From assembly GCF_900109035.1 (NCBI RefSeq), contig NZ_FNYD01000002.1:186001-250000 (forward strand): 64,000 nt of DNA. Reading direction: 5' to 3'. Below, in pieces: positions 1 through 64,000 of this stretch (the first letter of the stretch is position 1; every line of letters starts with the position of its first letter). This stretch comes from Cribrihabitans marinus (GTDB lineage Bacteria > Pseudomonadota > Alphaproteobacteria > Rhodobacterales > Rhodobacteraceae). The notes beneath the pieces are model-generated. The model did no database searches. It was given only the letters and a program-made list of their open reading frames with translations, and had not been told where the DNA came from. A program made the translations under genes and the position numbers.

Positions 1-192
1 GATTTCGAGCTGGAAGCGGACGAATTGGGCACGGTGATTACCTACCGTGCGGGTTATGATCCGCTGGTCGGGGCGCGATTCTTCACGCGCATTCCCGATC
101 CGGGCAACCGGTTCCTGGGCAGCCACCCGCCCAATGCCGAGCGGATCGACACGGTGCGCCGGACGGCGCGGCAACTGGGGATCGCTCCTTGA
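1..192 (+). CDS. M48-family metalloprotease, C-terminal end (partial)
   Basis: The window opens inside a reading frame that runs 63 residues to a TGA at 190-192. It contains ELEADELG followed by an AGYDP stretch, the usual surroundings of the third zinc ligand (Glu) in M48 proteases. Further on, SHPPNAERI matches the HPxxxxRI motif seen downstream of it. The HEXXH site would lie upstream of the window, so activity cannot be judged. Family members are periplasmic or membrane-bound zinc endopeptidases involved in envelope quality control. The next gene starts inside its stop codon, so the two are probably cotranscribed. Confidence 0.7.
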   Translation, partial: DFELEADELGTVITYRAGYDPLVGARFFTRIPDPGNRFLGSHPPNAERIDTVRRTARQLGIAP

Positions 193-557
193 CCGGACTG
201 GTCCGGCTTGGCGTCGTGCTGAGCGATCGCGGCTCGAAATACGCGGTTTCCGGCGCGCCGGTTCGCAGCCGGGCCGAGATCGACGCCGTGCTTGGTGCGC
301 TGAAATCCGAGCGCAGCTATGCCAGGGCCACGCACAACACCTGGGCCGCCCTGCTGGACACCGGCGGCCTGAAGGCCGATGACGGTGAGGGCGGCGCGGG
401 CATGGTGATCCTGCGCATGCTGGAGCGCGCCGGGCTGGACGGTCATGTCGTCATCGTGACCCGCTGGTATGGCGGCAAGAAACTGGGCGGCGACCGGTTT
501 CGGCGCGTGCAGGACGCGGTTCGCGCCTATTTCGACCATCTGGGGATCCCGTCTTGA
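189..557 (+). CDS. YigZ/IMPACT-family (UPF0029) protein
   Basis: This 122-residue protein has the IMPACT N-terminal domain: GSKYAVSGAPV near the start, RATHNTWAAL around residue 46, DDGEGGAGMVIL in the middle and VIVTRWYGGKKLGG towards the end. These match the ATHN, DDGE.GTAG and TRYFGG.KLG blocks of the family. It holds only that domain, whereas E. coli YigZ is about 200 residues with an extra C-terminal domain. The start is a TTG overlapping the upstream TGA, which points to translational coupling. The biochemical role in bacteria is unknown. Confidence 0.8.
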   Translation: MTGLVRLGVVLSDRGSKYAVSGAPVRSRAEIDAVLGALKSERSYARATHNTWAALLDTGGLKADDGEGGAGMVILRMLERAGLDGHVVIVTRWYGGKKLGGDRFRRVQDAVRAYFDHLGIPS

Positions 558-630
558 CCTGAGTCAATGCTGGCCGCGCACTGCCGGGGGTAGAGTGATG
601 GTCATCCGCGCCGAACAGGGAGACCGGTCA

Positions 631-882
631 ATGATCGAAATCGAGACACTCAAGCGCCACGCCGGGCTTGTCGATCGCATGGCGACGGCCACCGGCGTCG
701 ACCTGCAGGAAGCGGCCCTGAGCGGTGATCTGTCCATCGACGAGATCACCGATGCCGTCCTGAAATGCACCGGCTGCAGCGATCCCGCGCATTGTGCCGG
801 TGTGCTGGAACAGTCGCCGACCGTCGCAGCCCCGCCGGGTTATTGCCGGAACCGGGACCTGCTGGCGCGTCTGCAGCCCTGA
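631..882 (+). CDS. DUF6455 family small cysteine-rich protein, copy 1
   Basis: This 83-residue cytoplasmic protein is the first of three tandem paralogues. The N-terminal half is predicted helical (HAGLVDRMATATGVDL), followed by a helical DUF-type segment ending in CTGCSDPAHC and then PPGYCRNRDLL. The cysteine pattern is C-x2-C-x5-C followed by a last Cys before an Asn-Arg pair. The ATG at 631 was chosen over one at 598 because an AGGGAGA sequence lies just upstream. The function is unknown. The four conserved cysteines suggest metal or Fe-S binding, which is inference only. Confidence 0.72.
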   Translation: MIEIETLKRHAGLVDRMATATGVDLQEAALSGDLSIDEITDAVLKCTGCSDPAHCAGVLEQSPTVAAPPGYCRNRDLLARLQP

Positions 883-904
883 ACACGGACCCGGGGACAT
901 CGCG

Positions 905-1180
905 ATGCAACGCCTTGGACAGATGATGCGACACCTGCGTCTTGTCCGCCGCATGGGCAAGGAAGCGGGTGTCGACCTGGTGGCGGCGTATCGGGCCGGG
1001 GCGCTGAGCCAGGCCGAATGGGCGGAGATGGTCCAGGGTTGCCGTGCCTGCGCCTGGGCCGCGGATTGTCCGGGTTGGCTCGATTCGCATCCCGAAATCG
1101 GCGCAGCCCCGCCGGAATGCCGGAACCGCGCGCGTCTGGCTGCACTGAAAAACCGTTTCCCGTCAGGAGAGAAAGCATGA
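905..1180 (+). CDS. DUF6455 family small cysteine-rich protein, copy 2
   Basis: This 91-residue protein is the middle paralogue. It repeats the layout of copy 1: a RHLRLVRRMGKEAGVDL helix, an AGALSQAEWAEMVQGC segment, the cysteine motif CRACAWAADC and a final PPECRNRARL. Spacing of the cysteines (C-x2-C-x5-C, then Cys before N-R) equals copy 1. It lies 22 bp after copy 1, and its stop overlaps the ATG of copy 3, so the three probably form one operon. The function is unknown. Confidence 0.72.
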   Translation: MQRLGQMMRHLRLVRRMGKEAGVDLVAAYRAGALSQAEWAEMVQGCRACAWAADCPGWLDSHPEIGAAPPECRNRARLAALKNRFPSGEKA

Positions 1181-1461
1181 AACAGATACGACTCGGAGAA
1201 ATCGAGCCGCATTTCTGGCTCACGCGGTCCGTCGCCCGCTGCATGGGCCTGTCGCTGTCCGAGGCGATGGCCGAAGGTCGGTTGAGCGAGCAGGGCTATG
1301 CCGAACTCGTCACCCAATGCCGCGCAGCAGGCGGTGCGCCCGGCGGGTGCAGGGCGGCCTGCGAGCAATGGCTGGCGGCGCAGCAATCCGAGGACCGCTC
1401 CGCGCCGGAGTTCTGCCCGAACGCGGAGCGCCTGAACGGATTGCGACGCTCAAAGGCTTGA
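1177..1461 (+). CDS. DUF6455 family protein, divergent copy 3
   Basis: This 94-residue protein starts with the ATGA overlap of copy 2. The helical N-terminus (RSVARCMGLSLSEAMAEG) and the C-terminal APEFCPNAERL fit the family. The central cysteine cluster differs: CRAAGGAPGGCRAAC has an insertion and no CxxC, so the second cysteine has moved to four residues before the third. That makes it the divergent member of the trio. Its 3' end overlaps the convergent CDGSH gene by 12 bp. The function is unknown. Confidence 0.68.
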   Translation: MKQIRLGEIEPHFWLTRSVARCMGLSLSEAMAEGRLSEQGYAELVTQCRAAGGAPGGCRAACEQWLAAQQSEDRSAPEFCPNAERLNGLRRSKA

Positions 1462-1692
1462 ATGTGACCCGTCGCAGAGCGGCACCTTGCCGGAGTGCTT
1501 GCAGCCGCAGAAGAACACCTTCTTGTCGGCCTCGGCGGTATACTTGACCGGCTCGAAACCGGTCTCCTTGTGCGACCCGTCGCAAAAGGGCTGCCGGCTG
1601 GATTTCCCGCAGGCGCACCAGAAATAGGTCTTGCCCTCGGTCACTTCGACGGGAAACGGGGCTTTCTGGGCGATGTCTGGCTTGTCGGTCAT
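1450..1692 (-). CDS. CDGSH-type iron-sulfur protein with two clusters
   Basis: This 80-residue protein carries two complete CDGSH motifs: CACGKSSRQPFCDGSH (about residues 26-41) and CGCKHSGKVPLCDGSH (about 62-77). Each motif supplies three Cys and one His for a 2Fe-2S cluster, as in mitoNEET-type proteins. There is no membrane anchor, so it is a soluble bacterial tandem form. The start is the ATG at 1692 giving MTDKPDIAQ, because nothing upstream in the frame resembles the family. The role is probably redox or cluster transfer, with partners unknown. Confidence 0.9.
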   Translation of the reverse strand: MTDKPDIAQKAPFPVEVTEGKTYFWCACGKSSRQPFCDGSHKETGFEPVKYTAEADKKVFFCGCKHSGKVPLCDGSHSSL

Positions 1693-1780
1693 CTGGCGCT
1701 CCTCTGCGGTTGGCTGAATCGTCCTCACCATAGAGGCGCACCGCCGTTGGGCAACCCGTGCAGGTCGGGGCGGCACCGGC

Positions 1781-3178
1781 TCAGGCGGCCGGAACCTGTC
1801 GGCCCCAGAGGTCGTATTCGCCGGCCTCCTCCACTTCGACGCGGACGATGTCGCCGGGTTTGAGCCCCTCGAACTCCGCGTCGATGAAAAGGTTGCCGTC
1901 GATCTCGGGAGCATCCGCCTTGGTGCGGCAGGTTGCGGCCTCGTCGTCCACTTCGTCCACAATCACGTCGATCCGCTGGCCGACCTTGGCGGCCAGGCGC
2001 GCCTCGGAGATGGATTGCGCCTTGGCCATGAAGCGCTCCCAGCGATCCTGCTTTTGATCTTCTTCAACGTGATCGGGTAGAGAATTCGATCTGGCGCCTT
2101 CAACGTTTTCATATTTGAAACATCCAACCCGATCCAGCTGCGCCTCGCCCAGCCAGTCCAGAAGGGTCTGGAACTCGGCCTCGGTCTCGCCCGGATAGCC
2201 GACGATGAAGGTCGATCGCAGGGTGATGTCCGGGCAGATCGCCCGCCAGGCGGCGATTTCGTCCAGCGTCCTGGCCGCCGCCGCCGGTCGCGCCATGCGT
2301 TTCAACGTGTCGGGATGCGCGTGCTGGAACGGAATATCCAGGTAGGGCAACAGGTTGCTGCCGGTATCCGCCATCAGCGGGATCAACTCGCGCACATGCG
2401 GGTAGGGGTAGACGTAGTGCAGCCGCACCCAGGCATCCAGCTGCCCCAGTTCGCGCGCCAGGTCGGTGATGTGGCTGCGCACCTCACGATTTTTCCACAG
2501 GTGCACGTCGTGCTTTCGGTCCAGCCCGTAAGCACTTGTGTCCTGAGAGATAATCAGCAACTCATGCACACCGTTATCCACAAGCTTTTCCGCCTCGCGC
2601 AGCACCGCGTGGGCGGGTCGGCTGGACAGGCGTCCGCGCATGTCGGGGATGATGCAGAAGCGGCACTTGTGATTGCAGCCCTCGGAAATCTTGAGATAGC
2701 TGTAGTGCCGAGGCGTCAGCTGCACGCCGCGCGCCGGAAGCAGGTCCACGAACGGGTCGGGATCCGGCGGCACCACCCCGTGCACCGCATCGAGCACCTG
2801 CTCGTATTGATGCGGTCCGGTGACGGCCAGGATGCGCGGATGGTGCTCGCGGATGTAATCGGGCTCGGCCCCCAGGCAACCGGTGACGATCACTTTGCCG
2901 TTTTCGGTCAGGGCCTCGCCGATCGCGTCAAGGCTTTCGGCCTTGGCGCTGTCGAGAAAGCCGCAGGTGTTCACGATGACCGCATCTGCCCCGGCATAGT
3001 CGGGCGAGATGCCGTAGCCCTCGGCACGCAGCCGGGTGAGAATGCGCTCGCTGTCCACCAGCGCTTTGGGGCACCCCAGGGAGACCATGCCGATTGTGGG
3101 CTGTCCGGCACGCGGGGTTTCGGACAGGGCGGCGCGCGGCGCGAGGTCGGGGCGCAGATCGGGAGGATTGGTGCTCAT
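1781..3178 (-). CDS. rimO: Ribosomal protein S12 methylthiotransferase RimO
   Basis: This radical-SAM enzyme adds a methylthio group to the conserved aspartate of ribosomal protein S12. The N-terminal UPF0004 domain carries [13 protein letters not shown] (Cys about residue 36), VNTCGFLD and VTGCLGAE, which supply three cluster ligands. The radical-SAM motif is [12 protein letters not shown] (Cx3Cx2C). A C-terminal TRAM-like segment follows the catalytic domain. The VSLGCPKxxVDSE version distinguishes RimO from MiaB. Length is 465 residues from the ATG at 3178. An in-frame start 12 codons further upstream adds unconserved residues. Confidence 0.95.
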
Positions 3179-3277
3179 CAGCGCGCATATAGAGTGCCGG
3201 GCGATCCCATGCAATTGATGTGCGCGCCGTGACGCGATGTTCTATGCTGAGAAAAACACGAGGCGAGGAGCAATCTC

Positions 3278-5272
3278 ATGCGCTGGCTGGTGCGGATCGT
3301 GGCCATTCTGGTGGCTGTCGCGGTGTTGCTTGTGGGGGCGCTGCTCCTGCTGCCCGGAGAGAAGCTGGCCCGGCTGGCGGCGGACCAGATCCGGGCGCAG
3401 ACCGGCCGCGAAGTGGTGTTTTCGGGCGAGGTGCGGTTTACGTTCTGGCCGGTTCTGGGGGTCGAAACCGGGCCGGTGACGCTGGCCAATGCCGATTGGG
3501 CCGGGCCCGAGCCGATGTTTCGGGCCGAGGGGCTGACCATCGGAATCGCCGCCGCGCCGCTCTTGCAGCGCGAGATCCGGATCGAACGGATCGTGGCCGA
3601 TTCGCCGGTTCTGCGGCTGGAAGGGGCGGGCGAGCGGGCCAACTGGCAATTTGGACCCGGCGGCGCGCCTTCCGCGTCGCCCACCGCTGATCCGTCCCCT
3701 GCGCCGCCGGCGCCCGATGCGGCAGGGCAGACCTTCACGCTGGACCGCCTGACTCTGCGCAATGCCCGGCTGATCCTGGTGACCGACGGCGCGGTGGCCC
3801 TCGACCAGAGCGGTGTGGACCTGACGGCGCGCTGGCCGGATGCGGCAGGCCCGCTGGATGTCGAGTTGTCGCTGTCCCGCGGGGCGGATCCGATAGAGGC
3901 GCGGGTCGCGCTGGCCGATCCGACCGGGTTCCTGGAGGGGCAGGTGTCGCGCCTTGCGCTCAGCGCGCGCACCGCCGGCGGGACGGTGGAGTATGACGGC
4001 AAGGCCAGCACCGAAGGGGCGCTGGCGGGCGACATTGCCGTGCGAATGACGGATACCGCCCGCGCCCTGTCCGCGCTCGGGCAGCGCGGCGTCGACCTGC
4101 CGCGCGGGTTGGGTCGGGCCGCCGATCTCGCGGGACAGCTGACTTATACCCCGGATGGCCGGATTTCGCTGCGCCGGTTGCGGCTGGACCTCGATGGCAA
4201 CATCCTGACCGGGGATGCGGACGTGACGCTTGCGGCCAAGCCGGTCGTCACCGCACGGCTGTCCGGCGGCATCCTGGACCTGACCGGCCTGGCGCCACAG
4301 GGCGGCGATCCGGCGCCGAGCGCCGGGGGCAGCGGTGGCGGCGCCGCAGCACCGCCGGAAGCGCCTGCCGGATGGTCCGATGCGCTGATCGACGCCTCGG
4401 CGCTGGCATTGGCCGACGGAACGCTGGGCCTGGCCGCGCAGGAGATCCGCCTGCCGGGCATGGTGCTGGGCGAGACCCGCGTCAGCCTGGGGATCGAGCG
4501 GTCCCGCGCGGTTCTGCAATTGCAGCCCGTGAACGTCTTTTCCGGCCGGATCAGCGGGCAGCTGGTGGCCAACAACCGCAACGGCCTGTCGGTCGGCGGC
4601 GACCTTTCGATCGAGGCGATCGAACTGAATGACGCGCTGCCGGTGCTGGCAGGTATCGACAAACTACATGGCGAGATCTCGGGCCGGCTGGACTTCCTCG
4701 GGGTGGGCCAGAGCGAGGCGGCGATCATGCGCTCGCTGTCGGGGTCGGGCCGGGTTTCGGTCGGCAAGGGTTTCTTCAGCGGGTTCGACCTGGAGGAGCT
4801 GGTGCGCTCGGGCGGCGGAAATGGCGGGTCGACCGTGTTCGACGGGCTGACCGCCAGCTTCACGATGCGGGAGGGGAACCTGTTCAACAGCGATTTGGAG
4901 TTGATGATCAAGGGCAAGCGGGTCGCGGGCGAGGGGCGCGTGGGGCTGGGTGCGCGCGACCTGGACTATACGCTGTTGCCGGAGGCCACCCACAACGGTC
5001 GTCCGCTGCGCATCCCCGTGCGGCTGACCGGGCCGTGGTCGGATCCCCGCATACGGCCGGACCTGTCCCGTGCCCTGCAGGAGCGGATCGACGAGGAGGT
5101 CGACAAGCAGAAGGACGCGCTCGAGGCAGAGGCCAAGGAGAAGTTGCGCGAGAAGCTGTCGCAGGAACTGGACACCGAGATCGCGCCGGAACAGGACCTC
5201 GAGGAGGTGCTGAAGGACCGGCTGGAGGACGAGGCAAGAAAAGGGCTTTTGAAACTGCTGGGCGGCAATTGA
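3278..5272 (+). CDS. AsmA family protein
   Basis: This 664-residue protein has one N-terminal membrane anchor (about residues 3-25, MRWLVRIVAILVAVAVLLVG) followed by a long, mostly beta-rich periplasmic region. LPGEKLARLAADQIRAQTGR right after the anchor is the typical AsmA start, and the C-terminal half (SGSGRVSVGKGFFSGFDLEE) fits the AsmA-2 region. A charged helical tail rich in Glu and Lys closes the protein. AsmA-like proteins are thought to move phospholipids between membranes or assist envelope assembly. GAGGAG lies 7-8 bases before the ATG. It is divergent from rimO. Confidence 0.88.
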   Translation: MRWLVRIVAILVAVAVLLVGALLLLPGEKLARLAADQIRAQTGREVVFSGEVRFTFWPVLGVETGPVTLANADWAGPEPMFRAEGLTIGIAAAPLLQREIRIERIVADSPVLRLEGAGERANWQFGPGGAPSASPTADPSPAPPAPDAAGQTFTLDRLTLRNARLILVTDGAVALDQSGVDLTARWPDAAGPLDVELSLSRGADPIEARVALADPTGFLEGQVSRLALSARTAGGTVEYDGKASTEGALAGDIAVRMTDTARALSALGQRGVDLPRGLGRAADLAGQLTYTPDGRISLRRLRLDLDGNILTGDADVTLAAKPVVTARLSGGILDLTGLAPQGGDPAPSAGGSGGGAAAPPEAPAGWSDALIDASALALADGTLGLAAQEIRLPGMVLGETRVSLGIERSRAVLQLQPVNVFSGRISGQLVANNRNGLSVGGDLSIEAIELNDALPVLAGIDKLHGEISGRLDFLGVGQSEAAIMRSLSGSGRVSVGKGFFSGFDLEELVRSGGGNGGSTVFDGLTASFTMREGNLFNSDLELMIKGKRVAGEGRVGLGARDLDYTLLPEATHNGRPLRIPVRLTGPWSDPRIRPDLSRALQERIDEEVDKQKDALEAEAKEKLREKLSQELDTEIAPEQDLEEVLKDRLEDEARKGLLKLLGGN

Positions 5273-5300
5273 GCCCGGCGGGCGCGCCGGTGGCCCCTTG

Positions 5301-5340
5301 GGGAGCCTCCGGCGGGAGTATTTTTCAAAAGATGAAGCCC
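5301..5340 (+). repeat. Intergenic repeat, copy A (CTCCGGCGGGAG core)
   Basis: This sequence lies between the convergent AsmA and phosphomutase genes. Read on the minus strand, it matches the other three copies: a CTTCAT/CAC start, a short T/A-rich stretch, then AATACTCCCGCCGGAGGC. The core CTCC-GGCG-GGAG is a short palindrome. Three further copies are at 17184, 23873 and 27478. On the plus strand it ends in a run of five T, so this copy could also act as a weak terminator for the AsmA gene. Confidence 0.6.
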
Positions 5341-5351
5341 GGGCCGAGCGC

Positions 5352-6848
5352 TCAGATCGTCTGGTCGTAGTCGCCGACGCCCGGTTCGGTGCGGATGACC
5401 GCGTCGAGATCGGCGAAGATGGCGCGCAGCTCGGCCTCGCTCTCGCTGCTTTCGCAGACCACCACCAGGTTGGGCGTGTTGGAACTGGCGCGCACCAGCC
5501 CCCAGCTGCCGTTGTCGAGGATGACGCGGGCGCCGTTCACGGTGACCACCTCCTTGATCGGGCGGCCGGCCACGGGTTCGCCGGCCTTGTGCCGCGCCAC
5601 CAGCTTGGCGACCAGGCGGTCGAGGATGTCGTATTTTTCGGTGTCCGGGGCATGGGGCGACATGGTCGGCGTGCTCCAGGTGCGGGGCAGGGCCTTGCGC
5701 AGATCCGACATGGACTTGTCGGGGTTGCGGTCCATCAGCTTGCAGATCTCGACCGCGACGCGCATGCCGCAGTCATAGCCCCGGCCCACCGGCTCGGCCA
5801 GGAAGTAGTGGCCGGATTTCTCGAACCCCGCCAGCGCGCCCAACTCCTTGACCCGCCGTTTCATGTGGGAATGGCCGGTCTTCCAGTAGTCGGCCTTGAC
5901 CCCCTGCGCCTGCAATTCGGGGTCGCTGGCGAACAGGCCGGTGGATTTCACGTCGGCCACGAAGGTGGCGCCCGGATGCAGCTTGGCCAGGTCGCGGGCC
6001 AGGATCACGCCCACCTTGTCGGCAAAGATCTCCTCGCCCTCGTCATCGACCACGCCGCAGCGGTCGCCGTCGCCGTCGAAGCCCAGCGCCATGTCGGCGC
6101 CGCTGGCCCGCACCGTGTCGGCCATGTCGTGCAGCATTTCCATCGCTTCGGGGTTCGGGTTGTAGTTGGGAAAGGTGTAATCCAGCCGCGTGTGGCTGGG
6201 CACCACATCGACGCCCATGCGCTCGAAGATCTCGGGCGCGAAGGCGCTGGCGGTGCCGTTGCCGGTGGCGCAGACCACCTTGAGCGGGCGCGACATGCGG
6301 AAATCGCCGACCAGATCGTCGATATAGGCCTCGCGCACGCCGGGCACGAACGCCCATCCGCCGCCGGGCCGTGCCTCGCCATGGCCGCCCAGAACGATGT
6401 CGCGCAGCTCGGCCATTTCGTCGGGGCCGTGGGTCAGGGGGCGTTCAAAGCCCATCTTGACCCCCGTCCAGCCGTTGGGATTGTGGCTGGCGGTGACCAT
6501 GGCCACGGCTGGCACGTCCAGGTGGAACTGGGCGAAATAGGCCATCGGGCTGAGCGCGGGGCCGATATCCCTCACCTGGATGCCGGCCTGCACCAGCCCC
6601 AGGATCAGCGCCTGCTTGATCGCCAGCGAGTAGTCGCGATAGTCGTTGCCGACGGCGATAACCGGCTCGATCCCGCGGCGGTGGATCTGGGTACCCAGGC
6701 CGAGCCCCAGCGCGGTCATGCCGGGCAGGTTGATCTCGTCGGGATATTTCCAGCGCGCGTCATATTCGCGGAACCCGGTGGGCGCGATCATCGGGTCGCG
6801 CAGGAATTCCCAGGTGTTCGGCGTGACCGGCGAAGTCGGTTTCGTCAT
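5352..6848 (-). CDS. Phosphomannomutase/phosphoglucomutase
   Basis: This 498-residue enzyme of the alpha-D-phosphohexomutase family interconverts hexose 1- and 6-phosphates. The phosphoserine loop is TASHNP (Ser about residue 121), the metal-binding loop is DGDGDR (about 258-263), and the sugar-binding loop is in GFEKSGHYF. The C-terminal phosphate-binding domain carries RASSNTPNLV. It lies 17 bp downstream of kdsA in the same direction as the capsule-export genes, which suggests that it feeds nucleotide-sugar synthesis for surface polysaccharide. Substrate preference (mannose or glucose) cannot be read from sequence. Confidence 0.92.
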   Translation of the reverse strand: MTKPTSPVTPNTWEFLRDPMIAPTGFREYDARWKYPDEINLPGMTALGLGLGTQIHRRGIEPVIAVGNDYRDYSLAIKQALILGLVQAGIQVRDIGPALSPMAYFAQFHLDVPAVAMVTASHNPNGWTGVKMGFERPLTHGPDEMAELRDIVLGGHGEARPGGGWAFVPGVREAYIDDLVGDFRMSRPLKVVCATGNGTASAFAPEIFERMGVDVVPSHTRLDYTFPNYNPNPEAMEMLHDMADTVRASGADMALGFDGDGDRCGVVDDEGEEIFADKVGVILARDLAKLHPGATFVADVKSTGLFASDPELQAQGVKADYWKTGHSHMKRRVKELGALAGFEKSGHYFLAEPVGRGYDCGMRVAVEICKLMDRNPDKSMSDLRKALPRTWSTPTMSPHAPDTEKYDILDRLVAKLVARHKAGEPVAGRPIKEVVTVNGARVILDNGSWGLVRASSNTPNLVVVCESSESEAELRAIFADLDAVIRTEPGVGDYDQTI

Positions 6849-6865
6849 GCTCTCTGCCCCTTGTC

Positions 6866-7699
6866 TCAGATCCGGATCGGGTTTGCCTTGGCCAGGCGGT
6901 CGAAGGCCATGAGCGTATCGATCAGCGCGGCCATGTTGTCCAGCGCGATCATGTTGGGCCCGTCCGACGGGGCGTTGTCGGGATCCTCGTGGGTTTCGAT
7001 GAAGACTGCGCCCACCCCCAGTGCGACCGCGGCCCGCGCCATCACCGGCGCAAACTCGCGCTGGCCACCCGACGAGCCACCCTGGCCGCCCGGCTGCTGC
7101 ACCGAATGGGTGGCGTCCATGACCACCGGATAACCGGTCTGTGCCATCTGCGGCAGCGCCCGCATGTCGGCCACCAGCGTGTTGTAGCCGAATGAGGTGC
7201 CGCGCTCGGTCAGAAGGATGTTGTGGTTGCCGGTGCTTTCGATCTTGGCCACGACGTTGGGCATCTCCCAGGGGGCGAGGAACTGCCCCTTCTTGACGTT
7301 GACCGCCTTGCCGGTTTCTCCGGCGGCCAGCAGCATGTCGGTCTGCCGGCAGAGGAAGGCGGGGATCTGCAGCACGTCGACCGCCTGCGCCGCCTGTGCG
7401 CATTGCGCCTCGGTATGCACGTCGGTCAGCACCGGAATGCCCATGCCGCTGCGGATGTCGTCCAGCACCTTGAGCCCCTTGTCGATGCCCAGGCCCCGCT
7501 TGCCGCCCAGCGAGGTGCGATTGGCCTTGTCGTAGCTGGCCTTGAAGACGTAGCGCGCGCCGGCGGCGTCGCAGACCTCCTTCATCCGGCCGGCGATCAT
7601 CTGCGCGTGGTCGGCGGTTTCCAGCTGGCAAGGGCCCGCGATCACGGTCAGCGGCAGGTCGTTGCCGACGGTGATATCGGCGATCTGGACGTGTTTCAT
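6866..7699 (-). CDS. kdsA: 3-deoxy-8-phosphooctulonate (Kdo-8-P) synthase
   Basis: This enzyme condenses phosphoenolpyruvate with arabinose 5-phosphate to give Kdo-8-phosphate. Family blocks are clear: IAGPCQLE near the N-terminus, FKASYDKANRTS, TDVHTE, LQIPAFLCRQTD and DATHSVQQPGG. Its 277 residues match the normal length. Kdo is used in the lipid A core and in many capsules. It sits 4 bp from a capsule-export gene and upstream of a hexose phosphomutase, so a surface-polysaccharide role is likely. The Cys in AGPCQ may indicate the metal-dependent class, but this is not certain. Confidence 0.96.
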   Translation of the reverse strand: MKHVQIADITVGNDLPLTVIAGPCQLETADHAQMIAGRMKEVCDAAGARYVFKASYDKANRTSLGGKRGLGIDKGLKVLDDIRSGMGIPVLTDVHTEAQCAQAAQAVDVLQIPAFLCRQTDMLLAAGETGKAVNVKKGQFLAPWEMPNVVAKIESTGNHNILLTERGTSFGYNTLVADMRALPQMAQTGYPVVMDATHSVQQPGGQGGSSGGQREFAPVMARAAVALGVGAVFIETHEDPDNAPSDGPNMIALDNMAALIDTLMAFDRLAKANPIRI

Positions 7700-7703
7700 G
7701 GAT

Positions 7704-9332
7704 TTACGATGATACCTGTTCTCTGAGGATGGACGCAGTGAGCGAGATCATCAGGTAGATACCAGCAAAAATCAGGAATGCCACGATCGTGTTCTCGAAT
7801 TTGCGGGGGTATGTGGGCTCCTGGCTGGGAACCGGGTTCACCGAGACGGTCAGATAGCGCACCTGGCGGTTCGCCTCCATCCGGGTCGTCTCCATCTGCT
7901 GCAGCGCGGATTGAAGCATGATGTCGCGGGTGGCCAGGTCGGCCTGGGCCATCTGGATGTTGACCGTCAGCTGCGCCAGCGAGTTTTCACCCTTCGAGGC
8001 GTCGATCATCTGGGCATTGAGCGAAGCCAGCAGGCTTTGCAACCGTTCGATATCGGCGCGTGTGCCGTCGACCTTGGCCTGGTTGGGGCGGGGGTTGTCC
8101 AAAAGGGCCGCGAGCTGCAGTTCCTTTTCCTGGATCTGCACCTCGACCTGGTTGATCCGGCTGCGCAGGCTGGCGATGACGCCCTCGGGATCCAGAACCT
8201 CGCCCTGCAGCTGCAGCTCGACAAGTTCTTCCTGCGCCTTGCGCCGCTCGGCCTGGGCGGTTTCGAAGACCGCGCGGGCCTCGTCCATCTGGTCCTCGCG
8301 CTTCTGCTCGGACAGGTTGTTCACCCGGCCCTCGGCATAGGAGATCAGCGCCTCGGAGAATTCCGCCGCCGTTTCGGGTTCCGCGGCGGCCACTTCCATC
8401 CGGATCACGCCCTCGGTCGGGTCATAACCGATCGTCACCATCTTCGAGTAGGTATTGTAGGCGTCCTCGTTCGTGGCTTGCGGGTCCAGGCGCTGGATCG
8501 GGTCGATATGTGGTTGCGAGAAATGCTCCATGAACCCCTCGTCCCGGTCCAGCAGCAGCATCGCTTCCTTCGATTCCAGAAAGGACTGGACCGAGATGGA
8601 ATCCTGGCTGGTGGCGAACTGGGTGCCGGCGAAGAAACTGCCGACGCCGCCCAGGGTGCCGTCGGCCTGCAGGATCACGAATTCCGACTTGCTGGCATAC
8701 ATCGGCGTCGCCAGCACGTAGAAATACCAGCCGACAATGGCGGTGGGCAGCATTACGAAGGCAAAGAGGCGCGCCATCAGAAGTGCCAGCTTGCGCCGCC
8801 GCCGCCGAACGATGTCGCGCTGGATCTTGCCGATCTCCAACTCGCGACGCTGGGCCGGGCTCAGCCCCGCGGCGGGCAGGTTCCGGTCGGAATCCGACAC
8901 CGTTTGCGGCAGCTGGATGCGCGGGTCGTCCGATCCGCCTGTTGCATCCTTTCCCGAACCCGATCCGGCTTTCGGCACCACGAGTTCCAGCATGTTGGAG
9001 CGCTTGAACGGGTCGATCCCCTTGTTTCGAAGAAGGCGGACCGCGTCGTAATCCGACACCGCCGGCAGGTTGTGCTTTTGCGCCACGCGGCGGGCCATGC
9101 GCAGCTGGCGGCCGGTCAGCCCTTCGGACCGGATCGCGGTCAGCTCCTTGGTGACGTTGGTTTCGGGCGCGGCGTCGGCTTTGGGTTCGGCCGCGGGCTC
9201 GGGTGCCTCGGTGGGCGCGGCGGGCGCCGCTTCGGATGCCGCGTCGGTGGTGGGCGCATCTGCCCCGTCGTCGGCCCCGGCCTGCGGGTTGCGCCGGATG
9301 CGAAACTTCCTAGCCTTGGGCTTCGTAGTCAT
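7704..9332 (-). CDS. Capsule polysaccharide export inner-membrane protein, KpsE/RkpR-like
   Basis: This 542-residue protein has a long Ala/Pro/Glu-rich cytoplasmic N-terminus (about residues 15-60) and a conserved region containing SDYDAVRLLRNKGIDPF. One membrane segment is near residues 183-205, followed by a periplasmic domain with a long coiled coil (about 300-470) and a second membrane segment near the C-terminus. This is the polysaccharide co-polymerase layout of KpsE, CtrB and RkpR, which links the inner-membrane exporter to the outer membrane. Its start overlaps the end of the ATPase gene by 23 bp, so the two are translationally coupled. No KpsM lies beside them. Confidence 0.85.
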   Translation of the reverse strand: MTTKPKARKFRIRRNPQAGADDGADAPTTDAASEAAPAAPTEAPEPAAEPKADAAPETNVTKELTAIRSEGLTGRQLRMARRVAQKHNLPAVSDYDAVRLLRNKGIDPFKRSNMLELVVPKAGSGSGKDATGGSDDPRIQLPQTVSDSDRNLPAAGLSPAQRRELEIGKIQRDIVRRRRRKLALLMARLFAFVMLPTAIVGWYFYVLATPMYASKSEFVILQADGTLGGVGSFFAGTQFATSQDSISVQSFLESKEAMLLLDRDEGFMEHFSQPHIDPIQRLDPQATNEDAYNTYSKMVTIGYDPTEGVIRMEVAAAEPETAAEFSEALISYAEGRVNNLSEQKREDQMDEARAVFETAQAERRKAQEELVELQLQGEVLDPEGVIASLRSRINQVEVQIQEKELQLAALLDNPRPNQAKVDGTRADIERLQSLLASLNAQMIDASKGENSLAQLTVNIQMAQADLATRDIMLQSALQQMETTRMEANRQVRYLTVSVNPVPSQEPTYPRKFENTIVAFLIFAGIYLMISLTASILREQVSS

Positions 9333-9969
9333 AGAGCTGCTTCGCCTCTTCCAGGGTGTCAAAGATATGCAGGCGCCCGTCGAGAAGAACGGCGCCCTGA
9401 TGCGCGAACTTCTCCAGCACCGAGGCGCTGTGGGACACGATGACGATCGTGGTCGTGCGCAGCCGGTCCTCGAGGATCGCGCCGGCCTTGCGGTTGAAGG
9501 CCACGTCGCCGGACGAGGGCATGCCCTCGTCGACAAGGTACATGTCGAAATCCAGCGCCAGCATCAGCGCGAAGGAGAACCGCCCCCGCATCCCCGACGA
9601 GTAGGTGCCCAGCGGCTGGTCGAAATACTCGCCCAGGTCGCACAGCCAGCGGCAATAGGCCTCGACGTAATCCGGGTCCAGCCCGTAGAGCCGGGCGATG
9701 TAGCGCGCATTCTCCATCGCCGAGAGCCTTGCGATGACGCCACCCATGTAGCCCAGCGGGAACGAGATGTTGCAGCGCCGCCGGATCACGCCCTCGTCCG
9801 GTTTCTCCAACCCCGCCATCATGTTGATGACGGTGGTCTTTCCGGTTCCGTTCGGTGCCAGGATGCCCAGCGACTTGCCCAGGTCGACACGAAACGACGC
9901 GCGGTCCAGGATCACCTTGCGGCGGGTTCCCGTCCAGAAGGACTTGCTGACATTCTCGAACTCAAGCAT
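9310..9969 (-). CDS. Capsule polysaccharide ABC exporter ATPase, KpsT-like
   Basis: This 219-residue ATPase has Walker A LAPNGTGKTT (about residues 37-46), a signature YSSGMRGR, Walker B MYLVDE and the switch His in VSHSAS. YSSGM is the form seen in KpsT, Wzt and CtrD exporters rather than LSGGQ. It should power export of a capsular polysaccharide across the inner membrane with a KpsM-type permease. That permease is absent on both sides: the next gene upstream is a divergent glycosylase. It must be encoded elsewhere. Confidence 0.88.
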   Translation of the reverse strand: MLEFENVSKSFWTGTRRKVILDRASFRVDLGKSLGILAPNGTGKTTVINMMAGLEKPDEGVIRRRCNISFPLGYMGGVIARLSAMENARYIARLYGLDPDYVEAYCRWLCDLGEYFDQPLGTYSSGMRGRFSFALMLALDFDMYLVDEGMPSSGDVAFNRKAGAILEDRLRTTTIVIVSHSASVLEKFAHQGAVLLDGRLHIFDTLEEAKQLYDYEAQG

Positions 9970-10137
9970 CTGCCACGGCCTGCGAAAAACTCGGGCGGCC
10001 CCTGTCGGCGCGCCTTACTGCCCTTTTCGGGTCGTTTTTGTCGGTCTAGGCTCCGATCTTGACCATATTATGTCTGAATATGAAACAAACATTCAACGCA
10101 AAACGGATCTTGACGCGTCCAGCGGGGCCGGTGCTGC

Positions 10138-10767
10138 ATGAACGGTGACCCCGCTGGCGACGCGTCCGCACACCCCGAAAGCCACGATCTCGTGGCCCGG
10201 ATCCGGGCTTGCCGCCTCTGCGCCGAGCGGTTCGCGGCCACCGCCACGGCCCATGTGCCGCGTCCGGTCGTCTGGTTCCGTCCCGGCGCAAGGATCCTGA
10301 TCGCGGGGCAGGCGCCCGGGGCGCGGGTGCATGCCTCGGGCCGGCCCTTCACCGATCCCTCCGGCGACCGGCTGCGCGATTGGCTGGGTGTGGACGAGGC
10401 AACATTCTACGATCTGGACCGGGTGGCGGTAGTGCCGATGGCGTTCTGTTTCCCGGGCTACGACGCGCGCAAGGCCGACCTGCCGCCGCCGTCGATCTGC
10501 GGACGCACCTGGCACGGGAAGGTCATGGCGGCGCTGGGCGACATGCCCTTGACGGTGCTGGTGGGCGGGCACGCGCATCGCTATCACCTTGGCGCGCGCG
10601 GCCCCGTGACGCAGACCGTGGCCGCCTGGCGGGACCATGCGCCGCGAGTCTTTGCCTTGCCTCACCCGTCCTGGCGCAATACGGCATGGCTGCGAAAGAA
10701 CCCGTGGTTCGAGGCCGACTTGCTGCCGGTTCTCCGGGCGCGGGTGCAGGAGGTTCTGAATGGCTGA
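10138..10767 (+). CDS. Uracil-DNA glycosylase superfamily protein
   Basis: This 209-residue protein has the superfamily blocks GQAPGARVHASGRPF (about residue 52 onward) and LPHPSWRN near the C-terminus. Cysteines in ACRLCAERF, FCFPG and SICGRTW could form the four-ligand Fe-S site of family 4/5-like enzymes. It should remove uracil or a related damaged base from DNA, but the residue after the first motif differs from the classical families, so activity is unproven. The downstream SseB gene overlaps it by 8 bp, pointing to one transcript. Confidence 0.78.
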   Translation: MNGDPAGDASAHPESHDLVARIRACRLCAERFAATATAHVPRPVVWFRPGARILIAGQAPGARVHASGRPFTDPSGDRLRDWLGVDEATFYDLDRVAVVPMAFCFPGYDARKADLPPPSICGRTWHGKVMAALGDMPLTVLVGGHAHRYHLGARGPVTQTVAAWRDHAPRVFALPHPSWRNTAWLRKNPWFEADLLPVLRARVQEVLNG

Positions 10768-11548
10768 CCCGACGGTGCTGGACGCCGCCCATGCCGCGAT
10801 GGAGGCGGCGCCCGAGGACGCGGCCGCGCGCCTGCGCTTCTACGAAAGGCTGGCCGATGGCGAGCTGTTCCTGCTGCTGACCGAGGAGCCGGAGGGCGAC
10901 GACATTTCTCCCGAGCTGTTCGAGGTGGCCGATGGCCGGTTCGTGCTGGCCTTCGATCGCGAGGAGCGGCTGGCGCAGTTCACCGGCCGCATCTCGCCCT
11001 ATGCCGGGCTTTCTGGACGCGCGCTGGCCCGGATGCTGGCCGGGCAGGGCATCGGGCTGGGCCTCAACCTCGAGGTGGCGCCGTCGTCCATCCTGATCCC
11101 GGCCGAGGCGCTGGCCTGGCTGGCCGGGACGTTGCAGAAGGCGCCGGACGAGATCGAGGCGCGGATCGCCGGGGTCACACCGCCGCGCGACCTGCCCGAG
11201 GCCTTGCTGACCGGGCTCGACGTCAAGCTGGCCAGCGCCGCTGGCCTGGCGCAGGCGGCCTACCTGGTCGGCGCCGAATACGAGGGCGGCGGGCGCGGGC
11301 ACCTTCTGGCCTTTGTCGATGCCCGGCCCGGCGCGCAGGACGCGCTGGCGCGGTCCGTGGCCGAGGCGCTGACCTTTTCGGGGATCGAGGCCGGCGCGCT
11401 GGATGTGGCGTTCTTCGCGGCGGCGGATCCGGTCTCGGCCCGGCTCGCGCGGGTCGGGCTGCGGTTCGACCTGCCCGAGCCGGCCAGCGACCGGCCCGAG
11501 CCGGCGGCGCCGGGCTCGGACCCCGACAGGCCGCCGATCCTGCGCTGA
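10760..11548 (+). CDS. SseB family protein
   Basis: This 262-residue soluble protein has an SseB N-terminal domain (LYERLADGELFLLL-type start, then FVLAFDREERLAQF and an ISPYAGLSGRALARML helix) and an SseB-like C-terminal part. A Pro/Asp-rich tail ends the protein. The family is widespread, and its role is poorly defined (E. coli SseB affects serine sensitivity). Its ATG lies inside the end of the glycosylase gene. It is convergent with the downstream GST gene, with 7 bp between them. Confidence 0.78.
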   Translation: MADPTVLDAAHAAMEAAPEDAAARLRFYERLADGELFLLLTEEPEGDDISPELFEVADGRFVLAFDREERLAQFTGRISPYAGLSGRALARMLAGQGIGLGLNLEVAPSSILIPAEALAWLAGTLQKAPDEIEARIAGVTPPRDLPEALLTGLDVKLASAAGLAQAAYLVGAEYEGGGRGHLLAFVDARPGAQDALARSVAEALTFSGIEAGALDVAFFAAADPVSARLARVGLRFDLPEPASDRPEPAAPGSDPDRPPILR

Positions 11549-11555
11549 GCCGCGG

Positions 11556-12434
11556 TCAGCCGGCGCTGGGTTCCAGCTTGTCCTGGGTGCGGGTCTGGAA
11601 ATCCGAGGCGTCGTGCCGCTCGTGCAGCTGCAATTCGGGCTTGCCGAAGGTGCGGTTAACCATACGGCCGCGCTGCACCGCCGGGCGCGCGTCAATCGCC
11701 TCGGCCCAGCGCAGGACATTGGCATAGCTCGTCACGTCCAGGAACTCGGCCGCATCATAGAGCCGCCCCAGAACCAGCTGCCCGTACCACGGCCAGATCG
11801 CGATATCGGCGATCGAATAGTCATCGCCGGCGATATGGGTCTTGCCGGCCAGCTCCCGGTCCAGCACGTCCAGCTGGCGCTTGGCCTCCATGGTGAAGCG
11901 GTCGATGGGGTATTTCCACTTCTCCGGCGCGTAGGCATAGAAATGGCCGAACCCGCCGCCCAGGTAAGGCGCGCTGCCCATCTGCCAGAACAGCCAGTTC
12001 ATCACCTCGGTGCGCGCCTGTCCCGACGCGGGCAGGAACGCGCCGAATTTCTCGGCCAGGTGCACCAGGATCGAGCCGGATTCGAACACGCGGACCGGTG
12101 TTTCACCGCTGCGGTCCATCAGTGCCGGGATCTTGGAGTTGGGGTTCACCTCGACGAAACCGCTGCCGAACTGGTCGCCGTCGCCGATGCGGATCAGCCA
12201 GGCATCGTATTCCGCACCGGCATGACCCAGCTCCAGCAGTTCCTCCAGCATCACGGTGGCCTTGACCCCGTTCGGCGTGGCCAGCGAATAGAGCTGCATC
12301 GGATGCGTGCCCACGGGCAGGTCCTTGTCGTGGGTCGGCCCCGCGATGGGACGGTTGATCGAGGCGAACTGGCCGCCGCTATCGCTTTCCCAGGTCCAGA
12401 CGGCAGGCGGGGTATAGCTGTTCTGATCGGTCAT
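11556..12434 (-). CDS. yghU: YghU-type glutathione S-transferase (disulfide-bond oxidoreductase)
   Basis: This 292-residue protein follows the YghU layout: a long N-terminal extension (YTPPAVWTWESDSGGQFASI, then NRPIAGPTHDKDLPVG), a thioredoxin-like domain with LYSLATPNGVKATVMLEE and NPNSKIPAL, and an all-helical C-terminal domain. Family members bind two glutathiones and reduce small disulfides. The start at 12434 (MTDQNSY) was chosen because the in-frame upstream extension lacks family features. The plus-strand YHS gene is divergent from it. Confidence 0.88.
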   Translation of the reverse strand: MTDQNSYTPPAVWTWESDSGGQFASINRPIAGPTHDKDLPVGTHPMQLYSLATPNGVKATVMLEELLELGHAGAEYDAWLIRIGDGDQFGSGFVEVNPNSKIPALMDRSGETPVRVFESGSILVHLAEKFGAFLPASGQARTEVMNWLFWQMGSAPYLGGGFGHFYAYAPEKWKYPIDRFTMEAKRQLDVLDRELAGKTHIAGDDYSIADIAIWPWYGQLVLGRLYDAAEFLDVTSYANVLRWAEAIDARPAVQRGRMVNRTFGKPELQLHERHDASDFQTRTQDKLEPSAG

Positions 12435-12692
12435 GATGTCGGCTCGTCCATTGTTGCGTTTCGTCGTCACGTCAGACGCCTCAGGTATGGGCGGCGCGAT
12501 CAAATGCCATCCTGCATGCATGCACAACCCTTGTTCACTGCAACATCCCGGCGCCGGCTTTCACGTTTTGGCCTCGCGCCGTCACAGCGGCGCGAGGCCC
12601 CCTACGAAATCGGATGCGGGTGCGTATTGTCTGAGGCGTGCCGGGCGCACCGGCAAGACATGGACCCAACCTGCACCAGAAGGAACTCCGAA

Positions 12693-13211
12693 ATGAAACG
12701 ATTTGCACTTGCCGTGGCCGCCGCTGCCACTTTCGCGCTGCCCGCGTTCGCCGGGCCGCAATTCGTCGACGAGACCGGATTTGCCGTATCGGGCTACGAC
12801 GTCGTGTCGTATCGGTCGCTCGAGCAGGGTCCCTTGGGACAGTCCCAGCCGGAGCCGGCCAAGGGCCGGGCCGAAATCACCGCCGAGTGGAACGGCGCCA
12901 CCTGGGCCTTCGCGAGCGAGGAGAACCGGGCTGAGTTTCTGTCCGACCCCGAACGCTATGCGCCGCAATATGACGGGCACTGTGCCTATGGCGTGTCCAA
13001 GGGCGGCAAGGTCCCGGGCAACCCGACGCTCTGGCGGATCGTCGATGACAAGCTGTATCTGAACATCACCAAGAACGTCGTCGGTTTCTGGGAAGAGGAC
13101 ATTCCCGGCAATATCGACCTGGCCCAGGGCAACTGGCCGGGGATCGAGGACAACGACGCTTCGAACAGCACGATTCCCAATTTCTCGTCGCAGGCACCGG
13201 TTCAGAACTGA
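12693..13211 (+). CDS. Secreted YHS domain protein
   Basis: This 172-residue protein has a clear signal peptide (MKRFALAVAAAATFALPAFA, cleavage about residue 20). The mature part carries a YHS-like domain: GYDVVSYRSLEQG, WNGATWAFASEENRAEFL, PERYAPQYDGHCAYGVSKG and NITKNVVGFWEED. The YDGHCAYG block supplies the likely metal-binding Cys and His. The role is unknown, with periplasmic metal sensing or handling the usual proposal. An AAGGAA site precedes the ATG. A strong terminator follows at 13244. Confidence 0.82.
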   Translation: MKRFALAVAAAATFALPAFAGPQFVDETGFAVSGYDVVSYRSLEQGPLGQSQPEPAKGRAEITAEWNGATWAFASEENRAEFLSDPERYAPQYDGHCAYGVSKGGKVPGNPTLWRIVDDKLYLNITKNVVGFWEEDIPGNIDLAQGNWPGIEDNDASNSTIPNFSSQAPVQN

Positions 13212-13243
13212 GCCGCAGTTCCGGGGGCCGCCCACAAGAAGAA

Positions 13244-13268
13244 AACCCGCGCCAGTCCGGCGCGGGTT
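13244..13268. terminator. Bidirectional intrinsic terminator
   Basis: A perfect 10-bp stem, AACCCGCGCC and GGCGCGGGTT, encloses the loop AGTCC. It is flanked by AAGAAGAA on the left and TCATTTTG on the right. It sits between the convergent YHS and gcrA genes and can serve both. Confidence 0.85.
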
Positions 13269-13298
13269 TCATTTTGTTCGGATGGGGCGCAGGTCACC

Positions 13299-13877
13299 TC
13301 AGCGCCGGCGATCCTTGCGCGAGCTCATCGGCTGGAACGCCACACCCACATGCGCCTCGCAATAGGGCTTGCCCTGCTGCACCGGCAGGCCGCAGAACCA
13401 GAAGTTCTCGGTCGCCGGATCGCCGACGGGCCATTTGCAGGTGCGCTCGGTCAGTTCCATCAGCGACAGTTTCTTTGCCTTCTTTTCGATCTCGTTCACC
13501 TTTGCCAGGGCTTCGGGGCTGATCTCGTTGGCCGAGGGTTGCGGCGGCAGGGGCTGACCGGCCGGAATGATCTGCTTGCGCGCGGGCGCGGCCGGCTTGG
13601 CCTCGGCCGCCGCCGGTGCGGCGGCGCCTGCCGGGCGTGCCGGCTCGGTCTTGGGGCCGGGTTTGGGCTTGGCCTCGGCCTTGGGCGCGGGCTTCTCCTT
13701 TGCCTCCGCCTTGGCCGGAGCGGCGCCGGCATTGCGGTTCGACAGGCCCAGCCGATGCACCTTGCCGATCACCGCGTTGCGGGTGACGCCGCCCAGCTCC
13801 TTGGCGATCTGGCTGGCCGACTGGCCCTCGCCCCACATTTTCTTGAGCAGTTCGACACGCTCGTCTGTCCAGGACAT
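13299..13877 (-). CDS. gcrA: GcrA cell cycle regulator
   Basis: This 192-residue protein begins with the GcrA DNA-binding start WTDERVELLKKMWGEGQSAS, followed by GVTRNAVIGKVHRLGL (about residues 30-46). A Lys/Ala/Pro-rich linker of about 60 residues separates it from the C-terminal part with RTCKWPVGDP, FCGLP and YCEAHVGVAF. In Caulobacter, GcrA binds sigma-70 and activates promoters carrying methylated GANTC sites. The cysteine-containing C-terminal block is conserved in the family. It is divergent from the ABC-2 permease. Confidence 0.96.
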   Translation of the reverse strand: MSWTDERVELLKKMWGEGQSASQIAKELGGVTRNAVIGKVHRLGLSNRNAGAAPAKAEAKEKPAPKAEAKPKPGPKTEPARPAGAAAPAAAEAKPAAPARKQIIPAGQPLPPQPSANEISPEALAKVNEIEKKAKKLSLMELTERTCKWPVGDPATENFWFCGLPVQQGKPYCEAHVGVAFQPMSSRKDRRR

Positions 13878-14012
13878 GGCTTGCCTTTCAAAAAGCGGGA
13901 AAGCGGCCGCGCGCGACGGCCGCCTTCTGAATTTCTCGTCTGCCCTATTTTAATCACTGGCCGAGGAGTTACAAGGCGTCTTGAGACGGGAAACAACGCG
14001 GGAGACGGGCAG

Positions 14013-14816
14013 ATGGACGGCATGACACCACCGGGCGAACGCCGCTTCGGACAGGTCAACTGGATGGGCCTCTACACGCTGGCCCAGCGCGAGACGCTGC
14101 GGTTCCTGGTGGTCTGGACCCAGACCCTGCTGGCGCCGCTGGTGACGGCGGGCCTGTTCCTGCTGATCTTCTCGATTGCCATCGGCCCCACACGGGGCGA
14201 CGTGATGGGCGTCGATTTCCTGACCTTCCTGGCCCCCGGCATCCTGATGATGACGGTGATCCAGAACGCCTTTGCCAACACCTCCTCTTCGGTGGTGATC
14301 GCCAAGGTGCAGGGCAATATCGTCGACACGCTGATGCCGCCGCTCTCGGCCGCCGAGATCCTGCTGGGCTATCTGGCCGGCGGGGTCGCGCGGGGGCTCA
14401 TGGTGGCGCTGGCGATTGCCGCGGCAATGGCGCTGGGGCTGGGGATCGTGCCGCAGCACCCTGCTCTTGCCCTGGTCTTCGTCATCCTGGGCGGCGCCTT
14501 TATGGGCGCGGTGGGGCTGGTCGCGGGGATCTTCGCCAACAAGTTCGACCAGATGGCGGCGATCACGAATTTCATCGTCACGCCGCTGGCCTTCCTGTCG
14601 GGCACGTTCTACTCGGTCGAGGCCTTGCCGCCGGTTCTGAACCGCATCACCCATGTCAACCCGGTCTTCTACCTGATCGACGGTCTGCGCCACGGCATGA
14701 TCGGGGTCTCGGACAGCTCGCCCTGGCTGGGCCTGGCTGTCTGCACCTTCGCCACCGCGGCGGTCTGCGCGCTGGCCTGGGAGATGCTGCGGCGCGGCTA
14801 CCGGCTCAAGGCCTGA
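14013..14816 (+). CDS. ABC-2 type transporter permease
   Basis: This 267-residue membrane protein has six likely membrane segments. It carries the ABC-2 pattern [22 protein letters not shown] and a C-terminal [16 protein letters not shown] motif, as in YadH and NodJ-type permeases. The substrate is unknown, and no ATPase gene lies beside it. A GGAGA site precedes the ATG at 14013; a second ATG three codons later is also possible. Its last 19 bp overlap the convergent EamA gene. Confidence 0.85.
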
Positions 14817-15709
14817 GGCGGCATCGGCCGGCGTCCCTGACGCGCCTCGCGCCAGGCCAGCAGCAATGCACCGGCAAGGATGATGCCGGCGCCGGTCAGG
14901 CTGATCGCGTCCGGCACCACGCCGAAGGCGCCGAAATCGTAGAGTGTGGCGAAGATCAGCGTGGCATAGCTGAACGGCGCCACGAAGGAGGCATCGGCGC
15001 GCGCCATGCCGTTCACGAAACAGGCCTGCGCGCAGGCCATCAACAGGCCAACTCCGGCCAGCGCCGCCCACTGCTCCTGTGTCGGCGTCTGCCAGACGGC
15101 CAGAACGGCCAGGCTGGAAATGACGACGCCCAGGCCATTGTTGACCAGCAGGATCTGCAACGGGCCCTCGCGGCCCGACAGTTTCTTGATGAAGATCAGT
15201 TCCATCCCCATGACACAGGCCGCCGCCAGCGCCAGCATTGCCGCGGGCTGGAAGCTGGCCGGGGTCGGTCTCAGCAGGATCAGCGCGCCGCTCAGCGCGA
15301 TGGCGGCGGCCAGCCAGCGCACCGGCCCGACCCGCTCGCCCAGAAGCGGGATCGCCAGAAGCATCGCGATCACCGGGTTCAGGAAGGTGATCGCGGTGGC
15401 GTCGGTCATCGGGATATGCGCCACCGAGGCGAACATCAGCGTCACACCGCCCCAGCCGAAGGCGGTGCGGCCCATGTGCAGGCCCCAATGCGGGCGGGAC
15501 AGTCGCGGGCGCATCGCCGCCACGGTGGCGGTGATCGCGAGGAAGGCAAAGACGAAGCGACCGTGGCTGACCTGCATCGGATGCAACGCCGGACCCAGTG
15601 CCTCGGTGCCCAGAGCCTTGGCCAGGAGCGTCGTGGCGGCGATGAAGGCGGTCGCGGCCAGGATGAACCCCGCGGCCAGAACCGGGTTTTGCGCTTGCGG
15701 CTTGAACAT
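14798..15709 (-). CDS. EamA/DMT family transporter
   Basis: This 303-residue inner-membrane protein has ten likely membrane segments in two EamA repeats. The first is around [20 protein letters not shown], and the second is around [20 protein letters not shown]. Family members export or import metabolites such as amino acids. The substrate cannot be read from sequence. It is divergent from the argD leader region, and its 3' end overlaps the ABC-2 permease. Confidence 0.85.
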
Positions 15710-15842
15710 GCGGCCAAGCGGTGCCGGATCGCCGCATCCTTGGCAAGCGATTTCGCAGACAGGCGGCGCCGCACCCGTATTGGCGATCCGGGCTGCTCAT
15801 TTGGGCTTTGCAAGCGGCAAATCCTCCGCTATGGAACCGCCC

Positions 15843-15887
15843 ATGATCAAACCCGCGCATATCTTTGCCCGCCGACGTCGCCGCTGA
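15843..15887 (+). CDS. Candidate arginine-rich leader peptide of argD-argF
   Basis: This short frame reads [14 protein letters not shown] and then TGA, with five consecutive arginine codons (CGC CGA CGT CGC CGC) just before the stop. It ends 119 bp upstream of argD and points the same way. A run of codons for the end-product amino acid directly before the stop is the hallmark of ribosome-mediated attenuation leaders. A GGA lies seven bases before the ATG, a weak ribosome site. An in-frame ATG at 15831 would add four residues. No transcript or peptide evidence is available, so this is an inference from sequence. Confidence 0.6.
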
Positions 15888-15961
15888 CGCGCGCCGCCTC
15901 GCCGTTTGATCCCGGTGCCCGGCTCTGGGTCCACACCTCGCACATCGTTGACGAAACGCGC

Positions 15962-15981
15962 CCTGTGAGGCACTCACAAGG
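15962..15981 (+). promoter_or_regulatory. Stem-loop in the argD leader
   Basis: TGTGAG and CTCACA pair around a GCA loop, extended by CC and GG with one bulged A. It lies between the arginine-rich leader frame and the argD ribosome site (AAAAGGAT at about 15992-16000). It has no following T run, so it is not a classical terminator. It could be an attenuator element or a site affecting argD translation. Confidence 0.4.
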
Positions 15982-16006
15982 CTTACCGCCCGAAAAGGAT
16001 GATCCG

Positions 16007-17182
16007 ATGATCCCGTCCGTTCTGCCCACCTATAACCGTGCACCGCTCAGCTTCGAACGGGGCGAGGGAAGCTGGCTGATCGAGGCGGACGGGCGACGCT
16101 TTCTTGATCTCGGCGCGGGCATCGCGGTGAACGCGCTGGGCCATGCCCACCCGGCGCTGGTGCAAGCGCTGACCGATCAGGCCGGGGCGCTCTGGCACGT
16201 CTCCAACCTCTACCAGATCCCGCAGCAGCAGGCCTTGGCCGACAGGCTGGTCGAACACAGCTTTGCCGACACGGTGTTTTTCACCAATTCCGGCACCGAG
16301 GCCTGCGAACTGGCGGTCAAGATGGCGCGCAAGCACTTCTTCGACAAGGGACAGCCCGAGCGGGTCGAGATCCTCACCTATGACGGGGCCTTCCACGGCC
16401 GCTCTTCGGCCGGCATCGCCGCCGCCGGGTCCGAGAAGATGACCCGGGGCTTCGGCCCGACCCTGCCGGGCTTCGTGCATCTGACCTGGGCCGATCACGA
16501 CGCCACAGCGGCCGCGATCACCGAGCGCACGGCGGCGATCCTGATCGAGCCGGTGCAGGGCGAAGGCGGCATCCGGGTGCTGCCCGACCAGTGCCTCAAG
16601 GGCTTGCGCGACCTCTGCGACCAGCATGGCATCCTGCTGATCCTGGACGAAGTGCAATGCGGTGTCGGCCGCACCGGGCGCCTTTTCGCCCATGAATGGG
16701 CAGGCGTGACCCCCGACATCATGATGGTCGCCAAGGGCATCGGCGGCGGTTTCCCGCTGGGCGCGGTGCTGGCCACCGAGGCCGCCGCCGCCGGCATGAC
16801 CGCGGGCACCCATGGCTCGACCTATGGCGGCAACCCGCTGGGCTGCGCGGTGGGCTGTGCGGTGATCGACCACGTGGCCGATCCGGCGTTCCTGGCCGAG
16901 GTGAACCGCAAGGCAGGCCTCCTGCGCCAGAAACTGGAGGGGCTGGTCGGCGCGCATCCGGACATCTTCGAAGAGGTGCGCGGCACTGGCCTGATGCTCG
17001 GTCTCAAATGCAAGCCGGCCAACACGGATGTTGTCTCTGCGGGCTATGCCAACCAGCTCATCACCGTGCCCGCCGCCGACAACGTGATCCGCCTTCTGCC
17101 GCCGCTCACCATCACCGAGGACGACATCGCCGAGGCGCTGGACCGTCTCGACCGGACAGCCCGGCAGGTCAAGGCGGCCTGA
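16007..17182 (+). CDS. argD: Acetylornithine aminotransferase
   Basis: This 391-residue class III PLP aminotransferase carries [17 protein letters not shown] (PLP phosphate loop), [24 protein letters not shown] (cofactor Asp) and [13 protein letters not shown], where the Lys forms the Schiff base. It converts N-acetylglutamate semialdehyde to N-acetylornithine in arginine synthesis and may also act in lysine synthesis. The start is the ATG at 16007, with AAGGAT upstream. argF follows 76 bp later in the same direction. An arginine-codon leader frame lies upstream. Confidence 0.95.
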
Positions 17183-17183
17183 T

Positions 17184-17215
17184 CTTCACCGTTTTGAAAA
17201 TACTCCGGGGGTGTG
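17184..17215 (+). repeat. Intergenic repeat, copy D (degenerate)
   Basis: The sequence begins CTTCACCGTTTTGAAAATACTCC and then drifts to GGGGGTG. It shares the left half (CTTCAcCGTT, AAATACTCC) with the copies at 5301, 23873 and 27478 but has lost the CTCCCGCCGGAG core. It begins right after the argD stop codon, between argD and argF. Confidence 0.5.
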
Positions 17216-17258
17216 GGGGTTGGCCCCCACTCCCGCCCAAGACAAGAAGCGACATGCC

Positions 17259-18185
17259 ATGAATCATTTTCTCGACATCCACAAGACCGACGCCGGCGCG
17301 CTCCGGACGATGATCGACCAGGCCGCGGCCATGAAACAGGCCCGCCGGGACCGCCCCAAGGGCGCACCGGACGACACGCAGCCGCTTGCCGGCCACATGG
17401 TGGCGCTGATCTTCGAGAAGCCCTCGACCCGCACCCGCGTCAGCTTCGACGTGGGTGTGCGGCAGATGGGCGGGCAGACCATGGTTCTGTCGGGCAGCGA
17501 CATGCAACTGGGACACGGCGAGACCATCGCCGACACCGCCCGCGTGCTCAGCCGCTATGTCGACCTGATCATGATCCGCACCTTCGACGAGGCGGTGCTG
17601 ACCGAAATGGCCGAATATGCCGACGTGCCGGTGATCAACGGGCTGACCGACCGGACCCATCCCTGCCAGATCATGGCCGACGTGCTGACCTATGAAGAGC
17701 ATCGCGGACCGATTGCCGGCAAGAAGGTGGTCTGGACCGGTGACGGCAACAATGTCTGTTCCTCCTTCCTGCATGCCGCCGGCCAGTTCGGGTTCGACAT
17801 GACCTTCACCGGCCCGGCGCAGTTCGACCCCGAGGAGGAATTCGTGGGCCTGGCCCGCTCGAAAGGCTCCAGAGTGGTGATCGAGCGCGATGCGGCCCGC
17901 GCGGTCGAGGGTGCCGATCTGGTGGTGGCCGACACCTGGGTGTCGATGCATGACGCGCAATCGGCCAAGGAACGCCGCCACAACATGCTGCGCCCCTACC
18001 AGGTCAATGCCGAGCTGATGGCCCATGCCAAGCCAGACGCGCTGTTCATGCACTGCCTGCCCGCACATCGCGAGGAGGAGGCGACATCCGAGGTCATGGA
18101 CGGCCCCAACTCGGTGATCTTCGACGAGGCCGAAAACCGCCTGCACGCGCAGAAGGCGATCATGCGCTGGTGCCTGGGCGTCTGA
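17259..18185 (+). CDS. argF: Ornithine carbamoyltransferase
   Basis: This 308-residue enzyme makes citrulline from ornithine and carbamoyl phosphate. The carbamoyl-phosphate loop is [15 protein letters not shown] (STRT), HPCQ supplies further ligands (about residues 133-136), and [12 protein letters not shown] carries the ornithine-site Cys. The length is normal. The start at 17259 (MNHFLDIH) was chosen because the 16-codon in-frame extension upstream falls in repeat-like sequence. It is probably cotranscribed with argD. Confidence 0.96.
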
Positions 18186-18258
18186 ACCGGGCCGCCTGCA
18201 TCTGTCCAGACAGAGAAAGCTGCGCCATACTGGTCGGATTCCGGGACCGGAGGCGCGT

Positions 18259-20010
18259 TTGGACCGCAAGCTCACAACGATCATGGTGGTCGACCTTTGC
18301 GGCTTCACCAGGCTGACTGCCCGGGACGAAGAAGGCACGATCGCGCGCCTGCGCGCATTGCGGGCGGACTTGATCGACCCGGTTGTCGCAGATTGCGGCG
18401 GTCGCATTGTCAAATCGCTGGGCGATGGCATTCTGGCCGAGTTCACTTCGCCTGTGGCCGCTGCGCGCTGTGCGCTGACTGTGCAGGACCAGGTTGGTGA
18501 ACGAGAGGTCGATCAGACAGACGACGATCGCTTCAGCCTGCGTGTCGGACTCCACCTGGGTGACATCGTGATCGAGGGCGACGACATTCTGGGTGATGCC
18601 GTTAACCTGGCCAAGCGGGTCGAGGGGCTTGCCGAGCCCGGGGGCATCTGTGTCACAAGGGCGGTGCGAGACCAGATCAGCGGCAAGATCCCGGCTCGGA
18701 CGGTGCCAATGGGCGCCCAGCGGATTCGAAACCTGCCGGATCCGGTGGAAATCTGGAAACTCGAGCCTGCCGGGACAGCCCAACCTGCCCGGGCCACCGC
18801 CACTGCCCAACTCGGGCAGCCGCCGACGCTGGCAGTCCTTCCGTTTTCCGAACTGGGTCCGGATACGGGTGATTTTCTCGCAGACGGCGTCGTGGAGGAG
18901 ATCACCGCAGCGTTGAGCCAAGTACGGAGTTTCGTGGTGATCGCGCGCCAATCGGCTTTTGCGCTTGGCAACGAGATTGGCGACGTGCGGGACGTCGGCC
19001 GCAAGCTGGGAGCCCGCTACATCGTGACTGGATCGGTGCGACGCAGCGGCGACCGTCTGCGGGTGATGGTGCAGCTTTCCGATGCGAAAAGCGGCGCGCA
19101 ACTGACGAGTGCGCGGTACGACGACCGGTTGGCCGATCTGTTTGCCCTGGAGGACCGGATCGCGTCCCAGGTGGCCGGCGCAATATCCCCCTCGGTTCTT
19201 TCCTCTGAAATTGCCGCGGCGCGGGCTTTGCCGCCGGCTGATCGGGATGCCTATGGGCTTGTGATGAGCGCCTATCCCCATTTCTGGACACATTCGTCGC
19301 ACGAGAATGATCGCGCCATCGAATTGCTGAGCCTGGCTTTGGAGCGGAATCCGAACGAGATGCGGGCCCGTGCCTTGCGTGCCTGGGCCTACGCGCAGCG
19401 GGCCTGCTACATGTGGTCCAATGAGCCCCTGGAGTCGCGCACGGCGGCGTTGGCCGACGCTGACGCCGCAGTGGTCGCCGCGGGCGATCATGCGCCCTCC
19501 CTGGTTGCGATAAGTGCGGCGATCTCGATGACCTCGCTCGAGGTCGATCGCGCCGAGCGCATCCTTGATCGCGCGCAGGGTCTAAATCCGAATTCGGCCT
19601 GGGGCTGGATGAGAAAAGGCTGGATATCGATCTATCGTGGGCAACCGAAGGAAGCGATCGAACAATTTGATCGCGCAGAGCTGTTGAGCCCGCGTGACCC
19701 GTTCCTGTTCAACATGGATTTCGGGCGCGGCTTCGCTTGTGGACTGCTGGAGGATTTCGATCAAGGCGCGCACTGGTTCAACCGCGGGCTCTCCGCCGGG
19801 CCAGCGGCGAGTTGGGTCTATCGCGACCTGGCGAGCCTTCACGCTCGGGCCGGGCGAAAGGCCGAGGCCGAGGCGGCGCTTGAATCGTTGCGGGGAGCCT
19901 ATCCAGATCTGACCATCAAGCGGATCGAGAACAGCATGCCGCCCGCTGTGTTTGACCGCCATACCGGTTTTTTCGACGGCTTGCGCAGCGCTGGCATCCC
20001 CGAAGGCTGA
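18259..20010 (+). CDS. Class III adenylate/guanylate cyclase with TolB-like and TPR regions
   Basis: This 583-residue protein has an N-terminal cyclase domain. The metal-binding Asp residues are in VVDLCGFTRL (Asp about 12) and SLGDGILAEF, and the transition-state Asn and Arg are in VNLAKR. A TolB/FlgO-like region (LAVLPFSELGPDTGDFLADG to GSVRRSGDRLRVMVQL) follows at about residues 190-300, then TPR-type helices to the C-terminus. There is no membrane segment. The start is a TTG with GGAGG five bases upstream. The signal sensed is unknown. This architecture is common in rhizobia and roseobacters. Confidence 0.85.
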   Translation: MDRKLTTIMVVDLCGFTRLTARDEEGTIARLRALRADLIDPVVADCGGRIVKSLGDGILAEFTSPVAAARCALTVQDQVGEREVDQTDDDRFSLRVGLHLGDIVIEGDDILGDAVNLAKRVEGLAEPGGICVTRAVRDQISGKIPARTVPMGAQRIRNLPDPVEIWKLEPAGTAQPARATATAQLGQPPTLAVLPFSELGPDTGDFLADGVVEEITAALSQVRSFVVIARQSAFALGNEIGDVRDVGRKLGARYIVTGSVRRSGDRLRVMVQLSDAKSGAQLTSARYDDRLADLFALEDRIASQVAGAISPSVLSSEIAAARALPPADRDAYGLVMSAYPHFWTHSSHENDRAIELLSLALERNPNEMRARALRAWAYAQRACYMWSNEPLESRTAALADADAAVVAAGDHAPSLVAISAAISMTSLEVDRAERILDRAQGLNPNSAWGWMRKGWISIYRGQPKEAIEQFDRAELLSPRDPFLFNMDFGRGFACGLLEDFDQGAHWFNRGLSAGPAASWVYRDLASLHARAGRKAEAEAALESLRGAYPDLTIKRIENSMPPAVFDRHTGFFDGLRSAGIPEG

Positions 20011-20020
20011 TCGCCGATCG

Positions 20021-21499
20021 TCAGGTCGTCACCGCATTCAGCAGCCAAAAGATCATTGCCGAAATCAGCGCTGCGGCCGGTACCGTGATCACCCAGGCAG
20101 CGACGATGGTCATGAAATGCGACCGGCGCACCAGCTTGCGGCGCTGGCGCTCTTCGCGCGCCAGGCGCTTGCCGGTCTTGTCCGGCGACCTCCCGCGGGA
20201 CGAGTTGGACAGCCATTCGCGGTAGAAGCCGACACCGAACACCGCGCCGACCGCGATATGGGTCGAGCTGACCGGCAGGCCCAGCCAGCTGGCCACGATC
20301 ACGGTGATGGCTGCCGACAGCGCCACGCAATAGGCCCGCATCGGGTTCAGCTTGGTGATCTGGCTGCCGACCATGCGGATCAGCTTGGGCCCGAACAGGA
20401 ACAGGCCGAAGGAGATGCCGAACGCGCCGATGACCATGACCCATTCCGGGATCGCAACCTTGGCCGCCACGTCGCCATGCTGCGTGGCATGCACGATGGC
20501 CGCCAGCGGCCCCACCGCGTTGGCCACATCGTTGGCGCCATGCGCAAAACTCAGCAGCGCAGCCGAGATCACCAGCGGCAGGCGGAACAACACCTTGAGC
20601 GACCGGGACCGGTTCTCGAGCCCATCGGATTGCCGCTTGACCAGCGGTCGGGTCACCGCCCAGGCCGCCAGCCCGGCCGCCAGCCCGATCAGAAGCGCCG
20701 GCCCGGTGGCGATCTCGACGATCCGTTTGAGGCCCTTCACCGCCAGATAGGCCGAAAACACGCCCGCCATCAGCCCGACCAGCACCGGCACCCAGACGCG
20801 GGCGGCGGCGATCTTGTCGCCGCGGTTCTCGATCCGGTTCCGGATCAGCGCCAGCAGAAGGGCGGCGAAGACGCCCCCCAGCACCGGCGAGATGACCCAG
20901 CTGGCGGCAATCGCCGACATGGTGGCCCAGTTCACCGCCGAGAACCCGGCCGCGGCCACGCCGGCGCCCATCACCCCGCCCACGACCGAATGGGTGGTCG
21001 AGACCGGCGCGCCGATCCAGGTCGCCAGGTTCACCCAGAGCGCCGAGGAGATAAGCGCCGCCATCATCGCCCAGACGAAGACCTGGGTCTGCGCCACCGA
21101 GGCGGGGTCGATGATCCCCTTGGAAATGGTCGAGACCACGTCGCCGCCCGCCAGCAGGGCGCCGGCGCTTTCGGCCAGCGCGGCGATCGCGATGGCGCCG
21201 CCCATGGTCAGAGCGTTGGCGCCGACCGCCGGTCCCATGTTGTTGGCCACGTCGTTGGCGCCGATATTGATCGCCATGTAGGCGCCGAAGGCGGCCGCCG
21301 CGACCACCACCAGCCCGCCCGGTTCCGACCCCAGGAAGACAGCCGCGCCGAGGGCCGCCAGCACCATGAAGGCAAGCGCGATGCCCGGTGCGACCAATGG
21401 GCGGGCGACATAGGTGGTCGCCATCTCGACGCGCGAGATGCGCTTGAGGTCGCGGTCAAGCGTCTTCCACTTGTTGCCTTGTTGCGTGCCGTCGGTCAT
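20021..21499 (-). CDS. Inorganic phosphate transporter, PiT family
   Basis: This 492-residue permease has the two signature repeats of the family, GANDVANNMGPAVG (about residue 80) and FAHGANDVANAVGP (about 335). Around ten membrane segments are visible, with a basic cytoplasmic loop (KRLAREERQRRKLVRR) before the last one. It should carry out low-affinity phosphate (metal-phosphate) uptake with protons or sodium. No PhoU-like partner lies beside it. It is convergent with the cyclase gene, with 10 bp between them. Confidence 0.93.
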   Translation of the reverse strand: MTDGTQQGNKWKTLDRDLKRISRVEMATTYVARPLVAPGIALAFMVLAALGAAVFLGSEPGGLVVVAAAAFGAYMAINIGANDVANNMGPAVGANALTMGGAIAIAALAESAGALLAGGDVVSTISKGIIDPASVAQTQVFVWAMMAALISSALWVNLATWIGAPVSTTHSVVGGVMGAGVAAAGFSAVNWATMSAIAASWVISPVLGGVFAALLLALIRNRIENRGDKIAAARVWVPVLVGLMAGVFSAYLAVKGLKRIVEIATGPALLIGLAAGLAAWAVTRPLVKRQSDGLENRSRSLKVLFRLPLVISAALLSFAHGANDVANAVGPLAAIVHATQHGDVAAKVAIPEWVMVIGAFGISFGLFLFGPKLIRMVGSQITKLNPMRAYCVALSAAITVIVASWLGLPVSSTHIAVGAVFGVGFYREWLSNSSRGRSPDKTGKRLAREERQRRKLVRRSHFMTIVAAWVITVPAAALISAMIFWLLNAVTT

Positions 21500-21586
21500 G
21501 GCGGATCTGTTCCGGTCGAACTGTCGGCGCCCGCCCTATCGCCCCGGCATGCCCTTGGCAAGCGTGCGCCCCGGACTCGGGCCGGC

Positions 21587-22045
21587 CTAGATGCTCTGCA
21601 GAAGCTGCCGCAGATGCGGCTCGCGCACCAGTTCGGCCGCGCGGTGCGGTCGCATCCAGCGCCGCTTGCGCTCATGGGCTTCGGGGTAGTCGGAGACCAG
21701 CCCGTCCACATCGACGCGATAGACCGTTGTTTCGACCGGCAATGGTGTGCCGCTGTCGAGGATCTTGTCGTAGAAATAGAGGCCCACCGGCTCGGGCCGG
21801 ATCCTGGCTCGTTTGACCCCGGCCTCTTCCCAGGCTTCCTGCAACGCGCTTTCGGGTCCGCTCTTGCCGTCCACGGGCCATCCCTTGGGCAGGATCCAGC
21901 GGCCGCTGCCGCGCGAGGTGATCAGCAGAACCTCGGTTCCGTCTCGCCGGTCGCGGGTGCACAGCGCCGCGACCTGAACCGCGCGCGGGCGCAGCACCAT
22001 CGGGCGCACGACCTCGCGCCAGGTCCTCAGAAACGTTTCTGTCAT
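21587..22045 (-). CDS. Nudix hydrolase (DIPP-like)
   Basis: This 152-residue protein has WILPKGWPVDGKSGPESALQ followed by EAWEEAGV, a Nudix box. Two box positions differ from the consensus: Lys replaces the first Glu and Gln replaces the Arg. The core REuxEE glutamates in EAWEE are kept. The LPKGW lead-in resembles diphosphoinositol polyphosphate/dinucleotide hydrolases. The substrate is unknown. It is divergent from the GMC oxidoreductase. Confidence 0.85.
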   Translation of the reverse strand: MTETFLRTWREVVRPMVLRPRAVQVAALCTRDRRDGTEVLLITSRGSGRWILPKGWPVDGKSGPESALQEAWEEAGVKRARIRPEPVGLYFYDKILDSGTPLPVETTVYRVDVDGLVSDYPEAHERKRRWMRPHRAAELVREPHLRQLLQSI

Positions 22046-22209
22046 GCCATCCTGCCCGGGGCATCCCGTTGTTGATATCGCCGTCTGGGTTGCGACGAAT
22101 TGTCATCAACATAGGGCTTTTCCTGAAGATGTTCAACATTCTGGCCGTCGCGGCGCCCGAATGGCGCGTCCGCCGTTGCAATGGTGCAGGTGATCGGCAA
22201 TCTGGTGCG

Positions 22210-23859
22210 ATGCCACGCGCCGCCCCAGACAGACCCGCACCGGATGCTTCGGACGCCACCGAGGGGGCGGAGGAATACGACTATGTCATCGTCGGCGGCG
22301 GCACCGCGGGGTGCGTGCTGGCCAACCGCCTCAGCGCCGATCCCGCCTGCCGCGTGCTCTTGCTGGAGGCGGGCGGGTCGGACCGCTACCACTGGGTGCA
22401 GATCCCGGTCGGGTATCTCTATTGCATCGGCAACCCGCGCGTGGACTGGATGATGAAGACCGCGCCCGAGCCGGGCCTGGGCGGGCGCAGCCTGGTCTAT
22501 CCGCGGGGCAAGGTGCTGGGCGGGTGCAGTTCGATCAACGGCATGATCTACATGCGCGGGCAGGCGGCCGATTACGATGGCTGGCGCCAGATGGGCAATA
22601 CCGGCTGGGGCTGGGACGACGTGCTGCCGTATTTCCGCCGGTCCGAGGCGCATCATGCCGGTGAAACGCCTCTGCATGGCGCAGATGGCGAGTGGCCCGT
22701 CTCGACGCAGCGTGTCGGCTGGGACATTCTGCGCGCGGTGCAGGCCGGCGCCGCCGAGTTCGGCTGGCACCCGACCGACGATTTCAACGCCGGCAGCAAC
22801 GAGGGCACGGGCTTCTTCGAGGTCAACCAGAGGCGCGGGCTGCGCTGGAACACGACCCGGGCCTTCCTGCGGCCGGCGATGAGGCGGCGCAACCTGCGGG
22901 TTCTGACCGGGGCGTTGACCGAGCGGCTGCTGCTCGACGGGCGGCGGGTGACCGGTGTCGCCTATCGCCACCGGGGCAGGGCGCGCCTGGCCCTGGCGCG
23001 GGCCGAGGTCCTGCTGGCGGCCGGGGCGATCAACTCGCCGAAACTCCTGGAGCTGTCGGGCATCGGCCAGCCCGACCGGCTTGCAGCCCTGGGTATCGCG
23101 CCACGCCACGACCTGCCCGGCGTGGGCGAGAACCTGCAGGACCACCTGCAAATCCGCACGGTATTCAAGGTCTCCGGCACCACGACCCTTAACGAGTTGT
23201 CGCACAGCATGACGGCGCGTCTTCGCATGGCCGCGCAATTCGCCCTCACCCGTTCGGGGCCGCTGTCCATGGCGCCCAGCCAGTTCGGCATGTTCACCCG
23301 GTCCGATCCGGCACTGGCCACGCCGGATCTGGAATACCACGTTCAGCCGCTTTCGACCGATCGGCTGGGCGATCCGCTGCACCGGTTTCCGGCGATCACC
23401 GTGTCGGTCTGCAACCTGCGGCCCGAAAGCGTCGGCCATTGCCACATCACACGCAACGATGCGGACCCGCAGCCGGAGATCGTTCTGAACTACCTCAGCG
23501 CGCCGCGCGACCGGCAGGTGACCGTCACCGCGATCCGGCAGGCCCGCCGGCTGATGACCGCCCGCGCCCTGGCGCGCCATGAGCCGCGGGAGTTCCTGCC
23601 CGGCCCGAAGGTGCAGTCCGAAGCCGAACTGGTCGAGGCGGCGGGCCGCATCGCCACCACGATCTTTCACCCGGTCGGCACCTGCAAGATGGGGCAGGAC
23701 CGGTCCGCGGTGGTCGCCCCGGATCTCAGGGTTCACGGGCTGGGCGGGCTGCGCGTGGTCGATGCCTCGATCATGCCGCGGATCGTGTCGGGCAACACCG
23801 CCTCGCCGGTCATCATGATCGCCGAAAAGGCTGCCGACATGATCCTCGGCCGGGACTGA
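22210..23859 (+). CDS. GMC family oxidoreductase (choline dehydrogenase-like)
   Basis: This FAD enzyme has the dinucleotide-binding site VIVGGGTAGCVLANRLS near the start, the GMC signature blocks RGKVLGGCSSINGMIYMRG and GAINSPKLLELSGIG, and the C-terminal active-site region FHPVGTCKMG and SGNTASPVIMIAE. The His in FHPVG is the usual catalytic base. It oxidises an alcohol, and the substrate is unknown. The start is uncertain: the ATG at 22210 (MPRAAPD) lacks a good ribosome site, and an upstream in-frame ATG at 22069 adds 47 unconserved residues. Length is 549 residues from 22210. Confidence 0.85.
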   Translation: MPRAAPDRPAPDASDATEGAEEYDYVIVGGGTAGCVLANRLSADPACRVLLLEAGGSDRYHWVQIPVGYLYCIGNPRVDWMMKTAPEPGLGGRSLVYPRGKVLGGCSSINGMIYMRGQAADYDGWRQMGNTGWGWDDVLPYFRRSEAHHAGETPLHGADGEWPVSTQRVGWDILRAVQAGAAEFGWHPTDDFNAGSNEGTGFFEVNQRRGLRWNTTRAFLRPAMRRRNLRVLTGALTERLLLDGRRVTGVAYRHRGRARLALARAEVLLAAGAINSPKLLELSGIGQPDRLAALGIAPRHDLPGVGENLQDHLQIRTVFKVSGTTTLNELSHSMTARLRMAAQFALTRSGPLSMAPSQFGMFTRSDPALATPDLEYHVQPLSTDRLGDPLHRFPAITVSVCNLRPESVGHCHITRNDADPQPEIVLNYLSAPRDRQVTVTAIRQARRLMTARALARHEPREFLPGPKVQSEAELVEAAGRIATTIFHPVGTCKMGQDRSAVVAPDLRVHGLGGLRVVDASIMPRIVSGNTASPVIMIAEKAADMILGRD

Positions 23860-23872
23860 GGCATCCGCTGCC

Positions 23873-23908
23873 TTTCATCGTTCCGGCAAATACTCCCGCC
23901 GGAGGCAT
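23873..23908 (-). repeat. Intergenic repeat, copy B
   Basis: On the plus strand it reads TTTCATCGTTCCGGC and then AAATACTCCCGCCGGAGGCAT. It lies between the convergent GMC and hrpB genes. It is almost the same as copy C at 27478 over its whole length, and shares the AATACTCCCGCCGGAGGC core with copy A at 5301. Confidence 0.65.
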
Positions 23909-23923
23909 TCCCGGCCGCCACGC

Positions 23924-26377
23924 TCAACCGCGCCGGGGCTTGGCGCGCAGGGTTGGATCGGCTTTTGTCGGGTCCTCGGGCCAGGGGTGCTTGGGGTATT
24001 GCGCGCGCATGTCCTTGCGCACATCCGCATAGGACCCGGCCCAGAATCCCGGCAGGTCGCGGGTGATCTGGATCGGCCGCTGCGCCGGCGACAGCAAGGT
24101 CACCTTGAGCGGAACCCCGGCCACGACCGGATGGCGCGTGACCCCGAACATCTCCTGCAGCCGCACCGAAATCTCCGGCACGGCGTGGTCATAGTCGATG
24201 GCCACCCGCCGCCCCAGCGGGGTCTCGAAATGGGCGGGCGCGCGGGCGTCCAGCTCCTGCATCTGGGTCCAGCTCAACCGGGCCCGCAGCGCCGGCAGCG
24301 GATCGAACCGCCGCCAGTCCTCGGCGCTGCGCAGGCCGTCCAGCATCGGCAGCAGCCAGTCCTCGATTGTGGACACCAATCCCTCGGTCGAGAAATCCGG
24401 CAGATCCGCGCCGGCTGTACGCACCAGTTCGACCCGTGCGGCCAGCCGCGCCGCGGGGCCTGTCAGCCGCAGGCCCAGGTCGCGCACGCCGTCCAGCATC
24501 GCCTCGGCCACGCGCGCGGGCGGCACATCCTTCCAGATCCGGTCGTCCAGCGTGATCGCGCCCAGCCGCTCCTGCCGCCGCGCCACCACCCGGCGGTCGC
24601 GCTTCGACCAGGCGCAGACCTCGAAGCTTTCGATCCGGTCGGCGAACAGCGCACGGATCTCGCCCTCGGTGATCTGTGCGGCCAGCCGCAGCTTGGCCTC
24701 GCGCGGATTGCCGTCAGTGTCCAGCGCGACAAGGTAGGGCGCGCCCGCGAGCGTGTCGTCCGGCTCCAGCATGGCGCCCTTGCCGCCTGACAGCACGAAG
24801 CGCGGCGCATCGCCCTTGCGGCGCTGCCCGATGCGGTCGGGATAGGCCAGCGCCACCAGCGCCGCGTCGCTTGCGCCCGCCATGTCGCCGGAGGGGACCT
24901 GCGCCCGCAACCGTTTTGCCTCGGCCCGCGCGCGGTCCAGCGCCGCCGGGTTCACATCATAGGGCCGCCGGCGGCGAAAACCGCCCGGATCGCGCAGCGC
25001 CTCGAGCCGCAGCGACAGGTCCGCGGGTGCGCCGCGCAGGGGATCGCGTTCGGCCAGCAGCGCGGCCAGCGGCGCGGCCGCAGCACCGCCCCGGACCAGC
25101 ATATGCGCCAGCCGGGGATGCAGGGGCAGGGCGGCCATGGCGCGCCCATGTGCGGTGATCCGCGCCTTGTCGTCCAGCGCGCCCAGCATCCGCAACAAGG
25201 TGCGCGCTTCCTCCATCGCGGCATCCGGCGGCGGCGTCAGAAAGGGCAGCTCTCCGGGCGCGGCGCCCCAGAGCGCCAGTTCCAGCGCCAACCCGGTCAG
25301 GTCCGCCGCCTCGATCTCGGCCGGTGGAAAGGCGGCCAGCGCGCCCTCCTCGCCGCGTGACCAGAGGCGATAGCAGAAGCCCGGTGCAACCCGGCCCGCG
25401 CGGCCCGTCCTCTGCGTCGCCTCGGCCCGCGTCACCCGCTCGGTCACCAGCCGCGACAGGCCCGAGCCGGGATCGAAGCGCGACCGCCGTGCAAGCCCCA
25501 TGTCGACCACGACGCGGACATCCTCGATGGTCAGCGAGGTTTCGGCAATCGACGTGGCCAGGACCACCTTGCGCCCCTCGCCGTCCGGGGCGATCGCGGC
25601 GCGCTGTGCCGCGAAGGGCAGCGCGCCGAAGAGAGGGCGCAGGCGGCACGTGGCGGGCAAGCGACCGGAGAGCGCCGCCTCGGCGCGACGGATCTCACCC
25701 TCGCCGGGCAGAAAGACCAGGAGGCCGCCGCCGGTGTCGCGGCTCTCGCGCTCGGCCCGCAACACCAGGTCGACCAGGGCGTCAAGACGGCGGGCCTGCG
25801 CGCCCAGCGGCCGGTCCTGCCAGCGCGTCTCGACCGGAAAGGCGCGGCCTTCCGAGGTGATCAGCGGCGCGGCCATCAGCTCGGCCACCGGCCCGGCATC
25901 CAGTGTGGCCGACATCGCCACCAGGAACAGGTCGTCGCGCAGCGCACCAGCCACTTCGAGGCTCAGAGCCAGGCCCAGATCCGCATTGAGCGAGCGTTCG
26001 TGGAACTCGTCGAAGATCACTGCACCAATGCCGGGCAGGTCGGGCTCGGACTGCAGCATCCGGGTCAGGATGCCCTCGGTCACGACCTCGATCCTCGTGG
26101 CGCGCGTGACTTTTCTTTCGCCCCGGATCCGATACCCCACCGTCTCGCCGGCGCGTTCACCCAGCGTTTCGGCCATGCGCTCGGCCGCGGCCCGCGCCGC
26201 CAGCCGCCTCGGCTCCAGCATCACGATCCGCCCCGGTGTCAGCCCGGCCGCCAGCATCGCCAGCGGCACCCGCGTGGTCTTGCCCGCACCCGGCGGGGCC
26301 TGCAACACCGCGCGCCCGCCACTGCGCAGGGCATCCAGCAGGGCCGGCAGGGCCTCGTCTATCGGCAATCGCTCCAT
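23924..26377 (-). CDS. hrpB: ATP-dependent helicase HrpB
   Basis: This 817-residue DEAH-type helicase carries Walker A QAPPGAGKTT (about residue 27 onward), Walker B FDEFHERSL, SATLD, and the helicase C motif QRTGRAGR. The HrpB-specific C-terminal region with a PYLVALD and LSWTQMQ-type tail is present. The substrate is unclear (the family is often linked to RNA). The ATG at 26377 gives MERLPIDEALP, the conserved family start. An upstream in-frame start adds 12 residues. It is divergent from meaB. Confidence 0.93.
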   Translation of the reverse strand: MERLPIDEALPALLDALRSGGRAVLQAPPGAGKTTRVPLAMLAAGLTPGRIVMLEPRRLAARAAAERMAETLGERAGETVGYRIRGERKVTRATRIEVVTEGILTRMLQSEPDLPGIGAVIFDEFHERSLNADLGLALSLEVAGALRDDLFLVAMSATLDAGPVAELMAAPLITSEGRAFPVETRWQDRPLGAQARRLDALVDLVLRAERESRDTGGGLLVFLPGEGEIRRAEAALSGRLPATCRLRPLFGALPFAAQRAAIAPDGEGRKVVLATSIAETSLTIEDVRVVVDMGLARRSRFDPGSGLSRLVTERVTRAEATQRTGRAGRVAPGFCYRLWSRGEEGALAAFPPAEIEAADLTGLALELALWGAAPGELPFLTPPPDAAMEEARTLLRMLGALDDKARITAHGRAMAALPLHPRLAHMLVRGGAAAAPLAALLAERDPLRGAPADLSLRLEALRDPGGFRRRRPYDVNPAALDRARAEAKRLRAQVPSGDMAGASDAALVALAYPDRIGQRRKGDAPRFVLSGGKGAMLEPDDTLAGAPYLVALDTDGNPREAKLRLAAQITEGEIRALFADRIESFEVCAWSKRDRRVVARRQERLGAITLDDRIWKDVPPARVAEAMLDGVRDLGLRLTGPAARLAARVELVRTAGADLPDFSTEGLVSTIEDWLLPMLDGLRSAEDWRRFDPLPALRARLSWTQMQELDARAPAHFETPLGRRVAIDYDHAVPEISVRLQEMFGVTRHPVVAGVPLKVTLLSPAQRPIQITRDLPGFWAGSYADVRKDMRAQYPKHPWPEDPTKADPTLRAKPRRG

Positions 26378-26480
26378 CGCGGTGTTATGGCCAATGGTCG
26401 CACGGCAGTCCACCTCCGGCCGCCTCTGGACATTTACGCCCCGGCAACATCATCTATGCGCCGAATCCGAGAGGGGCCGC

Positions 26481-27458
26481 ATGGACACCACACAGCTTGC
26501 CGACCGTATCCTGACCGGCGACCGCCGCGCGCTGTCCCGCGCCATCACTCTGGTCGAAAGTCGGCGCGAGGATCACCGGCAGCAGGCGGCCGAACTGCTC
26601 GACCAACTGGCCGGAAGCGGGCGGCAGGCGCTGCGCATCGGCCTGTCGGGCACGCCCGGCGTGGGCAAGTCCACCTTCATCGAAAGCTTCGGCATGATGC
26701 TGATTGGGCAGGGGCTGCGGGTGGCTGTCCTGGCGGTTGATCCCAGCTCGGCGCGCTCCGGCGGCTCGATCCTGGGCGACAAGACCCGGATGGAACAGCT
26801 GGGCCGCGAGCCGGCCGCCTATATCCGCCCCTCGCCCAGCCAGACGCATCTGGGCGGCGTCGCGCGCCGCACCCGCGAGGCGGTGGCGCTGTGCGAGGCG
26901 GCCGGGTTCGACGTGGTGCTGATCGAGACCGTGGGAGTCGGGCAGTCGGAGACCGTGGTCGCCGAGATGTCCGACCTCTTCGTGCTGCTGCTGGCGCCCG
27001 CCGGCGGAGACGAGCTGCAGGGGGTCAAGCGCGGGATCATGGAGATGGCCGACCTGATCCTGGTCAACAAGGCCGATGGCGACCTCAAATCCGCGGCCAA
27101 CCGCACCTGCGCCGACTATACCGGAGCGCTGCGCCTGCTGCGCAAGCGGCCGCAGGATCCCCAGGGTTTCCCCAAGGCGCTGGCGATCTCTGCGGTCGAG
27201 ACCGATGGCCTGACCGACGCCTGGTCCGAGATGCAGACGCTGGCGGAATGGCGCCGCGAAAACGGTTTCTGGGACCGCGCCCGCGCCGAACAGGCCCGCT
27301 TCTGGTTCGAGCGCGAATTGCGCGCCGCTCTGCTGGCGCGGCTGGACACCCCCGCCGCCCGGGCCGAGATGGACCGTCTGGGGCGCGATGTGGCCGAGGG
27401 CCGGATCGGCCCCGCGATCGCGGCGCAACAGATGCTGGACAAGCTCGATTCCGCCTGA
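26481..27458 (+). CDS. meaB: Methylmalonyl-CoA mutase-associated GTPase MeaB (ArgK family)
   Basis: This 325-residue G3E GTPase has Walker A GLSGTPGVGKST (about residues 55-66), VLAVDPSSARSGGSILGDKT, VIETVGVGQSE-type Walker B (LIETVGVGQSE) and NKADGD (base specificity). It chaperones B12 loading and protects methylmalonyl-CoA mutase or a related mutase. No mutase gene lies in the window, so its client is encoded elsewhere. A GAGGGG lies six bases before the ATG. Confidence 0.95.
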   Translation: MDTTQLADRILTGDRRALSRAITLVESRREDHRQQAAELLDQLAGSGRQALRIGLSGTPGVGKSTFIESFGMMLIGQGLRVAVLAVDPSSARSGGSILGDKTRMEQLGREPAAYIRPSPSQTHLGGVARRTREAVALCEAAGFDVVLIETVGVGQSETVVAEMSDLFVLLLAPAGGDELQGVKRGIMEMADLILVNKADGDLKSAANRTCADYTGALRLLRKRPQDPQGFPKALAISAVETDGLTDAWSEMQTLAEWRRENGFWDRARAEQARFWFERELRAALLARLDTPAARAEMDRLGRDVAEGRIGPAIAAQQMLDKLDSA

Positions 27459-27477
27459 CGCGGGCGTCCGCGGGTCC

Positions 27478-27513
27478 TTTCACTGTTCGGCCAAATACTC
27501 CCGCCGGAGGCAT
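27478..27513 (-). repeat. Intergenic repeat, copy C
   Basis: On the plus strand it reads TTTCACTGTTCGGCC and then AAATACTCCCGCCGGAGGCAT. It lies 20 bp after the meaB stop and before the rpmB promoter. Its extended similarity to copy B (23873), including the TTTCA start and TGTTC, shows a family larger than the palindromic core. Confidence 0.65.
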
Positions 27514-27572
27514 GGCCCGACAGGGCCATTCCCGGCGCCGCGCTGGCCGGCAAAGAATCCCGGAAGGTCGGC

Positions 27573-27601
27573 TTGACCCCGCCTGCGATTCCCACTAAAG
27601 C
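27573..27601 (+). promoter_or_regulatory. Probable sigma-70 promoter of rpmB
   Basis: TTGACC at 27573-27578 and TAAAGC at 27596-27601 are 17 bp apart. They lie about 95 bp upstream of the rpmB ATG. The spacing and the -35 match are good, and the -10 is only fair. Confidence 0.5.
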
Positions 27602-27617
27602 CACCGAACCAGTTTTC

Positions 27618-27640
27618 GGGCGCGACCTTGGTGCGCGCCC
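27618..27640 (+). promoter_or_regulatory. Stable stem-loop in the rpmB 5' leader
   Basis: GGGCGCGACC pairs with GGTGCGCGCCC around a TT loop, with one bulged G. It lies downstream of the predicted rpmB promoter and about 55 bp upstream of the rpmB ATG, so it would be in the mRNA leader. No T run follows. It may be an autoregulatory or stabilising structure. Confidence 0.45.
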
Positions 27641-27695
27641 CTTGTGATTTGGCAGGTGGCCACGCCGCCGCCGCATGAAACAAAGGAAGAAACCC

Positions 27696-27986
27696 ATGTC
27701 GCGCCGTTGCGAACTGACCGGAAAAGGCCCGATGACTGGCAACAATGTCAGCCACGCCAACAACAAGACCAAACGTCGTTTCCTGCCCAACCTGAACGAC
27801 GTGACGCTGCAGTCGGAAACCCTCAAGCGTGGCATCAAGCTGCGCATCTCGGCTTCGGCGCTGCGCTCGGTGGATCACCGCGGCGGGCTCGACGCCTACC
27901 TGGCCAAGGCCAAGGACGAGGACCTGTCGGCAGCCGCGCTGAAGGTCAAGAAAGAGATCGCCAAGGCGCAAGCCGCCGAGGCCTGA
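27696..27986 (+). CDS. rpmB: 50S ribosomal protein L28
   Basis: This 96-residue protein starts [20 protein letters not shown], then [13 protein letters not shown], the conserved L28 start. [19 protein letters not shown] follows. It is a component of the large ribosomal subunit. The ATG at 27696 is preceded by AAGGAAGA. An earlier in-frame ATG gives seven extra residues not found in L28. It has its own predicted promoter and a strong terminator, so it is monocistronic. Confidence 0.97.
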
Positions 27987-28011
27987 TCCGAGCTGGATCG
28001 TTCGAACCCGA

Positions 28012-28038
28012 CCCCGTGCCGCCGGCGCGGGGTTTTTT
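28012..28038 (+). terminator. Intrinsic terminator of rpmB
   Basis: The 9-bp stem CCCCGTGCC and GGCGCGGGG (one G-T pair) with a GCC loop is followed directly by six T. It lies 25 bp after the rpmB stop codon. Confidence 0.92.
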
Positions 28039-28129
28039 GCTGCCCGGTCGCAGCCCGGATATGCCCGTGGCAATCGGCTGCACCGGGGTGCCGCCGTCTT
28101 GCGGGGGGTCCCGGCCGGTGATCTAACCG

Positions 28130-28483
28130 ATGGCGATGCAAGAGATCCTGCGCCAAGCCCTCGCCCTGGTCCTGAGCGGCCTGCTGGTCCTGACCGGCCA
28201 GGGGGTTGCGGCGTCGCGCGGGGTCGGCGCCGCGGTCGGGCAGGTCGATCTCTGCACCGGGTCCGACCCGGTGATGGTCCATGTCGATGCCGAGGGGCAG
28301 CCGACCCGCGCGCCGCATTTCTGTCCGGACCGGGCGCTTGCGCTGCTTGGCGCGGTCCTGAGCGCGCCACCCGACCTTTCGCACCCGCCCGGCCGGGTGT
28401 CGCCTCGGCCCGGGATCCGGAGCAGCGAGCAGATCGTTCCCGTCGTCTCCACCCCGTCCGCGCGGGCGCCGCCTCTCGTCTGA
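28130..28483 (+). CDS. Putative exported protein beside a copper chaperone
   Basis: This 117-residue protein has a hydrophobic N-terminus (ALALVLSGLLVLTGQGVAAS) that looks like a signal peptide or anchor. Two cysteines follow in VDLCTGSDP and PHFCPDRA, in a layout resembling the DUF2946-type proteins found near copper genes. The C-terminal part is Pro/Arg-rich and low in complexity. It lies 50 bp upstream of a PCu(A)C chaperone in the same direction, suggesting a role in copper handling. I do not recognise it with certainty. Confidence 0.6.
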   Translation: MAMQEILRQALALVLSGLLVLTGQGVAASRGVGAAVGQVDLCTGSDPVMVHVDAEGQPTRAPHFCPDRALALLGAVLSAPPDLSHPPGRVSPRPGIRSSEQIVPVVSTPSARAPPLV

Positions 28484-28533
28484 AGTTCCGAGTTTCGACA
28501 TTCAAGCGACAACAGACTACGACGGAGAGAGAC

Positions 28534-29034
28534 ATGTCGTTCAAATCCATGCTTCTGGCCGCCTGCGCCAGCCTGACCCTTGCCGGCGCGGCCCTGGCCG
28601 GGAACGCCATCGAGATCGAAGATGCCTATGCCCGGTCCTCGGGCGCCAACGCCAAGGCCGGCGCGGCCTTCATGGTCCTCGACAACACCGGTGACGAGGA
28701 TGACCGGCTGATCGCCGTGCGCTCGGACGTTGCTGCCCGGGTCGAGCTGCACACGCACAAGGACATGGGCGACGGGGTGATGAAGATGATGGAGGTCGAG
28801 GACGGTTTCGTCATCCCTGCCGGCGGCAGCCACGCGCTGGCGCGCGGCGGCGATCACGTGATGTTCATGGGGCTCAAGCAGCCCTTCGAACAGGGGGCGA
28901 TGCTGCCGGTCACGCTGGTCTTCGAAAAGGCCGGCGAACACGAGATCGAGATCCCCGTGGACCTGGAGCGCAAGGCCGGTCACGGCATGACTTCCGGCGA
29001 CATCAAACGCGGTGAGACCGAGCCTGACTCCTGA
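28534..29034 (+). CDS. Periplasmic copper chaperone PCu(A)C
   Basis: This 166-residue protein has a signal peptide (MSFKSMLLAACASLTLAGAA, cleavage after ALA about residue 22). A cupredoxin-like DUF461 domain follows: AYARSSGANAKAGAAFMVLDN, VELHTHKDMGDGVMKM, then a SHALARGGDHVMFMGL motif. The H-x-M pattern across these blocks gives the Cu(I) site (HxnMx21-22HxM type). Family members deliver copper to the CuA centre of cytochrome oxidase. A GGAGAGAG lies before the ATG. Confidence 0.92.
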   Translation: MSFKSMLLAACASLTLAGAALAGNAIEIEDAYARSSGANAKAGAAFMVLDNTGDEDDRLIAVRSDVAARVELHTHKDMGDGVMKMMEVEDGFVIPAGGSHALARGGDHVMFMGLKQPFEQGAMLPVTLVFEKAGEHEIEIPVDLERKAGHGMTSGDIKRGETEPDS

Positions 29035-29071
29035 CCGATCAGCGTGCGGCCGGGCCACACCCGGCCGCCGC

Positions 29072-29767
29072 TCACAGCCCGGCCAGCAGGTCGTCCACCC
29101 AGGCGGGCACGACGCGGCCGGCCGGCCCGGTCCGCACGTCGTCGAAGCCGTGGCTCAGCTCCGAGGGCTCGAGGTTCAGCTCGACGGTGCGCGCCCCGGC
29201 GGCGCGGGCGTCCTGCACGAAGGCGGCGGCGGGATAGACCTGGCCCGACGTGCCGATGGCGGCAAACAGGCCCGCGCCCGCCAGATGGTCATAGATGTCG
29301 TCCATGAAATACGGCATCTCGCCGAACCACACCACGTCCGGACGCGCCTCGGGCGCATCGCAGGCGGGGCAGGGATGGCCCGGCGCCATCTCGTCGGGAG
29401 CGGGCCAGCGGTGTCCGCAGGCCGCACAGAGCGCACCCGCCAAGGTTCCGTGCATGTGGAGCACGCCCCGCGCGCCGCCCGCCTCGTGCAGGCCGTCGAC
29501 ATTCTGCGTGACGATCACCACCTCGGCCGGCCAGTCCCGTTGCAGCCGGGCCAGCGCCTTGTGGGCCGGATTGGGCTGTGCCGTCGCGGCCTGCTTGCGC
29601 CGGGCGTTGTAGAACCCGTGCACCAATCCGGGATCCCGGGCGAACCCCTCGGGCGTGGCCACGTCCTCGATCGCGTGGCGGGCCCAAAGGCCGCCCGCGT
29701 CACGGAACGTGCCCAGCCCGCTTTCGGCCGAGATCCCGGCACCGGTCAGAATGACGATCTTTTGCAT
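29072..29767 (-). CDS. Sir2-family NAD-dependent protein deacylase
   Basis: This 231-residue sirtuin has the NAD site LTGAGISAESGLGTFRD, TQNVDGLHEAGG, the catalytic His in LHMHGTL and a zinc-binding pair CAACGHRW and CPACDAP. The class III features (VWFGEMPY) suggest desuccinylase/deacetylase activity like CobB. It removes acyl groups from lysines using NAD. The ATG at 29767 faces the phosphatase gene 30 bp away, so both promoters must overlap coding sequence or be very compact. Confidence 0.94.
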   Translation of the reverse strand: MQKIVILTGAGISAESGLGTFRDAGGLWARHAIEDVATPEGFARDPGLVHGFYNARRKQAATAQPNPAHKALARLQRDWPAEVVIVTQNVDGLHEAGGARGVLHMHGTLAGALCAACGHRWPAPDEMAPGHPCPACDAPEARPDVVWFGEMPYFMDDIYDHLAGAGLFAAIGTSGQVYPAAAFVQDARAAGARTVELNLEPSELSHGFDDVRTGPAGRVVPAWVDDLLAGL

Positions 29768-29797
29768 TGGCACGCTCCCGATATATGTAGTCCGCGC

Positions 29798-30238
29798 ATG
29801 ACCCATCGAATCCTGTTTGTCTGTCTTGGTAATATCTGCCGCTCGCCCGCGGCCGAAGGCGTTTTTCGCGCCCTCATGCCCGAGGCGCGGTGCGACAGCG
29901 CCGGAACATCGGGCTGGCATGACGGTGACCCGCCCTATGGTCCGATGCAGGCCGCCGCAAGGGCCCGCGGTATCGACCTGTCGGACCTGCGCGCGCGGCG
30001 CTTCGTGGCGCAGGATTTCAAGCGGTTCGACCTGATCGTCGTGATGGACGAGGATAACCGGGCCGCGGTCGAGGCGTTGCGTCCCGCCGGCAATCCCGCG
30101 CCCGTGCGCCTCTTTACCAGCTTCGCCCCGGCCGCCGGGGCAAGCCATGTGCCGGACCCCTACTACACCAGGGATTTTGACGGTGTGCTGGACCTGATCG
30201 AGCTTGCGGCGCAGGGGCTGAAGGCGGAACTGGTTTAA
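29798..30238 (+). CDS. Low molecular weight protein-tyrosine phosphatase
   Basis: This 146-residue phosphatase has the P-loop VCLGNICRSP near the N-terminus (Cys about residue 9, Arg about 15) and the general-acid loop VPDPYYTRDFD. The overall length is normal for the family. It hydrolyses phosphotyrosine, and in bacteria such enzymes often act on capsule or exopolysaccharide tyrosine kinases. No such kinase is seen here. It is divergent from the sirtuin. Confidence 0.94.
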   Translation: MTHRILFVCLGNICRSPAAEGVFRALMPEARCDSAGTSGWHDGDPPYGPMQAAARARGIDLSDLRARRFVAQDFKRFDLIVVMDEDNRAAVEALRPAGNPAPVRLFTSFAPAAGASHVPDPYYTRDFDGVLDLIELAAQGLKAELV

Positions 30239-30374
30239 GCAAAGCCAAAACCGGCAATCCCTGTTGCGGAAACTCCGGCACCGGCCTTGCCCGCCGGCCG
30301 CGCGGCAGGCTGACTGGCGTTGTTCAGACACGAGCCGCACCATGTCATCACCCTGTTATCCGACGCCGCGCCCT

Positions 30375-31340
30375 TCAGGGGTCGAGCACGCGCAACTGCC
30401 CGCTCAGCCAGGGCAGGCGGGCGATGGCCGGCTCGATCATCTGGGCCTGGGCCAGCCGTCGCACCATGCGGGCAACGTCGGTGGGCACCCGGTCCGCCCA
30501 GTCGGCCCCTGCGAACAGCGAGATGGTGCGCGCGAAGCTGGCGAAGGGCAGGGCGTGGGCGTCGATCTGGTCGTGGAACCGCGCCGCCCGCACATAGCCC
30601 AGCGGCGTCGTCACCGCCCAGCCCACGCGCCGCGCGACCATCGCCATCAGCGCCAGGTGCGAGCCGATCTCGAACCGTTCCTCGAAAGCCAGCTTCTGCC
30701 GGGCCAGATGCGCTTCGATCTGGCGGCTGATCAGCTGTTCCTTGGCGTAGCGCAGAAGCGGCAGCGCCTGCAGGTCGACCATGTCCGGCGCAGCGGCCCC
30801 GAACGCGCCCTTGGGCGACACCAGGATGAACGGATCCCGGATCAGCGGATATTCGACCACCCCGCCCAGCACCTCGCCCGAGGCCGCGCTGACACCGAGT
30901 TGCAGGCGCTGGCTGCGCACGGCCTCGATCACGTCATAGCTGGACGCGGTGACCAGCTTGAACCGGCATTGCGTCAGGCTGTCGGCCAGCAGCGTGGCCA
31001 GACGCGGCGTCAGGTCGTTGTCGAAATCGTCGATCATGCCGATCGACAACGTGCGCAGGTGGCTCAGGTCCATCACCGTGATTTCGCTCTGCGCCAGCCG
31101 CAATTCGCGCAGCACTGCGCGGGTGCGGGCCATGAAGCTGCGACCGGCCGGCGTCAGGGTCATCGGGCGGCGCCCGTGATCGACCAGGTCGGTCCCAAGG
31201 GCGCGCTCCAGGTTGCGCACCTGCTGGCTGACGGCCGGTTGGCTCAGGCCAGTCAGGTCCGCCGCCTGCGCCACCGAACCGGTCTCGGCCAGGGCCTCGA
31301 ACACTTCGAGACCGCGCAGGGTCATTCCCTTGGTCAGCAT
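30375..31340 (-). CDS. LysR-family transcriptional regulator
   Basis: This 321-residue regulator has the LysR winged HTH at residues 6-65 (TLRGLEVFEALAETGSVAQA, then LSQPAVSQQVRNLE). A periplasmic-binding-protein-like effector domain follows. The ATG at 31340 has GAGAGG seven to eight bases upstream; an upstream GTG is less likely. It is divergent from the HpsN-like dehydrogenase with 79 bp between them, the usual position for its target. The effector is unknown. Confidence 0.9.
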   Translation of the reverse strand: MLTKGMTLRGLEVFEALAETGSVAQAADLTGLSQPAVSQQVRNLERALGTDLVDHGRRPMTLTPAGRSFMARTRAVLRELRLAQSEITVMDLSHLRTLSIGMIDDFDNDLTPRLATLLADSLTQCRFKLVTASSYDVIEAVRSQRLQLGVSAASGEVLGGVVEYPLIRDPFILVSPKGAFGAAAPDMVDLQALPLLRYAKEQLISRQIEAHLARQKLAFEERFEIGSHLALMAMVARRVGWAVTTPLGYVRAARFHDQIDAHALPFASFARTISLFAGADWADRVPTDVARMVRRLAQAQMIEPAIARLPWLSGQLRVLDP

Positions 31341-31380
31341 GGTGCGCACCTCTCGCAGTTTTACCTTTTGTTAAACTCTG

Positions 31381-31394
31381 TGACCGCTCGGTCA
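31381..31394. promoter_or_regulatory. Candidate LysR operator
   Basis: TGACC-GCTC-GGTCA is a perfect 5-bp inverted repeat in the 79-bp space between the LysR gene and its divergent neighbour. It fits an interrupted palindrome (T to A over 14 bp) of the kind bound by LysR proteins. Confidence 0.45.
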
Positions 31395-31419
31395 AGCAAT
31401 CCAGCAATGGAATCGGTTC

Positions 31420-32727
31420 ATGCCTGTTGAATACCTGAAGACCGCGCCCGGCCTTCCGCCCGAACCGCAAGGCGATACCGCCGATATCGTGCAGCTGATG
31501 CTGGCCCGTTTGCGGCTGGAGGGGGAGGCGGCCGCGCGGGACTATGCCACACGGCTGGACGGCTGGACCGGCGAGATCGTGGTGCCGCCCGAGGTGGTCG
31601 CGTTGGCCGCGGCGCAGGTTCCCGAGGATCTGCGGGCGCAGATCGATTATGCCCATGACAACATCCGCCGTTTCGCCGAGGCGCAGCGCGCGTCGGCACA
31701 GGACTTCGAGCTGGAATTGCGGCCCGGACTGGTCACCGGCCAACGCCAGATCCCGCTGGGATGTGCCGGCTGCTACGTGCCCGGCGGGCGCTATGCGCAT
31801 ATCGCCTCGGCGCTGATGACGATCACTACCGCGCGCGCTGCCGGCGTGCCGAATGTGATCGCCTGCTCGCCGCCGCGGCCGGGGCAGGGCATTCACCCGG
31901 CGATCCTATACGCGATGTCGCTGGCCGGGGCGGACCGGGTGCTGGCCCTGGGCGGCGTGCAGGGGATGGCGGCGATGGCGCAGGGACTGTTCGGCGGGCC
32001 GCCTGCCGATATCCTTGTCGGACCCGGCAACCAGTTCGTGGCCGAGGCGAAGCGGCAGCTGTTCGGCCCGGTGGGCATCGACATGGTTGCCGGCCCCACC
32101 GACTCGATGGTGGTGGCCGACGCGACCGCGGACCCCGAAACGCTGGCCTGGGATCTGGTCGGGCAGGCGGAGCACGGGTACAACTCGCCGGTCTGGATGA
32201 TCACCGACTCCCGGGCGCTGGCGCAGGCCGTCATGGACCGGATCCCGGGATGCATCGAGCAACTGCCCGAGCCGAACCGGGCCAGCGCACACGCCGCCTG
32301 GGACGGCCTGGGCGAGGTGATGCTGGCCGCCGACCGCGAAGAGATGGCCGCCACCGCCGACGCATATGCGCCCGAGCACCTGCATGTTCAGGCTGCCGAC
32401 CTCGCCTGGTGGCGCAATCGGCTGACCGCCTATGGCTCGCTGTTTCTGGGGGCCGAGACGACGGTGGCTTTCGGCGACAAGGCCGCCGGGCCGAACCATG
32501 TCCTGCCCACCTCGGGCGCGGCGCGCTACACCGGTGGGCTGAGCGCGCACAAGTTCCTCAAGACCGTCACCTGGCAACGCGCCGCGCCCCAGGCCGTGCC
32601 CGACCTGGCCCGTGCCACCGCCGCGATCTCGCGCGCGGAGGGCATGGAAGGTCACGCCCGCACCGCCGACATTCGGCTTGCCAAAGCGGCGCCGGCAGTC
32701 AAACTGGCCATTGAGGGGCAGGGATAG
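31420..32727 (+). CDS. Histidinol dehydrogenase-family enzyme, HpsN-like
   Basis: This 435-residue NAD-dependent zinc enzyme is related to HisD. GCAGCYVPGGRY, PTDSMVVAD, GQAEHGYNSPVW, YAPEHLHV and AAGPNHVLPT are visible. Candidate zinc ligands (Q and H in GQAEHG, D in GDKAAGPNH, H in EGMEGHA) and the PEHL motif are kept. The pattern resembles sulfopropanediol dehydrogenase HpsN of roseobacters more than biosynthetic HisD, and no his genes are nearby. A divergent LysR gene and a racemase flank it, which fits a catabolic role. The substrate is uncertain. Confidence 0.8.
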   Translation: MPVEYLKTAPGLPPEPQGDTADIVQLMLARLRLEGEAAARDYATRLDGWTGEIVVPPEVVALAAAQVPEDLRAQIDYAHDNIRRFAEAQRASAQDFELELRPGLVTGQRQIPLGCAGCYVPGGRYAHIASALMTITTARAAGVPNVIACSPPRPGQGIHPAILYAMSLAGADRVLALGGVQGMAAMAQGLFGGPPADILVGPGNQFVAEAKRQLFGPVGIDMVAGPTDSMVVADATADPETLAWDLVGQAEHGYNSPVWMITDSRALAQAVMDRIPGCIEQLPEPNRASAHAAWDGLGEVMLAADREEMAATADAYAPEHLHVQAADLAWWRNRLTAYGSLFLGAETTVAFGDKAAGPNHVLPTSGAARYTGGLSAHKFLKTVTWQRAAPQAVPDLARATAAISRAEGMEGHARTADIRLAKAAPAVKLAIEGQG

Positions 32728-32799
32728 ACGCAGGATGGCAACAGGTCCGACCACGAGGCCGCGCGGCGCGGCACCGACCTGCGGGGCGGCGCGGGTCTG

Positions 32800-33477
32800 A
32801 TGCGGGCGGTGGGCATCCTTGGCGGCATGGGACCCGAGGCGACCATCCTGCTGATGCAGAAGGTGCTGGCGGCTGTGCCGGCCCGCGACGATGCCGATCA
32901 CGTGCCGCTGATCGTGCACCAGAACCCCCAGGTGCCCAGCCGCATCGCCGCCCTGATCCAGGGCACCGGCGACGATCCCGGCCCGGTCCTGGCCGCTATG
33001 GCGGGCGACCTCGAACGCGCCGGCGCACGGGCGCTGGCGATGCCCTGCAACACCGCGCATCACTATGCGGATGCGGTGCGTGCGGCCACAGGCCTGCCGT
33101 TCCTGGACATGCTGGAGTTGACCGCCGCGCATCTCGCGGGCCAGGGCGCGCGGCGGATCGGCCTGCTGGCCTCGCCGGCCGTGCGCCTGACCGGGGTCTT
33201 CGATCCGTCCTTCGCGGCGCATGACCTTCGCGCGGAGTTCCCTCGGGATGACAGCGCGGTGCTGGCCCTGATCCGGGCGGTCAAGGCGGGGCAGGCCGCG
33301 GATGCCGCGATCCTGATGCGCGAGGCGCGGGCGTTGATACAGGCGGGGTGCGAGCAGGTGCTGATCGCCTGCACCGAACTGTCGCTGTCCGCGCAGGAAC
33401 TGCCCGCCGATATCCACTGGACCGACAGCCTGGACTGCTTGGCACACGCGATCGTGGCCTTTGCCGCCGGCGACTGA
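32800..33477 (+). CDS. Aspartate/glutamate racemase family protein
   Basis: This 225-residue enzyme has the two active-site cysteines in AMPCNTAHHY and LIACTELSLS, and an N-terminal GILGGMGPEAT motif. These are the features of the aspartate racemase branch (YgeA-like). It should interconvert amino acid enantiomers, with the substrate unproven. It lies 72 bp after the HpsN-like gene and probably in the same unit. The start is an ATG overlapping a TGA. Confidence 0.88.
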   Translation: MRAVGILGGMGPEATILLMQKVLAAVPARDDADHVPLIVHQNPQVPSRIAALIQGTGDDPGPVLAAMAGDLERAGARALAMPCNTAHHYADAVRAATGLPFLDMLELTAAHLAGQGARRIGLLASPAVRLTGVFDPSFAAHDLRAEFPRDDSAVLALIRAVKAGQAADAAILMREARALIQAGCEQVLIACTELSLSAQELPADIHWTDSLDCLAHAIVAFAAGD

Positions 33478-33487
33478 GCGCGGCGGT

Positions 33488-33811
33488 TCAGCGGCAGACG
33501 GCTTGCGCCAATTCTCCGAACGCCTCGTAGCGCTTCCAGAACCGCTCGTCGTTGCCGCGATCCGACATCTTGATTTCCTGCGCGCGGTGCGGGTCCGAGA
33601 AGAACCGCGCCGCCTTGCGCCGCTCGGACCGGTTCAAGGTCTGGTTGGCAACGCGCTGGATGCAGCGGCACAGCCGGGGGGTGGCCGCCGGCCGGTCCGA
33701 GATTCGGCACGCCCGGCTGATCTCGCCGGTTGCCGCCTGCGCCGGCGGGGCGGGGACCAAGGCGGCCGTCAGGGCCGCGCAGAGCACAAGGGTGGAAATC
33801 CGCTTCAACAT
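33488..33811 (-). CDS. Small secreted conserved Rhodobacteraceae protein
   Basis: This 107-residue protein has a signal peptide (MLKRISTLVLCAALTAALVP, cleavage about AQA-A). The mature part has four cysteines (RACRISD, RLCRCIQ and the C-terminal AVCR) and a basic helix (RSERRKAARFFSDPHRAQE). Relatives in roseobacters have been labelled 'arginine transporter', a name with no visible support. The function is unknown. It is convergent with the racemase gene. Confidence 0.75.
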   Translation of the reverse strand: MLKRISTLVLCAALTAALVPAPPAQAATGEISRACRISDRPAATPRLCRCIQRVANQTLNRSERRKAARFFSDPHRAQEIKMSDRGNDERFWKRYEAFGELAQAVCR

Positions 33812-33989
33812 GGGTCTGACGCCTCATATGCCTGCCAGGGGTTCGATGCCCCCGTTTGTTGTGGCGCGGAGTATGGCCGAGCAAGCGGCCGCGATCAATT
33901 GCCAAGCGATGCCGGGGCCGCGGATTTCGCATAATGTGCGCGGCAGGCCGCAGAGGTTGTGGCCAGCTGAAACACCCTGGCCGCGGCCC

Positions 33990-34268
33990 TCAGCGCCGCA
34001 CCTCGAAGCCCGCGTCCTCGACCGGCGCGCCGGGTTGCGTCTCGATCGTATCGACCCGCGCGCCGCCCGGCCCTTGCCACATCCGGCGCAGCATTTCGTC
34101 GACCTGCGCCGCCGGTCCGCAGAGCACCGCCGAAACCGACCCGTCGCGCTCGTTGCGCACCCAGCCGCGCAGGCCCAGTTTCTGCGCCTCGGCCCGTGTC
34201 CAACCGCGATACCAGACGCCCTGGACCCGGCCGGTGATCTGGACGCTGACGGACTTCTCGTCGCTCAT
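33990..34268 (-). CDS. Acylphosphatase
   Basis: This 92-residue enzyme has the active-site blocks GRVQGVWYRGW (Arg about 21) and GWVRNERDGSV (Asn about 39). Both catalytic residues are present. It hydrolyses acyl phosphates such as acetyl phosphate or carbamoyl phosphate. It is divergent from lepA. Confidence 0.94.
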   Translation of the reverse strand: MSDEKSVSVQITGRVQGVWYRGWTRAEAQKLGLRGWVRNERDGSVSAVLCGPAAQVDEMLRRMWQGPGGARVDTIETQPGAPVEDAGFEVRR

Positions 34269-34451
34269 TGGGGCGCTCCGTTTCTCGCATTCTCCATCCT
34301 AGCTGCAACAGCCCGGATTGTCTGTGCCGCCCCGGCATCAGTGTGTGCCGGTCCCTCGCCCGCCGGTATCATCCGCAGCGGCAGACATATGATGCGGTGA
34401 AGCCTCGCGGCCCATTGACCGCGACCCGTTTCCGCAGCATATCCCCATCCC

Positions 34452-36251
34452 ATGACAGACCTCGCCCATATCCGCAATTTCTCGATCGTCGCCCATATCG
34501 ACCACGGCAAGTCCACGCTTGCCGACCGGCTGATCCAGGCCACGAACACCGTGTCCGAACGCGACATGAAGGAACAGCTGCTCGACGCGATGGACATCGA
34601 GCGGGAACGCGGCATCACCATCAAGGCCAACACCGTGCGCATCGACTATGTGGCCGATGACGGCGAGACCTATGTGCTGAACCTGATCGACACGCCGGGC
34701 CATGTCGACTTCGCCTATGAGGTCAGCCGCTCCATGCGCGCGGTCGAGGGCTCGCTGCTGGTGGTGGATTCCACCCAAGGGGTCGAGGCGCAGACGTTGG
34801 CCAATGTCTACCAGGCCATCGACGCGGATCACGAGATCGTGCCGGTCCTGAACAAGATCGACCTGCCCGCCAGCGATTGCGACCGCGTGGCCGAGCAGAT
34901 CGAGGACGTGATCGGCATCGAAGCCACCGACGCCATCCAGGTCAGCGCCAAGACCGGAATCGGCATCCGCGAGACGCTCGAGGCGATCATCCACCGCCTG
35001 CCGCCGCCGCAGGGCACGCTGGACGCGCCGCTCAAGGCGATGCTGGTCGACAGCTGGTATGACGCCTATCTCGGTGTCATTGTCCTGGTCCGCATCATGG
35101 ACGGCACGCTCAAGAAGGGCATGCGCGTCAAGTTCATGTCCAATGGCACCCTGCACAATGTCGACCGTGTGGGTGTGTTCCGCCCCGGCATGCAGATGGT
35201 CGACAGCCTGGGCCCCGGCGAGATCGGCTTTCTCACCGCCTCGATCAAGCAGGTGCGCGACACCCGCGTGGGCGACACGATCACCACCGACAAGCACGGC
35301 GCCGAGACGCCGTTGCCCGGCTTCAACCCGTCGGTGCCGGTGGTGTTCTGCGGCCTGTTCCCGGTGGATTCGGCCGAGTTCGAGGATCTGCGCGACGCGA
35401 TCGAGAAACTGGCGCTGAACGACGCCTCGTTCAGCTACGAGATGGAGACCTCGGCCGCGCTCGGCTTCGGTTTCCGCTGCGGCTTCCTGGGCCTGCTGCA
35501 TCTCGAGGTGATCCGCGACCGGATCGAGCGGGAATACGATATCGACCTGATCACCACCGCGCCTTCGGTGATCTATCACGTGTATATGCGCGATGGCGAG
35601 ATGCGCGAGCTGCACAACCCCGCCGACATGCCCGACCTGACCCATGTGGACCATATCGAGGAGCCGCGCATCAAGGCCACCATCCTGGTGCCGGACGAGT
35701 TCCTGGGCGACGTGCTGAAGCTCTGCCAGGACCGGCGCGGCATCCAGGAGGATCTGACCTATGCCGGCCAGCGCGCGATGGTGGTCTATGACCTGCCGCT
35801 GAACGAGGTTGTGTTCGACTTCTACGACCGGCTGAAATCGGTCACCAAGGGCTATGCCAGCTTCGACTACCACCTCACCGGCTATCGCGCCGACAACCTG
35901 GTCAAGATGCAGGTGCTGGTGAATGACGAACCGGTCGATGCGCTGTCCACCATGGTCCACCGTGACCGGGCCGAGATGCGGGGCCGGGCGATGTGCGAAA
36001 AACTCAAGGACCTGATCCCGCGCCACATGTTCAAGATCCCGATCCAGGCGGCCATCGGTGGCAAGGTCATTGCCCGCGAAACCCTCTCGGCGCTGCGCAA
36101 GGACGTGACGGCGAAATGCTATGGCGGGGATGCCACGCGAAAGCGGAAACTGCTGGACAAGCAGAAGGCCGGCAAGAAGAAGATGCGCCAGTTCGGGAAG
36201 GTGGACATTCCCCAGGAGGCGTTCATTTCCGCCCTCAAGATGGACTCCTAG
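34452..36251 (+). CDS. lepA: Elongation factor 4 (LepA)
   Basis: This 599-residue ribosome-associated GTPase has G1 [10 protein letters not shown]2 [11 protein letters not shown]3 DTPGH, G4 NKIDLP. The LepA-specific C-terminal domain with KADVT-type basic segments ([27 protein letters not shown]) is complete. The length is normal. It acts on stalled ribosomes. Its stop codon lies inside a long inverted repeat (see 36234), and REP palindromes begin about 50 bp later. Confidence 0.97.
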
Positions 36252-36262
36252 TCCATCTTGAG
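36234..36262. repeat. Inverted repeat across the lepA stop codon
   Basis: CTCAAGATGGAC and GTCCATCTTGAG form a perfect 12-bp stem around TCCTA. The lepA TAG begins within the loop and first stem base. No T run follows, so this is not a typical terminator, though it could protect the mRNA 3' end. Confidence 0.75.
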
Positions 36263-36299
36263 TGCGAGTGGGCGAAAGCGGTTGGCGCAGCCAGCAAGC

Positions 36300-36323
36300 G
36301 TAGGGTGCGTGCTCGCACGCACC
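36300..36323 (+). repeat. REP element 1 (GTAG plus 9-bp palindrome)
   Basis: GTAG is followed by GGTGCGTGC-TC-GCACGCACC, a 9-bp stem with a two-base loop. GTAG in front of a hairpin is the recognition pattern of REP-associated tyrosine transposases. It is oriented opposite to elements 2 and 3. Confidence 0.75.
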
Positions 36324-36358
36324 GCTCCCCGGCATCCGCTTACGCACGCTCGTCCATT

Positions 36359-36382
36359 GGTGCGTGAAATCACGCACCCTAC
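36359..36382 (-). repeat. REP element 2
   Basis: The palindrome GGTGCGTGA-AA-TCACGCACC is followed by CTAC (GTAG on the minus strand). The stop codon of the transposase gene lies within CTAC. It faces REP element 1, so the two form a REP pair (BIME-like). Confidence 0.78.
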
Positions 36383-36867
36383 ACCAGATCCAGTTCGGAC
36401 CGATACCGCGTGTCCCGGTGAACCGACGAAAACGCCCAATCCTCGGGGCGTGTCACCAAACCGTGTTTCACCGGGTTCAACCAGCAATAGCGCAGGTGCG
36501 CCGCGAAATCGGCATCGTCGCGAATATGATGCTTCCAGAACCGTTTTTGCCAGATGCCGCGTTCCTGCCGGATGTCGTGGCTGAAGCGGGTCGGGGCTTT
36601 CGGCCAAGGGCGCGAGAACCGTGACTTGATCAGGCGCCAACGAGTGCCATAGGCACGATCGCCCGCAGGCAATCGCCAGATGCAATGGATGTGGTCCGGC
36701 AAGACCACCCACGCCTCAATGCCGAAGGGCCGTTCCTCGCGGGTTAAGCGGACCGCCTGCCGCAGAGTGTCGATTTCGCGAACCAGCAGGTCGCTTTGCC
36801 GGTTGGCGAGGTTGACCGTGAAGAAGATTGTTGCGCCAGTGAGCCTGGGGCGGCGGTACGTGGACAT
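36379..36867 (-). CDS. REP-associated tyrosine transposase (RAYT)
   Basis: This 162-residue protein has the RAYT layout: a TVNLANRQ start, the HUH-type motif LPDHIHCIWRLP (His about residues 59 and 61), a middle KRFWKHHIRDD and YCWLNPVKHGL. These match the TnpA_REP family, which binds and cleaves REP sequences. Both catalytic His are present. It is flanked by identical palindromes with GTAG at 36359 and 36896, and its stop codon overlaps the first. It appears intact. Confidence 0.9.
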   Translation of the reverse strand: MSTYRRPRLTGATIFFTVNLANRQSDLLVREIDTLRQAVRLTREERPFGIEAWVVLPDHIHCIWRLPAGDRAYGTRWRLIKSRFSRPWPKAPTRFSHDIRQERGIWQKRFWKHHIRDDADFAAHLRYCWLNPVKHGLVTRPEDWAFSSVHRDTRYRSELDLV

Positions 36868-36895
36868 TGTGCCATTTGACCGGAATTTTCTTAAT

Positions 36896-36919
36896 GGTGC
36901 GTGAAATCACGCACCCTAC
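36896..36919 (-). repeat. REP element 3
   Basis: The same 20-bp palindrome as element 2 is followed by CTAC. It lies 28 bp upstream of the transposase start codon. Elements 2 and 3 are identical over these 24 bp and in the same orientation, bracketing the gene. Confidence 0.78.
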
Positions 36920-37020
36920 CGTGTTTGGCTCAGTTCATCCCGTCAAGCCGACCCAGATCGAATCCCCAAGCATGCCAACCTTCCAACATGTGCCCGAACC
37001 AACCCGCATATGAGGACGCC

Positions 37021-37200
37021 ATGCTTCCGCTCACACTCATCATCCACATCTTCCTCGGCTCCACTCCGGCAGGGTCGGCGGTGATTGCCGTGCTGGCGAT
37101 GAGCTATGCCACACTCACCCCGATCCTGATCTCGGCGGTAGCGGGAATCGTCGCGGCCTTGCCAATCTCGGTCCATGTGGCCAGGCGCCTCGCGGGTTGA
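37021..37200 (+). CDS. Small conserved membrane protein (often mislabelled CTP synthetase)
   Basis: This 59-residue protein has two hydrophobic helices (LPLTLIIHIFLGSTPAGSAV and TPILISAVAGIVAALPISVH) and a basic end. Similar short proteins in Rhodobacteraceae have been labelled CTP synthetase, which cannot be right for this size. GAGGA precedes the ATG. The function is unknown. Confidence 0.75.
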   Translation: MLPLTLIIHIFLGSTPAGSAVIAVLAMSYATLTPILISAVAGIVAALPISVHVARRLAG

Positions 37201-37964
37201 TCGCGATTCCCCGGCTAGATTCCTTTTGCACCCGCAGAAAACCGCCTAAGACGCGGCTGCGCGGACGCAAGCGGCGTTTTCCCCGCCTAAGCGTGCCGAA
37301 AAGGCCGCAAAATCCAACTTATCCACAGCAAAATCCGCCAAGATATCAACAGGTTATCCCCGTCAAAATCTCATGCTGCGCTGCTTTTTTCTTGCCGGAA
37401 TCGGTCGGTCGGGCAACAGTCAGATCACCGCAACGGAGCTTCGGCAGACCGGGCGGGGCGCAGAGGCTTCGAAGGCTGGCGCAGGGCGGGACGGATCCTT
37501 GATGCGTCCCACCTGTCCAAGGTCTTCGGGATCGGGCTGATCGCGACGGTTCCTCGGAACCTGATGCGGACGACCTGATTTGAACGGGCCGATGTGCGTC
37601 GCGGCAGGGTGCAAGCCATGCAGCGGCAGCAGAGGCTCCTTCGGGGGCCCGAGCAACTGGATCGGCCTGCCTTCGGGCAATTCGGACCAGTAAGGCGTCA
37701 GGGCGCGTCCGCAAGGGCGCATGCGAAGACCGCGTCTGAGCACCTGGCGCCTTTTCCTATCCCCCGGACCTACCTTGGTGTTCGAAAGCAAACGGGGCTC
37801 GGTCGCTGTATGCGCCCGGGCCCCGCCGTCAGTCATGCAATACCGCGTCCATGCACCTGTGCGTCGTGGATACACGCTGGATCATGCGCGATCAACCAGA
37901 TATTGATGCCTTGCGTGAATACGCCACCACTGGTGCGGATTTGCCGCAGATATGGTGGGTGGAT
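37201..37964. other. Gene-poor stretch with two DnaA-box-like sites
   Basis: I see no convincing gene in these 764 bp. A perfect TTATCCACA (37319-37327) and a near match TTATCCCC (from 37354) lie in an A/T-richer section. Open frames on both strands from about 37350 to 37870 look like decayed or non-coding sequence: they are rich in Arg and Pro and match no family I know. Confidence 0.45.
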
Positions 37965-38102
37965 TCAGAGCGCGTTCTGCACGTCCGACGCGGTGTTCGA
38001 GATCGCGTTGCCGGCCTTTTGCAGGTCGCGGCCCGCGCCTTTTGCCGTCTCGCAGGCCGCAAGCGACAGGATCATCAGGCCAAGGGTCAGCACTCGGGTC
38101 AT
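37965..38102 (-). CDS. Entericidin-type small lipoprotein
   Basis: This 45-residue protein reads MTRVLTLGLMILSLAACETA and continues KGAGRDLQKAGNAISNTASD. The lipobox LAAC (Cys at residue 17) followed by the GAGRDLQKAGNAI block matches the entericidin A/B family, and the length is normal for it. GGAG lies nine bases before the ATG. Entericidins are small envelope lipoproteins, and in E. coli ecnA/ecnB form an antidote/toxin pair. Only one such gene is visible here. Confidence 0.85.
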   Translation of the reverse strand: MTRVLTLGLMILSLAACETAKGAGRDLQKAGNAISNTASDVQNAL

Positions 38103-38248
38103 TGCGTCCATCTCCGTCCGGGTCGCCCGGTTCTACTCCGGGCGCGCGCGGGCCCGCAAGTATCGACATGGGCCGAGCCAGGAAGGGGCGGCGCGACGCG
38201 GGGTTTGCCGGTATGCCCATCACCTTCGCCGCCTGTGCTGCGGGCTGT

Positions 38249-39253
38249 TCAGGACCACGCCTTGCGATAGGAATGCGGCGAGGCGCCGTATTTCTCGCGG
38301 AACTTGCGGGCCAGGTGGCTGGTGTTGGAAAACCCGGTGGCGGCGGCAATGTCCGCCACGGGCATGTTGGTCTCGTTGAGATAGGCACTGGCCCGCGAGA
38401 GGCGCAGGTTCATGTAATAGGTCATGGGCGCCTCTTCGACATAGCGCTTGAACAGCCGCTCGAGCTGCCGGCGCGAGGTGCCAAGGCGCTGGCAAAGGTC
38501 GCGGCAGTTGAGCGGCTCTTCGATACTGTCCTGCATGATGTCGATGGCGGCCAGAAGCTTGGGGTTGCGGCTGCCGATGGCGATCGATCGCGCCGAGCGT
38601 TGCGGCGCGCGGGGATCGGCGCGCATGTGGATGCACATATCCGCCACCATCGCCGCCAGCTGGCTGCCGTGGCGGGTCTCGATCAGCGCCAGCATCATGT
38701 CGATGGCCGCATTGCCGCCGCCGCAGGTGGTGATGCGCCCGTCGCTTTCATAGATGTTCTGGGTCGGCTCAAGCGACGGAAACGCCTCTGCGAAACCCGC
38801 CTGGTTCTCCCAGTGCAGCGTGAATCGCACGCCGTCGAGGATGCCGGAGCGGGCGAGGGCAAAGGCACCGGTGCAGATCCCGCCCAGCGACCGCCCGAAG
38901 CGGTGCTCGCGCCGCACCCAGTTCAGGACGGACGGAGATTGCCCGCGCTCGGGCTCGACTCCGGCGCAGACAAAGCCGAGGCCGGTTGCCGGCAGCGGGC
39001 GCATCGCCTCGTCGGGGATGATGCGCAACCCGTTCGAGCAACGGATCGGTTCGCCGTCCTCGGTCATCGTGTGCCAGGTATAGAGCTGCTTGCGGGTCAG
39101 CTGGTTGGCGATACGCAATGGCTCGATCGCGGCCGCGACGGCCAGCATGGTCGTGCCGGGCAGCAGCAGGAAGTGAAAACTCTGCGGCGGACCGTCGAAG
39201 GACAGCATGAAATCCGCAGAGCCGCCTTTCTGAACGAACGGGTCTCGGGCCAT
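38249..39253 (-). CDS. GlxA-family transcriptional regulator with AraC HTH
   Basis: This 334-residue protein has an N-terminal DJ-1/PfpI-like domain (FHFLLLPGTTMLAVAAAIEP, GGICTGAFALARSGILDG) and a C-terminal AraC-type double HTH (LCQRLGTSRRQLERLFKRY, then IAAATGFSNTSHLARKF). Members such as CdhR regulate catabolism of quaternary amines. The ATG at 39253 gives MARDPFVQKGGS; the longer frame upstream is out of character. The effector is unknown. It is divergent from clpP, with 274 bp between. Confidence 0.88.
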   Translation of the reverse strand: MARDPFVQKGGSADFMLSFDGPPQSFHFLLLPGTTMLAVAAAIEPLRIANQLTRKQLYTWHTMTEDGEPIRCSNGLRIIPDEAMRPLPATGLGFVCAGVEPERGQSPSVLNWVRREHRFGRSLGGICTGAFALARSGILDGVRFTLHWENQAGFAEAFPSLEPTQNIYESDGRITTCGGGNAAIDMMLALIETRHGSQLAAMVADMCIHMRADPRAPQRSARSIAIGSRNPKLLAAIDIMQDSIEEPLNCRDLCQRLGTSRRQLERLFKRYVEEAPMTYYMNLRLSRASAYLNETNMPVADIAAATGFSNTSHLARKFREKYGASPHSYRKAWS

Positions 39254-39527
39254 GACCGGTCGGAACGCTCCTTTGTGCGGTTGCGCGGGGCGCGCGGCAT
39301 GCCGCCGCGGCCGGAAACGGGTTTTGGGTGTCCGGCTTTTATGCGGGCCCTGCGGCGCGACGTCAATTGTGCCGGCAGAGGCGTCCCGGCCATTCCGCCT
39401 GGTCGCCCGCGCGGGATCGACGAATCGCGCCGGATGCCCTTGCAGCCCCCCAGAGCGACAACTAAGACTCGGGTAACTCATCGTCGGGTATGGTCCCGAT
39501 CCGCAGCAGAAAGCAGGCAGGTCCCGA

Positions 39528-40160
39528 ATGCACGATCCCGTTGACACCTACATGAACACGCTCGTCCCGATGGTCGTCGAACAGACCAGCCGTGGCGAGC
39601 GGGCCTATGACATCTTCTCGCGCCTGCTGAAGGAGCGGATCATCTTCATCAACGGCCCGATTCACGACGGGATGAGCCATCTTGTCGTGGCCCAGCTTCT
39701 GCATCTTGAGGCCGAGAACCCGAAGAAGGAGATCTCGATCTACATCAACAGCCCCGGCGGTGTCGTGACCTCGGGCCTGTCGATCTATGATACGATGCAG
39801 TATATCAAGCCGAAATGCTCGACCCTGGTGATCGGCCAGGCGGCTTCGATGGGCTCGCTGCTGCTGGTCGGCGGCGAGGCGGGGATGCGATTCTCGCTGC
39901 CCAACAGCCGGATCATGGTGCACCAGCCCTCGGGCGGCTACCAGGGGCAGGCCAGCGACATCATGATCCACGCCGCCGAGACGCAGAAGCTCAAGGACCG
40001 GCTCTACGAGATCTATGTGAAGCACACCGGCCAGAACAAGAAGGCGGTCGAGAAGGCGCTGGACCGCGACAATTTCATGTCTCCCGAAGAGGCCAAGGAA
40101 TGGGGCCATATCGACGAGATCGTGGAAAGCCGCGGCAAGGCCGGCGACGAGGAAAGCTGA
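39528..40160 (+). CDS. clpP: ATP-dependent Clp protease proteolytic subunit
   Basis: This 210-residue serine protease has the catalytic Ser in [10 protein letters not shown] (Ser107), His in [10 protein letters not shown] (His132) and Asp in [11 protein letters not shown] (Asp181). The length and motifs are normal for ClpP. It forms the proteolytic chamber for ClpX or ClpA. clpX follows 151 bp later in the same direction. Confidence 0.97.
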
Positions 40161-40311
40161 CGCCTGCGGGCGCGGGACAGGTGCGGGCCGGCGGCTGATT
40201 CCGGTTTGCAGTTATGGATTGTAGCGGTCAGTATGCTGGCCTAAGCTGCACGAAATGCGGTATGGCGATGCCCCGGAAGGGGCGCGGAATACGGAGCCGG
40301 AAAGGTAGATC

Positions 40312-41580
40312 ATGGCAACGAATTCAGGCGGTGACAGCAAGAATACGCTCTATTGCAGCTTCTGCGGCAAGAGCCAGCACGAGGTGCGCAAGCTGATCGC
40401 CGGCCCGACGGTGTTCATCTGCGACGAGTGTGTCGAGCTGTGCATGGACATCATCCGCGAAGAGACCAAGGCCAGCGGGCTGAAGTCCTCGGACGGGGTG
40501 CCGACGCCCAAGGACATCTGCAAGGTGCTGGACGACTACGTGATCGGGCAGGCCACGGCCAAGCGCGTCCTGTCAGTGGCGGTGCACAACCACTACAAGC
40601 GTCTCAACCACGCGCAGAAGTCGGGCAACGACATCGAATTGGCCAAGTCGAACATCCTGCTGATCGGCCCCACGGGCTGCGGCAAGACGCTTCTGGCGCA
40701 GACGCTGGCGCGAATCCTCGACGTGCCGTTCACGATGGCCGACGCCACCACGCTGACCGAGGCGGGTTATGTAGGCGAGGATGTCGAGAATATCATCCTC
40801 AAGCTGCTGCAGGCCAGCGAATACAATGTCGAACGCGCCCAGCGCGGCATCGTCTATATCGACGAGGTCGACAAGATCACGCGCAAGTCCGAGAACCCCT
40901 CGATCACCCGCGACGTGTCGGGCGAGGGGGTGCAGCAGGCGCTGCTCAAGCTGATGGAGGGCACCGTCGCCTCGGTGCCGCCGCAGGGCGGGCGCAAGCA
41001 CCCGCAGCAGGAGTTCCTGCAGGTGGACACGACAAACATCCTGTTCATCTGCGGCGGCGCGTTCGCCGGGCTGGACAAGATCATTGCGCAGCGCGGCAAG
41101 GGCAGCGCGATGGGGTTCGGCGCCGATGTGCGCAACAATGACGAGCGCAATGTGGGCGAGATCTTCCAGGAGCTGGAGCCCGAGGATCTGCTGAAATTCG
41201 GCCTGATCCCGGAGTTTGTCGGCCGCCTGCCGGTGATCGCCACGCTCGAGGATCTGGACGAGGATGCGCTGGTCACCATCCTGACCCAGCCCAAGAATGC
41301 GCTGGTCAAGCAATACGCCCGCCTGTTCGAGCTGGAAGATACCGAGTTGGACTTTACCGAAGACGCGCTGTCGGCGATCGCCAAGCGCGCCATCGAACGC
41401 AAGACCGGCGCGCGGGGCCTGCGCTCGATCATGGAGGATATCCTGCTCGATACCATGTTCGACCTGCCGGGCATGGAGAACGTGACCAAGGTTGTCGTCA
41501 ACGAAGAGGCCGTGACCTCGGACGCGCAGCCGCTCATGATCTATGCGGATGCCGAAAAGGGCTCGGCCTCGGCCGGGTGA
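40312..41580 (+). CDS. clpX: ATP-dependent Clp protease ATP-binding subunit ClpX
   Basis: This 422-residue AAA+ unfoldase has the N-terminal zinc finger [11 protein letters not shown] and CDECVELC (Cys about 15, 18, 37, 40), Walker [15 protein letters not shown], Walker [11 protein letters not shown], and [10 protein letters not shown] in the C-terminal sensor region. It unfolds substrates for ClpP. In alphaproteobacteria ClpXP degrades cell-cycle regulators such as CtrA. The next gene starts within its stop codon. Confidence 0.97.
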
Positions 41581-42131
41581 GGCGTCGGCGGGCGGATCTG
41601 ACCGCCGAGTATGGTGAGTTGTCGGGTGGGTGGCTTGGGTTTGCGGCCATCCTGATGCTAGCCGGCTTCGCTGTTTGGTGGCTGGTTGTCGGCTACGCTG
41701 ACAAGGTTCGCCGCGCAGAAGACCCTGTATATGCAACAGAGCTTTTCGCGAATTTGCTGCCGGTTGAAGAGATCCTCGCCACGCGGAAATGGCATCCACG
41801 GGGGGCGGGCTTAGACTGGGACTGCACCTATGCCATTGCCCGGCTCAAGGACAGCCGACCTGAGGAGCCTCCGACAAGAGGTCGCGCCGAACTCGGGTGG
41901 CGGTATCAATTTGGCGGAAACTGGCGCCCGACGCCCGCGCCGAAACTTGGCGACACAACGCGAGATGCGCTGAGCTTCTGCTCCCGGTACTGGTCAGGGC
42001 CGTTGGCGGAGGAACTGAATGCAGCTCTGAAATCACCGGGGTCATGGTTCGATCGCGGTGCGGTGGGGGCAACGCTCTTCATCTATGCCCCGGATCAGAG
42101 ACTTGCCGCGCGCATACGCTTTGACGACTAG
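41577..42131 (+). CDS. Hypothetical protein with one membrane segment
   Basis: This 184-residue frame starts with a GTG overlapping the clpX stop (GTGA). One membrane segment is near residues 18-40 ([20 protein letters not shown]), followed by a soluble part with two cysteines ([19 protein letters not shown]). I do not recognise it. The codon use looks less GC-biased than clpX. The start is uncertain. Confidence 0.6.
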
Positions 42132-42147
42132 CGCAACCGAGTGAACA

Positions 42148-42531
42148 ATGGCCTCCAAGACAATCAAACGCATATCTTCCGGCGGTGAATTCGAAAAGAA
42201 GGTGGGCTATTGCCGCGCCGTGATCGCCAACGGATTTGTCTTCGTGGCGGGCACCTGCGCCCAGGGCGACGACATCCCCGAAGATGTGGTTGGGCAATGC
42301 GAGTCGGCGCTTGCCGCCATCGGCAAGGCCCTGGCCGAAGCCGGCGCCAGCTTCGCCGATGTGGTGCGGGTGAACTATTACCTGCCTGACATGCGCGAAT
42401 TCGATCTGTGCTGGCCGCTGCTGCGCGAGACCTTCGGAGACAATCCGCCGGCCGCCACGGTGATCGAATGCAACCTTATCACGCCGCAGGATCGCATCGA
42501 GATCGAGGTCACGGCGGCGCTTGCGGGGTAG
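42148..42531 (+). CDS. RidA-family protein (non-archetypal)
   Basis: This 127-residue protein has the RidA fold blocks GFVFVAGTCAQGDD, ADVVRVNYYLPDM and DRIEIEVTA. The arginine that is essential in archetypal RidA imine deaminases (before the TxxE segment) is replaced: the region reads PPAATVIECNL. This probably belongs to another Rid subfamily and may lack the classical 2-aminoacrylate deaminase activity. Function unknown. Confidence 0.85.
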   Translation: MASKTIKRISSGGEFEKKVGYCRAVIANGFVFVAGTCAQGDDIPEDVVGQCESALAAIGKALAEAGASFADVVRVNYYLPDMREFDLCWPLLRETFGDNPPAATVIECNLITPQDRIEIEVTAALAG

Positions 42532-42595
42532 CAGAGGCTGGACCTTGCCGCGCACATGGTCCATATCTGCGCGGGACGAATAGCCGGAGGCACCC

Positions 42596-42979
42596 ATGGG
42601 AATCCTGAACAGCCTGCTGCGCGCGGTCACCTGGTGGCACGGGTCCACGCTCAACACCCAGATCTACACCGCCCGCAAGGGCGTGAAGGTCGGCGAGGAC
42701 AGCCAGGGCAACATCTTTTACCGCACCGCGGACGACAGCAAGCGCTGGGTGATCTTCAACGGCGAGGCCGAGGCCAGCCGGGTCGATCCGGACTGGCATG
42801 GCTGGCTGCACCGCACCTGGGACGATCCGCCATCGGACAAGCCCCTGCCTCACAAGCCGTGGGAAAAGCCGCATCAGGAGAACCTGACCGGCACGCCTCT
42901 GGCCTATGCGCCCGCCGGTTCGATCCGCCGTCCCGAACCGGTGGAGCGCAGCGACTACGAGGCCTGGAGCCCGGAATAA
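42596..42979 (+). CDS. NADH:ubiquinone oxidoreductase NDUFA12-type subunit
   Basis: This 127-residue protein has [39 protein letters not shown], then a [12 protein letters not shown] motif, all typical of the NDUFA12 (B17.2/17.2 kDa) family. It is an accessory subunit of complex I in alphaproteobacteria and mitochondria. It is not near a nuo operon here, which is normal. GGAGG lies before the ATG. Confidence 0.94.
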
Positions 42980-42991
42980 GCGAGTTACAGC

Positions 42992-43447
42992 ATGTCCAGT
43001 CACAACCCAACCGAGATCCTGGTCGGCGGCGCCGTGCTGGCTGCCGCCATCGCCTTCGGTGTCTATGCCAGCCAGGCCACCGGTCTATCGCAGCGCGCGA
43101 CGGGATACGAGTTGGAGGCGTCCTTCCGGTCGCTCGAAGGCGTGTCGGTTGGCACCGACGTGCGCCTGGCCGGGGTCAAGATCGGGACCGTGACCGGCGT
43201 GGATCTCAACCCCGAAAGCTACCGCGCCGACACGACCTTTTCGGTGGCCGAGGCCATCCAGATCCCCGACGACAGCGCTGCGGTGATCTCCTCCGAAGGG
43301 CTGCTGGGCGGCAACTTCCTCGAGATCATGCCCGGCGGCTCTCCGTTCTACTACGAACCGGGCGACCGGATCGAGGACACGCAGGGCGCGGTCAGCCTGA
43401 TCTCGCTTCTGGTCAAGTTCGTGGCCGGCGACGGGAGTGGCGAGTGA
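42992..43447 (+). CDS. mlaD: MlaD-family (MCE) outer membrane lipid asymmetry protein
   Basis: This 151-residue protein has one N-terminal membrane segment (ILVGGAVLAAAIAFGVYASQ) and an MCE domain with SFRSLEGVSVGTDVRLAGVK and IGTVTGVDL, then ISSEGLLGGNFLEIMPGG. MlaD binds phospholipid in the periplasm for the Mla transport system. Its ATPase and permease (MlaF, MlaE) are not here. The following gene starts with an overlap. Confidence 0.92.
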   Translation: MSSHNPTEILVGGAVLAAAIAFGVYASQATGLSQRATGYELEASFRSLEGVSVGTDVRLAGVKIGTVTGVDLNPESYRADTTFSVAEAIQIPDDSAAVISSEGLLGGNFLEIMPGGSPFYYEPGDRIEDTQGAVSLISLLVKFVAGDGSGE

Positions 43448-43803
43448 TCCGTGCGCTTGCCGCAGCCCTGACCTTCGCCGCCGGCTCGGCGCTGGCGCAA
43501 GAGTCGGTGGTCTCGGCCCCCGGTGCTGTCCTGCGCGGGCTGGACAAGGTGAACGGTCAGACCGTCGATGTCGAGGTCGCCAAGGGCGAGACTGCCGAGG
43601 TGTTCGGCCTGGACGTGGCGCTGGGCGATTGCCGCTATCCCGTCGACAACCCGACGGGGGATGCCTATGCCTATCTCACGATCTGGGAGCGGGATGCCCG
43701 GCAGGCGGTTTTCGATGCCTGGATGATCGCCTCGTCGCCGGCGCTCAGCGCACTGGATCATGCCCGCTACGATGTCTGGGTGATCCGCTGTATGACCCCC
43801 TGA
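43444..43803 (+). CDS. DUF2155 domain exported protein
   Basis: This 119-residue protein has a signal peptide (IRALAAALTFAAGSALA) and a DUF2155 core with LRGLDKVNGQTVDVEV, GDCRYPVDNP and a C-terminal SSPALSALDHARYDVWVIRC. It starts with a GTG overlapping the mlaD stop (GTGA), so translation is probably coupled. The role is unknown; the link with mlaD suggests the envelope. Its 3' end overlaps aat by 37 bp. Confidence 0.87.
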   Translation: MIRALAAALTFAAGSALAQESVVSAPGAVLRGLDKVNGQTVDVEVAKGETAEVFGLDVALGDCRYPVDNPTGDAYAYLTIWERDARQAVFDAWMIASSPALSALDHARYDVWVIRCMTP

Positions 43804-44399
43804 GGGGTCTGCGCCACAGCCCGTCCGAATTCCGCGTCCTGGGCCAGGGCCGCGTCCAGGCGCCTGTGATACTCGGCCCGCGAGATCTCCACCGCGCCGA
43901 GCGATTCCAGATGCGGGGTGAGGAACTGGGTGTCGAAGAGCTGGAAGCCGGTCAGGCGCAGGCGATCCACCAGATAGGCCAGCGCGATCTTGGAGGCGTC
44001 CGTGCGGCGCGAGAACATGCTTTCGCCGAAAAACGCCGCGCCCAGCACGACGCCATAGACGCCGCCGGCCAGCGCCCCGTCCATCCAGATCTCGAGGGAA
44101 TGGGCATTGCCGCGTTGGTGCAGGCTCAGATACTGGCGGCGGATCTCGTCATTGATCCAGGTGTCGATGCGGTCGGCGCAGCCATCGACCACACCGGAAA
44201 AGTCGCGGTCAATGGTAACCTCGAACCCGCCGCGCCGGATCCGCCGTGCCAGCGAGCGGGACAGGTGAAACCCGTCCAGTGGGAAGACGCCCCGGCGGCG
44301 CGGGTCGACCCAGAAGATCTCGGGGTCGTCGCGGTGCTCGGCCATCGGAAAGATCCCGATGGAATAGCCGTGCAACAGCAGGTCCGGCGACAGGCTCAT
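43767..44399 (-). CDS. aat: Leucyl/phenylalanyl-tRNA-protein transferase
   Basis: This 210-residue enzyme transfers Leu or Phe from tRNA to N-terminal Arg or Lys of proteins (N-degron pathway). Key blocks are GYSIGIFPMAEHRDDPEIFW, NAHSLEIW, GGVYGVVLGAAFFGESMF, and LFDTQFLTPHLESLGA. These are complete. The length is slightly short but normal for alphaproteobacteria. It lies 42 bp downstream of accC. Confidence 0.95.
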   Translation of the reverse strand: MSLSPDLLLHGYSIGIFPMAEHRDDPEIFWVDPRRRGVFPLDGFHLSRSLARRIRRGGFEVTIDRDFSGVVDGCADRIDTWINDEIRRQYLSLHQRGNAHSLEIWMDGALAGGVYGVVLGAAFFGESMFSRRTDASKIALAYLVDRLRLTGFQLFDTQFLTPHLESLGAVEISRAEYHRRLDAALAQDAEFGRAVAQTPQGVIQRITQTS

Positions 44400-44441
44400 G
44401 CGCGCTGTGCCGGGGCCGGGCGTGGCGCCCGGCCCCGGCAG

Positions 44442-45791
44442 TCACTCGGCCAGGTTGGACTCAAGCCAGTGCTCCAGCCAGTGGATGTTGTACTTCCCGC
44501 TCTGCACCGCCGGATCCTGCAGGAGCCTCCGGAACAGCGGGATCGTGCTGTCGATGCCGTCCACGATCAACTCTCCCAGCGCGCGGTCGAGACGGGCCAG
44601 CGCCTCGGGCCGGTCGCGGCCATGCACGATCAGCTTGGCGATGAGTGAATCGTAGTAAGGCGGGATCGAGTAGCCGTCATAGAGCGCCGAATCCATCCGT
44701 ACGCCCAGGCCGCCGGGCGCGTGGAACGCGGTGATCCGGCCGGGGCAGGGCGAGAAATTCGGCAGTTTCTCGGCATTGATCCGCACTTCGATGGCGTGCC
44801 CGTTGATGGTCAGGTCGTCCTGGCTGAACGACATCGGCAGGCCCGCGGCCACCCGGATCTGCTCGCGCACCAGATCGACGCCGAAGATCCCCTCGGTCAC
44901 GGGGTGTTCGACCTGCAGGCGGGTGTTCATCTCGATGAAGTAGAACTCGCCGTTCTCATACAGGAACTCGATGGTTCCGGCGCCGATATAGTTGATCTTG
45001 GCCACCGCATCGGCGCAGATCTTGCCGATCCGTGCGCGTTCCTCGGGGCTGATGGAGGGGCCGGGGGCCTCCTCGAACACCTTCTGGTGCCGGCGCTGCA
45101 GCGAGCAGTCGCGTTCGCCCAGATGCACCGCGTTGCCCTTGCCGTCGCCGAAGACCTGGATCTCGATATGCCTCGGCGTGGTGAGGTATTTCTCGATATA
45201 GACCTCGTCATTGCCGAAATTGCTCTTGCCCTCGGCGCGGGCGGTCTGGAAGGCGGATTTCATCTCGGCCGCGGTCCTGGCGACCTTCATGCCCTTGCCG
45301 CCGCCGCCGGCGGTGGCCTTGATGATCACCGGATAGCCGATTTCCTCGCCGAGGCGTTCGGCCTCCTCCAGCGAGGCGACGCCGCCTTCGCTGCCGGGCA
45401 CGCAGGGCACGCCAAGCGCCTTCATCGTGTCCTTGGCGGTGATCTTGTCGCCCATCACGCGGATATGCTCGGCGGTGGGGCCGATGAAGGTGATGTCGTG
45501 ATCCTCGACGATTTGCACGAAGCCGGCATTCTCGGACAGGAAGCCATAGCCGGGATGGATCGCCTGTGCGCCGGTGATCTCGCATGCCGAGATGATCGCG
45601 GGGATCGACAGGTAGCTTTGCGGGCTGGGCGCGGGGCCGATGCAGACGGATTCATCGGCCATGCGCACATGCATCGCGTCGCTGTCGGCGGTGGAGTGCA
45701 CGGCCACGGTGGCAATGCCCATCTCGCGCGCGGCGCGGATCACGCGCAGGGCGATCTCGCCCCGGTTGGCAATCAGGATTTTGTCGAACAT
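44442..45791 (-). CDS. accC: Acetyl-CoA carboxylase, biotin carboxylase subunit
   Basis: This 449-residue ATP-grasp enzyme carboxylates the biotin on AccB in fatty acid synthesis. It has [46 protein letters not shown] (ATP loop), [16 protein letters not shown] and the catalytic RINAE region. Length and order are normal. It lies 9 bp downstream of accB. Confidence 0.97.
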
Positions 45792-45800
45792 CTGTGCGGC

Positions 45801-46292
45801 CTATTCGATGATGACAAGCGGCGTGCCGAACTCGACGGCGGCCCCGTCTTCGACCAGGACACGCTTGACCGTGCCCGCATGCGGCGCATGGATGTGGTTC
45901 ATCGTCTTCATGGCCTCGACGATCAGCAGCGTGTCGCCTTCAGCGACCGTAGAGCCCACCGACACGAAGGGTGCTGCGCCGGGTTCGCCCTGCATATAGA
46001 CCGTGCCCACCATCGGCGAGGTCACCGCGCCGGGATGGTCGGCTGGATCGGCGGCGGCCGGCTGCGCCGGGGCGGCGGGTTGTGCCGCGGCGGGTTCGGC
46101 TGCGGGCGCCTGCGGCGCGGGGGCCGCTGCGGGGGCAGGTGCGGCCTGGGTCATGCGGCTGACGCGCACGTTCAGGCTGTCGTCCTCGCCATAGTCCCGC
46201 TTGACCTGCAACTCGGTCAGGTCATTTTCCCGAAGCATCTCTGCCAGTGCCTGGATGAACGCGACGTCCGCTTCGTGCTTGCTGTTTGTCAT
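45801..46292 (-). CDS. accB: Acetyl-CoA carboxylase biotin carboxyl carrier protein
   Basis: This 163-residue protein has a helical N-terminus, an Ala/Pro-rich linker (about residues 52-85) and a C-terminal biotinyl domain. The biotinylation site is VEAMKTMNHI: Lys is retained, and Thr replaces the more common Met after it. It carries the CO2 between AccC and AccAD. It is first in the accBC operon. Confidence 0.96.
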   Translation of the reverse strand: MTNSKHEADVAFIQALAEMLRENDLTELQVKRDYGEDDSLNVRVSRMTQAAPAPAAAPAPQAPAAEPAAAQPAAPAQPAAADPADHPGAVTSPMVGTVYMQGEPGAAPFVSVGSTVAEGDTLLIVEAMKTMNHIHAPHAGTVKRVLVEDGAAVEFGTPLVIIE

Positions 46293-46432
46293 TGGTGTCC
46301 TCGACGGTTCCCCTTGGCCCCATTCTCTGTCGGGCCTTTCAAAAATTACGCGGCGTTATAGGCCATGCGTCCAGCCATGAAAAGCGCAGTCTCGGCGGCC
46401 CGACGGCCGTCGCGGCGGAATGGCGGGCGGTT

Positions 46433-46969
46433 TCATAGTGGCATGCCCGACAGTTTTGCAACCAGCTCGGGCAGCTTGCGCGCGCCGAACTTCTCGAGCA
46501 ACCGGGCGCGGTGCGCTTCGATCGTGCGATAAGACAGGTCGAGCTGCGCGCCGATCTCCTTGGCGGACAGACCCCGGCAGGACAGGATCGCCACGTCACG
46601 TTCGCGCGGGGTCAGTTCGACCATCGGCCGGTCCTCTGAGATGTCGGAAAAGCTCCAGATTCCGTGCCGGAACGGGTCGTCCGGTGTCAGCGACCGGCCG
46701 CGGGCGCGGCACCAGAACAGGTCGCCGTCACGCCGCCGCATGATGCGCTCGTCGCTGTAATGGCCGGTCTCGCGCATCTCCTCCAGCCAACGGGCGCCGA
46801 TGCGCTCATACTCGGCCTGGCTGGGATAGAGGCGCAGTAGCGGCATGTCCCGATACTCATCCTCGTTGCCGCCGAACATCCGGGCGAATTGCAGGTTGCA
46901 GCGTCGGATGATCCGGTTTTCCAACTCGACAAGCCCGATCGGAGCATAGTGGAAGGCGGGATCGCTCAT
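46433..46969 (-). CDS. PAS-LuxR type transcriptional regulator
   Basis: This 178-residue protein has a PAS-like N-terminal domain (YAPIGLVELENRIIRRCN, FWCRARGRSL) and a C-terminal LuxR HTH (LTPRERDVAILSCRGLSAKE, then DLSYRTIEAHRARLLEKF). There is no receiver domain. PAS sensing followed by DNA binding suggests a one-component regulator; the ligand is unknown. A second in-frame ATG at 46978 adds three residues. Confidence 0.85.
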   Translation of the reverse strand: MSDPAFHYAPIGLVELENRIIRRCNLQFARMFGGNEDEYRDMPLLRLYPSQAEYERIGARWLEEMRETGHYSDERIMRRRDGDLFWCRARGRSLTPDDPFRHGIWSFSDISEDRPMVELTPRERDVAILSCRGLSAKEIGAQLDLSYRTIEAHRARLLEKFGARKLPELVAKLSGMPL

Positions 46970-47037
46970 GCGGTGCATGGTGGCCCGTAATCGTGCGAAT
47001 GAGAAGCGCAAAGCGCCTGAGGCGCCGCGATCACACC

Positions 47038-47062
47038 GAGCCGCCGCCTGCAAAGGCGGCTC
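47038..47062 (-). terminator. Stem-loop after the glycosyltransferase gene
   Basis: GAGCCGCC and GGCGGCTC pair over an 8-bp stem. The glycosyltransferase stop codon lies at the edge. No T run follows on the minus strand, so termination by it alone is uncertain. Confidence 0.4.
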
Positions 47063-47927
47063 AGGTCGCCGAGAACCAGTCTGGCAGGGTGGTGGCCACG
47101 TCCACCGGCGCATCACGGACCCGCACCAACCCCTTGTTCGGCAGGCGGACCGGATCGTCGCTGAACTGGCGATAGGCGCTGTCCTCGGCCTCGTCCCAGG
47201 GCATGACTGGCAGCGACCCGATCCGTTCGTAGAACTGTTGTGCGCGCAGGTCCGGGCTTTGCCAGGCGGCGCCCGGCAGACCGGCCCCGGGGCCCGAGGC
47301 GATGGCCCGGCGATGCGGGTTGGCGGCCAGCAGGGCCTCTGAACAGGCGTATTTGAGGTGAACGAGATAGACGCCGCGCGGCATCGCGAAGCGGAAGCCC
47401 TTGGTGAAGCGGGGGCGGACCTCGACCCCGTGGCGGCGCAGCCCGATGCGGCGGCGCACGGCCCAGGCCTTGCTGTAGTGACCCGAGAACTGCGCCAGAT
47501 TGCGATGCGCCAGGGCGGACATGCCGGACTCCAGGGGCGGATCCTGCGGCCGTTCGGCCAAGTTGAGACCGAGCGCGAACAGGGCCAGCTCGGGCCGGGC
47601 CTCGAAAATGTCGGCAAACCCCGAATGACGGGCGGGATCGAAACAGATCAGCTCATCCGCGTCGGTGCGGATGACCCAGTCATAGGTTTCGCACAGGCCG
47701 GACTGGAACGCGTTCAGCATCCGCTCGCGCCGCGCGTCGAACTCGCTCAGGTCATCGCGCGGAATGGTCATGATATTGGCGCCGGGGCAGATACCGGCAA
47801 GGGCGGGGTCGGCACCGTGGGCCACGATGAACAGGTTCTCGGGACCAAGGTGCCGGGCGTGGTGCGCGAACCACTGGCCCAGCGCCCAGTGGTCGCGGTA
47901 GACCATCGTGATCGCGCAAATCTTCAT
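47061..47927 (-). CDS. Glycosyltransferase family 2-like protein
   Basis: This 288-residue protein has an N-terminal Rossmann-like start (MKICAITMVYRDHWALGQWF) and the metal motif TDADEL (about residue 92). The rest lacks a clear GT2 signature. The DADE motif fits a glycosyltransferase of the Glyco_tranf_2_4 type. No other polysaccharide genes lie beside it. Its acceptor is unknown. Confidence 0.75.
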   Translation of the reverse strand: MKICAITMVYRDHWALGQWFAHHARHLGPENLFIVAHGADPALAGICPGANIMTIPRDDLSEFDARRERMLNAFQSGLCETYDWVIRTDADELICFDPARHSGFADIFEARPELALFALGLNLAERPQDPPLESGMSALAHRNLAQFSGHYSKAWAVRRRIGLRRHGVEVRPRFTKGFRFAMPRGVYLVHLKYACSEALLAANPHRRAIASGPGAGLPGAAWQSPDLRAQQFYERIGSLPVMPWDEAEDSAYRQFSDDPVRLPNKGLVRVRDAPVDVATTLPDWFSAT

Positions 47928-47993
47928 GACGCCATTTAGGCCGCATCCGGCCCGCTCAACAAGCGGGACGGCGGGATGAGCGCGGCCCGTGGG

Positions 47994-48749
47994 TCAGATG
48001 GCCAGGTATTCGGCGCGCAGTTCCTCGTTTTCCAGCACCTCGCCCGCCGATCCGTCGAACACGATGGTGCCGGTGTCCAGGATCACCGCGCGGTCGGCCA
48101 GTTCCAGCGCGCGCACCGCGTTCTGCTCGACAATGATCGTGGTCATGCCCTGTTCCTTGATGTGCATCAGGGTCTTCTCGATCTCGTCGACGATCACCGG
48201 GGCCAGCCCCTCGTAGGGTTCGTCGAGCAGCAGGACCTTGATGTCGCGCGCCAGCGCCCGGGCGATGGACAGCATCTGCTGCTCGCCGCCCGACAGGGTG
48301 GTGCCCTCTTGCTTGCGGCGTTCGCCCAGACGCGGGAACAGCTCGTAGATCCGGTCCAGCGACCAGCCGATGGGCGGGGCGATCTGAGCAAGCTGCAGGT
48401 TCTCCTCGACCGTCAGGCCGGGGATGATGCGCCGGTCCTCGGGCACCAGGCCCAGCCCGGCTGCGGCCGCCTCGTAGCTGGCCATCTTGTGCAGGGGCTT
48501 GTGGTCCAGCCAGATCTCGCCATGCGTGACCTGCGGATCGCCCAGCCGCGCGATCGAGCGCAGGGTCGAGGTCTTGCCCGCCCCGTTGCGGCCCAGCAGG
48601 GCCAGGATCTCGCCCTCGTGCACGTTGAAACTGATGCCCTGCACGATGTAGCTTTCGCCGTAGTAGGAATGCATGTCCCACACCGAGAGGAAGGCCGGCG
48701 CGGTCTGCGCCATGTTGGCATTCTTGGAAAAGTCCGGTTTGACGTTCAT
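47994..48749 (-). CDS. livF: Branched-chain amino acid/amide-type ABC transporter ATPase (LivF-like)
   Basis: This 251-residue ATPase has Walker A LLGRNGAGKTS, signature TLSGGEQQMLSIARAL and Walker B VLLLDEPYEGLAP with the H-loop replaced by Gln in VEQNA, as in LivF. The N-terminus has a short extension. It is the last gene of a five-gene operon. Possible substrates are branched-chain amino acids, amides or urea. Confidence 0.9.
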   Translation of the reverse strand: MNVKPDFSKNANMAQTAPAFLSVWDMHSYYGESYIVQGISFNVHEGEILALLGRNGAGKTSTLRSIARLGDPQVTHGEIWLDHKPLHKMASYEAAAAGLGLVPEDRRIIPGLTVEENLQLAQIAPPIGWSLDRIYELFPRLGERRKQEGTTLSGGEQQMLSIARALARDIKVLLLDEPYEGLAPVIVDEIEKTLMHIKEQGMTTIIVEQNAVRALELADRAVILDTGTIVFDGSAGEVLENEELRAEYLAI

Positions 48750-48761
48750 CTCATCGGCTCC

Positions 48762-49517
48762 TTACGCGCTCTCGCCAAGATACGCTTCGCGCACTTTGGG
48801 GTTGCCCTTGATGTTCTCCGGCGCGTCCTCGACCAGCGGCGTGCCTTGCGCCAGCACCGTGATCCGCTCGGCCAGGCTGAACACCACGTGCATGTCGTGC
48901 TCGATGATGGCGATGGTGATGTCGCGGTCTTCCTTGATCTGCTTGAGCAGGTCGATGGTGTTGTTGGTGTCGGCCCGCGCCATGCCGGCGGTCGGCTCGT
49001 CCAGAAGCAGCAGGCGCGGCTTCTGGCTCAGGCACATGCCGATCTCCAGCCGCCGCTTGTCGCCGCGCGACATGGCGGCGGCGTGCATGTGCCGCTTGTC
49101 CGCCATGTTCATGTCCTCCAGCATCTGCTCGGCATAGTCGACGACCTCGCTTTCGCTCACCACCGATTCCACCGCGTGCATGCGGAAGGACCCGTCGCGG
49201 CTGGCGAAGATCGGGATCATCATGTTTTCCATCACCGTCAGGTCGCCGAAGATCTCGGGCGTCTGGAACACGCGGGAAATGCCCATCTGGTTGATCTCGA
49301 ACGGCGAGCGGCCCAGCACGGATTGCCCGTCGAACATCACCGAGCCGGTGTCGGGGATCAGCTTGCCCACCAGGCAGTTGAGCAGCGTGGACTTGCCCGC
49401 GCCGTTCGGGCCGATGATCGCATGCACCGAGTTCTCGGCGACGCTAAGGTTCACCTCCGACAGCGCCTGCAACCCGCCGAAGCGCTTGCCGACATTCTTG
49501 ACTTCAAGGATACCCAT
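48762..49517 (-). CDS. livG: Branched-chain amino acid/amide-type ABC transporter ATPase (LivG-like)
   Basis: This 251-residue ATPase has Walker A IGPNGAGKSTLL, Walker B LLLLDEPTAGMA and the H-loop IEHDMHVVF. The signature is SRGDKRRLEIG, where the usual SGGQ or YGQ is replaced by SRGD. It is 11 bp from livM and 12 bp from livF. The partner ATPase keeps a canonical LSGGE. Confidence 0.9.
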   Translation of the reverse strand: MGILEVKNVGKRFGGLQALSEVNLSVAENSVHAIIGPNGAGKSTLLNCLVGKLIPDTGSVMFDGQSVLGRSPFEINQMGISRVFQTPEIFGDLTVMENMMIPIFASRDGSFRMHAVESVVSESEVVDYAEQMLEDMNMADKRHMHAAAMSRGDKRRLEIGMCLSQKPRLLLLDEPTAGMARADTNNTIDLLKQIKEDRDITIAIIEHDMHVVFSLAERITVLAQGTPLVEDAPENIKGNPKVREAYLGESA

Positions 49518-49528
49518 CGTCGCTCTCC

Positions 49529-50731
49529 TTATTCCGCCGGTTCGGTCTTGCTGCGGCGGTCGTCACGCCGGGCACGCCGGTTGCGCAGCCAGCTCGAGAT
49601 CCGCTGTCCGCCCTCGACCAGGCCACCGGGCAGGAAGATCACCACCAGCATGAAGATGATGCCCAGCGTCAGGTGCCAGCCCTTGCCGATGAACGGGTAG
49701 ACGATCGTGACCACGAAATCCTCCAGCCCGTCGGGCAGGAACGCGAACCAGCTGTGCAGGATGTCGGAATTGATCTTGGAGATGATGTTCTCCATGTACT
49801 TGATCGCGCCGGCGCCCAGGACCGGGCCGATCAGGGTGCCCACACCGCCCAGGATGGTCATCAGCACGACCTCGCCCGAGGCGGTCCAGAACATCCGCTC
49901 GGCTCCCGCCAGCGGGTCCATCGAAGCCATCAGCGCCCCGGCCAGGCCGGCATACATGCCCGAGATCACGAAGGCCGCAAGCGTATAGGGCTTGGGGTTG
50001 ATGCCGGTGTAGTTCAGCCGCTGCTGGTTGGACTTGATCGCGCGCAGCATCATGCCGAAGGGCGAGCGGAAGATGCGGATCGCCAGGTAGAAGGCCAGCA
50101 GCAGGATGACGCCGCAGAAATAGTAGCCCAGGTTGAAGGTGAACACCCATGATCCGATGACCAGCTCGGCACTGTCGCGCATCTCGAAGCCGAACAGGCC
50201 GGGCACCGGGATGTTGCCCTCTGGCGTCTGGCTCTGCCCGAGGATCCGGGGGTCATCCAGCGCCAGTTGCAGGCCGGTCTCGCCACCGGTGATCGGCGTG
50301 AGCACCGAATAGGCCAGCGCGAACATCATCTGCGCGAAGGCCAGCGTCAGGATCGAGAAGTAGATGCCCGAGCGGCGCAGCGAGATATATCCGATCAGCA
50401 GGGCGAACAGGCCCGACATGATCACCGCCAGCACGATCGCCGGGATGACGTTCATGCTGAGCAGCTTGAACATCCAGACCGCGGCGTAGGAGCCGACGCC
50501 CAGAAACGCGGCGTGACCGAAGGACAGGTAGCCGGTGAGGCCGAACAGGATGTTGAAGCCGATGGCGAAGATCCCGAAGATCACGAAGCGCTGCATCAGG
50601 TCGGGGTAGCCCGCGTTGAACTGCGCCATGGCCGAGCCTTCGGGGAAAGGGTTGAGGATGAAGGGTGCGAACATCGTCAGCACCGCAACGATCACCAGAA
50701 GGACGGCGTCTTTCTTGTCGAGACCGAGCAT
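49529..50731 (-). CDS. livM: Branched-chain amino acid/amide-type ABC permease (LivM-like)
   Basis: This 400-residue membrane protein has the LivM pattern [20 protein letters not shown] and [20 protein letters not shown], then [19 protein letters not shown]. About nine to ten membrane segments are visible. It has a Pro/Gly-rich basic C-terminal tail ([11 protein letters not shown]). It lies 3 bp from livH. Confidence 0.92.
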
Positions 50732-50734
50732 GGG

Positions 50735-51766
50735 TCAGTCCTCCATCACGCCCTTGCGGCCCATGAGGCCCCGCGGACGTGTCAGCAGAATGATGATGGC
50801 GACCAGGTAGATGATGATCTGGTTGATGCCGGGGATGAGGTCGATCACTTCGCGCATGGAGGCAAAGCTTTCCAGGATGCCGAGCAGGAAGCCCGCCAGC
50901 ACCGCGCCGGGCAGGCTGCCCATGCCGCCGACCACCACGACGACGAAGCTGAGAACCAGGAAATCCATGCCCATGTGGTAGTTGGGCGGATTGATCGGCA
51001 CATACATCACCCCCGCAAGGCCCGCGACGGCGGCGGCGATGCCGAACATGATGGTGAACCGCTTGTCGATGTTGATGCCCAGCAGGCCCACGGTCTCGCG
51101 GTCGGCCATGCCGGCGCGGACCACCATTCCAAAGGTGGTGAATTGCAGGAAGGCGAAGACCGCGCCGATGATCACCGCCGCGAAGGCGAAATAGACCAGC
51201 CGCCAGTAGGGATAGATGATCGTGTTGGCGTCAAAGCCGATCAGGACGCCGAAATCGAACGATCCGGTAAAGGCCGAGGGGGCCGGGGTCGGGATCGGGT
51301 TGGCGCCGTAGAAATACTTGATGACCTCCTGCAGCACGATGGCCAGGCCGAAAGTGACCAGGATCTGGTCGGCATGCGGCCGCTTGTAGAAATGCTTGAT
51401 CAGCCCGCGTTCCATGACCACGCCGACCAGGATCATCACCGGAATGGCGAACAGGATCGCGAGCGGCACCGCCCAGTCGACGATTGCCGCGCCGGTGGCT
51501 TCTCCGAACCAGTCGTAGATATAGGGCACGTCCTTGGTCAGCGGATTGCCGAGGAAGTCGGTCTCGCCCTCCACCTCGACCTTGTGGCTGAGTCCGATCA
51601 GGCGGCTCAGCGTGACGGCGCAGAATGCGCCGATCATGAACAGGGCACCGTGGGCGAAGTTCACCACCCCCAGCGTGCCGAAGATCAGCGTCAGACCCAG
51701 CGCGATCAACGCATAGGCCGAGCCCTTGTCGAGCCCGTTCAGGATTTGCAGGATGATTGCGTCCAT
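50735..51766 (-). CDS. livH: Branched-chain amino acid/amide-type ABC permease (LivH-like)
   Basis: This 343-residue membrane protein carries the LivH pattern GLTLIFGTLGVVNFAHGALF and MVVRAGMADRETVGLLGINI. About eight membrane segments are visible. An insert near residues 55-75 (GLSHKVEVEGETDFLGNPLT) is not in E. coli LivH but is common in the wider family. It is separated from the binding protein by 103 bp containing a hairpin. Confidence 0.92.
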   Translation of the reverse strand: MDAIILQILNGLDKGSAYALIALGLTLIFGTLGVVNFAHGALFMIGAFCAVTLSRLIGLSHKVEVEGETDFLGNPLTKDVPYIYDWFGEATGAAIVDWAVPLAILFAIPVMILVGVVMERGLIKHFYKRPHADQILVTFGLAIVLQEVIKYFYGANPIPTPAPSAFTGSFDFGVLIGFDANTIIYPYWRLVYFAFAAVIIGAVFAFLQFTTFGMVVRAGMADRETVGLLGINIDKRFTIMFGIAAAVAGLAGVMYVPINPPNYHMGMDFLVLSFVVVVVGGMGSLPGAVLAGFLLGILESFASMREVIDLIPGINQIIIYLVAIIILLTRPRGLMGRKGVMED

Positions 51767-51835
51767 TGTCCCACCCTTTGCGGTCGGAATGCGGAAAAGT
51801 CAGGGCCACGTGGCGGGCCGATCGGGGAGTGCGGT

Positions 51836-51859
51836 GGGATGGGTGCGGACACCCATCCC
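51836..51859 (-). promoter_or_regulatory. Strong intercistronic stem-loop (binding protein/livH)
   Basis: GGGATGGGTG and CACCCATCCC make a perfect 10-bp stem around CGGA. It lies between the substrate-binding gene and livH, on the same transcript. No T run follows in the transcribed direction. Such hairpins often protect the upstream mRNA and favour expression of the binding protein over the permeases. Confidence 0.6.
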
Positions 51860-51869
51860 GATAACGGCC

Positions 51870-53216
51870 TCAGCCGCCGTTGTTGCAGGTGCCCAGCGCA
51901 CCGCCCGCGAATTGCGGGTGATCCGGCGGATAGGTCACTTGCGCGACCGGGGTGACCTCGACGATCTCCAGAAGGTCGAATTCCGAGGTCGGGTTCTCTT
52001 TGCCCTTCACCACCAGCACGTCCTTGAAACACTGGTGATCCTCGGCGCGATAGAGCGTCTTGCCGTTACCCAGCCCGTCGAACTCGTAGCCTTCCAGGGC
52101 CTCGACCACCGCGCAGGGCTCGAAGGTGCCGGCGCGCTGCACCGCGTCCGCATAGAGCAGCGTCTGCACATAGCAGGTATGCGCCGCCTGGCTGGGCGGG
52201 AAGCCGTATTTGGTGCCGAAGGACTTGACGAAGGCCTTGGAGCCGTCGTCCTGCAGCGACCAGTGCCAGTTGGTCGAGCCGAAGATCCCCTTCACGTTCG
52301 CGCCGGCACCCTTGGCCATCAGGCGCGAGTAGAGCGGCACGATGATCTGGAAATCCTTGCCGTTGACCTGCTTGTCGCGCAGACCGAACTGGACCGCGTT
52401 GGTCAGCGAGTTGACCATGTTGCCGCCATAGTGGTTCAGGACCAGCGTGTCGGCGCCCGATTGCAGCACCGGCGCGATGTAGGAGCTGAAGTCGGTCTGC
52501 GTCAGCGGGGTCTTGACCGCGGCGACGGTCTCCCAGCCCATGGCTTCGGTCGAGGAGCGGATCGCTTCCTCGGTGGTGTAGCCCCAGTTGTAGTCGGCGG
52601 TCAGGTGATAGGCCTTGCGGTCTGTGCCGTAGTTGGCCGCCAGCACCGGCGCCAGAGCGGCACCCGACATGTAGGAGTTGAAGAAGTGGCGGAAGCCGTT
52701 GGCCCGCTTGTCCTTGCCCGTGGTGTCGTTGGAGTGGGTCAGGCCGGCCATAAAGATCACGCCTGCCTCTTGGCAGAGCGCCTGCACCGCCACGGCCACG
52801 CCCGAGGACGAGCCGCCGGTGATCATCACCGCGCCGTCCTTTTCGATCATCGACTTGGCCGAGGCGCGCGCGGCGTCCGACTTGGTCTGCGTGTCGCCGG
52901 TGACGTATTCGACCTTCTTGCCCAGGATGCCCGTTCCGTCGAGGGCCTTGGAGCTGAAGGTGCTCATCATGCCGCCATCGCCGCCGCCGTTCAGATGCTC
53001 GACCGCCAGCTCATAGGCGCGCAATTCGTCGGCTCCCTCGTCGGCGTAGGGGCCGGTCTGGGGCACGTTGAAACCCAGGGTGACGGTCGATCCCGTCGGC
53101 TCGTTGGTGAAGGCCGAGGCGGACGACGCAGTGAAGATCGTCGGCAGGGCGACGCCGGCCCCCGCCAGGGCGCCGGACTTCAAAAGGCCACGGCGTGTGA
53201 CATCATTGTTGGACAT
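51870..53216 (-). CDS. ABC transporter substrate-binding protein (urea/amide type), Tat signal
   Basis: This 448-residue protein is the type I periplasmic binding protein of the operon (VTLGFNVPQTGPYADEGADE, VMITGGSSSGVAVA, TADYNWGYTTEEAIRS). The N-terminus carries a twin-arginine signal: TRRGLLKSG (Arg about residues 8-9) followed by a hydrophobic stretch and cleavage near ASA-F. Binding proteins are usually Sec-exported, so Tat export suggests folding before export. A GGGAGGAAT lies before the ATG. The ligand is unknown. Confidence 0.88.
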   Translation of the reverse strand: MSNNDVTRRGLLKSGALAGAGVALPTIFTASSASAFTNEPTGSTVTLGFNVPQTGPYADEGADELRAYELAVEHLNGGGDGGMMSTFSSKALDGTGILGKKVEYVTGDTQTKSDAARASAKSMIEKDGAVMITGGSSSGVAVAVQALCQEAGVIFMAGLTHSNDTTGKDKRANGFRHFFNSYMSGAALAPVLAANYGTDRKAYHLTADYNWGYTTEEAIRSSTEAMGWETVAAVKTPLTQTDFSSYIAPVLQSGADTLVLNHYGGNMVNSLTNAVQFGLRDKQVNGKDFQIIVPLYSRLMAKGAGANVKGIFGSTNWHWSLQDDGSKAFVKSFGTKYGFPPSQAAHTCYVQTLLYADAVQRAGTFEPCAVVEALEGYEFDGLGNGKTLYRAEDHQCFKDVLVVKGKENPTSEFDLLEIVEVTPVAQVTYPPDHPQFAGGALGTCNNGG

Positions 53217-53448
53217 GTATTCCTCCCATTTCGCGATTTGCGCGCCACAACTCCTCCATCGCGGGGCGCAGGCACAATGCGTGCAAAACGATTATGGGGG
53301 GAGGTTGTAAAATGGCGCAATAAACCCCTTGAAAGGCAGGATAATTTTGAAAATAAGGTTACAGTGCTGGCCCGAATGTTGTAAAAAACATTATGTCGCG
53401 GCGCAGAAAGCCGTTGATTAGGCGTCAAAATCGGCAAGGAGATCGCCC
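53217..53448. promoter_or_regulatory. Divergent control region of the ABC operon and XRE gene
   Basis: This 232-bp space is clearly A/T-richer than its neighbours and must hold promoters for both genes. It contains the inverted repeat AATGTT-GTAAAA-AACATT (53375-53392), which lies 56 bp before the XRE ATG. Another TTGTAAAA lies near 53305. These are candidate operators. Confidence 0.5.
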
Positions 53449-54747
53449 ATGTCCCGTGACACGCTGACCGGCAGTCGGATCCGAGAGCGTCGCCTGATCG
53501 CGGGCATCCGTCAGGCGGATCTTGCACGTAATGTGGGAATCTCGGCGTCCTACCTCAACCTGATCGAACACAATCGGCGCAGAATCGGCGGCAAGCTTCT
53601 CAATGCCATCGCCGAGGCGCTGGGCGTCGAGCCGTCCATGCTCAGCGAGGGGGCCGAGGCCGCGCTGATCGCCGCGCTGCGCGAAGCGGCGGCCGATGCG
53701 GTGTCGGTATCGGCCGAGACCGACCGGGTGGACGAGTTCGCCGGCCGGTTCCCCGGCTGGGCCGAGGTGCTGGCCCAGGCGCAGCGCAGGATCGCCTCGC
53801 TGGAGCGCACGGTCGTCACCCTGTCCGACCGGTTGACACATGACCCGCACCTGGCCGCCTCGCTGCACGAGGTCCTGTCGACCGCCGCGGCCATCCGCTC
53901 GACCGCGGCGATCCTGGCCGAGCCCGGCGAGTTGGAGGCGCAATGGCGCGACCGGTTCCACCGCAACCTCAACCAGGATGCCGAGCGGCTGGCCGAAAGC
54001 TCCAAGGCGCTGGTCGGGTACCTGGACCAGACCGAGCAATCGGAGGACCCAAGGGGGGTCCCGCAGGAGGAGGTCGAGGCCTTTGTCGCCGCGCATGGGC
54101 ATCATTTCCCGGCCATCGAGGCAGGGGGCGAGGTGCCCGGGGATCTGCTTGACGACCTGGGCCGCGGCGCCTCGCGCGAAATCGGACGCATGGTGCTGGA
54201 GACCTATGCCGCGGATGCGCAGGCCATGCCGATCGAGGCCGTGGCTGCCGCGCTGGACCATCACGGTCTCGAACCGGTCGCGCTGTCCCGCGATCTCGGG
54301 GTGGAACTGCCGGCGGTGTTCCGGCGCCTGGCCGGCCTGCCCGAGGACTTGTTGCCCGGCGAGGCCGGGCTGGTGATCTGCGACGCATCGGGCAGCATCC
54401 TGTTTCGCAAGCCCGTCACCGGGTTCGCAATGCCACGCCACGGCGAGTCCTGCCCGCTCTGGCCGGTCTTCACCGCGCTGACCCGTCCGATGACCCCGAT
54501 CCGGCGGCGGGTGGCGCAGCTGGGCCGCAGCCGGGCCGAGTTCGACTGCCTGGCGATCGCATGGCCCCGCTCGCTGCCCGATTTCGACTGCGATCCGGTC
54601 TATCGCTCGACCATGCTGATCCTGCCGGTGCCGAGCGACAGGGTCGGCCAGGAGGATGCTCTGCAGGTTGGCAGCAGCTGCCGCGTCTGTCCCAGCCCGT
54701 CCTGCGCGGCGCGGCGCGAGCCGTCGATCCTTTCGGAAGGGTTTTGA
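53449..54747 (+). CDS. XRE-family regulator with ScfR/DUF2083-type C-terminus
   Basis: This 432-residue regulator has an XRE HTH (residues 7-62, IRQADLARNVGISASYLNLI), a helical middle, and a C-terminal DUF2083-type region with CPLWPVFTAL and CRVCPSPSC. The middle region around residues 139-190 (LHEVLSTAAAIRSTAAIL) resembles the H-box and second helix of a histidine-kinase dimerisation domain, but no ATPase domain follows. Relatives control short-chain acyl-CoA metabolism. It is divergent from the ABC transporter. Confidence 0.83.
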   Translation: MSRDTLTGSRIRERRLIAGIRQADLARNVGISASYLNLIEHNRRRIGGKLLNAIAEALGVEPSMLSEGAEAALIAALREAAADAVSVSAETDRVDEFAGRFPGWAEVLAQAQRRIASLERTVVTLSDRLTHDPHLAASLHEVLSTAAAIRSTAAILAEPGELEAQWRDRFHRNLNQDAERLAESSKALVGYLDQTEQSEDPRGVPQEEVEAFVAAHGHHFPAIEAGGEVPGDLLDDLGRGASREIGRMVLETYAADAQAMPIEAVAAALDHHGLEPVALSRDLGVELPAVFRRLAGLPEDLLPGEAGLVICDASGSILFRKPVTGFAMPRHGESCPLWPVFTALTRPMTPIRRRVAQLGRSRAEFDCLAIAWPRSLPDFDCDPVYRSTMLILPVPSDRVGQEDALQVGSSCRVCPSPSCAARREPSILSEGF

Positions 54748-54773
54748 CAGTTTTGCAACGGCGCGGCTAAGCT
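54744..54773 (+). promoter_or_regulatory. Probable promoter of the response-regulator operon
   Basis: TTGACA at 54744-54749 overlaps the XRE stop codon. TAAGCT at 54768-54773 follows after 18 bp. They lie 55-85 bp upstream of the response regulator ATG. The -35 is a consensus match. Confidence 0.5.
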
Positions 54774-54827
54774 GATCCACAGGCCGGGGCGGAAACGCGT
54801 TTTCCGGCCCAGGGGAGGAAGTAACGC

Positions 54828-55208
54828 ATGAACCGACGGGTTCTGTTGATCGAGGACGAACCGAACATCGCCGAAGCCATCCGTTTCCTGCTCAGCCGTG
54901 ACGGCTGGCAGGTGGGGCTTCATGCCGATGGAACCGACGCGATCGACCAGATCCGCGCGGAACGGCCCGATCTCGTCATCCTCGACGTGATGCTGCCCGG
55001 ACGCAGCGGCATGGACATCCTGCGCGACCTGCGGGCGATGGAGGACATGCAGGATCTTCCCGTGCTGATGCTGACCGCCCGCGGCCAGCTGCGCGACCGG
55101 GACATGGCCGAACGGGCCGGGGTGAGCCGGTTCATGACCAAGCCCTTCTCGAATGCCGAGGTCCTGACGGCGGTCCGCGATCTGCACGCCCAGGCCGGGC
55201 GGGCATGA
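54828..55208 (+). CDS. Receiver-only response regulator
   Basis: This 126-residue protein is a single receiver domain: acidic pair in LLIEDEPNI, phosphoacceptor Asp53 in VILDVMLPGRSG, Thr in LMLTARGQ and Lys in FMTKPFS. There is no output domain. It should act by protein contacts, like CheY or a phosphorelay partner. GGAGGAAG lies before the ATG. The next gene overlaps it by 4 bp, and a histidine kinase follows. Confidence 0.93.
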   Translation: MNRRVLLIEDEPNIAEAIRFLLSRDGWQVGLHADGTDAIDQIRAERPDLVILDVMLPGRSGMDILRDLRAMEDMQDLPVLMLTARGQLRDRDMAERAGVSRFMTKPFSNAEVLTAVRDLHAQAGRA

Positions 55209-55531
55209 GCGATCATCCCGAGCCGGAAGACGGACCGCGTCAGTCGCCGCCGGTCTTCCTGGAACGGCAGGGCTATCGCCGGCGCAGGCTGATGGATGCG
55301 GCGCGGCTGATCCCGATCCTGGGTGGTACGCTGTTCGCGGTGCCGCTGCTCTGGCCGGCCGGACCGGGTGAGGGCGGCGATGCCCCGGTGCCGATGTCCT
55401 CCGCGATCCTCTACATCTTCGGCGTCTGGGCTGCGCTGATCCTGGTCGCGGTGCTGTTCGGGCGGGCATCGCTCCGCTGGTCCGGGCCGGACGGTTCGGG
55501 CGGCGAGGGGGCGGGCGGAGGTCGCGGCTGA
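55205..55531 (+). CDS. Small membrane protein between response regulator and SLC5-kinase
   Basis: This 108-residue protein has two membrane segments (ARLIPILGGTLFAVPLLW and ILYIFGVWAALILVAVLFGR) after a polar N-terminus. It resembles the small partner subunits (DUF4212-like) encoded before SLC5 symporters. Start and stop overlap both neighbours (ATGA-type), so the three genes are tightly coupled. I do not recognise it as a named family. Confidence 0.7.
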   Translation: MSDHPEPEDGPRQSPPVFLERQGYRRRRLMDAARLIPILGGTLFAVPLLWPAGPGEGGDAPVPMSSAILYIFGVWAALILVAVLFGRASLRWSGPDGSGGEGAGGGRG

Positions 55532-58209
55532 TGGCGTCGCTCAACACGTTGGTGCTGGTCTGCCTGGCCTATGTCGCACTGCTCTTTGCCGTGGCCTTTG
55601 CCGCCGACCGGCTGGCCGCGGCGGGGCGTAGCACCTGGTTGCGCTCGCCCCTGATCTACACCTTGTCGCTGTCGATCTACTGCACCGCCTGGACCTTCTA
55701 CGGCGCGGTCGGATATGCCGCCCGGTCGGGTCTGGAATTCGTCACGATCTACCTCGGTCCGACCCTGGTGATGGTGGGCTGGTGGTGGGGCCTGCGCAAG
55801 CTGGTGCGGGTCGGGCGAAGCCAGCGGGTGACGTCGATCGCCGACCTGATCTCGTCCCGCTACGGCAAGTCCAATGCGCTTGCGATCTGCGTGACCCTGC
55901 TCGCCGTTACCGGGGTGACGCCCTATATCGCGCTGCAGCTGCAATCCATCACCCTGTCCTTCTCGATCTTCGCCGAGGCCGATCCCGGCTCGATCCACAA
56001 CGAGACTACCAGCGTGTTCTGGGTGGCCGCGGGGCTTGCGGTCTTTGCGATCCTTTTCGGTACGCGCAACCTGGACGCCAACGAACGCCATCACGGCGTG
56101 GTGACCGCCGTGGCCATCGAGGCGGTTGTCAAGCTGGTGGCGCTGCTGGGCGTCGGCATCTTCGTGGTCTGGGGCGTCGCCGGCGGCATCGGCCCCATGA
56201 TGGCGCGGATCGACGCCTCGGATATCGGCACCTGGGGCGTCGACCGGGGCAGGTGGGCCACGATCACCTTCCTGGCGGCAGCGGCCTTCGTCTGCCTGCC
56301 GCGCATGTTCCAGGTGATGGTGGTCGAGAACGACGACGAGCGTCACCTGCGCACCGCGGCCTGGGCCTTTCCCCTCTACCTTCTGCTGATGAGCCTCTTT
56401 GTCGTGCCCATCGCCGTGGTCGGGCTCAGCCTGATGCCCGAGGGGTCGAACCCGGACCTCTTCGTTCTGACGATCCCTCTTGCCCTGGGGCAGGAGGGGC
56501 TGGCGATGCTGTCGTTCCTGGGCGGGTTCTCCTCGGCGACCTCGATGGTGATTGTCGCGGCGATGGCCCTGTCGACAATGGTTTCGAACCATATCGTGAT
56601 GCCGATCTGGCTGCGCTCTCGCGGGGGCGGGTTGAGCGTGTCCGGCGACGTCCGGTCGGTCGTCCTGATGGCGCGGCGCGTGTCGATCGCGGTCATCATG
56701 TGTTTCGGCTACGCCTATTACATCCTGTCCGGTGGCGGCGCGGCGCTGGCGTCGATCGGGCTGATCGCATTCGCCGGCATCGCGCAGATCCTGCCGGCAC
56801 TGGTTGGCGGCCTGTTCTGGCGTGGGGCGACCCGGCTTGGCGCGCTGGCCGGCCTGATCGTCGGGTTCGGCCTCTGGGTCTATACCCTGCTCCTGCCGGG
56901 CATCGGGGGCGGCGTGATGTCGCCCGGCATGCTCGAATCCGGCCCGTTCGGCATCGGCTGGCTGCGGCCGCAGGCCCTGTTCGGAATCGATGGGCTGGAT
57001 CCGATGGTTCATTCCGTGCTCTGGTCCATGAGCCTGAACGCGGCCGCGTTCTGCATCGTGTCGCTGCTCGATTTTCCCAGCCCGCTGGAGCGGTTGCAGG
57101 GCGCGCAGTTCGTCAACGTCTTCGACCATTCCGCCGGCCCGCGCGGCTGGACCGCCTCGGTGGCGCAGAGCGAGGATCTGATGATCATGTCGCAGCGGAT
57201 CATGGGCGCGGCCGAGGCGCAGGAATTCTTTCACGCCGAGGCGCTGGCACAGGGCAGCCGCCGCGCGCTGCCGGATCCGACGCCGGCCTTCCTGGAACGG
57301 CTGGAACGCAAGCTGAGCGGATCGGTCGGCGCAGCCGCCGCGCATGCGATGATCTCGCAGATCGTCGGGCGTTCGTCGGTTTCGGTCGAAGACCTCTTTG
57401 CGGTGGCTGACGAATCCGCACAGCTGCTGGAGTATTCCAGCCAGCTGGAGGAGAAATCCGCCGAGTTGAGCCGCACCGCCGGCAAGCTGCGCGAGGCCAA
57501 TGACAAGCTGACCCAGATCTCGCTGCAAAAGGACGCCTTTCTGAGCCAGGTCAGCCACGAGCTGCGCACGCCGATGACCTCGATCCGGGCGTTTTCGGAG
57601 ATCCTGCGCGATACCGAGGGGATGAAGCCCGAGGATCAGCGGCGCTATGCGACGATCATCCATGACGAGGCGACACGGTTGACCCGTCTGCTGGACGATC
57701 TGCTGGACCTGAGCGTTCTGGAAAGCGGCCAGGTCACGCTGAACATGAGCGAGGGCAATCTCGAGGATCTGCTCGACCGGTCCGTTGCCGCCGCGCTGAC
57801 GGGCGCGGATCGTGCGCTACGTGTGCGCCGGGACGCGGCGGCCGAGCGCATCCTCCTGCGTTCGGATCTGGACCGGCTTGGGCAGGTCTTCATCAACCTC
57901 ATCGCCAATGCGCAGAAATACTGTGACGCGCGCGATCCCGTGTTGACGATCCGGGTGCACGATGCTGGCGGCCAGTTGGTTGTCGATTTCATCGACAATG
58001 GCAGCGGTGTGCCCGAGGATTTCCACAAGATGCTGTTCGAGAAGTTCGCCCGGGTCGGCGCCGAGAAGGTGCGCGGGGCGGGCCTGGGTCTGGCGATCTG
58101 CCGCGAGATCATGCAGCGGCTGGGTGGCGACGTGTCCTACCTGGCCGGGCAGGATGGTGGCGCGTTCCGCGTCAGCCTGCCGACCCGCCACGAGATGGCT
58201 GCACAATAG
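55531..58209 (+). CDS. Histidine kinase with sodium/solute symporter (SLC5) sensor domain
   Basis: This 892-residue protein has an N-terminal SLC5-like region of about 13 membrane segments (residues 5-520), a coiled linker (SSQLEEKSAELSRTAGKLRE), a HisKA domain with the phosphoacceptor His near residue 676 in QVSHELRTPM, and an HATPase domain (LINLIANAQKYCDARD, DNGSGVPED, GAGLGLAICREI). This is the CrbS/CbrA-type layout in which a transporter-like domain senses a solute. The signal is unknown. The DNA-binding partner normal for CrbS is missing. Confidence 0.92.
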   Translation: MASLNTLVLVCLAYVALLFAVAFAADRLAAAGRSTWLRSPLIYTLSLSIYCTAWTFYGAVGYAARSGLEFVTIYLGPTLVMVGWWWGLRKLVRVGRSQRVTSIADLISSRYGKSNALAICVTLLAVTGVTPYIALQLQSITLSFSIFAEADPGSIHNETTSVFWVAAGLAVFAILFGTRNLDANERHHGVVTAVAIEAVVKLVALLGVGIFVVWGVAGGIGPMMARIDASDIGTWGVDRGRWATITFLAAAAFVCLPRMFQVMVVENDDERHLRTAAWAFPLYLLLMSLFVVPIAVVGLSLMPEGSNPDLFVLTIPLALGQEGLAMLSFLGGFSSATSMVIVAAMALSTMVSNHIVMPIWLRSRGGGLSVSGDVRSVVLMARRVSIAVIMCFGYAYYILSGGGAALASIGLIAFAGIAQILPALVGGLFWRGATRLGALAGLIVGFGLWVYTLLLPGIGGGVMSPGMLESGPFGIGWLRPQALFGIDGLDPMVHSVLWSMSLNAAAFCIVSLLDFPSPLERLQGAQFVNVFDHSAGPRGWTASVAQSEDLMIMSQRIMGAAEAQEFFHAEALAQGSRRALPDPTPAFLERLERKLSGSVGAAAAHAMISQIVGRSSVSVEDLFAVADESAQLLEYSSQLEEKSAELSRTAGKLREANDKLTQISLQKDAFLSQVSHELRTPMTSIRAFSEILRDTEGMKPEDQRRYATIIHDEATRLTRLLDDLLDLSVLESGQVTLNMSEGNLEDLLDRSVAAALTGADRALRVRRDAAAERILLRSDLDRLGQVFINLIANAQKYCDARDPVLTIRVHDAGGQLVVDFIDNGSGVPEDFHKMLFEKFARVGAEKVRGAGLGLAICREIMQRLGGDVSYLAGQDGGAFRVSLPTRHEMAAQ

Positions 58210-58287
58210 GCTTGCGTAAACCGGTTCGTAACGGTCCTGCCGCTAGACCTTAAGGGCAGCAATGCCAGAGGCCGGAATGCCTGGACC

Positions 58288-59343
58288 ATGACAACCGCCA
58301 CGGACAAGACATCGGTGCTTTCGCGCAAATTGCGCCTTGCGCGGGGTGATCCCTCGGGCGGATCGCGCTCGTTGCTGCGCGCTCTGCGGCAATCGCTGGG
58401 CCGCGTTGCGGCGCATACGGTCGGGCTGCAGATGTCGGTCATCGGCGCAACCCAGGTCCGCCGGGCGCAGGACGACCTGGCCGGGGGGATGGTGGCCGAG
58501 CGGCTGCACCTGCTGTTGTCCGAACCGGACGGCAGATCCGGAGCGGTCAGCCTCGACAGGTCCTGCGTGTCGGCGATCATCCAGCAGCAGACGATGGGGC
58601 ATGTCCGCGACCAGCCGCCACCGGACCGCGCCCATACCGACACGGACGCGGCCATGGTCACGCCGTTTGTCGACGGGTTGCTGCCACGGGCGCTCGAACT
58701 GTGCGAGACGCCGGAGGATCGCCGGTCCCTCCAGGGCTTTCAGGTCGCGGGACGGGTTGGCGATCCGCGAAGTCTTCTGCTGGCTCTTGAGGATGAGCGC
58801 TATCGCGTCGTCGATCTGACGCTCGAGATCGCCGGTGGGCGACACCAGGGGCAGATGACGCTTATCCTGCCACAGGTTCCCGATGAGGCGGGCGCAGGGG
58901 CCGCCGCCGCCGATGGCCCCCGCCTGGAGCGGTCATTCGGGGCGATGCGGGCCGACCTTGACGTGGTGGTCTCGCGACTGCGCCTGCCGCTCGGTCGGTT
59001 CGCCTCCATGCGGCCCGGCGACACGGTTCCCCTGCTCGATTGCCGGTTGGACCGGAGCGAGGTCCTGTCGATCGACGGGCGCTGCGTGGCGCTGGCCCGA
59101 TTGGGCCAGTGCCGGGGCATGCGGGCCATCCGTCTGAACGAGGCCTTTCCGGATCTGCCTGCCGACCGGGATGCGGGCGAGCCGTTTTCGGACCATCTGC
59201 CGGCCGTGATCGGCATACCCGAAGAGCAGGGGGCCTCAGGAACCCATCCGGAGGCGGCCGAGGCGGAATCCGATGAAATCCTGTTGGAAGCGGAAGAAGA
59301 AATTCCGGGCGCGCTGGACGGAACGATTACGGACAGCCATTGA
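58288..59343 (+). CDS. FliM-like protein with FliM/FliN C-terminal (SpoA) domain
   Basis: This 351-residue protein has a FliM-like middle domain (GRSGAVSLDRSCVSAIIQQQ, RAHTDTDAAMVTPFVDGLLP) and a SpoA-type C-terminal domain (LDVVVSRLRLPLGRFASMRP, LLDCRLDRSEVLSIDGR). The N-terminal CheY-binding peptide of flagellar FliM is absent, and an acidic tail replaces the normal end. No flagellar genes lie nearby. It follows the kinase gene by 78 bp. The role is unknown. Confidence 0.78.
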   Translation: MTTATDKTSVLSRKLRLARGDPSGGSRSLLRALRQSLGRVAAHTVGLQMSVIGATQVRRAQDDLAGGMVAERLHLLLSEPDGRSGAVSLDRSCVSAIIQQQTMGHVRDQPPPDRAHTDTDAAMVTPFVDGLLPRALELCETPEDRRSLQGFQVAGRVGDPRSLLLALEDERYRVVDLTLEIAGGRHQGQMTLILPQVPDEAGAGAAAADGPRLERSFGAMRADLDVVVSRLRLPLGRFASMRPGDTVPLLDCRLDRSEVLSIDGRCVALARLGQCRGMRAIRLNEAFPDLPADRDAGEPFSDHLPAVIGIPEEQGASGTHPEAAEAESDEILLEAEEEIPGALDGTITDSH

Positions 59344-59351
59344 ACCGATCG

Positions 59352-59783
59352 TCAGTCGGACGGTTTCGCAAGACTCTCCAATTGCGGGCGCAACGCTTCG
59401 AGGTCGTAGCCGGCATCTCGCGTCTTGGCCAGGATCTCGTCGGCCGAAAGCGCCCCCGCCTGACCCAGTGCCCAGACGACAGAGCAGCGCGTTCCCGAGG
59501 CGCAATAGGCCAGAACCGGCCCGTCGGCCTCGTCGATCAGGGACTTCTGGCGGGCGATGTTCTCGGGCGTCATCGTCTGGTGGGTCAGTTCAAGCACCTC
59601 GAAGCCGACCCCGGCATCCCTTGCGGCGCGGCCGATAGCTTCGGCCTGGTGGCTTGGCGGTACCTCGGCGTCCGGCCGGTTGCAGATGATGCGCTTGATG
59701 CCGGCCTCGGCGATCGCGGGGATGTCCTGCGTCGAGATCTGCGGCGAAACGGAATAGCGGGGCGAAAGCTGACGGATGTCCAT
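59352..59783 (-). CDS. TIGR01244-family phosphatase-like/sulfurtransferase protein
   Basis: This 143-residue protein has the TIGR01244 start (DIRQLSPRYSVSPQISTQDI), RIICNRPDAE and a phosphatase-type loop YCASGTRCS (CxxxxR). The Cys and Arg needed for catalysis are present. Relatives occur alone or fused to beta-lactamase-like persulfide dioxygenases. It may act in sulfide or thiol chemistry. It is convergent with the FliM-like gene. Confidence 0.87.
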   Translation of the reverse strand: MDIRQLSPRYSVSPQISTQDIPAIAEAGIKRIICNRPDAEVPPSHQAEAIGRAARDAGVGFEVLELTHQTMTPENIARQKSLIDEADGPVLAYCASGTRCSVVWALGQAGALSADEILAKTRDAGYDLEALRPQLESLAKPSD

Positions 59784-60058
59784 TCCGCAGTGATACGGTC
59801 GTGCCGGGGCGCATGTCCAGTATCCCGCGCCTGGAACTGCCGGCGTCGTGGAAAATGGGGCGGGCGAGGGCGCCCAGATTGACGCCGATCAAGGCGAGCC
59901 GGACCTCGCGCTGCTATCCTGATGGTCGAAGCGGCGATCTTTCGCCGAAACTTGTGGCAAGTCGCGTCGCGAAGCGGCCCAGGGGACGAAATTTCGTGGT
60001 ATGGTTCTTAAATCCGTCACAATGCCATGACAGACAGTTTGCATCTGGGAGGATAGCA

Positions 60059-60274
60059 ATGACCCATCTGGACTTGATGAGCACGGCCGAACGTCTGGAG
60101 CAGACGCTGGCCACGGCCCCCCTTGCAAAGCGAATCGCGCTGCAGCCGGAATTCAGCCGCGTGATCCACAGGATGCGCGTGGACGGGATGCGTGTGCCGT
60201 CCAGACTGCAACGCCTGGACGCGGCGCTTTGCGACGAGGCCGTCGAGGCGCAGTTCGACAACATGCCGGTCTGA
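60059..60274 (+). CDS. Small conserved hypothetical protein
   Basis: This 71-residue protein is predicted all-helical ([37 protein letters not shown]), with one Cys. There is no signal or membrane segment. GGGAGGA lies seven bases before the ATG, a good site that supports expression. I do not recognise the family. Confidence 0.6.
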
Positions 60275-60297
60275 CTCTCGGGCAGGACCCGGCCTGC

Positions 60298-60516
60298 TCA
60301 AGCCAGCGAGATCCCCAGGATCACGAGCATCAGGCCGATCACCGACAGGAACAGCGCGCCGAGGTTCCAGGGCAGTACTGCCTGAACCGCGGCGCGCAGG
60401 TCGGCGTCCGACAGCCCCGCCTTTCGGGCGCGGTTCACCCTCAGGATGCACCAGATCAGCCCGGCAAGCCCGGCCAGCGAGATGGCCGCGCCGCCCCAGA
60501 TCATCGCTTCGAACAT
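60298..60516 (-). CDS. Small conserved membrane protein
   Basis: This 72-residue protein has two membrane segments ([20 protein letters not shown] and [20 protein letters not shown]) joined by a polar loop with [14 protein letters not shown]. Similar proteins occur across Rhodobacteraceae. The function is unknown. Confidence 0.75.
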
Positions 60517-60669
60517 TCATCGCCTCCGCACCGGTTGCCGCGTGTCGGCCTAGCGGATCACGCCCCTCCGCGCAACTGCCGGCGGCCGCGCACTGGGCGC
60601 TTGCGATACGGCGGCGGGCGCTGTATCCGGCAGGCTGCGCTGATTTCCAGACCGACGGAGACAACAAGA

Positions 60670-60930
60670 ATGGACGACGCCCAGACCGATGCCAACTACC
60701 GCGTGACCGCAGGCGAGCTGCGCCAGTTCATCGAGCGGATCGAACGGCTGGAAGCCGAAAAGAAGGACCTGGCTGACCAGCAGAAGGAGGTCATGGCCGA
60801 GGCCAAGGCGCGCGGCTATGACACCAAGGTCATGCGCAAGGTCGTCGCCCTGCGCAAGCGCGACAAGGACGAGATCGCCGAGGAAGAGGCGGTTCTGGAA
60901 ATGTACAAGGAAGCGCTGGGAATGACCTGA
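60670..60930 (+). CDS. gapR: GapR-like DNA-binding protein (DUF2312/UPF0335)
   Basis: This 86-residue protein matches the DUF2312 family: [20 protein letters not shown], then [20 protein letters not shown] and a C-terminal [15 protein letters not shown]. Caulobacter GapR binds overtwisted, A/T-rich DNA and stimulates gyrase and topoisomerase IV during replication. The ATG at 60670 gives the normal family start. It is convergent with the next gene. Confidence 0.93.
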
Positions 60931-60943
60931 GCACCTGCGCGCC

Positions 60944-61819
60944 TCAGGGCTCGATCATCTGCAGCCCGGGGATCCGCCTGACCGCCGCCATGTCCTCGTC
61001 ATAGCGTTCGGTCAATTCCTCGATCAGCGCCTCGGTCCAGCCGGGCAGATCCAGCTCCTCCTCGATCTGGTCGTCGCGGGCGAACTTCTCGAGAAACGCG
61101 GCGATCACCTTGCGCACCTGGACCTCGTTGATGTCGCGGTTCTTGTGCAGGTAGGTGCGGAACCTCTGCATCCCGTCCCGGGTCATGATGGCCGAGAGCA
61201 GGGAGAACCCGCCGGAGATCTTGGTGCCGGGTCCCAGCCCGGCCATCTCGCGGATGACCTGCGCCCAGATCATCGGCGCGTCCTCGTTGCACCAGACGGT
61301 CAGCGCAACGTCCGGCGCGGCCTCACGGATGCGACCGAAAAGGTCGGACCAGCGCAGGCCCATCAGGTCGAGTTCCGACAGCAGCGCCTTGACCCGCATC
61401 GGTGACGCGTCGGACAGGACGGCCGGAAGAAACAGGGCCGGGTTGCGCATCGCCATGAACACTTCGATCCGGTCCGTGGGAAACAGCGCGCGAAACTGCG
61501 CGATGCGCCGGTCGGCCTGCGGGTATAGGCCGGACAGCCCGATGGCGTCCCGCTGGGTGCCCAGGAAATGCGTGTTGAGCAGCAAGAGCCGGTCCGCGCT
61601 GTCGTCATCCAGGATCTCGTCCAGCAGCACCGCCCGCGCATCGGCGGCCGGCTCGGCCCCGTCCATGGCCTCGAGCGTCTGCCGGAGCAGCGGGCGATAG
61701 CGCCCCGGTCCCGGAACGGCGATTCCCTGCCGGGCAAAGGCTTCGCGATTCGCCAGAAGGCATTTCAGCAGCCGCTCATGCTCGGTCGAATGCGCGCCGG
61801 TCTGTAAGATGATCTGCAT
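60944..61819 (-). CDS. Conserved hypothetical protein
   Basis: This 291-residue soluble protein starts MQIILQTGAHSTEHERLLKC, a pattern resembling the P-loop start of sulfotransferase-like proteins in roseobacters, though a complete binding site is not clear. A motif MAMRNPALFLPAVLSDASP is in the middle. The C-terminal half is acidic and helical. I cannot assign a function. Confidence 0.6.
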   Translation of the reverse strand: MQIILQTGAHSTEHERLLKCLLANREAFARQGIAVPGPGRYRPLLRQTLEAMDGAEPAADARAVLLDEILDDDSADRLLLLNTHFLGTQRDAIGLSGLYPQADRRIAQFRALFPTDRIEVFMAMRNPALFLPAVLSDASPMRVKALLSELDLMGLRWSDLFGRIREAAPDVALTVWCNEDAPMIWAQVIREMAGLGPGTKISGGFSLLSAIMTRDGMQRFRTYLHKNRDINEVQVRKVIAAFLEKFARDDQIEEELDLPGWTEALIEELTERYDEDMAAVRRIPGLQMIEP

Positions 61820-61951
61820 GCGGCCGATCCAGTCGCTGCGAATTGGTATCCGCTAGGGGTTACAGCTATGCCCGAGCGCCGTCAAACCGGCACCCGCCGC
61901 CGATTTACCGTCTTGCAGCACGCAGCCTTTCCGATTAATTCGGCACCCAAG

Positions 61952-62027
61952 GCCCCTATAGCTCAGCTGGTAGAGCAACTGATTTGTAATCAGTAGGTCC
62001 GCGGTTCGAGTCCGTGTGGGGGCACCA
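61952..62027 (+). tRNA. tRNA-Thr (anticodon TGT)
   Basis: The acceptor arm GCCCCTA pairs with TGGGGGC. The D arm is GCTCAGCTGGTAGAGC, and the anticodon stem ACTGA/TCAGT encloses TTTGTAA with anticodon TGT. The T arm contains GGTTCGAGTCC. CCA is encoded. It is 76 nt long. Confidence 0.96.
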
Positions 62028-62270
62028 TGCATCGCCAACTCTGGCCTCGGTGCCTCGCTGGCGCAGTAGGTTATCGTCTGCTCGTCCGAATTGCCGACAT
62101 TTCCAAGATGGACGGTTGGGCGCGCCTTGCCGAACCTTTCAGACCTCGGATGGGCCGTTGAGCCCTGTGAATTGTCATTCCTACAGGCGTCGCCGATCTG
62201 GCTACATCAACCGATTTCGCGCGACCTTGAAGGCGTCGTGCTTGGAGGCTTCAGGCAAGAAACAATGGAT

Positions 62271-62344
62271 TGGAGGCGAGTACCGGAATCGAACCGGTGT
62301 ACACGGATTTGCAATCCGCTGCGTCACCACTCCGCCAACTCGCC
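62271..62344 (-). tRNA. tRNA-Cys (anticodon GCA)
   Basis: On the minus strand the acceptor GGCGAGT pairs with ACTCGCC, followed by T73 and CCA. The anticodon stem GCGGA/TCCGT encloses TTGCAAA with anticodon GCA. The T arm has GGTTCGATTCC. T73 is the cysteine identity base. It is 74 nt long. The 243 bp between it and tRNA-Thr show no gene. Confidence 0.95.
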
Positions 62345-62570
62345 TTTTCAAGTGAAAACAATCACTTGCCGTGGATCGAATGAGGTTCTAGCAGCTTCCG
62401 GGCAGTTCGTCCAGTGGGGCGAGGGCAAATTCGGCGCTGGATCGGATGCGCCGGGGACCGCTTCAGGTGTGACTGGGGGCAACACACTGTTCCAATTGGG
62501 TGCACGGGCCGTTGTCGGGCGCCTGCCGATATGGCAAAAGCACTGTAACGACAAAGGATAAGAGCGTCCC

Positions 62571-63224
62571 ATGACTGACTTCGCGACCCGGCGCCGGGTG
62601 ATGGTCGACACGCAGGTGCGGCCGTCGGATGTGACGAAATTTCCCATCATCGACGCGATGCTGGCGGTGCCGCGCGAGCTGTTCGTGCCCGACGCCCAGC
62701 GAGAGGCGGCCTATGCCGACGACCAGGTCAGGCTTGGGGCCGGGCGGGTGATGCCGGAGCCGCGGACCCTGGCCAAGATGCTGGACGGATTGAACATCTC
62801 GGGCGATGAGCTGGTTCTCGATATCGCCGCGGGGCTGGGGTATTCGACCGCTGTGGCGGCGCGGATGGCGCAGTTGGTCGTCGCGGTCGAGGAGGAGCCG
62901 GGCCTGGCGGAAGAGGCCCAGTCGATCCTGATGGACACCGGGGTGGACAATGCGGTCGTGCACCAGGGGCCGCTGGCCGAAGGGGCGCCGGAACATGGGC
63001 CCTATGACGCGATCATGATTCAGGGCGGTGTCGAGCAGGTGCCGCCCTCGCTGACCGATCAACTCAAGGATGGTGGCCGCATCATCTGCCTTTTCATGGA
63101 GAACGGGCTGGGTTCGGTTCGGATCGGCCACAAGTCCGGTGACCGCCTGACCTGGCGGTTTGAATTCAACGCCGGCGCACCGGTGCTGCCGGGCTTCGAA
63201 AAGGCGCGCGATTTCGCGCTTTGA
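62571..63224 (+). CDS. Protein-L-isoaspartate O-methyltransferase family protein
   Basis: This 217-residue SAM-dependent methyltransferase has the Pcm N-terminal start (RVMVDTQVRPSDVTKFPIID), PRELFVP and the SAM site LVLDIAAGLGYSTAVAAR. Relative to classic Pcm, the substrate-binding region is less conserved, so the target may not be isoaspartate. It is usually followed by tolC in Rhodobacteraceae, as here. Confidence 0.87.
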   Translation: MTDFATRRRVMVDTQVRPSDVTKFPIIDAMLAVPRELFVPDAQREAAYADDQVRLGAGRVMPEPRTLAKMLDGLNISGDELVLDIAAGLGYSTAVAARMAQLVVAVEEEPGLAEEAQSILMDTGVDNAVVHQGPLAEGAPEHGPYDAIMIQGGVEQVPPSLTDQLKDGGRIICLFMENGLGSVRIGHKSGDRLTWRFEFNAGAPVLPGFEKARDFAL

Positions 63225-63344
63225 GTGTTAAGCTGCATCCGAGATCGTGCAGCCTGCTTCCGGCACCGTGGTGGCGGAGGCGCCATGCCAAGGACAAAAA
63301 CAAAAATTACGATTGACCTGATTGAGGCGGTGGAGAGACGAGCG

Positions 63345-64000
63345 ATGTGGAATTTTGATCTAGCGGGCCTGGCACGGCCGCTGGCGCTTGCCGGTGGTGT
63401 GGCCTTTGCCTGCCTGACGCCTATCAAGGCCGCGGCCGACAACCTGACCGATGCGCTGATCGGGGCCTATAACACCAGCGGTCTGCTCGAGCAGAACCGG
63501 GCGCTGCTGCGGGCCGCCGACGAGGATGTGGCCGTGGCAATGGCCGCGCTGCGCCCGATCCTGGACTGGACGCTGACGCTGGAGCGGCAATTGTCGGATC
63601 AGAGGCTTCTCGGTTTGTCACGAGATGCGCAGAACACGAACCTGTCAACCGGGCTGCGCCTCGAGCAACTTCTCTTTGATGGCGGTGCGTCGGCGCTGAC
63701 AAAGCAATCGGCGCAGGAGCAGGTTCTGGCCGCACGTCAAACTCTGATCAATGTAGAGCAGAGCGTACTGTTGCGCGCCGTGACGGCATATCTCAACCTG
63801 CTGTTGCAGGAAGAGAATGTCGCGTTGCGGCAGAACAACGTCCGGGTTCTGGGTGAGGAACTGAGAGCCTCGCAGGACCGCTTCGAGGTGGGCGAGGTGA
63901 CGCGCACGGACGTGGCCCTGTCGGAATCCCGTCTTGCCGCGGCACGGGCCAACCTGGCGGATGCCGAAGGCAATCTGGTGACCGCGCGTGCGGAATACGT
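63345..64000 (+). CDS. tolC: TolC-family outer membrane channel protein (partial)
   Basis: The frame is open to the window end (218 residues). It has a signal peptide (LARPLALAGGVAFACLTPIK, cleavage near AAA-D) and the TolC start LTDALIGAYNTSGLLEQNRA, followed by the first helical hairpin (EEN, QDRFEVGEVTRTDVALSESR). TolC forms the outer membrane channel for type I secretion and drug efflux. GGAGAG lies eight bases before the ATG at 63345; an in-frame ATG at 63285 would add 20 residues before the signal. Confidence 0.92.
   Translation, partial: MWNFDLAGLARPLALAGGVAFACLTPIKAAADNLTDALIGAYNTSGLLEQNRALLRAADEDVAVAMAALRPILDWTLTLERQLSDQRLLGLSRDAQNTNLSTGLRLEQLLFDGGASALTKQSAQEQVLAARQTLINVEQSVLLRAVTAYLNLLLQEENVALRQNNVRVLGEELRASQDRFEVGEVTRTDVALSESRLAAARANLADAEGNLVTARAEY

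Follow-up and report, generated by a model that had tools for sequence, protein, structure and literature searches.

A probable arginine-responsive leader-peptide attenuator upstream of argD-argF in Rhodobacteraceae

How arginine synthesis is matched to arginine supply in Alphaproteobacteria is the question raised by the argD-argF locus of Cribrihabitans marinus. The repressor ArgR was found in none of the 61 alphaproteobacterial genomes searched, and the control search was positive in 9 of 14 control genomes. Published regulon work also places ArgR in Gammaproteobacteria and reports that the remaining classes of proteobacteria examined lack it (PMC5343134). Therefore, the control of arginine synthesis in these bacteria is in need of an explanation. 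The window, that is, the whole 64,000-nucleotide stretch of DNA that was analysed (contig NZ_FNYD01000002.1, positions 186,001 to 250,000), carries argD and argF, whose identities were assigned with the NCBIfam curated families. An initial annotation of this DNA had pointed to a 14-codon frame with five Arg codons, 119 bp before argD and in the same direction, as a candidate leader peptide, and the position and codons of this upstream open reading frame (uORF) were verified. The features concerned are the following.

15843..15887, + strand: uORF with an ATG start, 14 codons plus TGA, read from the sequence and kept in relatives (see below)
15870..15884, + strand: Arg run CGC CGA CGT CGC CGC, the presumed stall site, kept while the remaining peptide diverges
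15995..15999, + strand: Shine-Dalgarno sequence AAGGA of argD, read from the sequence and at the same position in relatives
16007..17182, + strand: argD, acetylornithine transaminase (NF002325, 626.6 bits; TIGR00707, 440.9 bits; both above cut-off)
17259..18185, + strand: argF, ornithine carbamoyltransferase (TIGR00658, 368.1 bits; above cut-off)

The stop codon of the uORF occupies 15885-15887, and 119 nt separate it from the argD start at 16007. Five Arg codons in a row within an ATG frame of 7-21 codons arose in 0.1% of dinucleotide shuffles of the argD upstream region of the window. A DMT/EamA-type transporter gene (14798-15709, - strand) lies between an ABC-2-like permease gene, which ends at 14816, and argD; the reading frame that terminates immediately 5' of argD is permease-like in several relatives.

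The argD upstream regions of 178 Rhodobacteraceae loci were gathered, and uORFs were counted on the 167 non-identical ones, a uORF being taken as any frame that starts with ATG, spans 7-21 codons, includes two or more neighbouring Arg codons and ends 90-180 nt before argD. Such an Arg-run uORF was present in 153 of the 167 loci, compared to 5.9 in dinucleotide shuffles and 18 on the reverse strand, so that its occurrence before argD is far from chance. No uORF was detectable in about 8% of the Rhodobacteraceae loci, and it was absent from the sampled alphaproteobacterial genomes of other families and from a few basal Rhodobacteraceae. Across the family, the uORFs have approximately 8-19 codons and lie approximately 95-175 nt 5' of argD. 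The peptides are divergent (MIKRAHITTTRRRRFFA, MTTLAHIPAIRRRRTRA, MTQIVTIKSTLRRRR, MTKGHPIRRA and others), with the Arg run retained. In 153 loci, a CGACG motif occurs with an ATG close by; the closest ATG upstream shares the reading frame of CGACG in 139 of them, and the indels within the uORF are multiples of three (alignment A1). The conservation check proposed in the initial annotation thus came out in favour of the frame: a short Arg-run frame is kept family-wide, with synonymous changes in the run, in-frame indels and a constant place relative to argD.

The choice of codons in the run is strongly biased. The first run codon is CGA in 149 of 155 uORFs, and CGA accounts for 54% of the Arg codons of the run, compared to 16% of the other Arg codons of these uORFs and 7% of those in argD; the most frequent run is CGA CGC CGA CGC. 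CGA is usually slow to decode, being read by an inosine-containing tRNA-Arg. As far as sequence comparison can tell, the enrichment of CGA fits selection on the decoding of the run. Nucleotide-level selection may add to the codon bias at the later run codons, because part of the run pairs in a leader RNA stem (stem B, below); the first CGA codon is outside this stem in the alignment used.

The sequence just 5' of the uORF has the layout of a promoter, here called P1.

15808..15813, + strand: -35-like element TTGCAA of P1, 16 nt before the -10 element, with a TT-rich -35 position conserved in relatives
15830..15835, + strand: -10-like element TATGGA of P1, with a geometry shared with relatives

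A sigma-70 consensus scan gave no match because it demanded T at the last -10 position, and the geometry of the relatives was used instead. The distance from the end of the -10 element to the uORF ATG is 6-8 nt in 146 of 161 loci, the first two bases of the -10 element are TA in 143 of 161 loci, and the base before the ATG is usually C. This geometry implies a predicted transcript start at or adjoining the uORF ATG, and the uORF is therefore probably leaderless; no Shine-Dalgarno sequence of the uORF was found.

The initial annotation had also supposed that the leader RNA folds, and conserved folding with covariation was indeed found in the relatives. Three stems were defined.

15845..15852, + strand: 5' arm of stem A, GATCAAAC, uORF codons 1-4, pairing with 15904-15911 in the predicted fold of the window
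15904..15911, + strand: 3' arm of stem A, GTTTGATC, beginning 17 nt past the uORF stop, in the predicted fold of the window
15873..15901, + strand: stem B region, the end of the Arg run with the RNA just past the stop, weakly defined in the window
15914..15937, + strand: stem C hairpin, with covariation in relatives and in the predicted fold of the window

In 54 aligned sequences, 81% of the cells of stems A, B and C were paired, compared to 28-43% in slid controls, and 12 pairs were changed on both sides. Changes on both sides occurred in 8 of the 9 pairs of stem A and in 4 of the 5 pairs of stem C. Stem B had 84% of its cells paired in alignment A1, yet none of its pairs showed changes on both sides. 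The covariation score of the stems was 0.188 versus 0.105, and none of 500 shuffles scored as high. Variants of stem A in the relatives include GAACAAAAGC/GCTTTTGTTC, TGACAACG/CGTTGTCA, GATTAAACGC/GTGTTTAATC and ATGACGCAA/TTGCGTCAT. A swap test on 140 sequences gave coevolving pairing for stem C (p 2e-6), stem B (p 1.4e-3) and stem A (p ~1e-3). Judged by the alignments, all three stems are conserved and two of them covary clearly; the strongest is stem A, which joins the uORF start with the RNA just past its stop. Over the family as a whole, the segment from the uORF to a TTGAC element further downstream has a better fold than shuffled sequences (mean z -2.1), and the full leader of the window is no more stable than its shuffles (z +1.03). 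The strongest matches of a covariance model lie upstream of argD, and beyond the Rhodobacteraceae no match stronger than E 1e-4 was found in a search of 240 genomes; the weaker matches outside the family were taken collectively as chance.

These data bear on two readings in which the frame is not primarily a sensor for argD. In the first, the locus is an ordinary promoter region, and the Arg frame is an untranslated by-product of conserved RNA or DNA, namely CGACG repeats in a GC-rich structured leader. The region is GC-rich and the CGACG repeats do contribute to stem B; nevertheless, the retention of the frame (139 of 153), the indels by threes, the fixed distance of the ATG from the promoter, the chance expectation of 5.9 in 167 and the place of the first CGA codon beyond stem B in the alignment make this reading highly improbable. 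In the second, the uORF is a small gene acting in trans, through an Arg-rich peptide or an attenuation sRNA as with rnTrpL/peTrpL, and the control of argD is secondary. The leaderless trpL of Sinorhizobium meliloti does yield a functional peptide and an sRNA (PMC10117765). However, the argD uORF peptide diverges strongly save for the Arg run, while its place relative to argD and the RNA pairing are retained, and a trans role seems very unlikely.

Downstream of stem C lie a TTGAC element and a hairpin, here called D.

15948..15952, + strand: TTGAC, the -35 element of P2, an ancestral promoter of argD, kept in 171 of 178 family loci; the corresponding -10 position reads CACTCA at 15971-15976
15960..15982, + strand: hairpin D, GCC-C-TGTGAG-GCA-CTCACA-A-GGC, with coevolving arms and a stability excess in uORF-bearing genomes

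The hairpin TGTGAG-GCA-CTCACA of the initial annotation is real and recurs in relatives; it begins at 15964 rather than 15962 (15964-15978), and a GCC/GGC clamp extends it to 15960-15982. The remark that no T run follows it is true of the window (TTACCGCC). The arms of D coevolve (p 1.3e-7, swap test, 140 sequences). Relative to shuffles, D had a mean z of -1.43 in uORF-bearing genomes (n=149), compared to -0.24 in outgroups (n=25; p 2e-5) and -0.52 in ten Rhodobacteraceae without the uORF. In other alphaproteobacterial families, TTGAC is often the -35 element of a good TTGACA-17-GATACT promoter that is followed by a T-rich start region. In Rhodobacteraceae, TTGAC lies 52-88 nt from argD (171 of 178 family loci), the P2 -10 position is now CACYCA, and the spacer, the -10 and the start region fold as hairpin D. 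Since the stability excess of D is confined mainly to uORF-bearing genomes, D seems to have been built, along with the uORF, from the old promoter. The invariance of TTGAC would be explained most simply by a second promoter that still works, and TTGAC may still act as a promoter that bypasses the uORF. Several genomes of the other families (e.g., L248, L264, L266 and L269) have a terminator-like hairpin between the TTGACA-17-GATACT promoter and argD, and a different leader control of argD may exist there.

A T-rich tail follows D in many relatives and is absent in the window; T is enriched after D in the relatives (3.1 versus 1.9 T per 8 nt, p 2e-16). This tail was rejected as proof of a terminator, as outgroups without the uORF show the same T-rich start region after a consensus promoter. 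It is weak evidence for a terminator because it is partly inherited from the start region of the ancestral promoter.

Arginine sensing by ribosome slowing is the likeliest function of the uORF because of its codons, its place before argD-argF and the absence of ArgR. We are confident, from the sequence features taken together, that the uORF would sense arginine through codon-dependent slowing of the ribosome, and the argD-argF leader is probably an arginine-responsive uORF (leader-peptide) attenuator. As for the output, we lean, if only slightly, towards transcription termination. In the proposed mechanism, RNA from P1 would begin at or next to the AUG of the leaderless 14-codon uORF. When charged tRNA-Arg is plentiful, the ribosome would complete the uORF, stem A would pair, stems B and C would form, and most RNA polymerases would stop before argD around hairpin D, at a weak intrinsic terminator or with the aid of Rho. 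When arginine is short, ribosomes would stall on the CGA-rich run, keeping stems A and B open and the uORF covered, and transcription would read through into argD-argF. As stem A would hide the uORF start in the finished RNA, arginine would be sensed mainly by the first ribosome, the one coupled to RNA polymerase. Termination at or before D fits the lineage-specific evolution and the tail of D in the genomes compared.

The way in which stalling could be passed on to D was searched for in the alignments. No coevolving antiterminator helix was detected, since all pairings of upstream regions with D had p > 0.05 in the swap test, from which a helix of invariant bases would escape. Neither an antiterminator nor sequestration of the ribosome-binding site by the freed arm of stem A was supported by the swap test, partition functions or example folds, and hairpin D persisted in the predicted stalled state with a small shift. 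The initial annotation had proposed that stalled ribosomes change the folding of the leader. Such a change is plausible, given that stems A and B would be opened by a stalled ribosome; however, the search turned up no coevolving alternative pairing able to switch D or to block the ribosome site. The leader thus has a short uORF rich in codons for the end product, on the same strand as and ahead of the biosynthesis genes, and a uORF segment paired with downstream leader RNA (stem A), and it has no detected helix mutually exclusive with D. Since the search for such a helix was negative, we do not place the leader in the classical antiterminator type and regard it as a variant of uORF-mediated control outside that type.

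The same uORF sensor could act through Rho alone, a mode proposed for the DUF1127 uORF of S. meliloti, with the C-rich uORF and linker forming a split Rho site and D serving as a pause site only. The Rho site would be exposed once ribosomes pass and release; ribosomes that stall or queue would cover it, and without translation of the uORF stem A would mask it. In its last 15 nt, the linker that precedes TTGAC has 39.7% C and 9.1% G, a C-rich and G-poor composition often seen in Rho sites, and the uORF and linker contain more C than G. Rho alone would need no antiterminator helix, which matches the negative helix search, and the masking of the uORF start by stem A has a counterpart in the report on the DUF1127 uORF (PMC12218461). 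However, base composition is weak evidence for Rho, and D is a coevolving hairpin that stands out most in uORF-bearing genomes and has a T-rich tail, which goes beyond what a Rho pause needs. We regard termination by Rho alone as possible but less likely than not.

Rather less probable is an output of the same sensor at the level of mRNA stability or argD translation, in which the stems, including stem A, would shield or expose the mRNA to ribonucleases or alter access to the ribosome site. The predicted 5' end lies no more than about 3 nt from the beginning of stem A, and stems at the 5' terminus can make mRNAs more stable. In speF, the arginine leader orf34 works partly via RNase G (PMC6386406). 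With respect to translation, the sole coevolution with the argD ribosome site was a marginal signal at the uORF start (p 0.034, uncorrected over 55 pairs), and the predicted accessibility of the ribosome site was unchanged (0.43 free versus 0.44 stalled). Among the outputs, control of access to the argD ribosome site has the least support from the modelling.

Rfam 15 gave no plausible match in the window, nor among nine argD leaders searched with an E limit of 0.5. The initial annotation knew of no described arginine attenuator of this type. In the open-licence literature searched, no report was found of such an attenuator for an operon of arginine biosynthesis, in Alphaproteobacteria in particular; PMC8632094 numbers further candidate motifs, and its motif list may hold an argD entry. 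Related systems do exist, as the speF leader orf34 senses arginine with two consecutive Arg codons and cysS has a predicted Cys-codon uORF. In the trp, his and leu attenuators and in trpL/rnTrpL, an antiterminator competes with an intrinsic terminator, each excluding the other. The argD leader, in which no antiterminator was detected, differs in this respect, although it shares with the classical trp, his and leu attenuators end-product codons in a short uORF before biosynthesis genes, and with S. meliloti trpL a uORF of 14 codons with end-product codons before biosynthesis genes, leaderless in trpL (PMC10117765) and probably so in argD. The Salmonella leader orf34 (DUF2618) resembles it in its consecutive Arg codons; in orf34, arginine governs ribosome pausing, as proposed for the argD leader, and Rho-dependent termination takes part, as it may at argD. 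However, orf34 has 34 codons, with two Arg codons, at positions 12 and 13, within a conserved peptide, and controls ornithine decarboxylase in gammaproteobacteria (PMC6386406). The argD uORF has no conserved peptide of the HIRRT type, its peptide diverging save for the Arg run, and the gene that follows is not speF. Moreover, Arg-to-Arg codon swaps preserved regulation by orf34 (PMC6386406), whereas the argD uORF strongly prefers CGA.

The uORFC-8-2 motif before cysS, a predicted ribosome-mediated attenuator of Rhodobacterales, is similar in its bacterial order, its short uORF with tandem cognate codons and its flanking stems (PMC8632094), and the cysS uORFs of the genomes examined lie close behind promoter-like sequence, as the argD uORF does. 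It differs in having Cys codons before a tRNA synthetase gene instead of Arg codons before a biosynthesis operon, and in its published model a clear U run stands at the end (PMC8632094), a feature that the argD leader of the window lacks. The C. marinus genome itself has a Cys-codon uORF (MNRVIRIIICCIPC) approximately 100 nt before cysS and behind promoter-like sequence, which resembles uORFC-8-2; in some relatives, the cysS uORF is without tandem Cys codons. The DUF1127 uORF of S. meliloti is likewise alphaproteobacterial, with RNA masking the uORF start when untranslated and termination between uORF and gene, but it has a Shine-Dalgarno sequence, no Arg-run sensor has been shown for it, and it responds to tetracycline (PMC12218461). 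The mycobacterial leaderless polycysteine uORFs have a run of a single amino acid and are reported to regulate operons of that amino acid (Canestrari 2020), as proposed for the argD uORF, and differ in being actinobacterial and in the amino acid, cysteine.

We tentatively offer the following scenario, which we consider possible but less likely than not. In ArgR-less Rhodobacteraceae, a leaderless uORF would have arisen as a new arginine sensor, and the old TTGACA-17-GATACT argD promoter would have been rebuilt as its output hairpin. No antiterminator helix would take part: read-through past the former promoter would depend directly on whether ribosomes occupy the uORF and whether the 5'-terminal stem masks the uORF start, and the CGA codons would be tuned so that tRNA-Arg decodes them slowly.

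A codon-based, family-wide sensor before argD-argF would be a concrete and testable answer to how arginine synthesis is matched to supply without ArgR. Alphaproteobacteria are abundant in the sea and in soil, and their control of arginine without the usual repressor could be explained by the uORF. An arginine biosynthesis operon would thereby join the list of pathways controlled by uORFs, and the locus would offer a natural test case of why one rare codon, CGA, persists at a sensing site.
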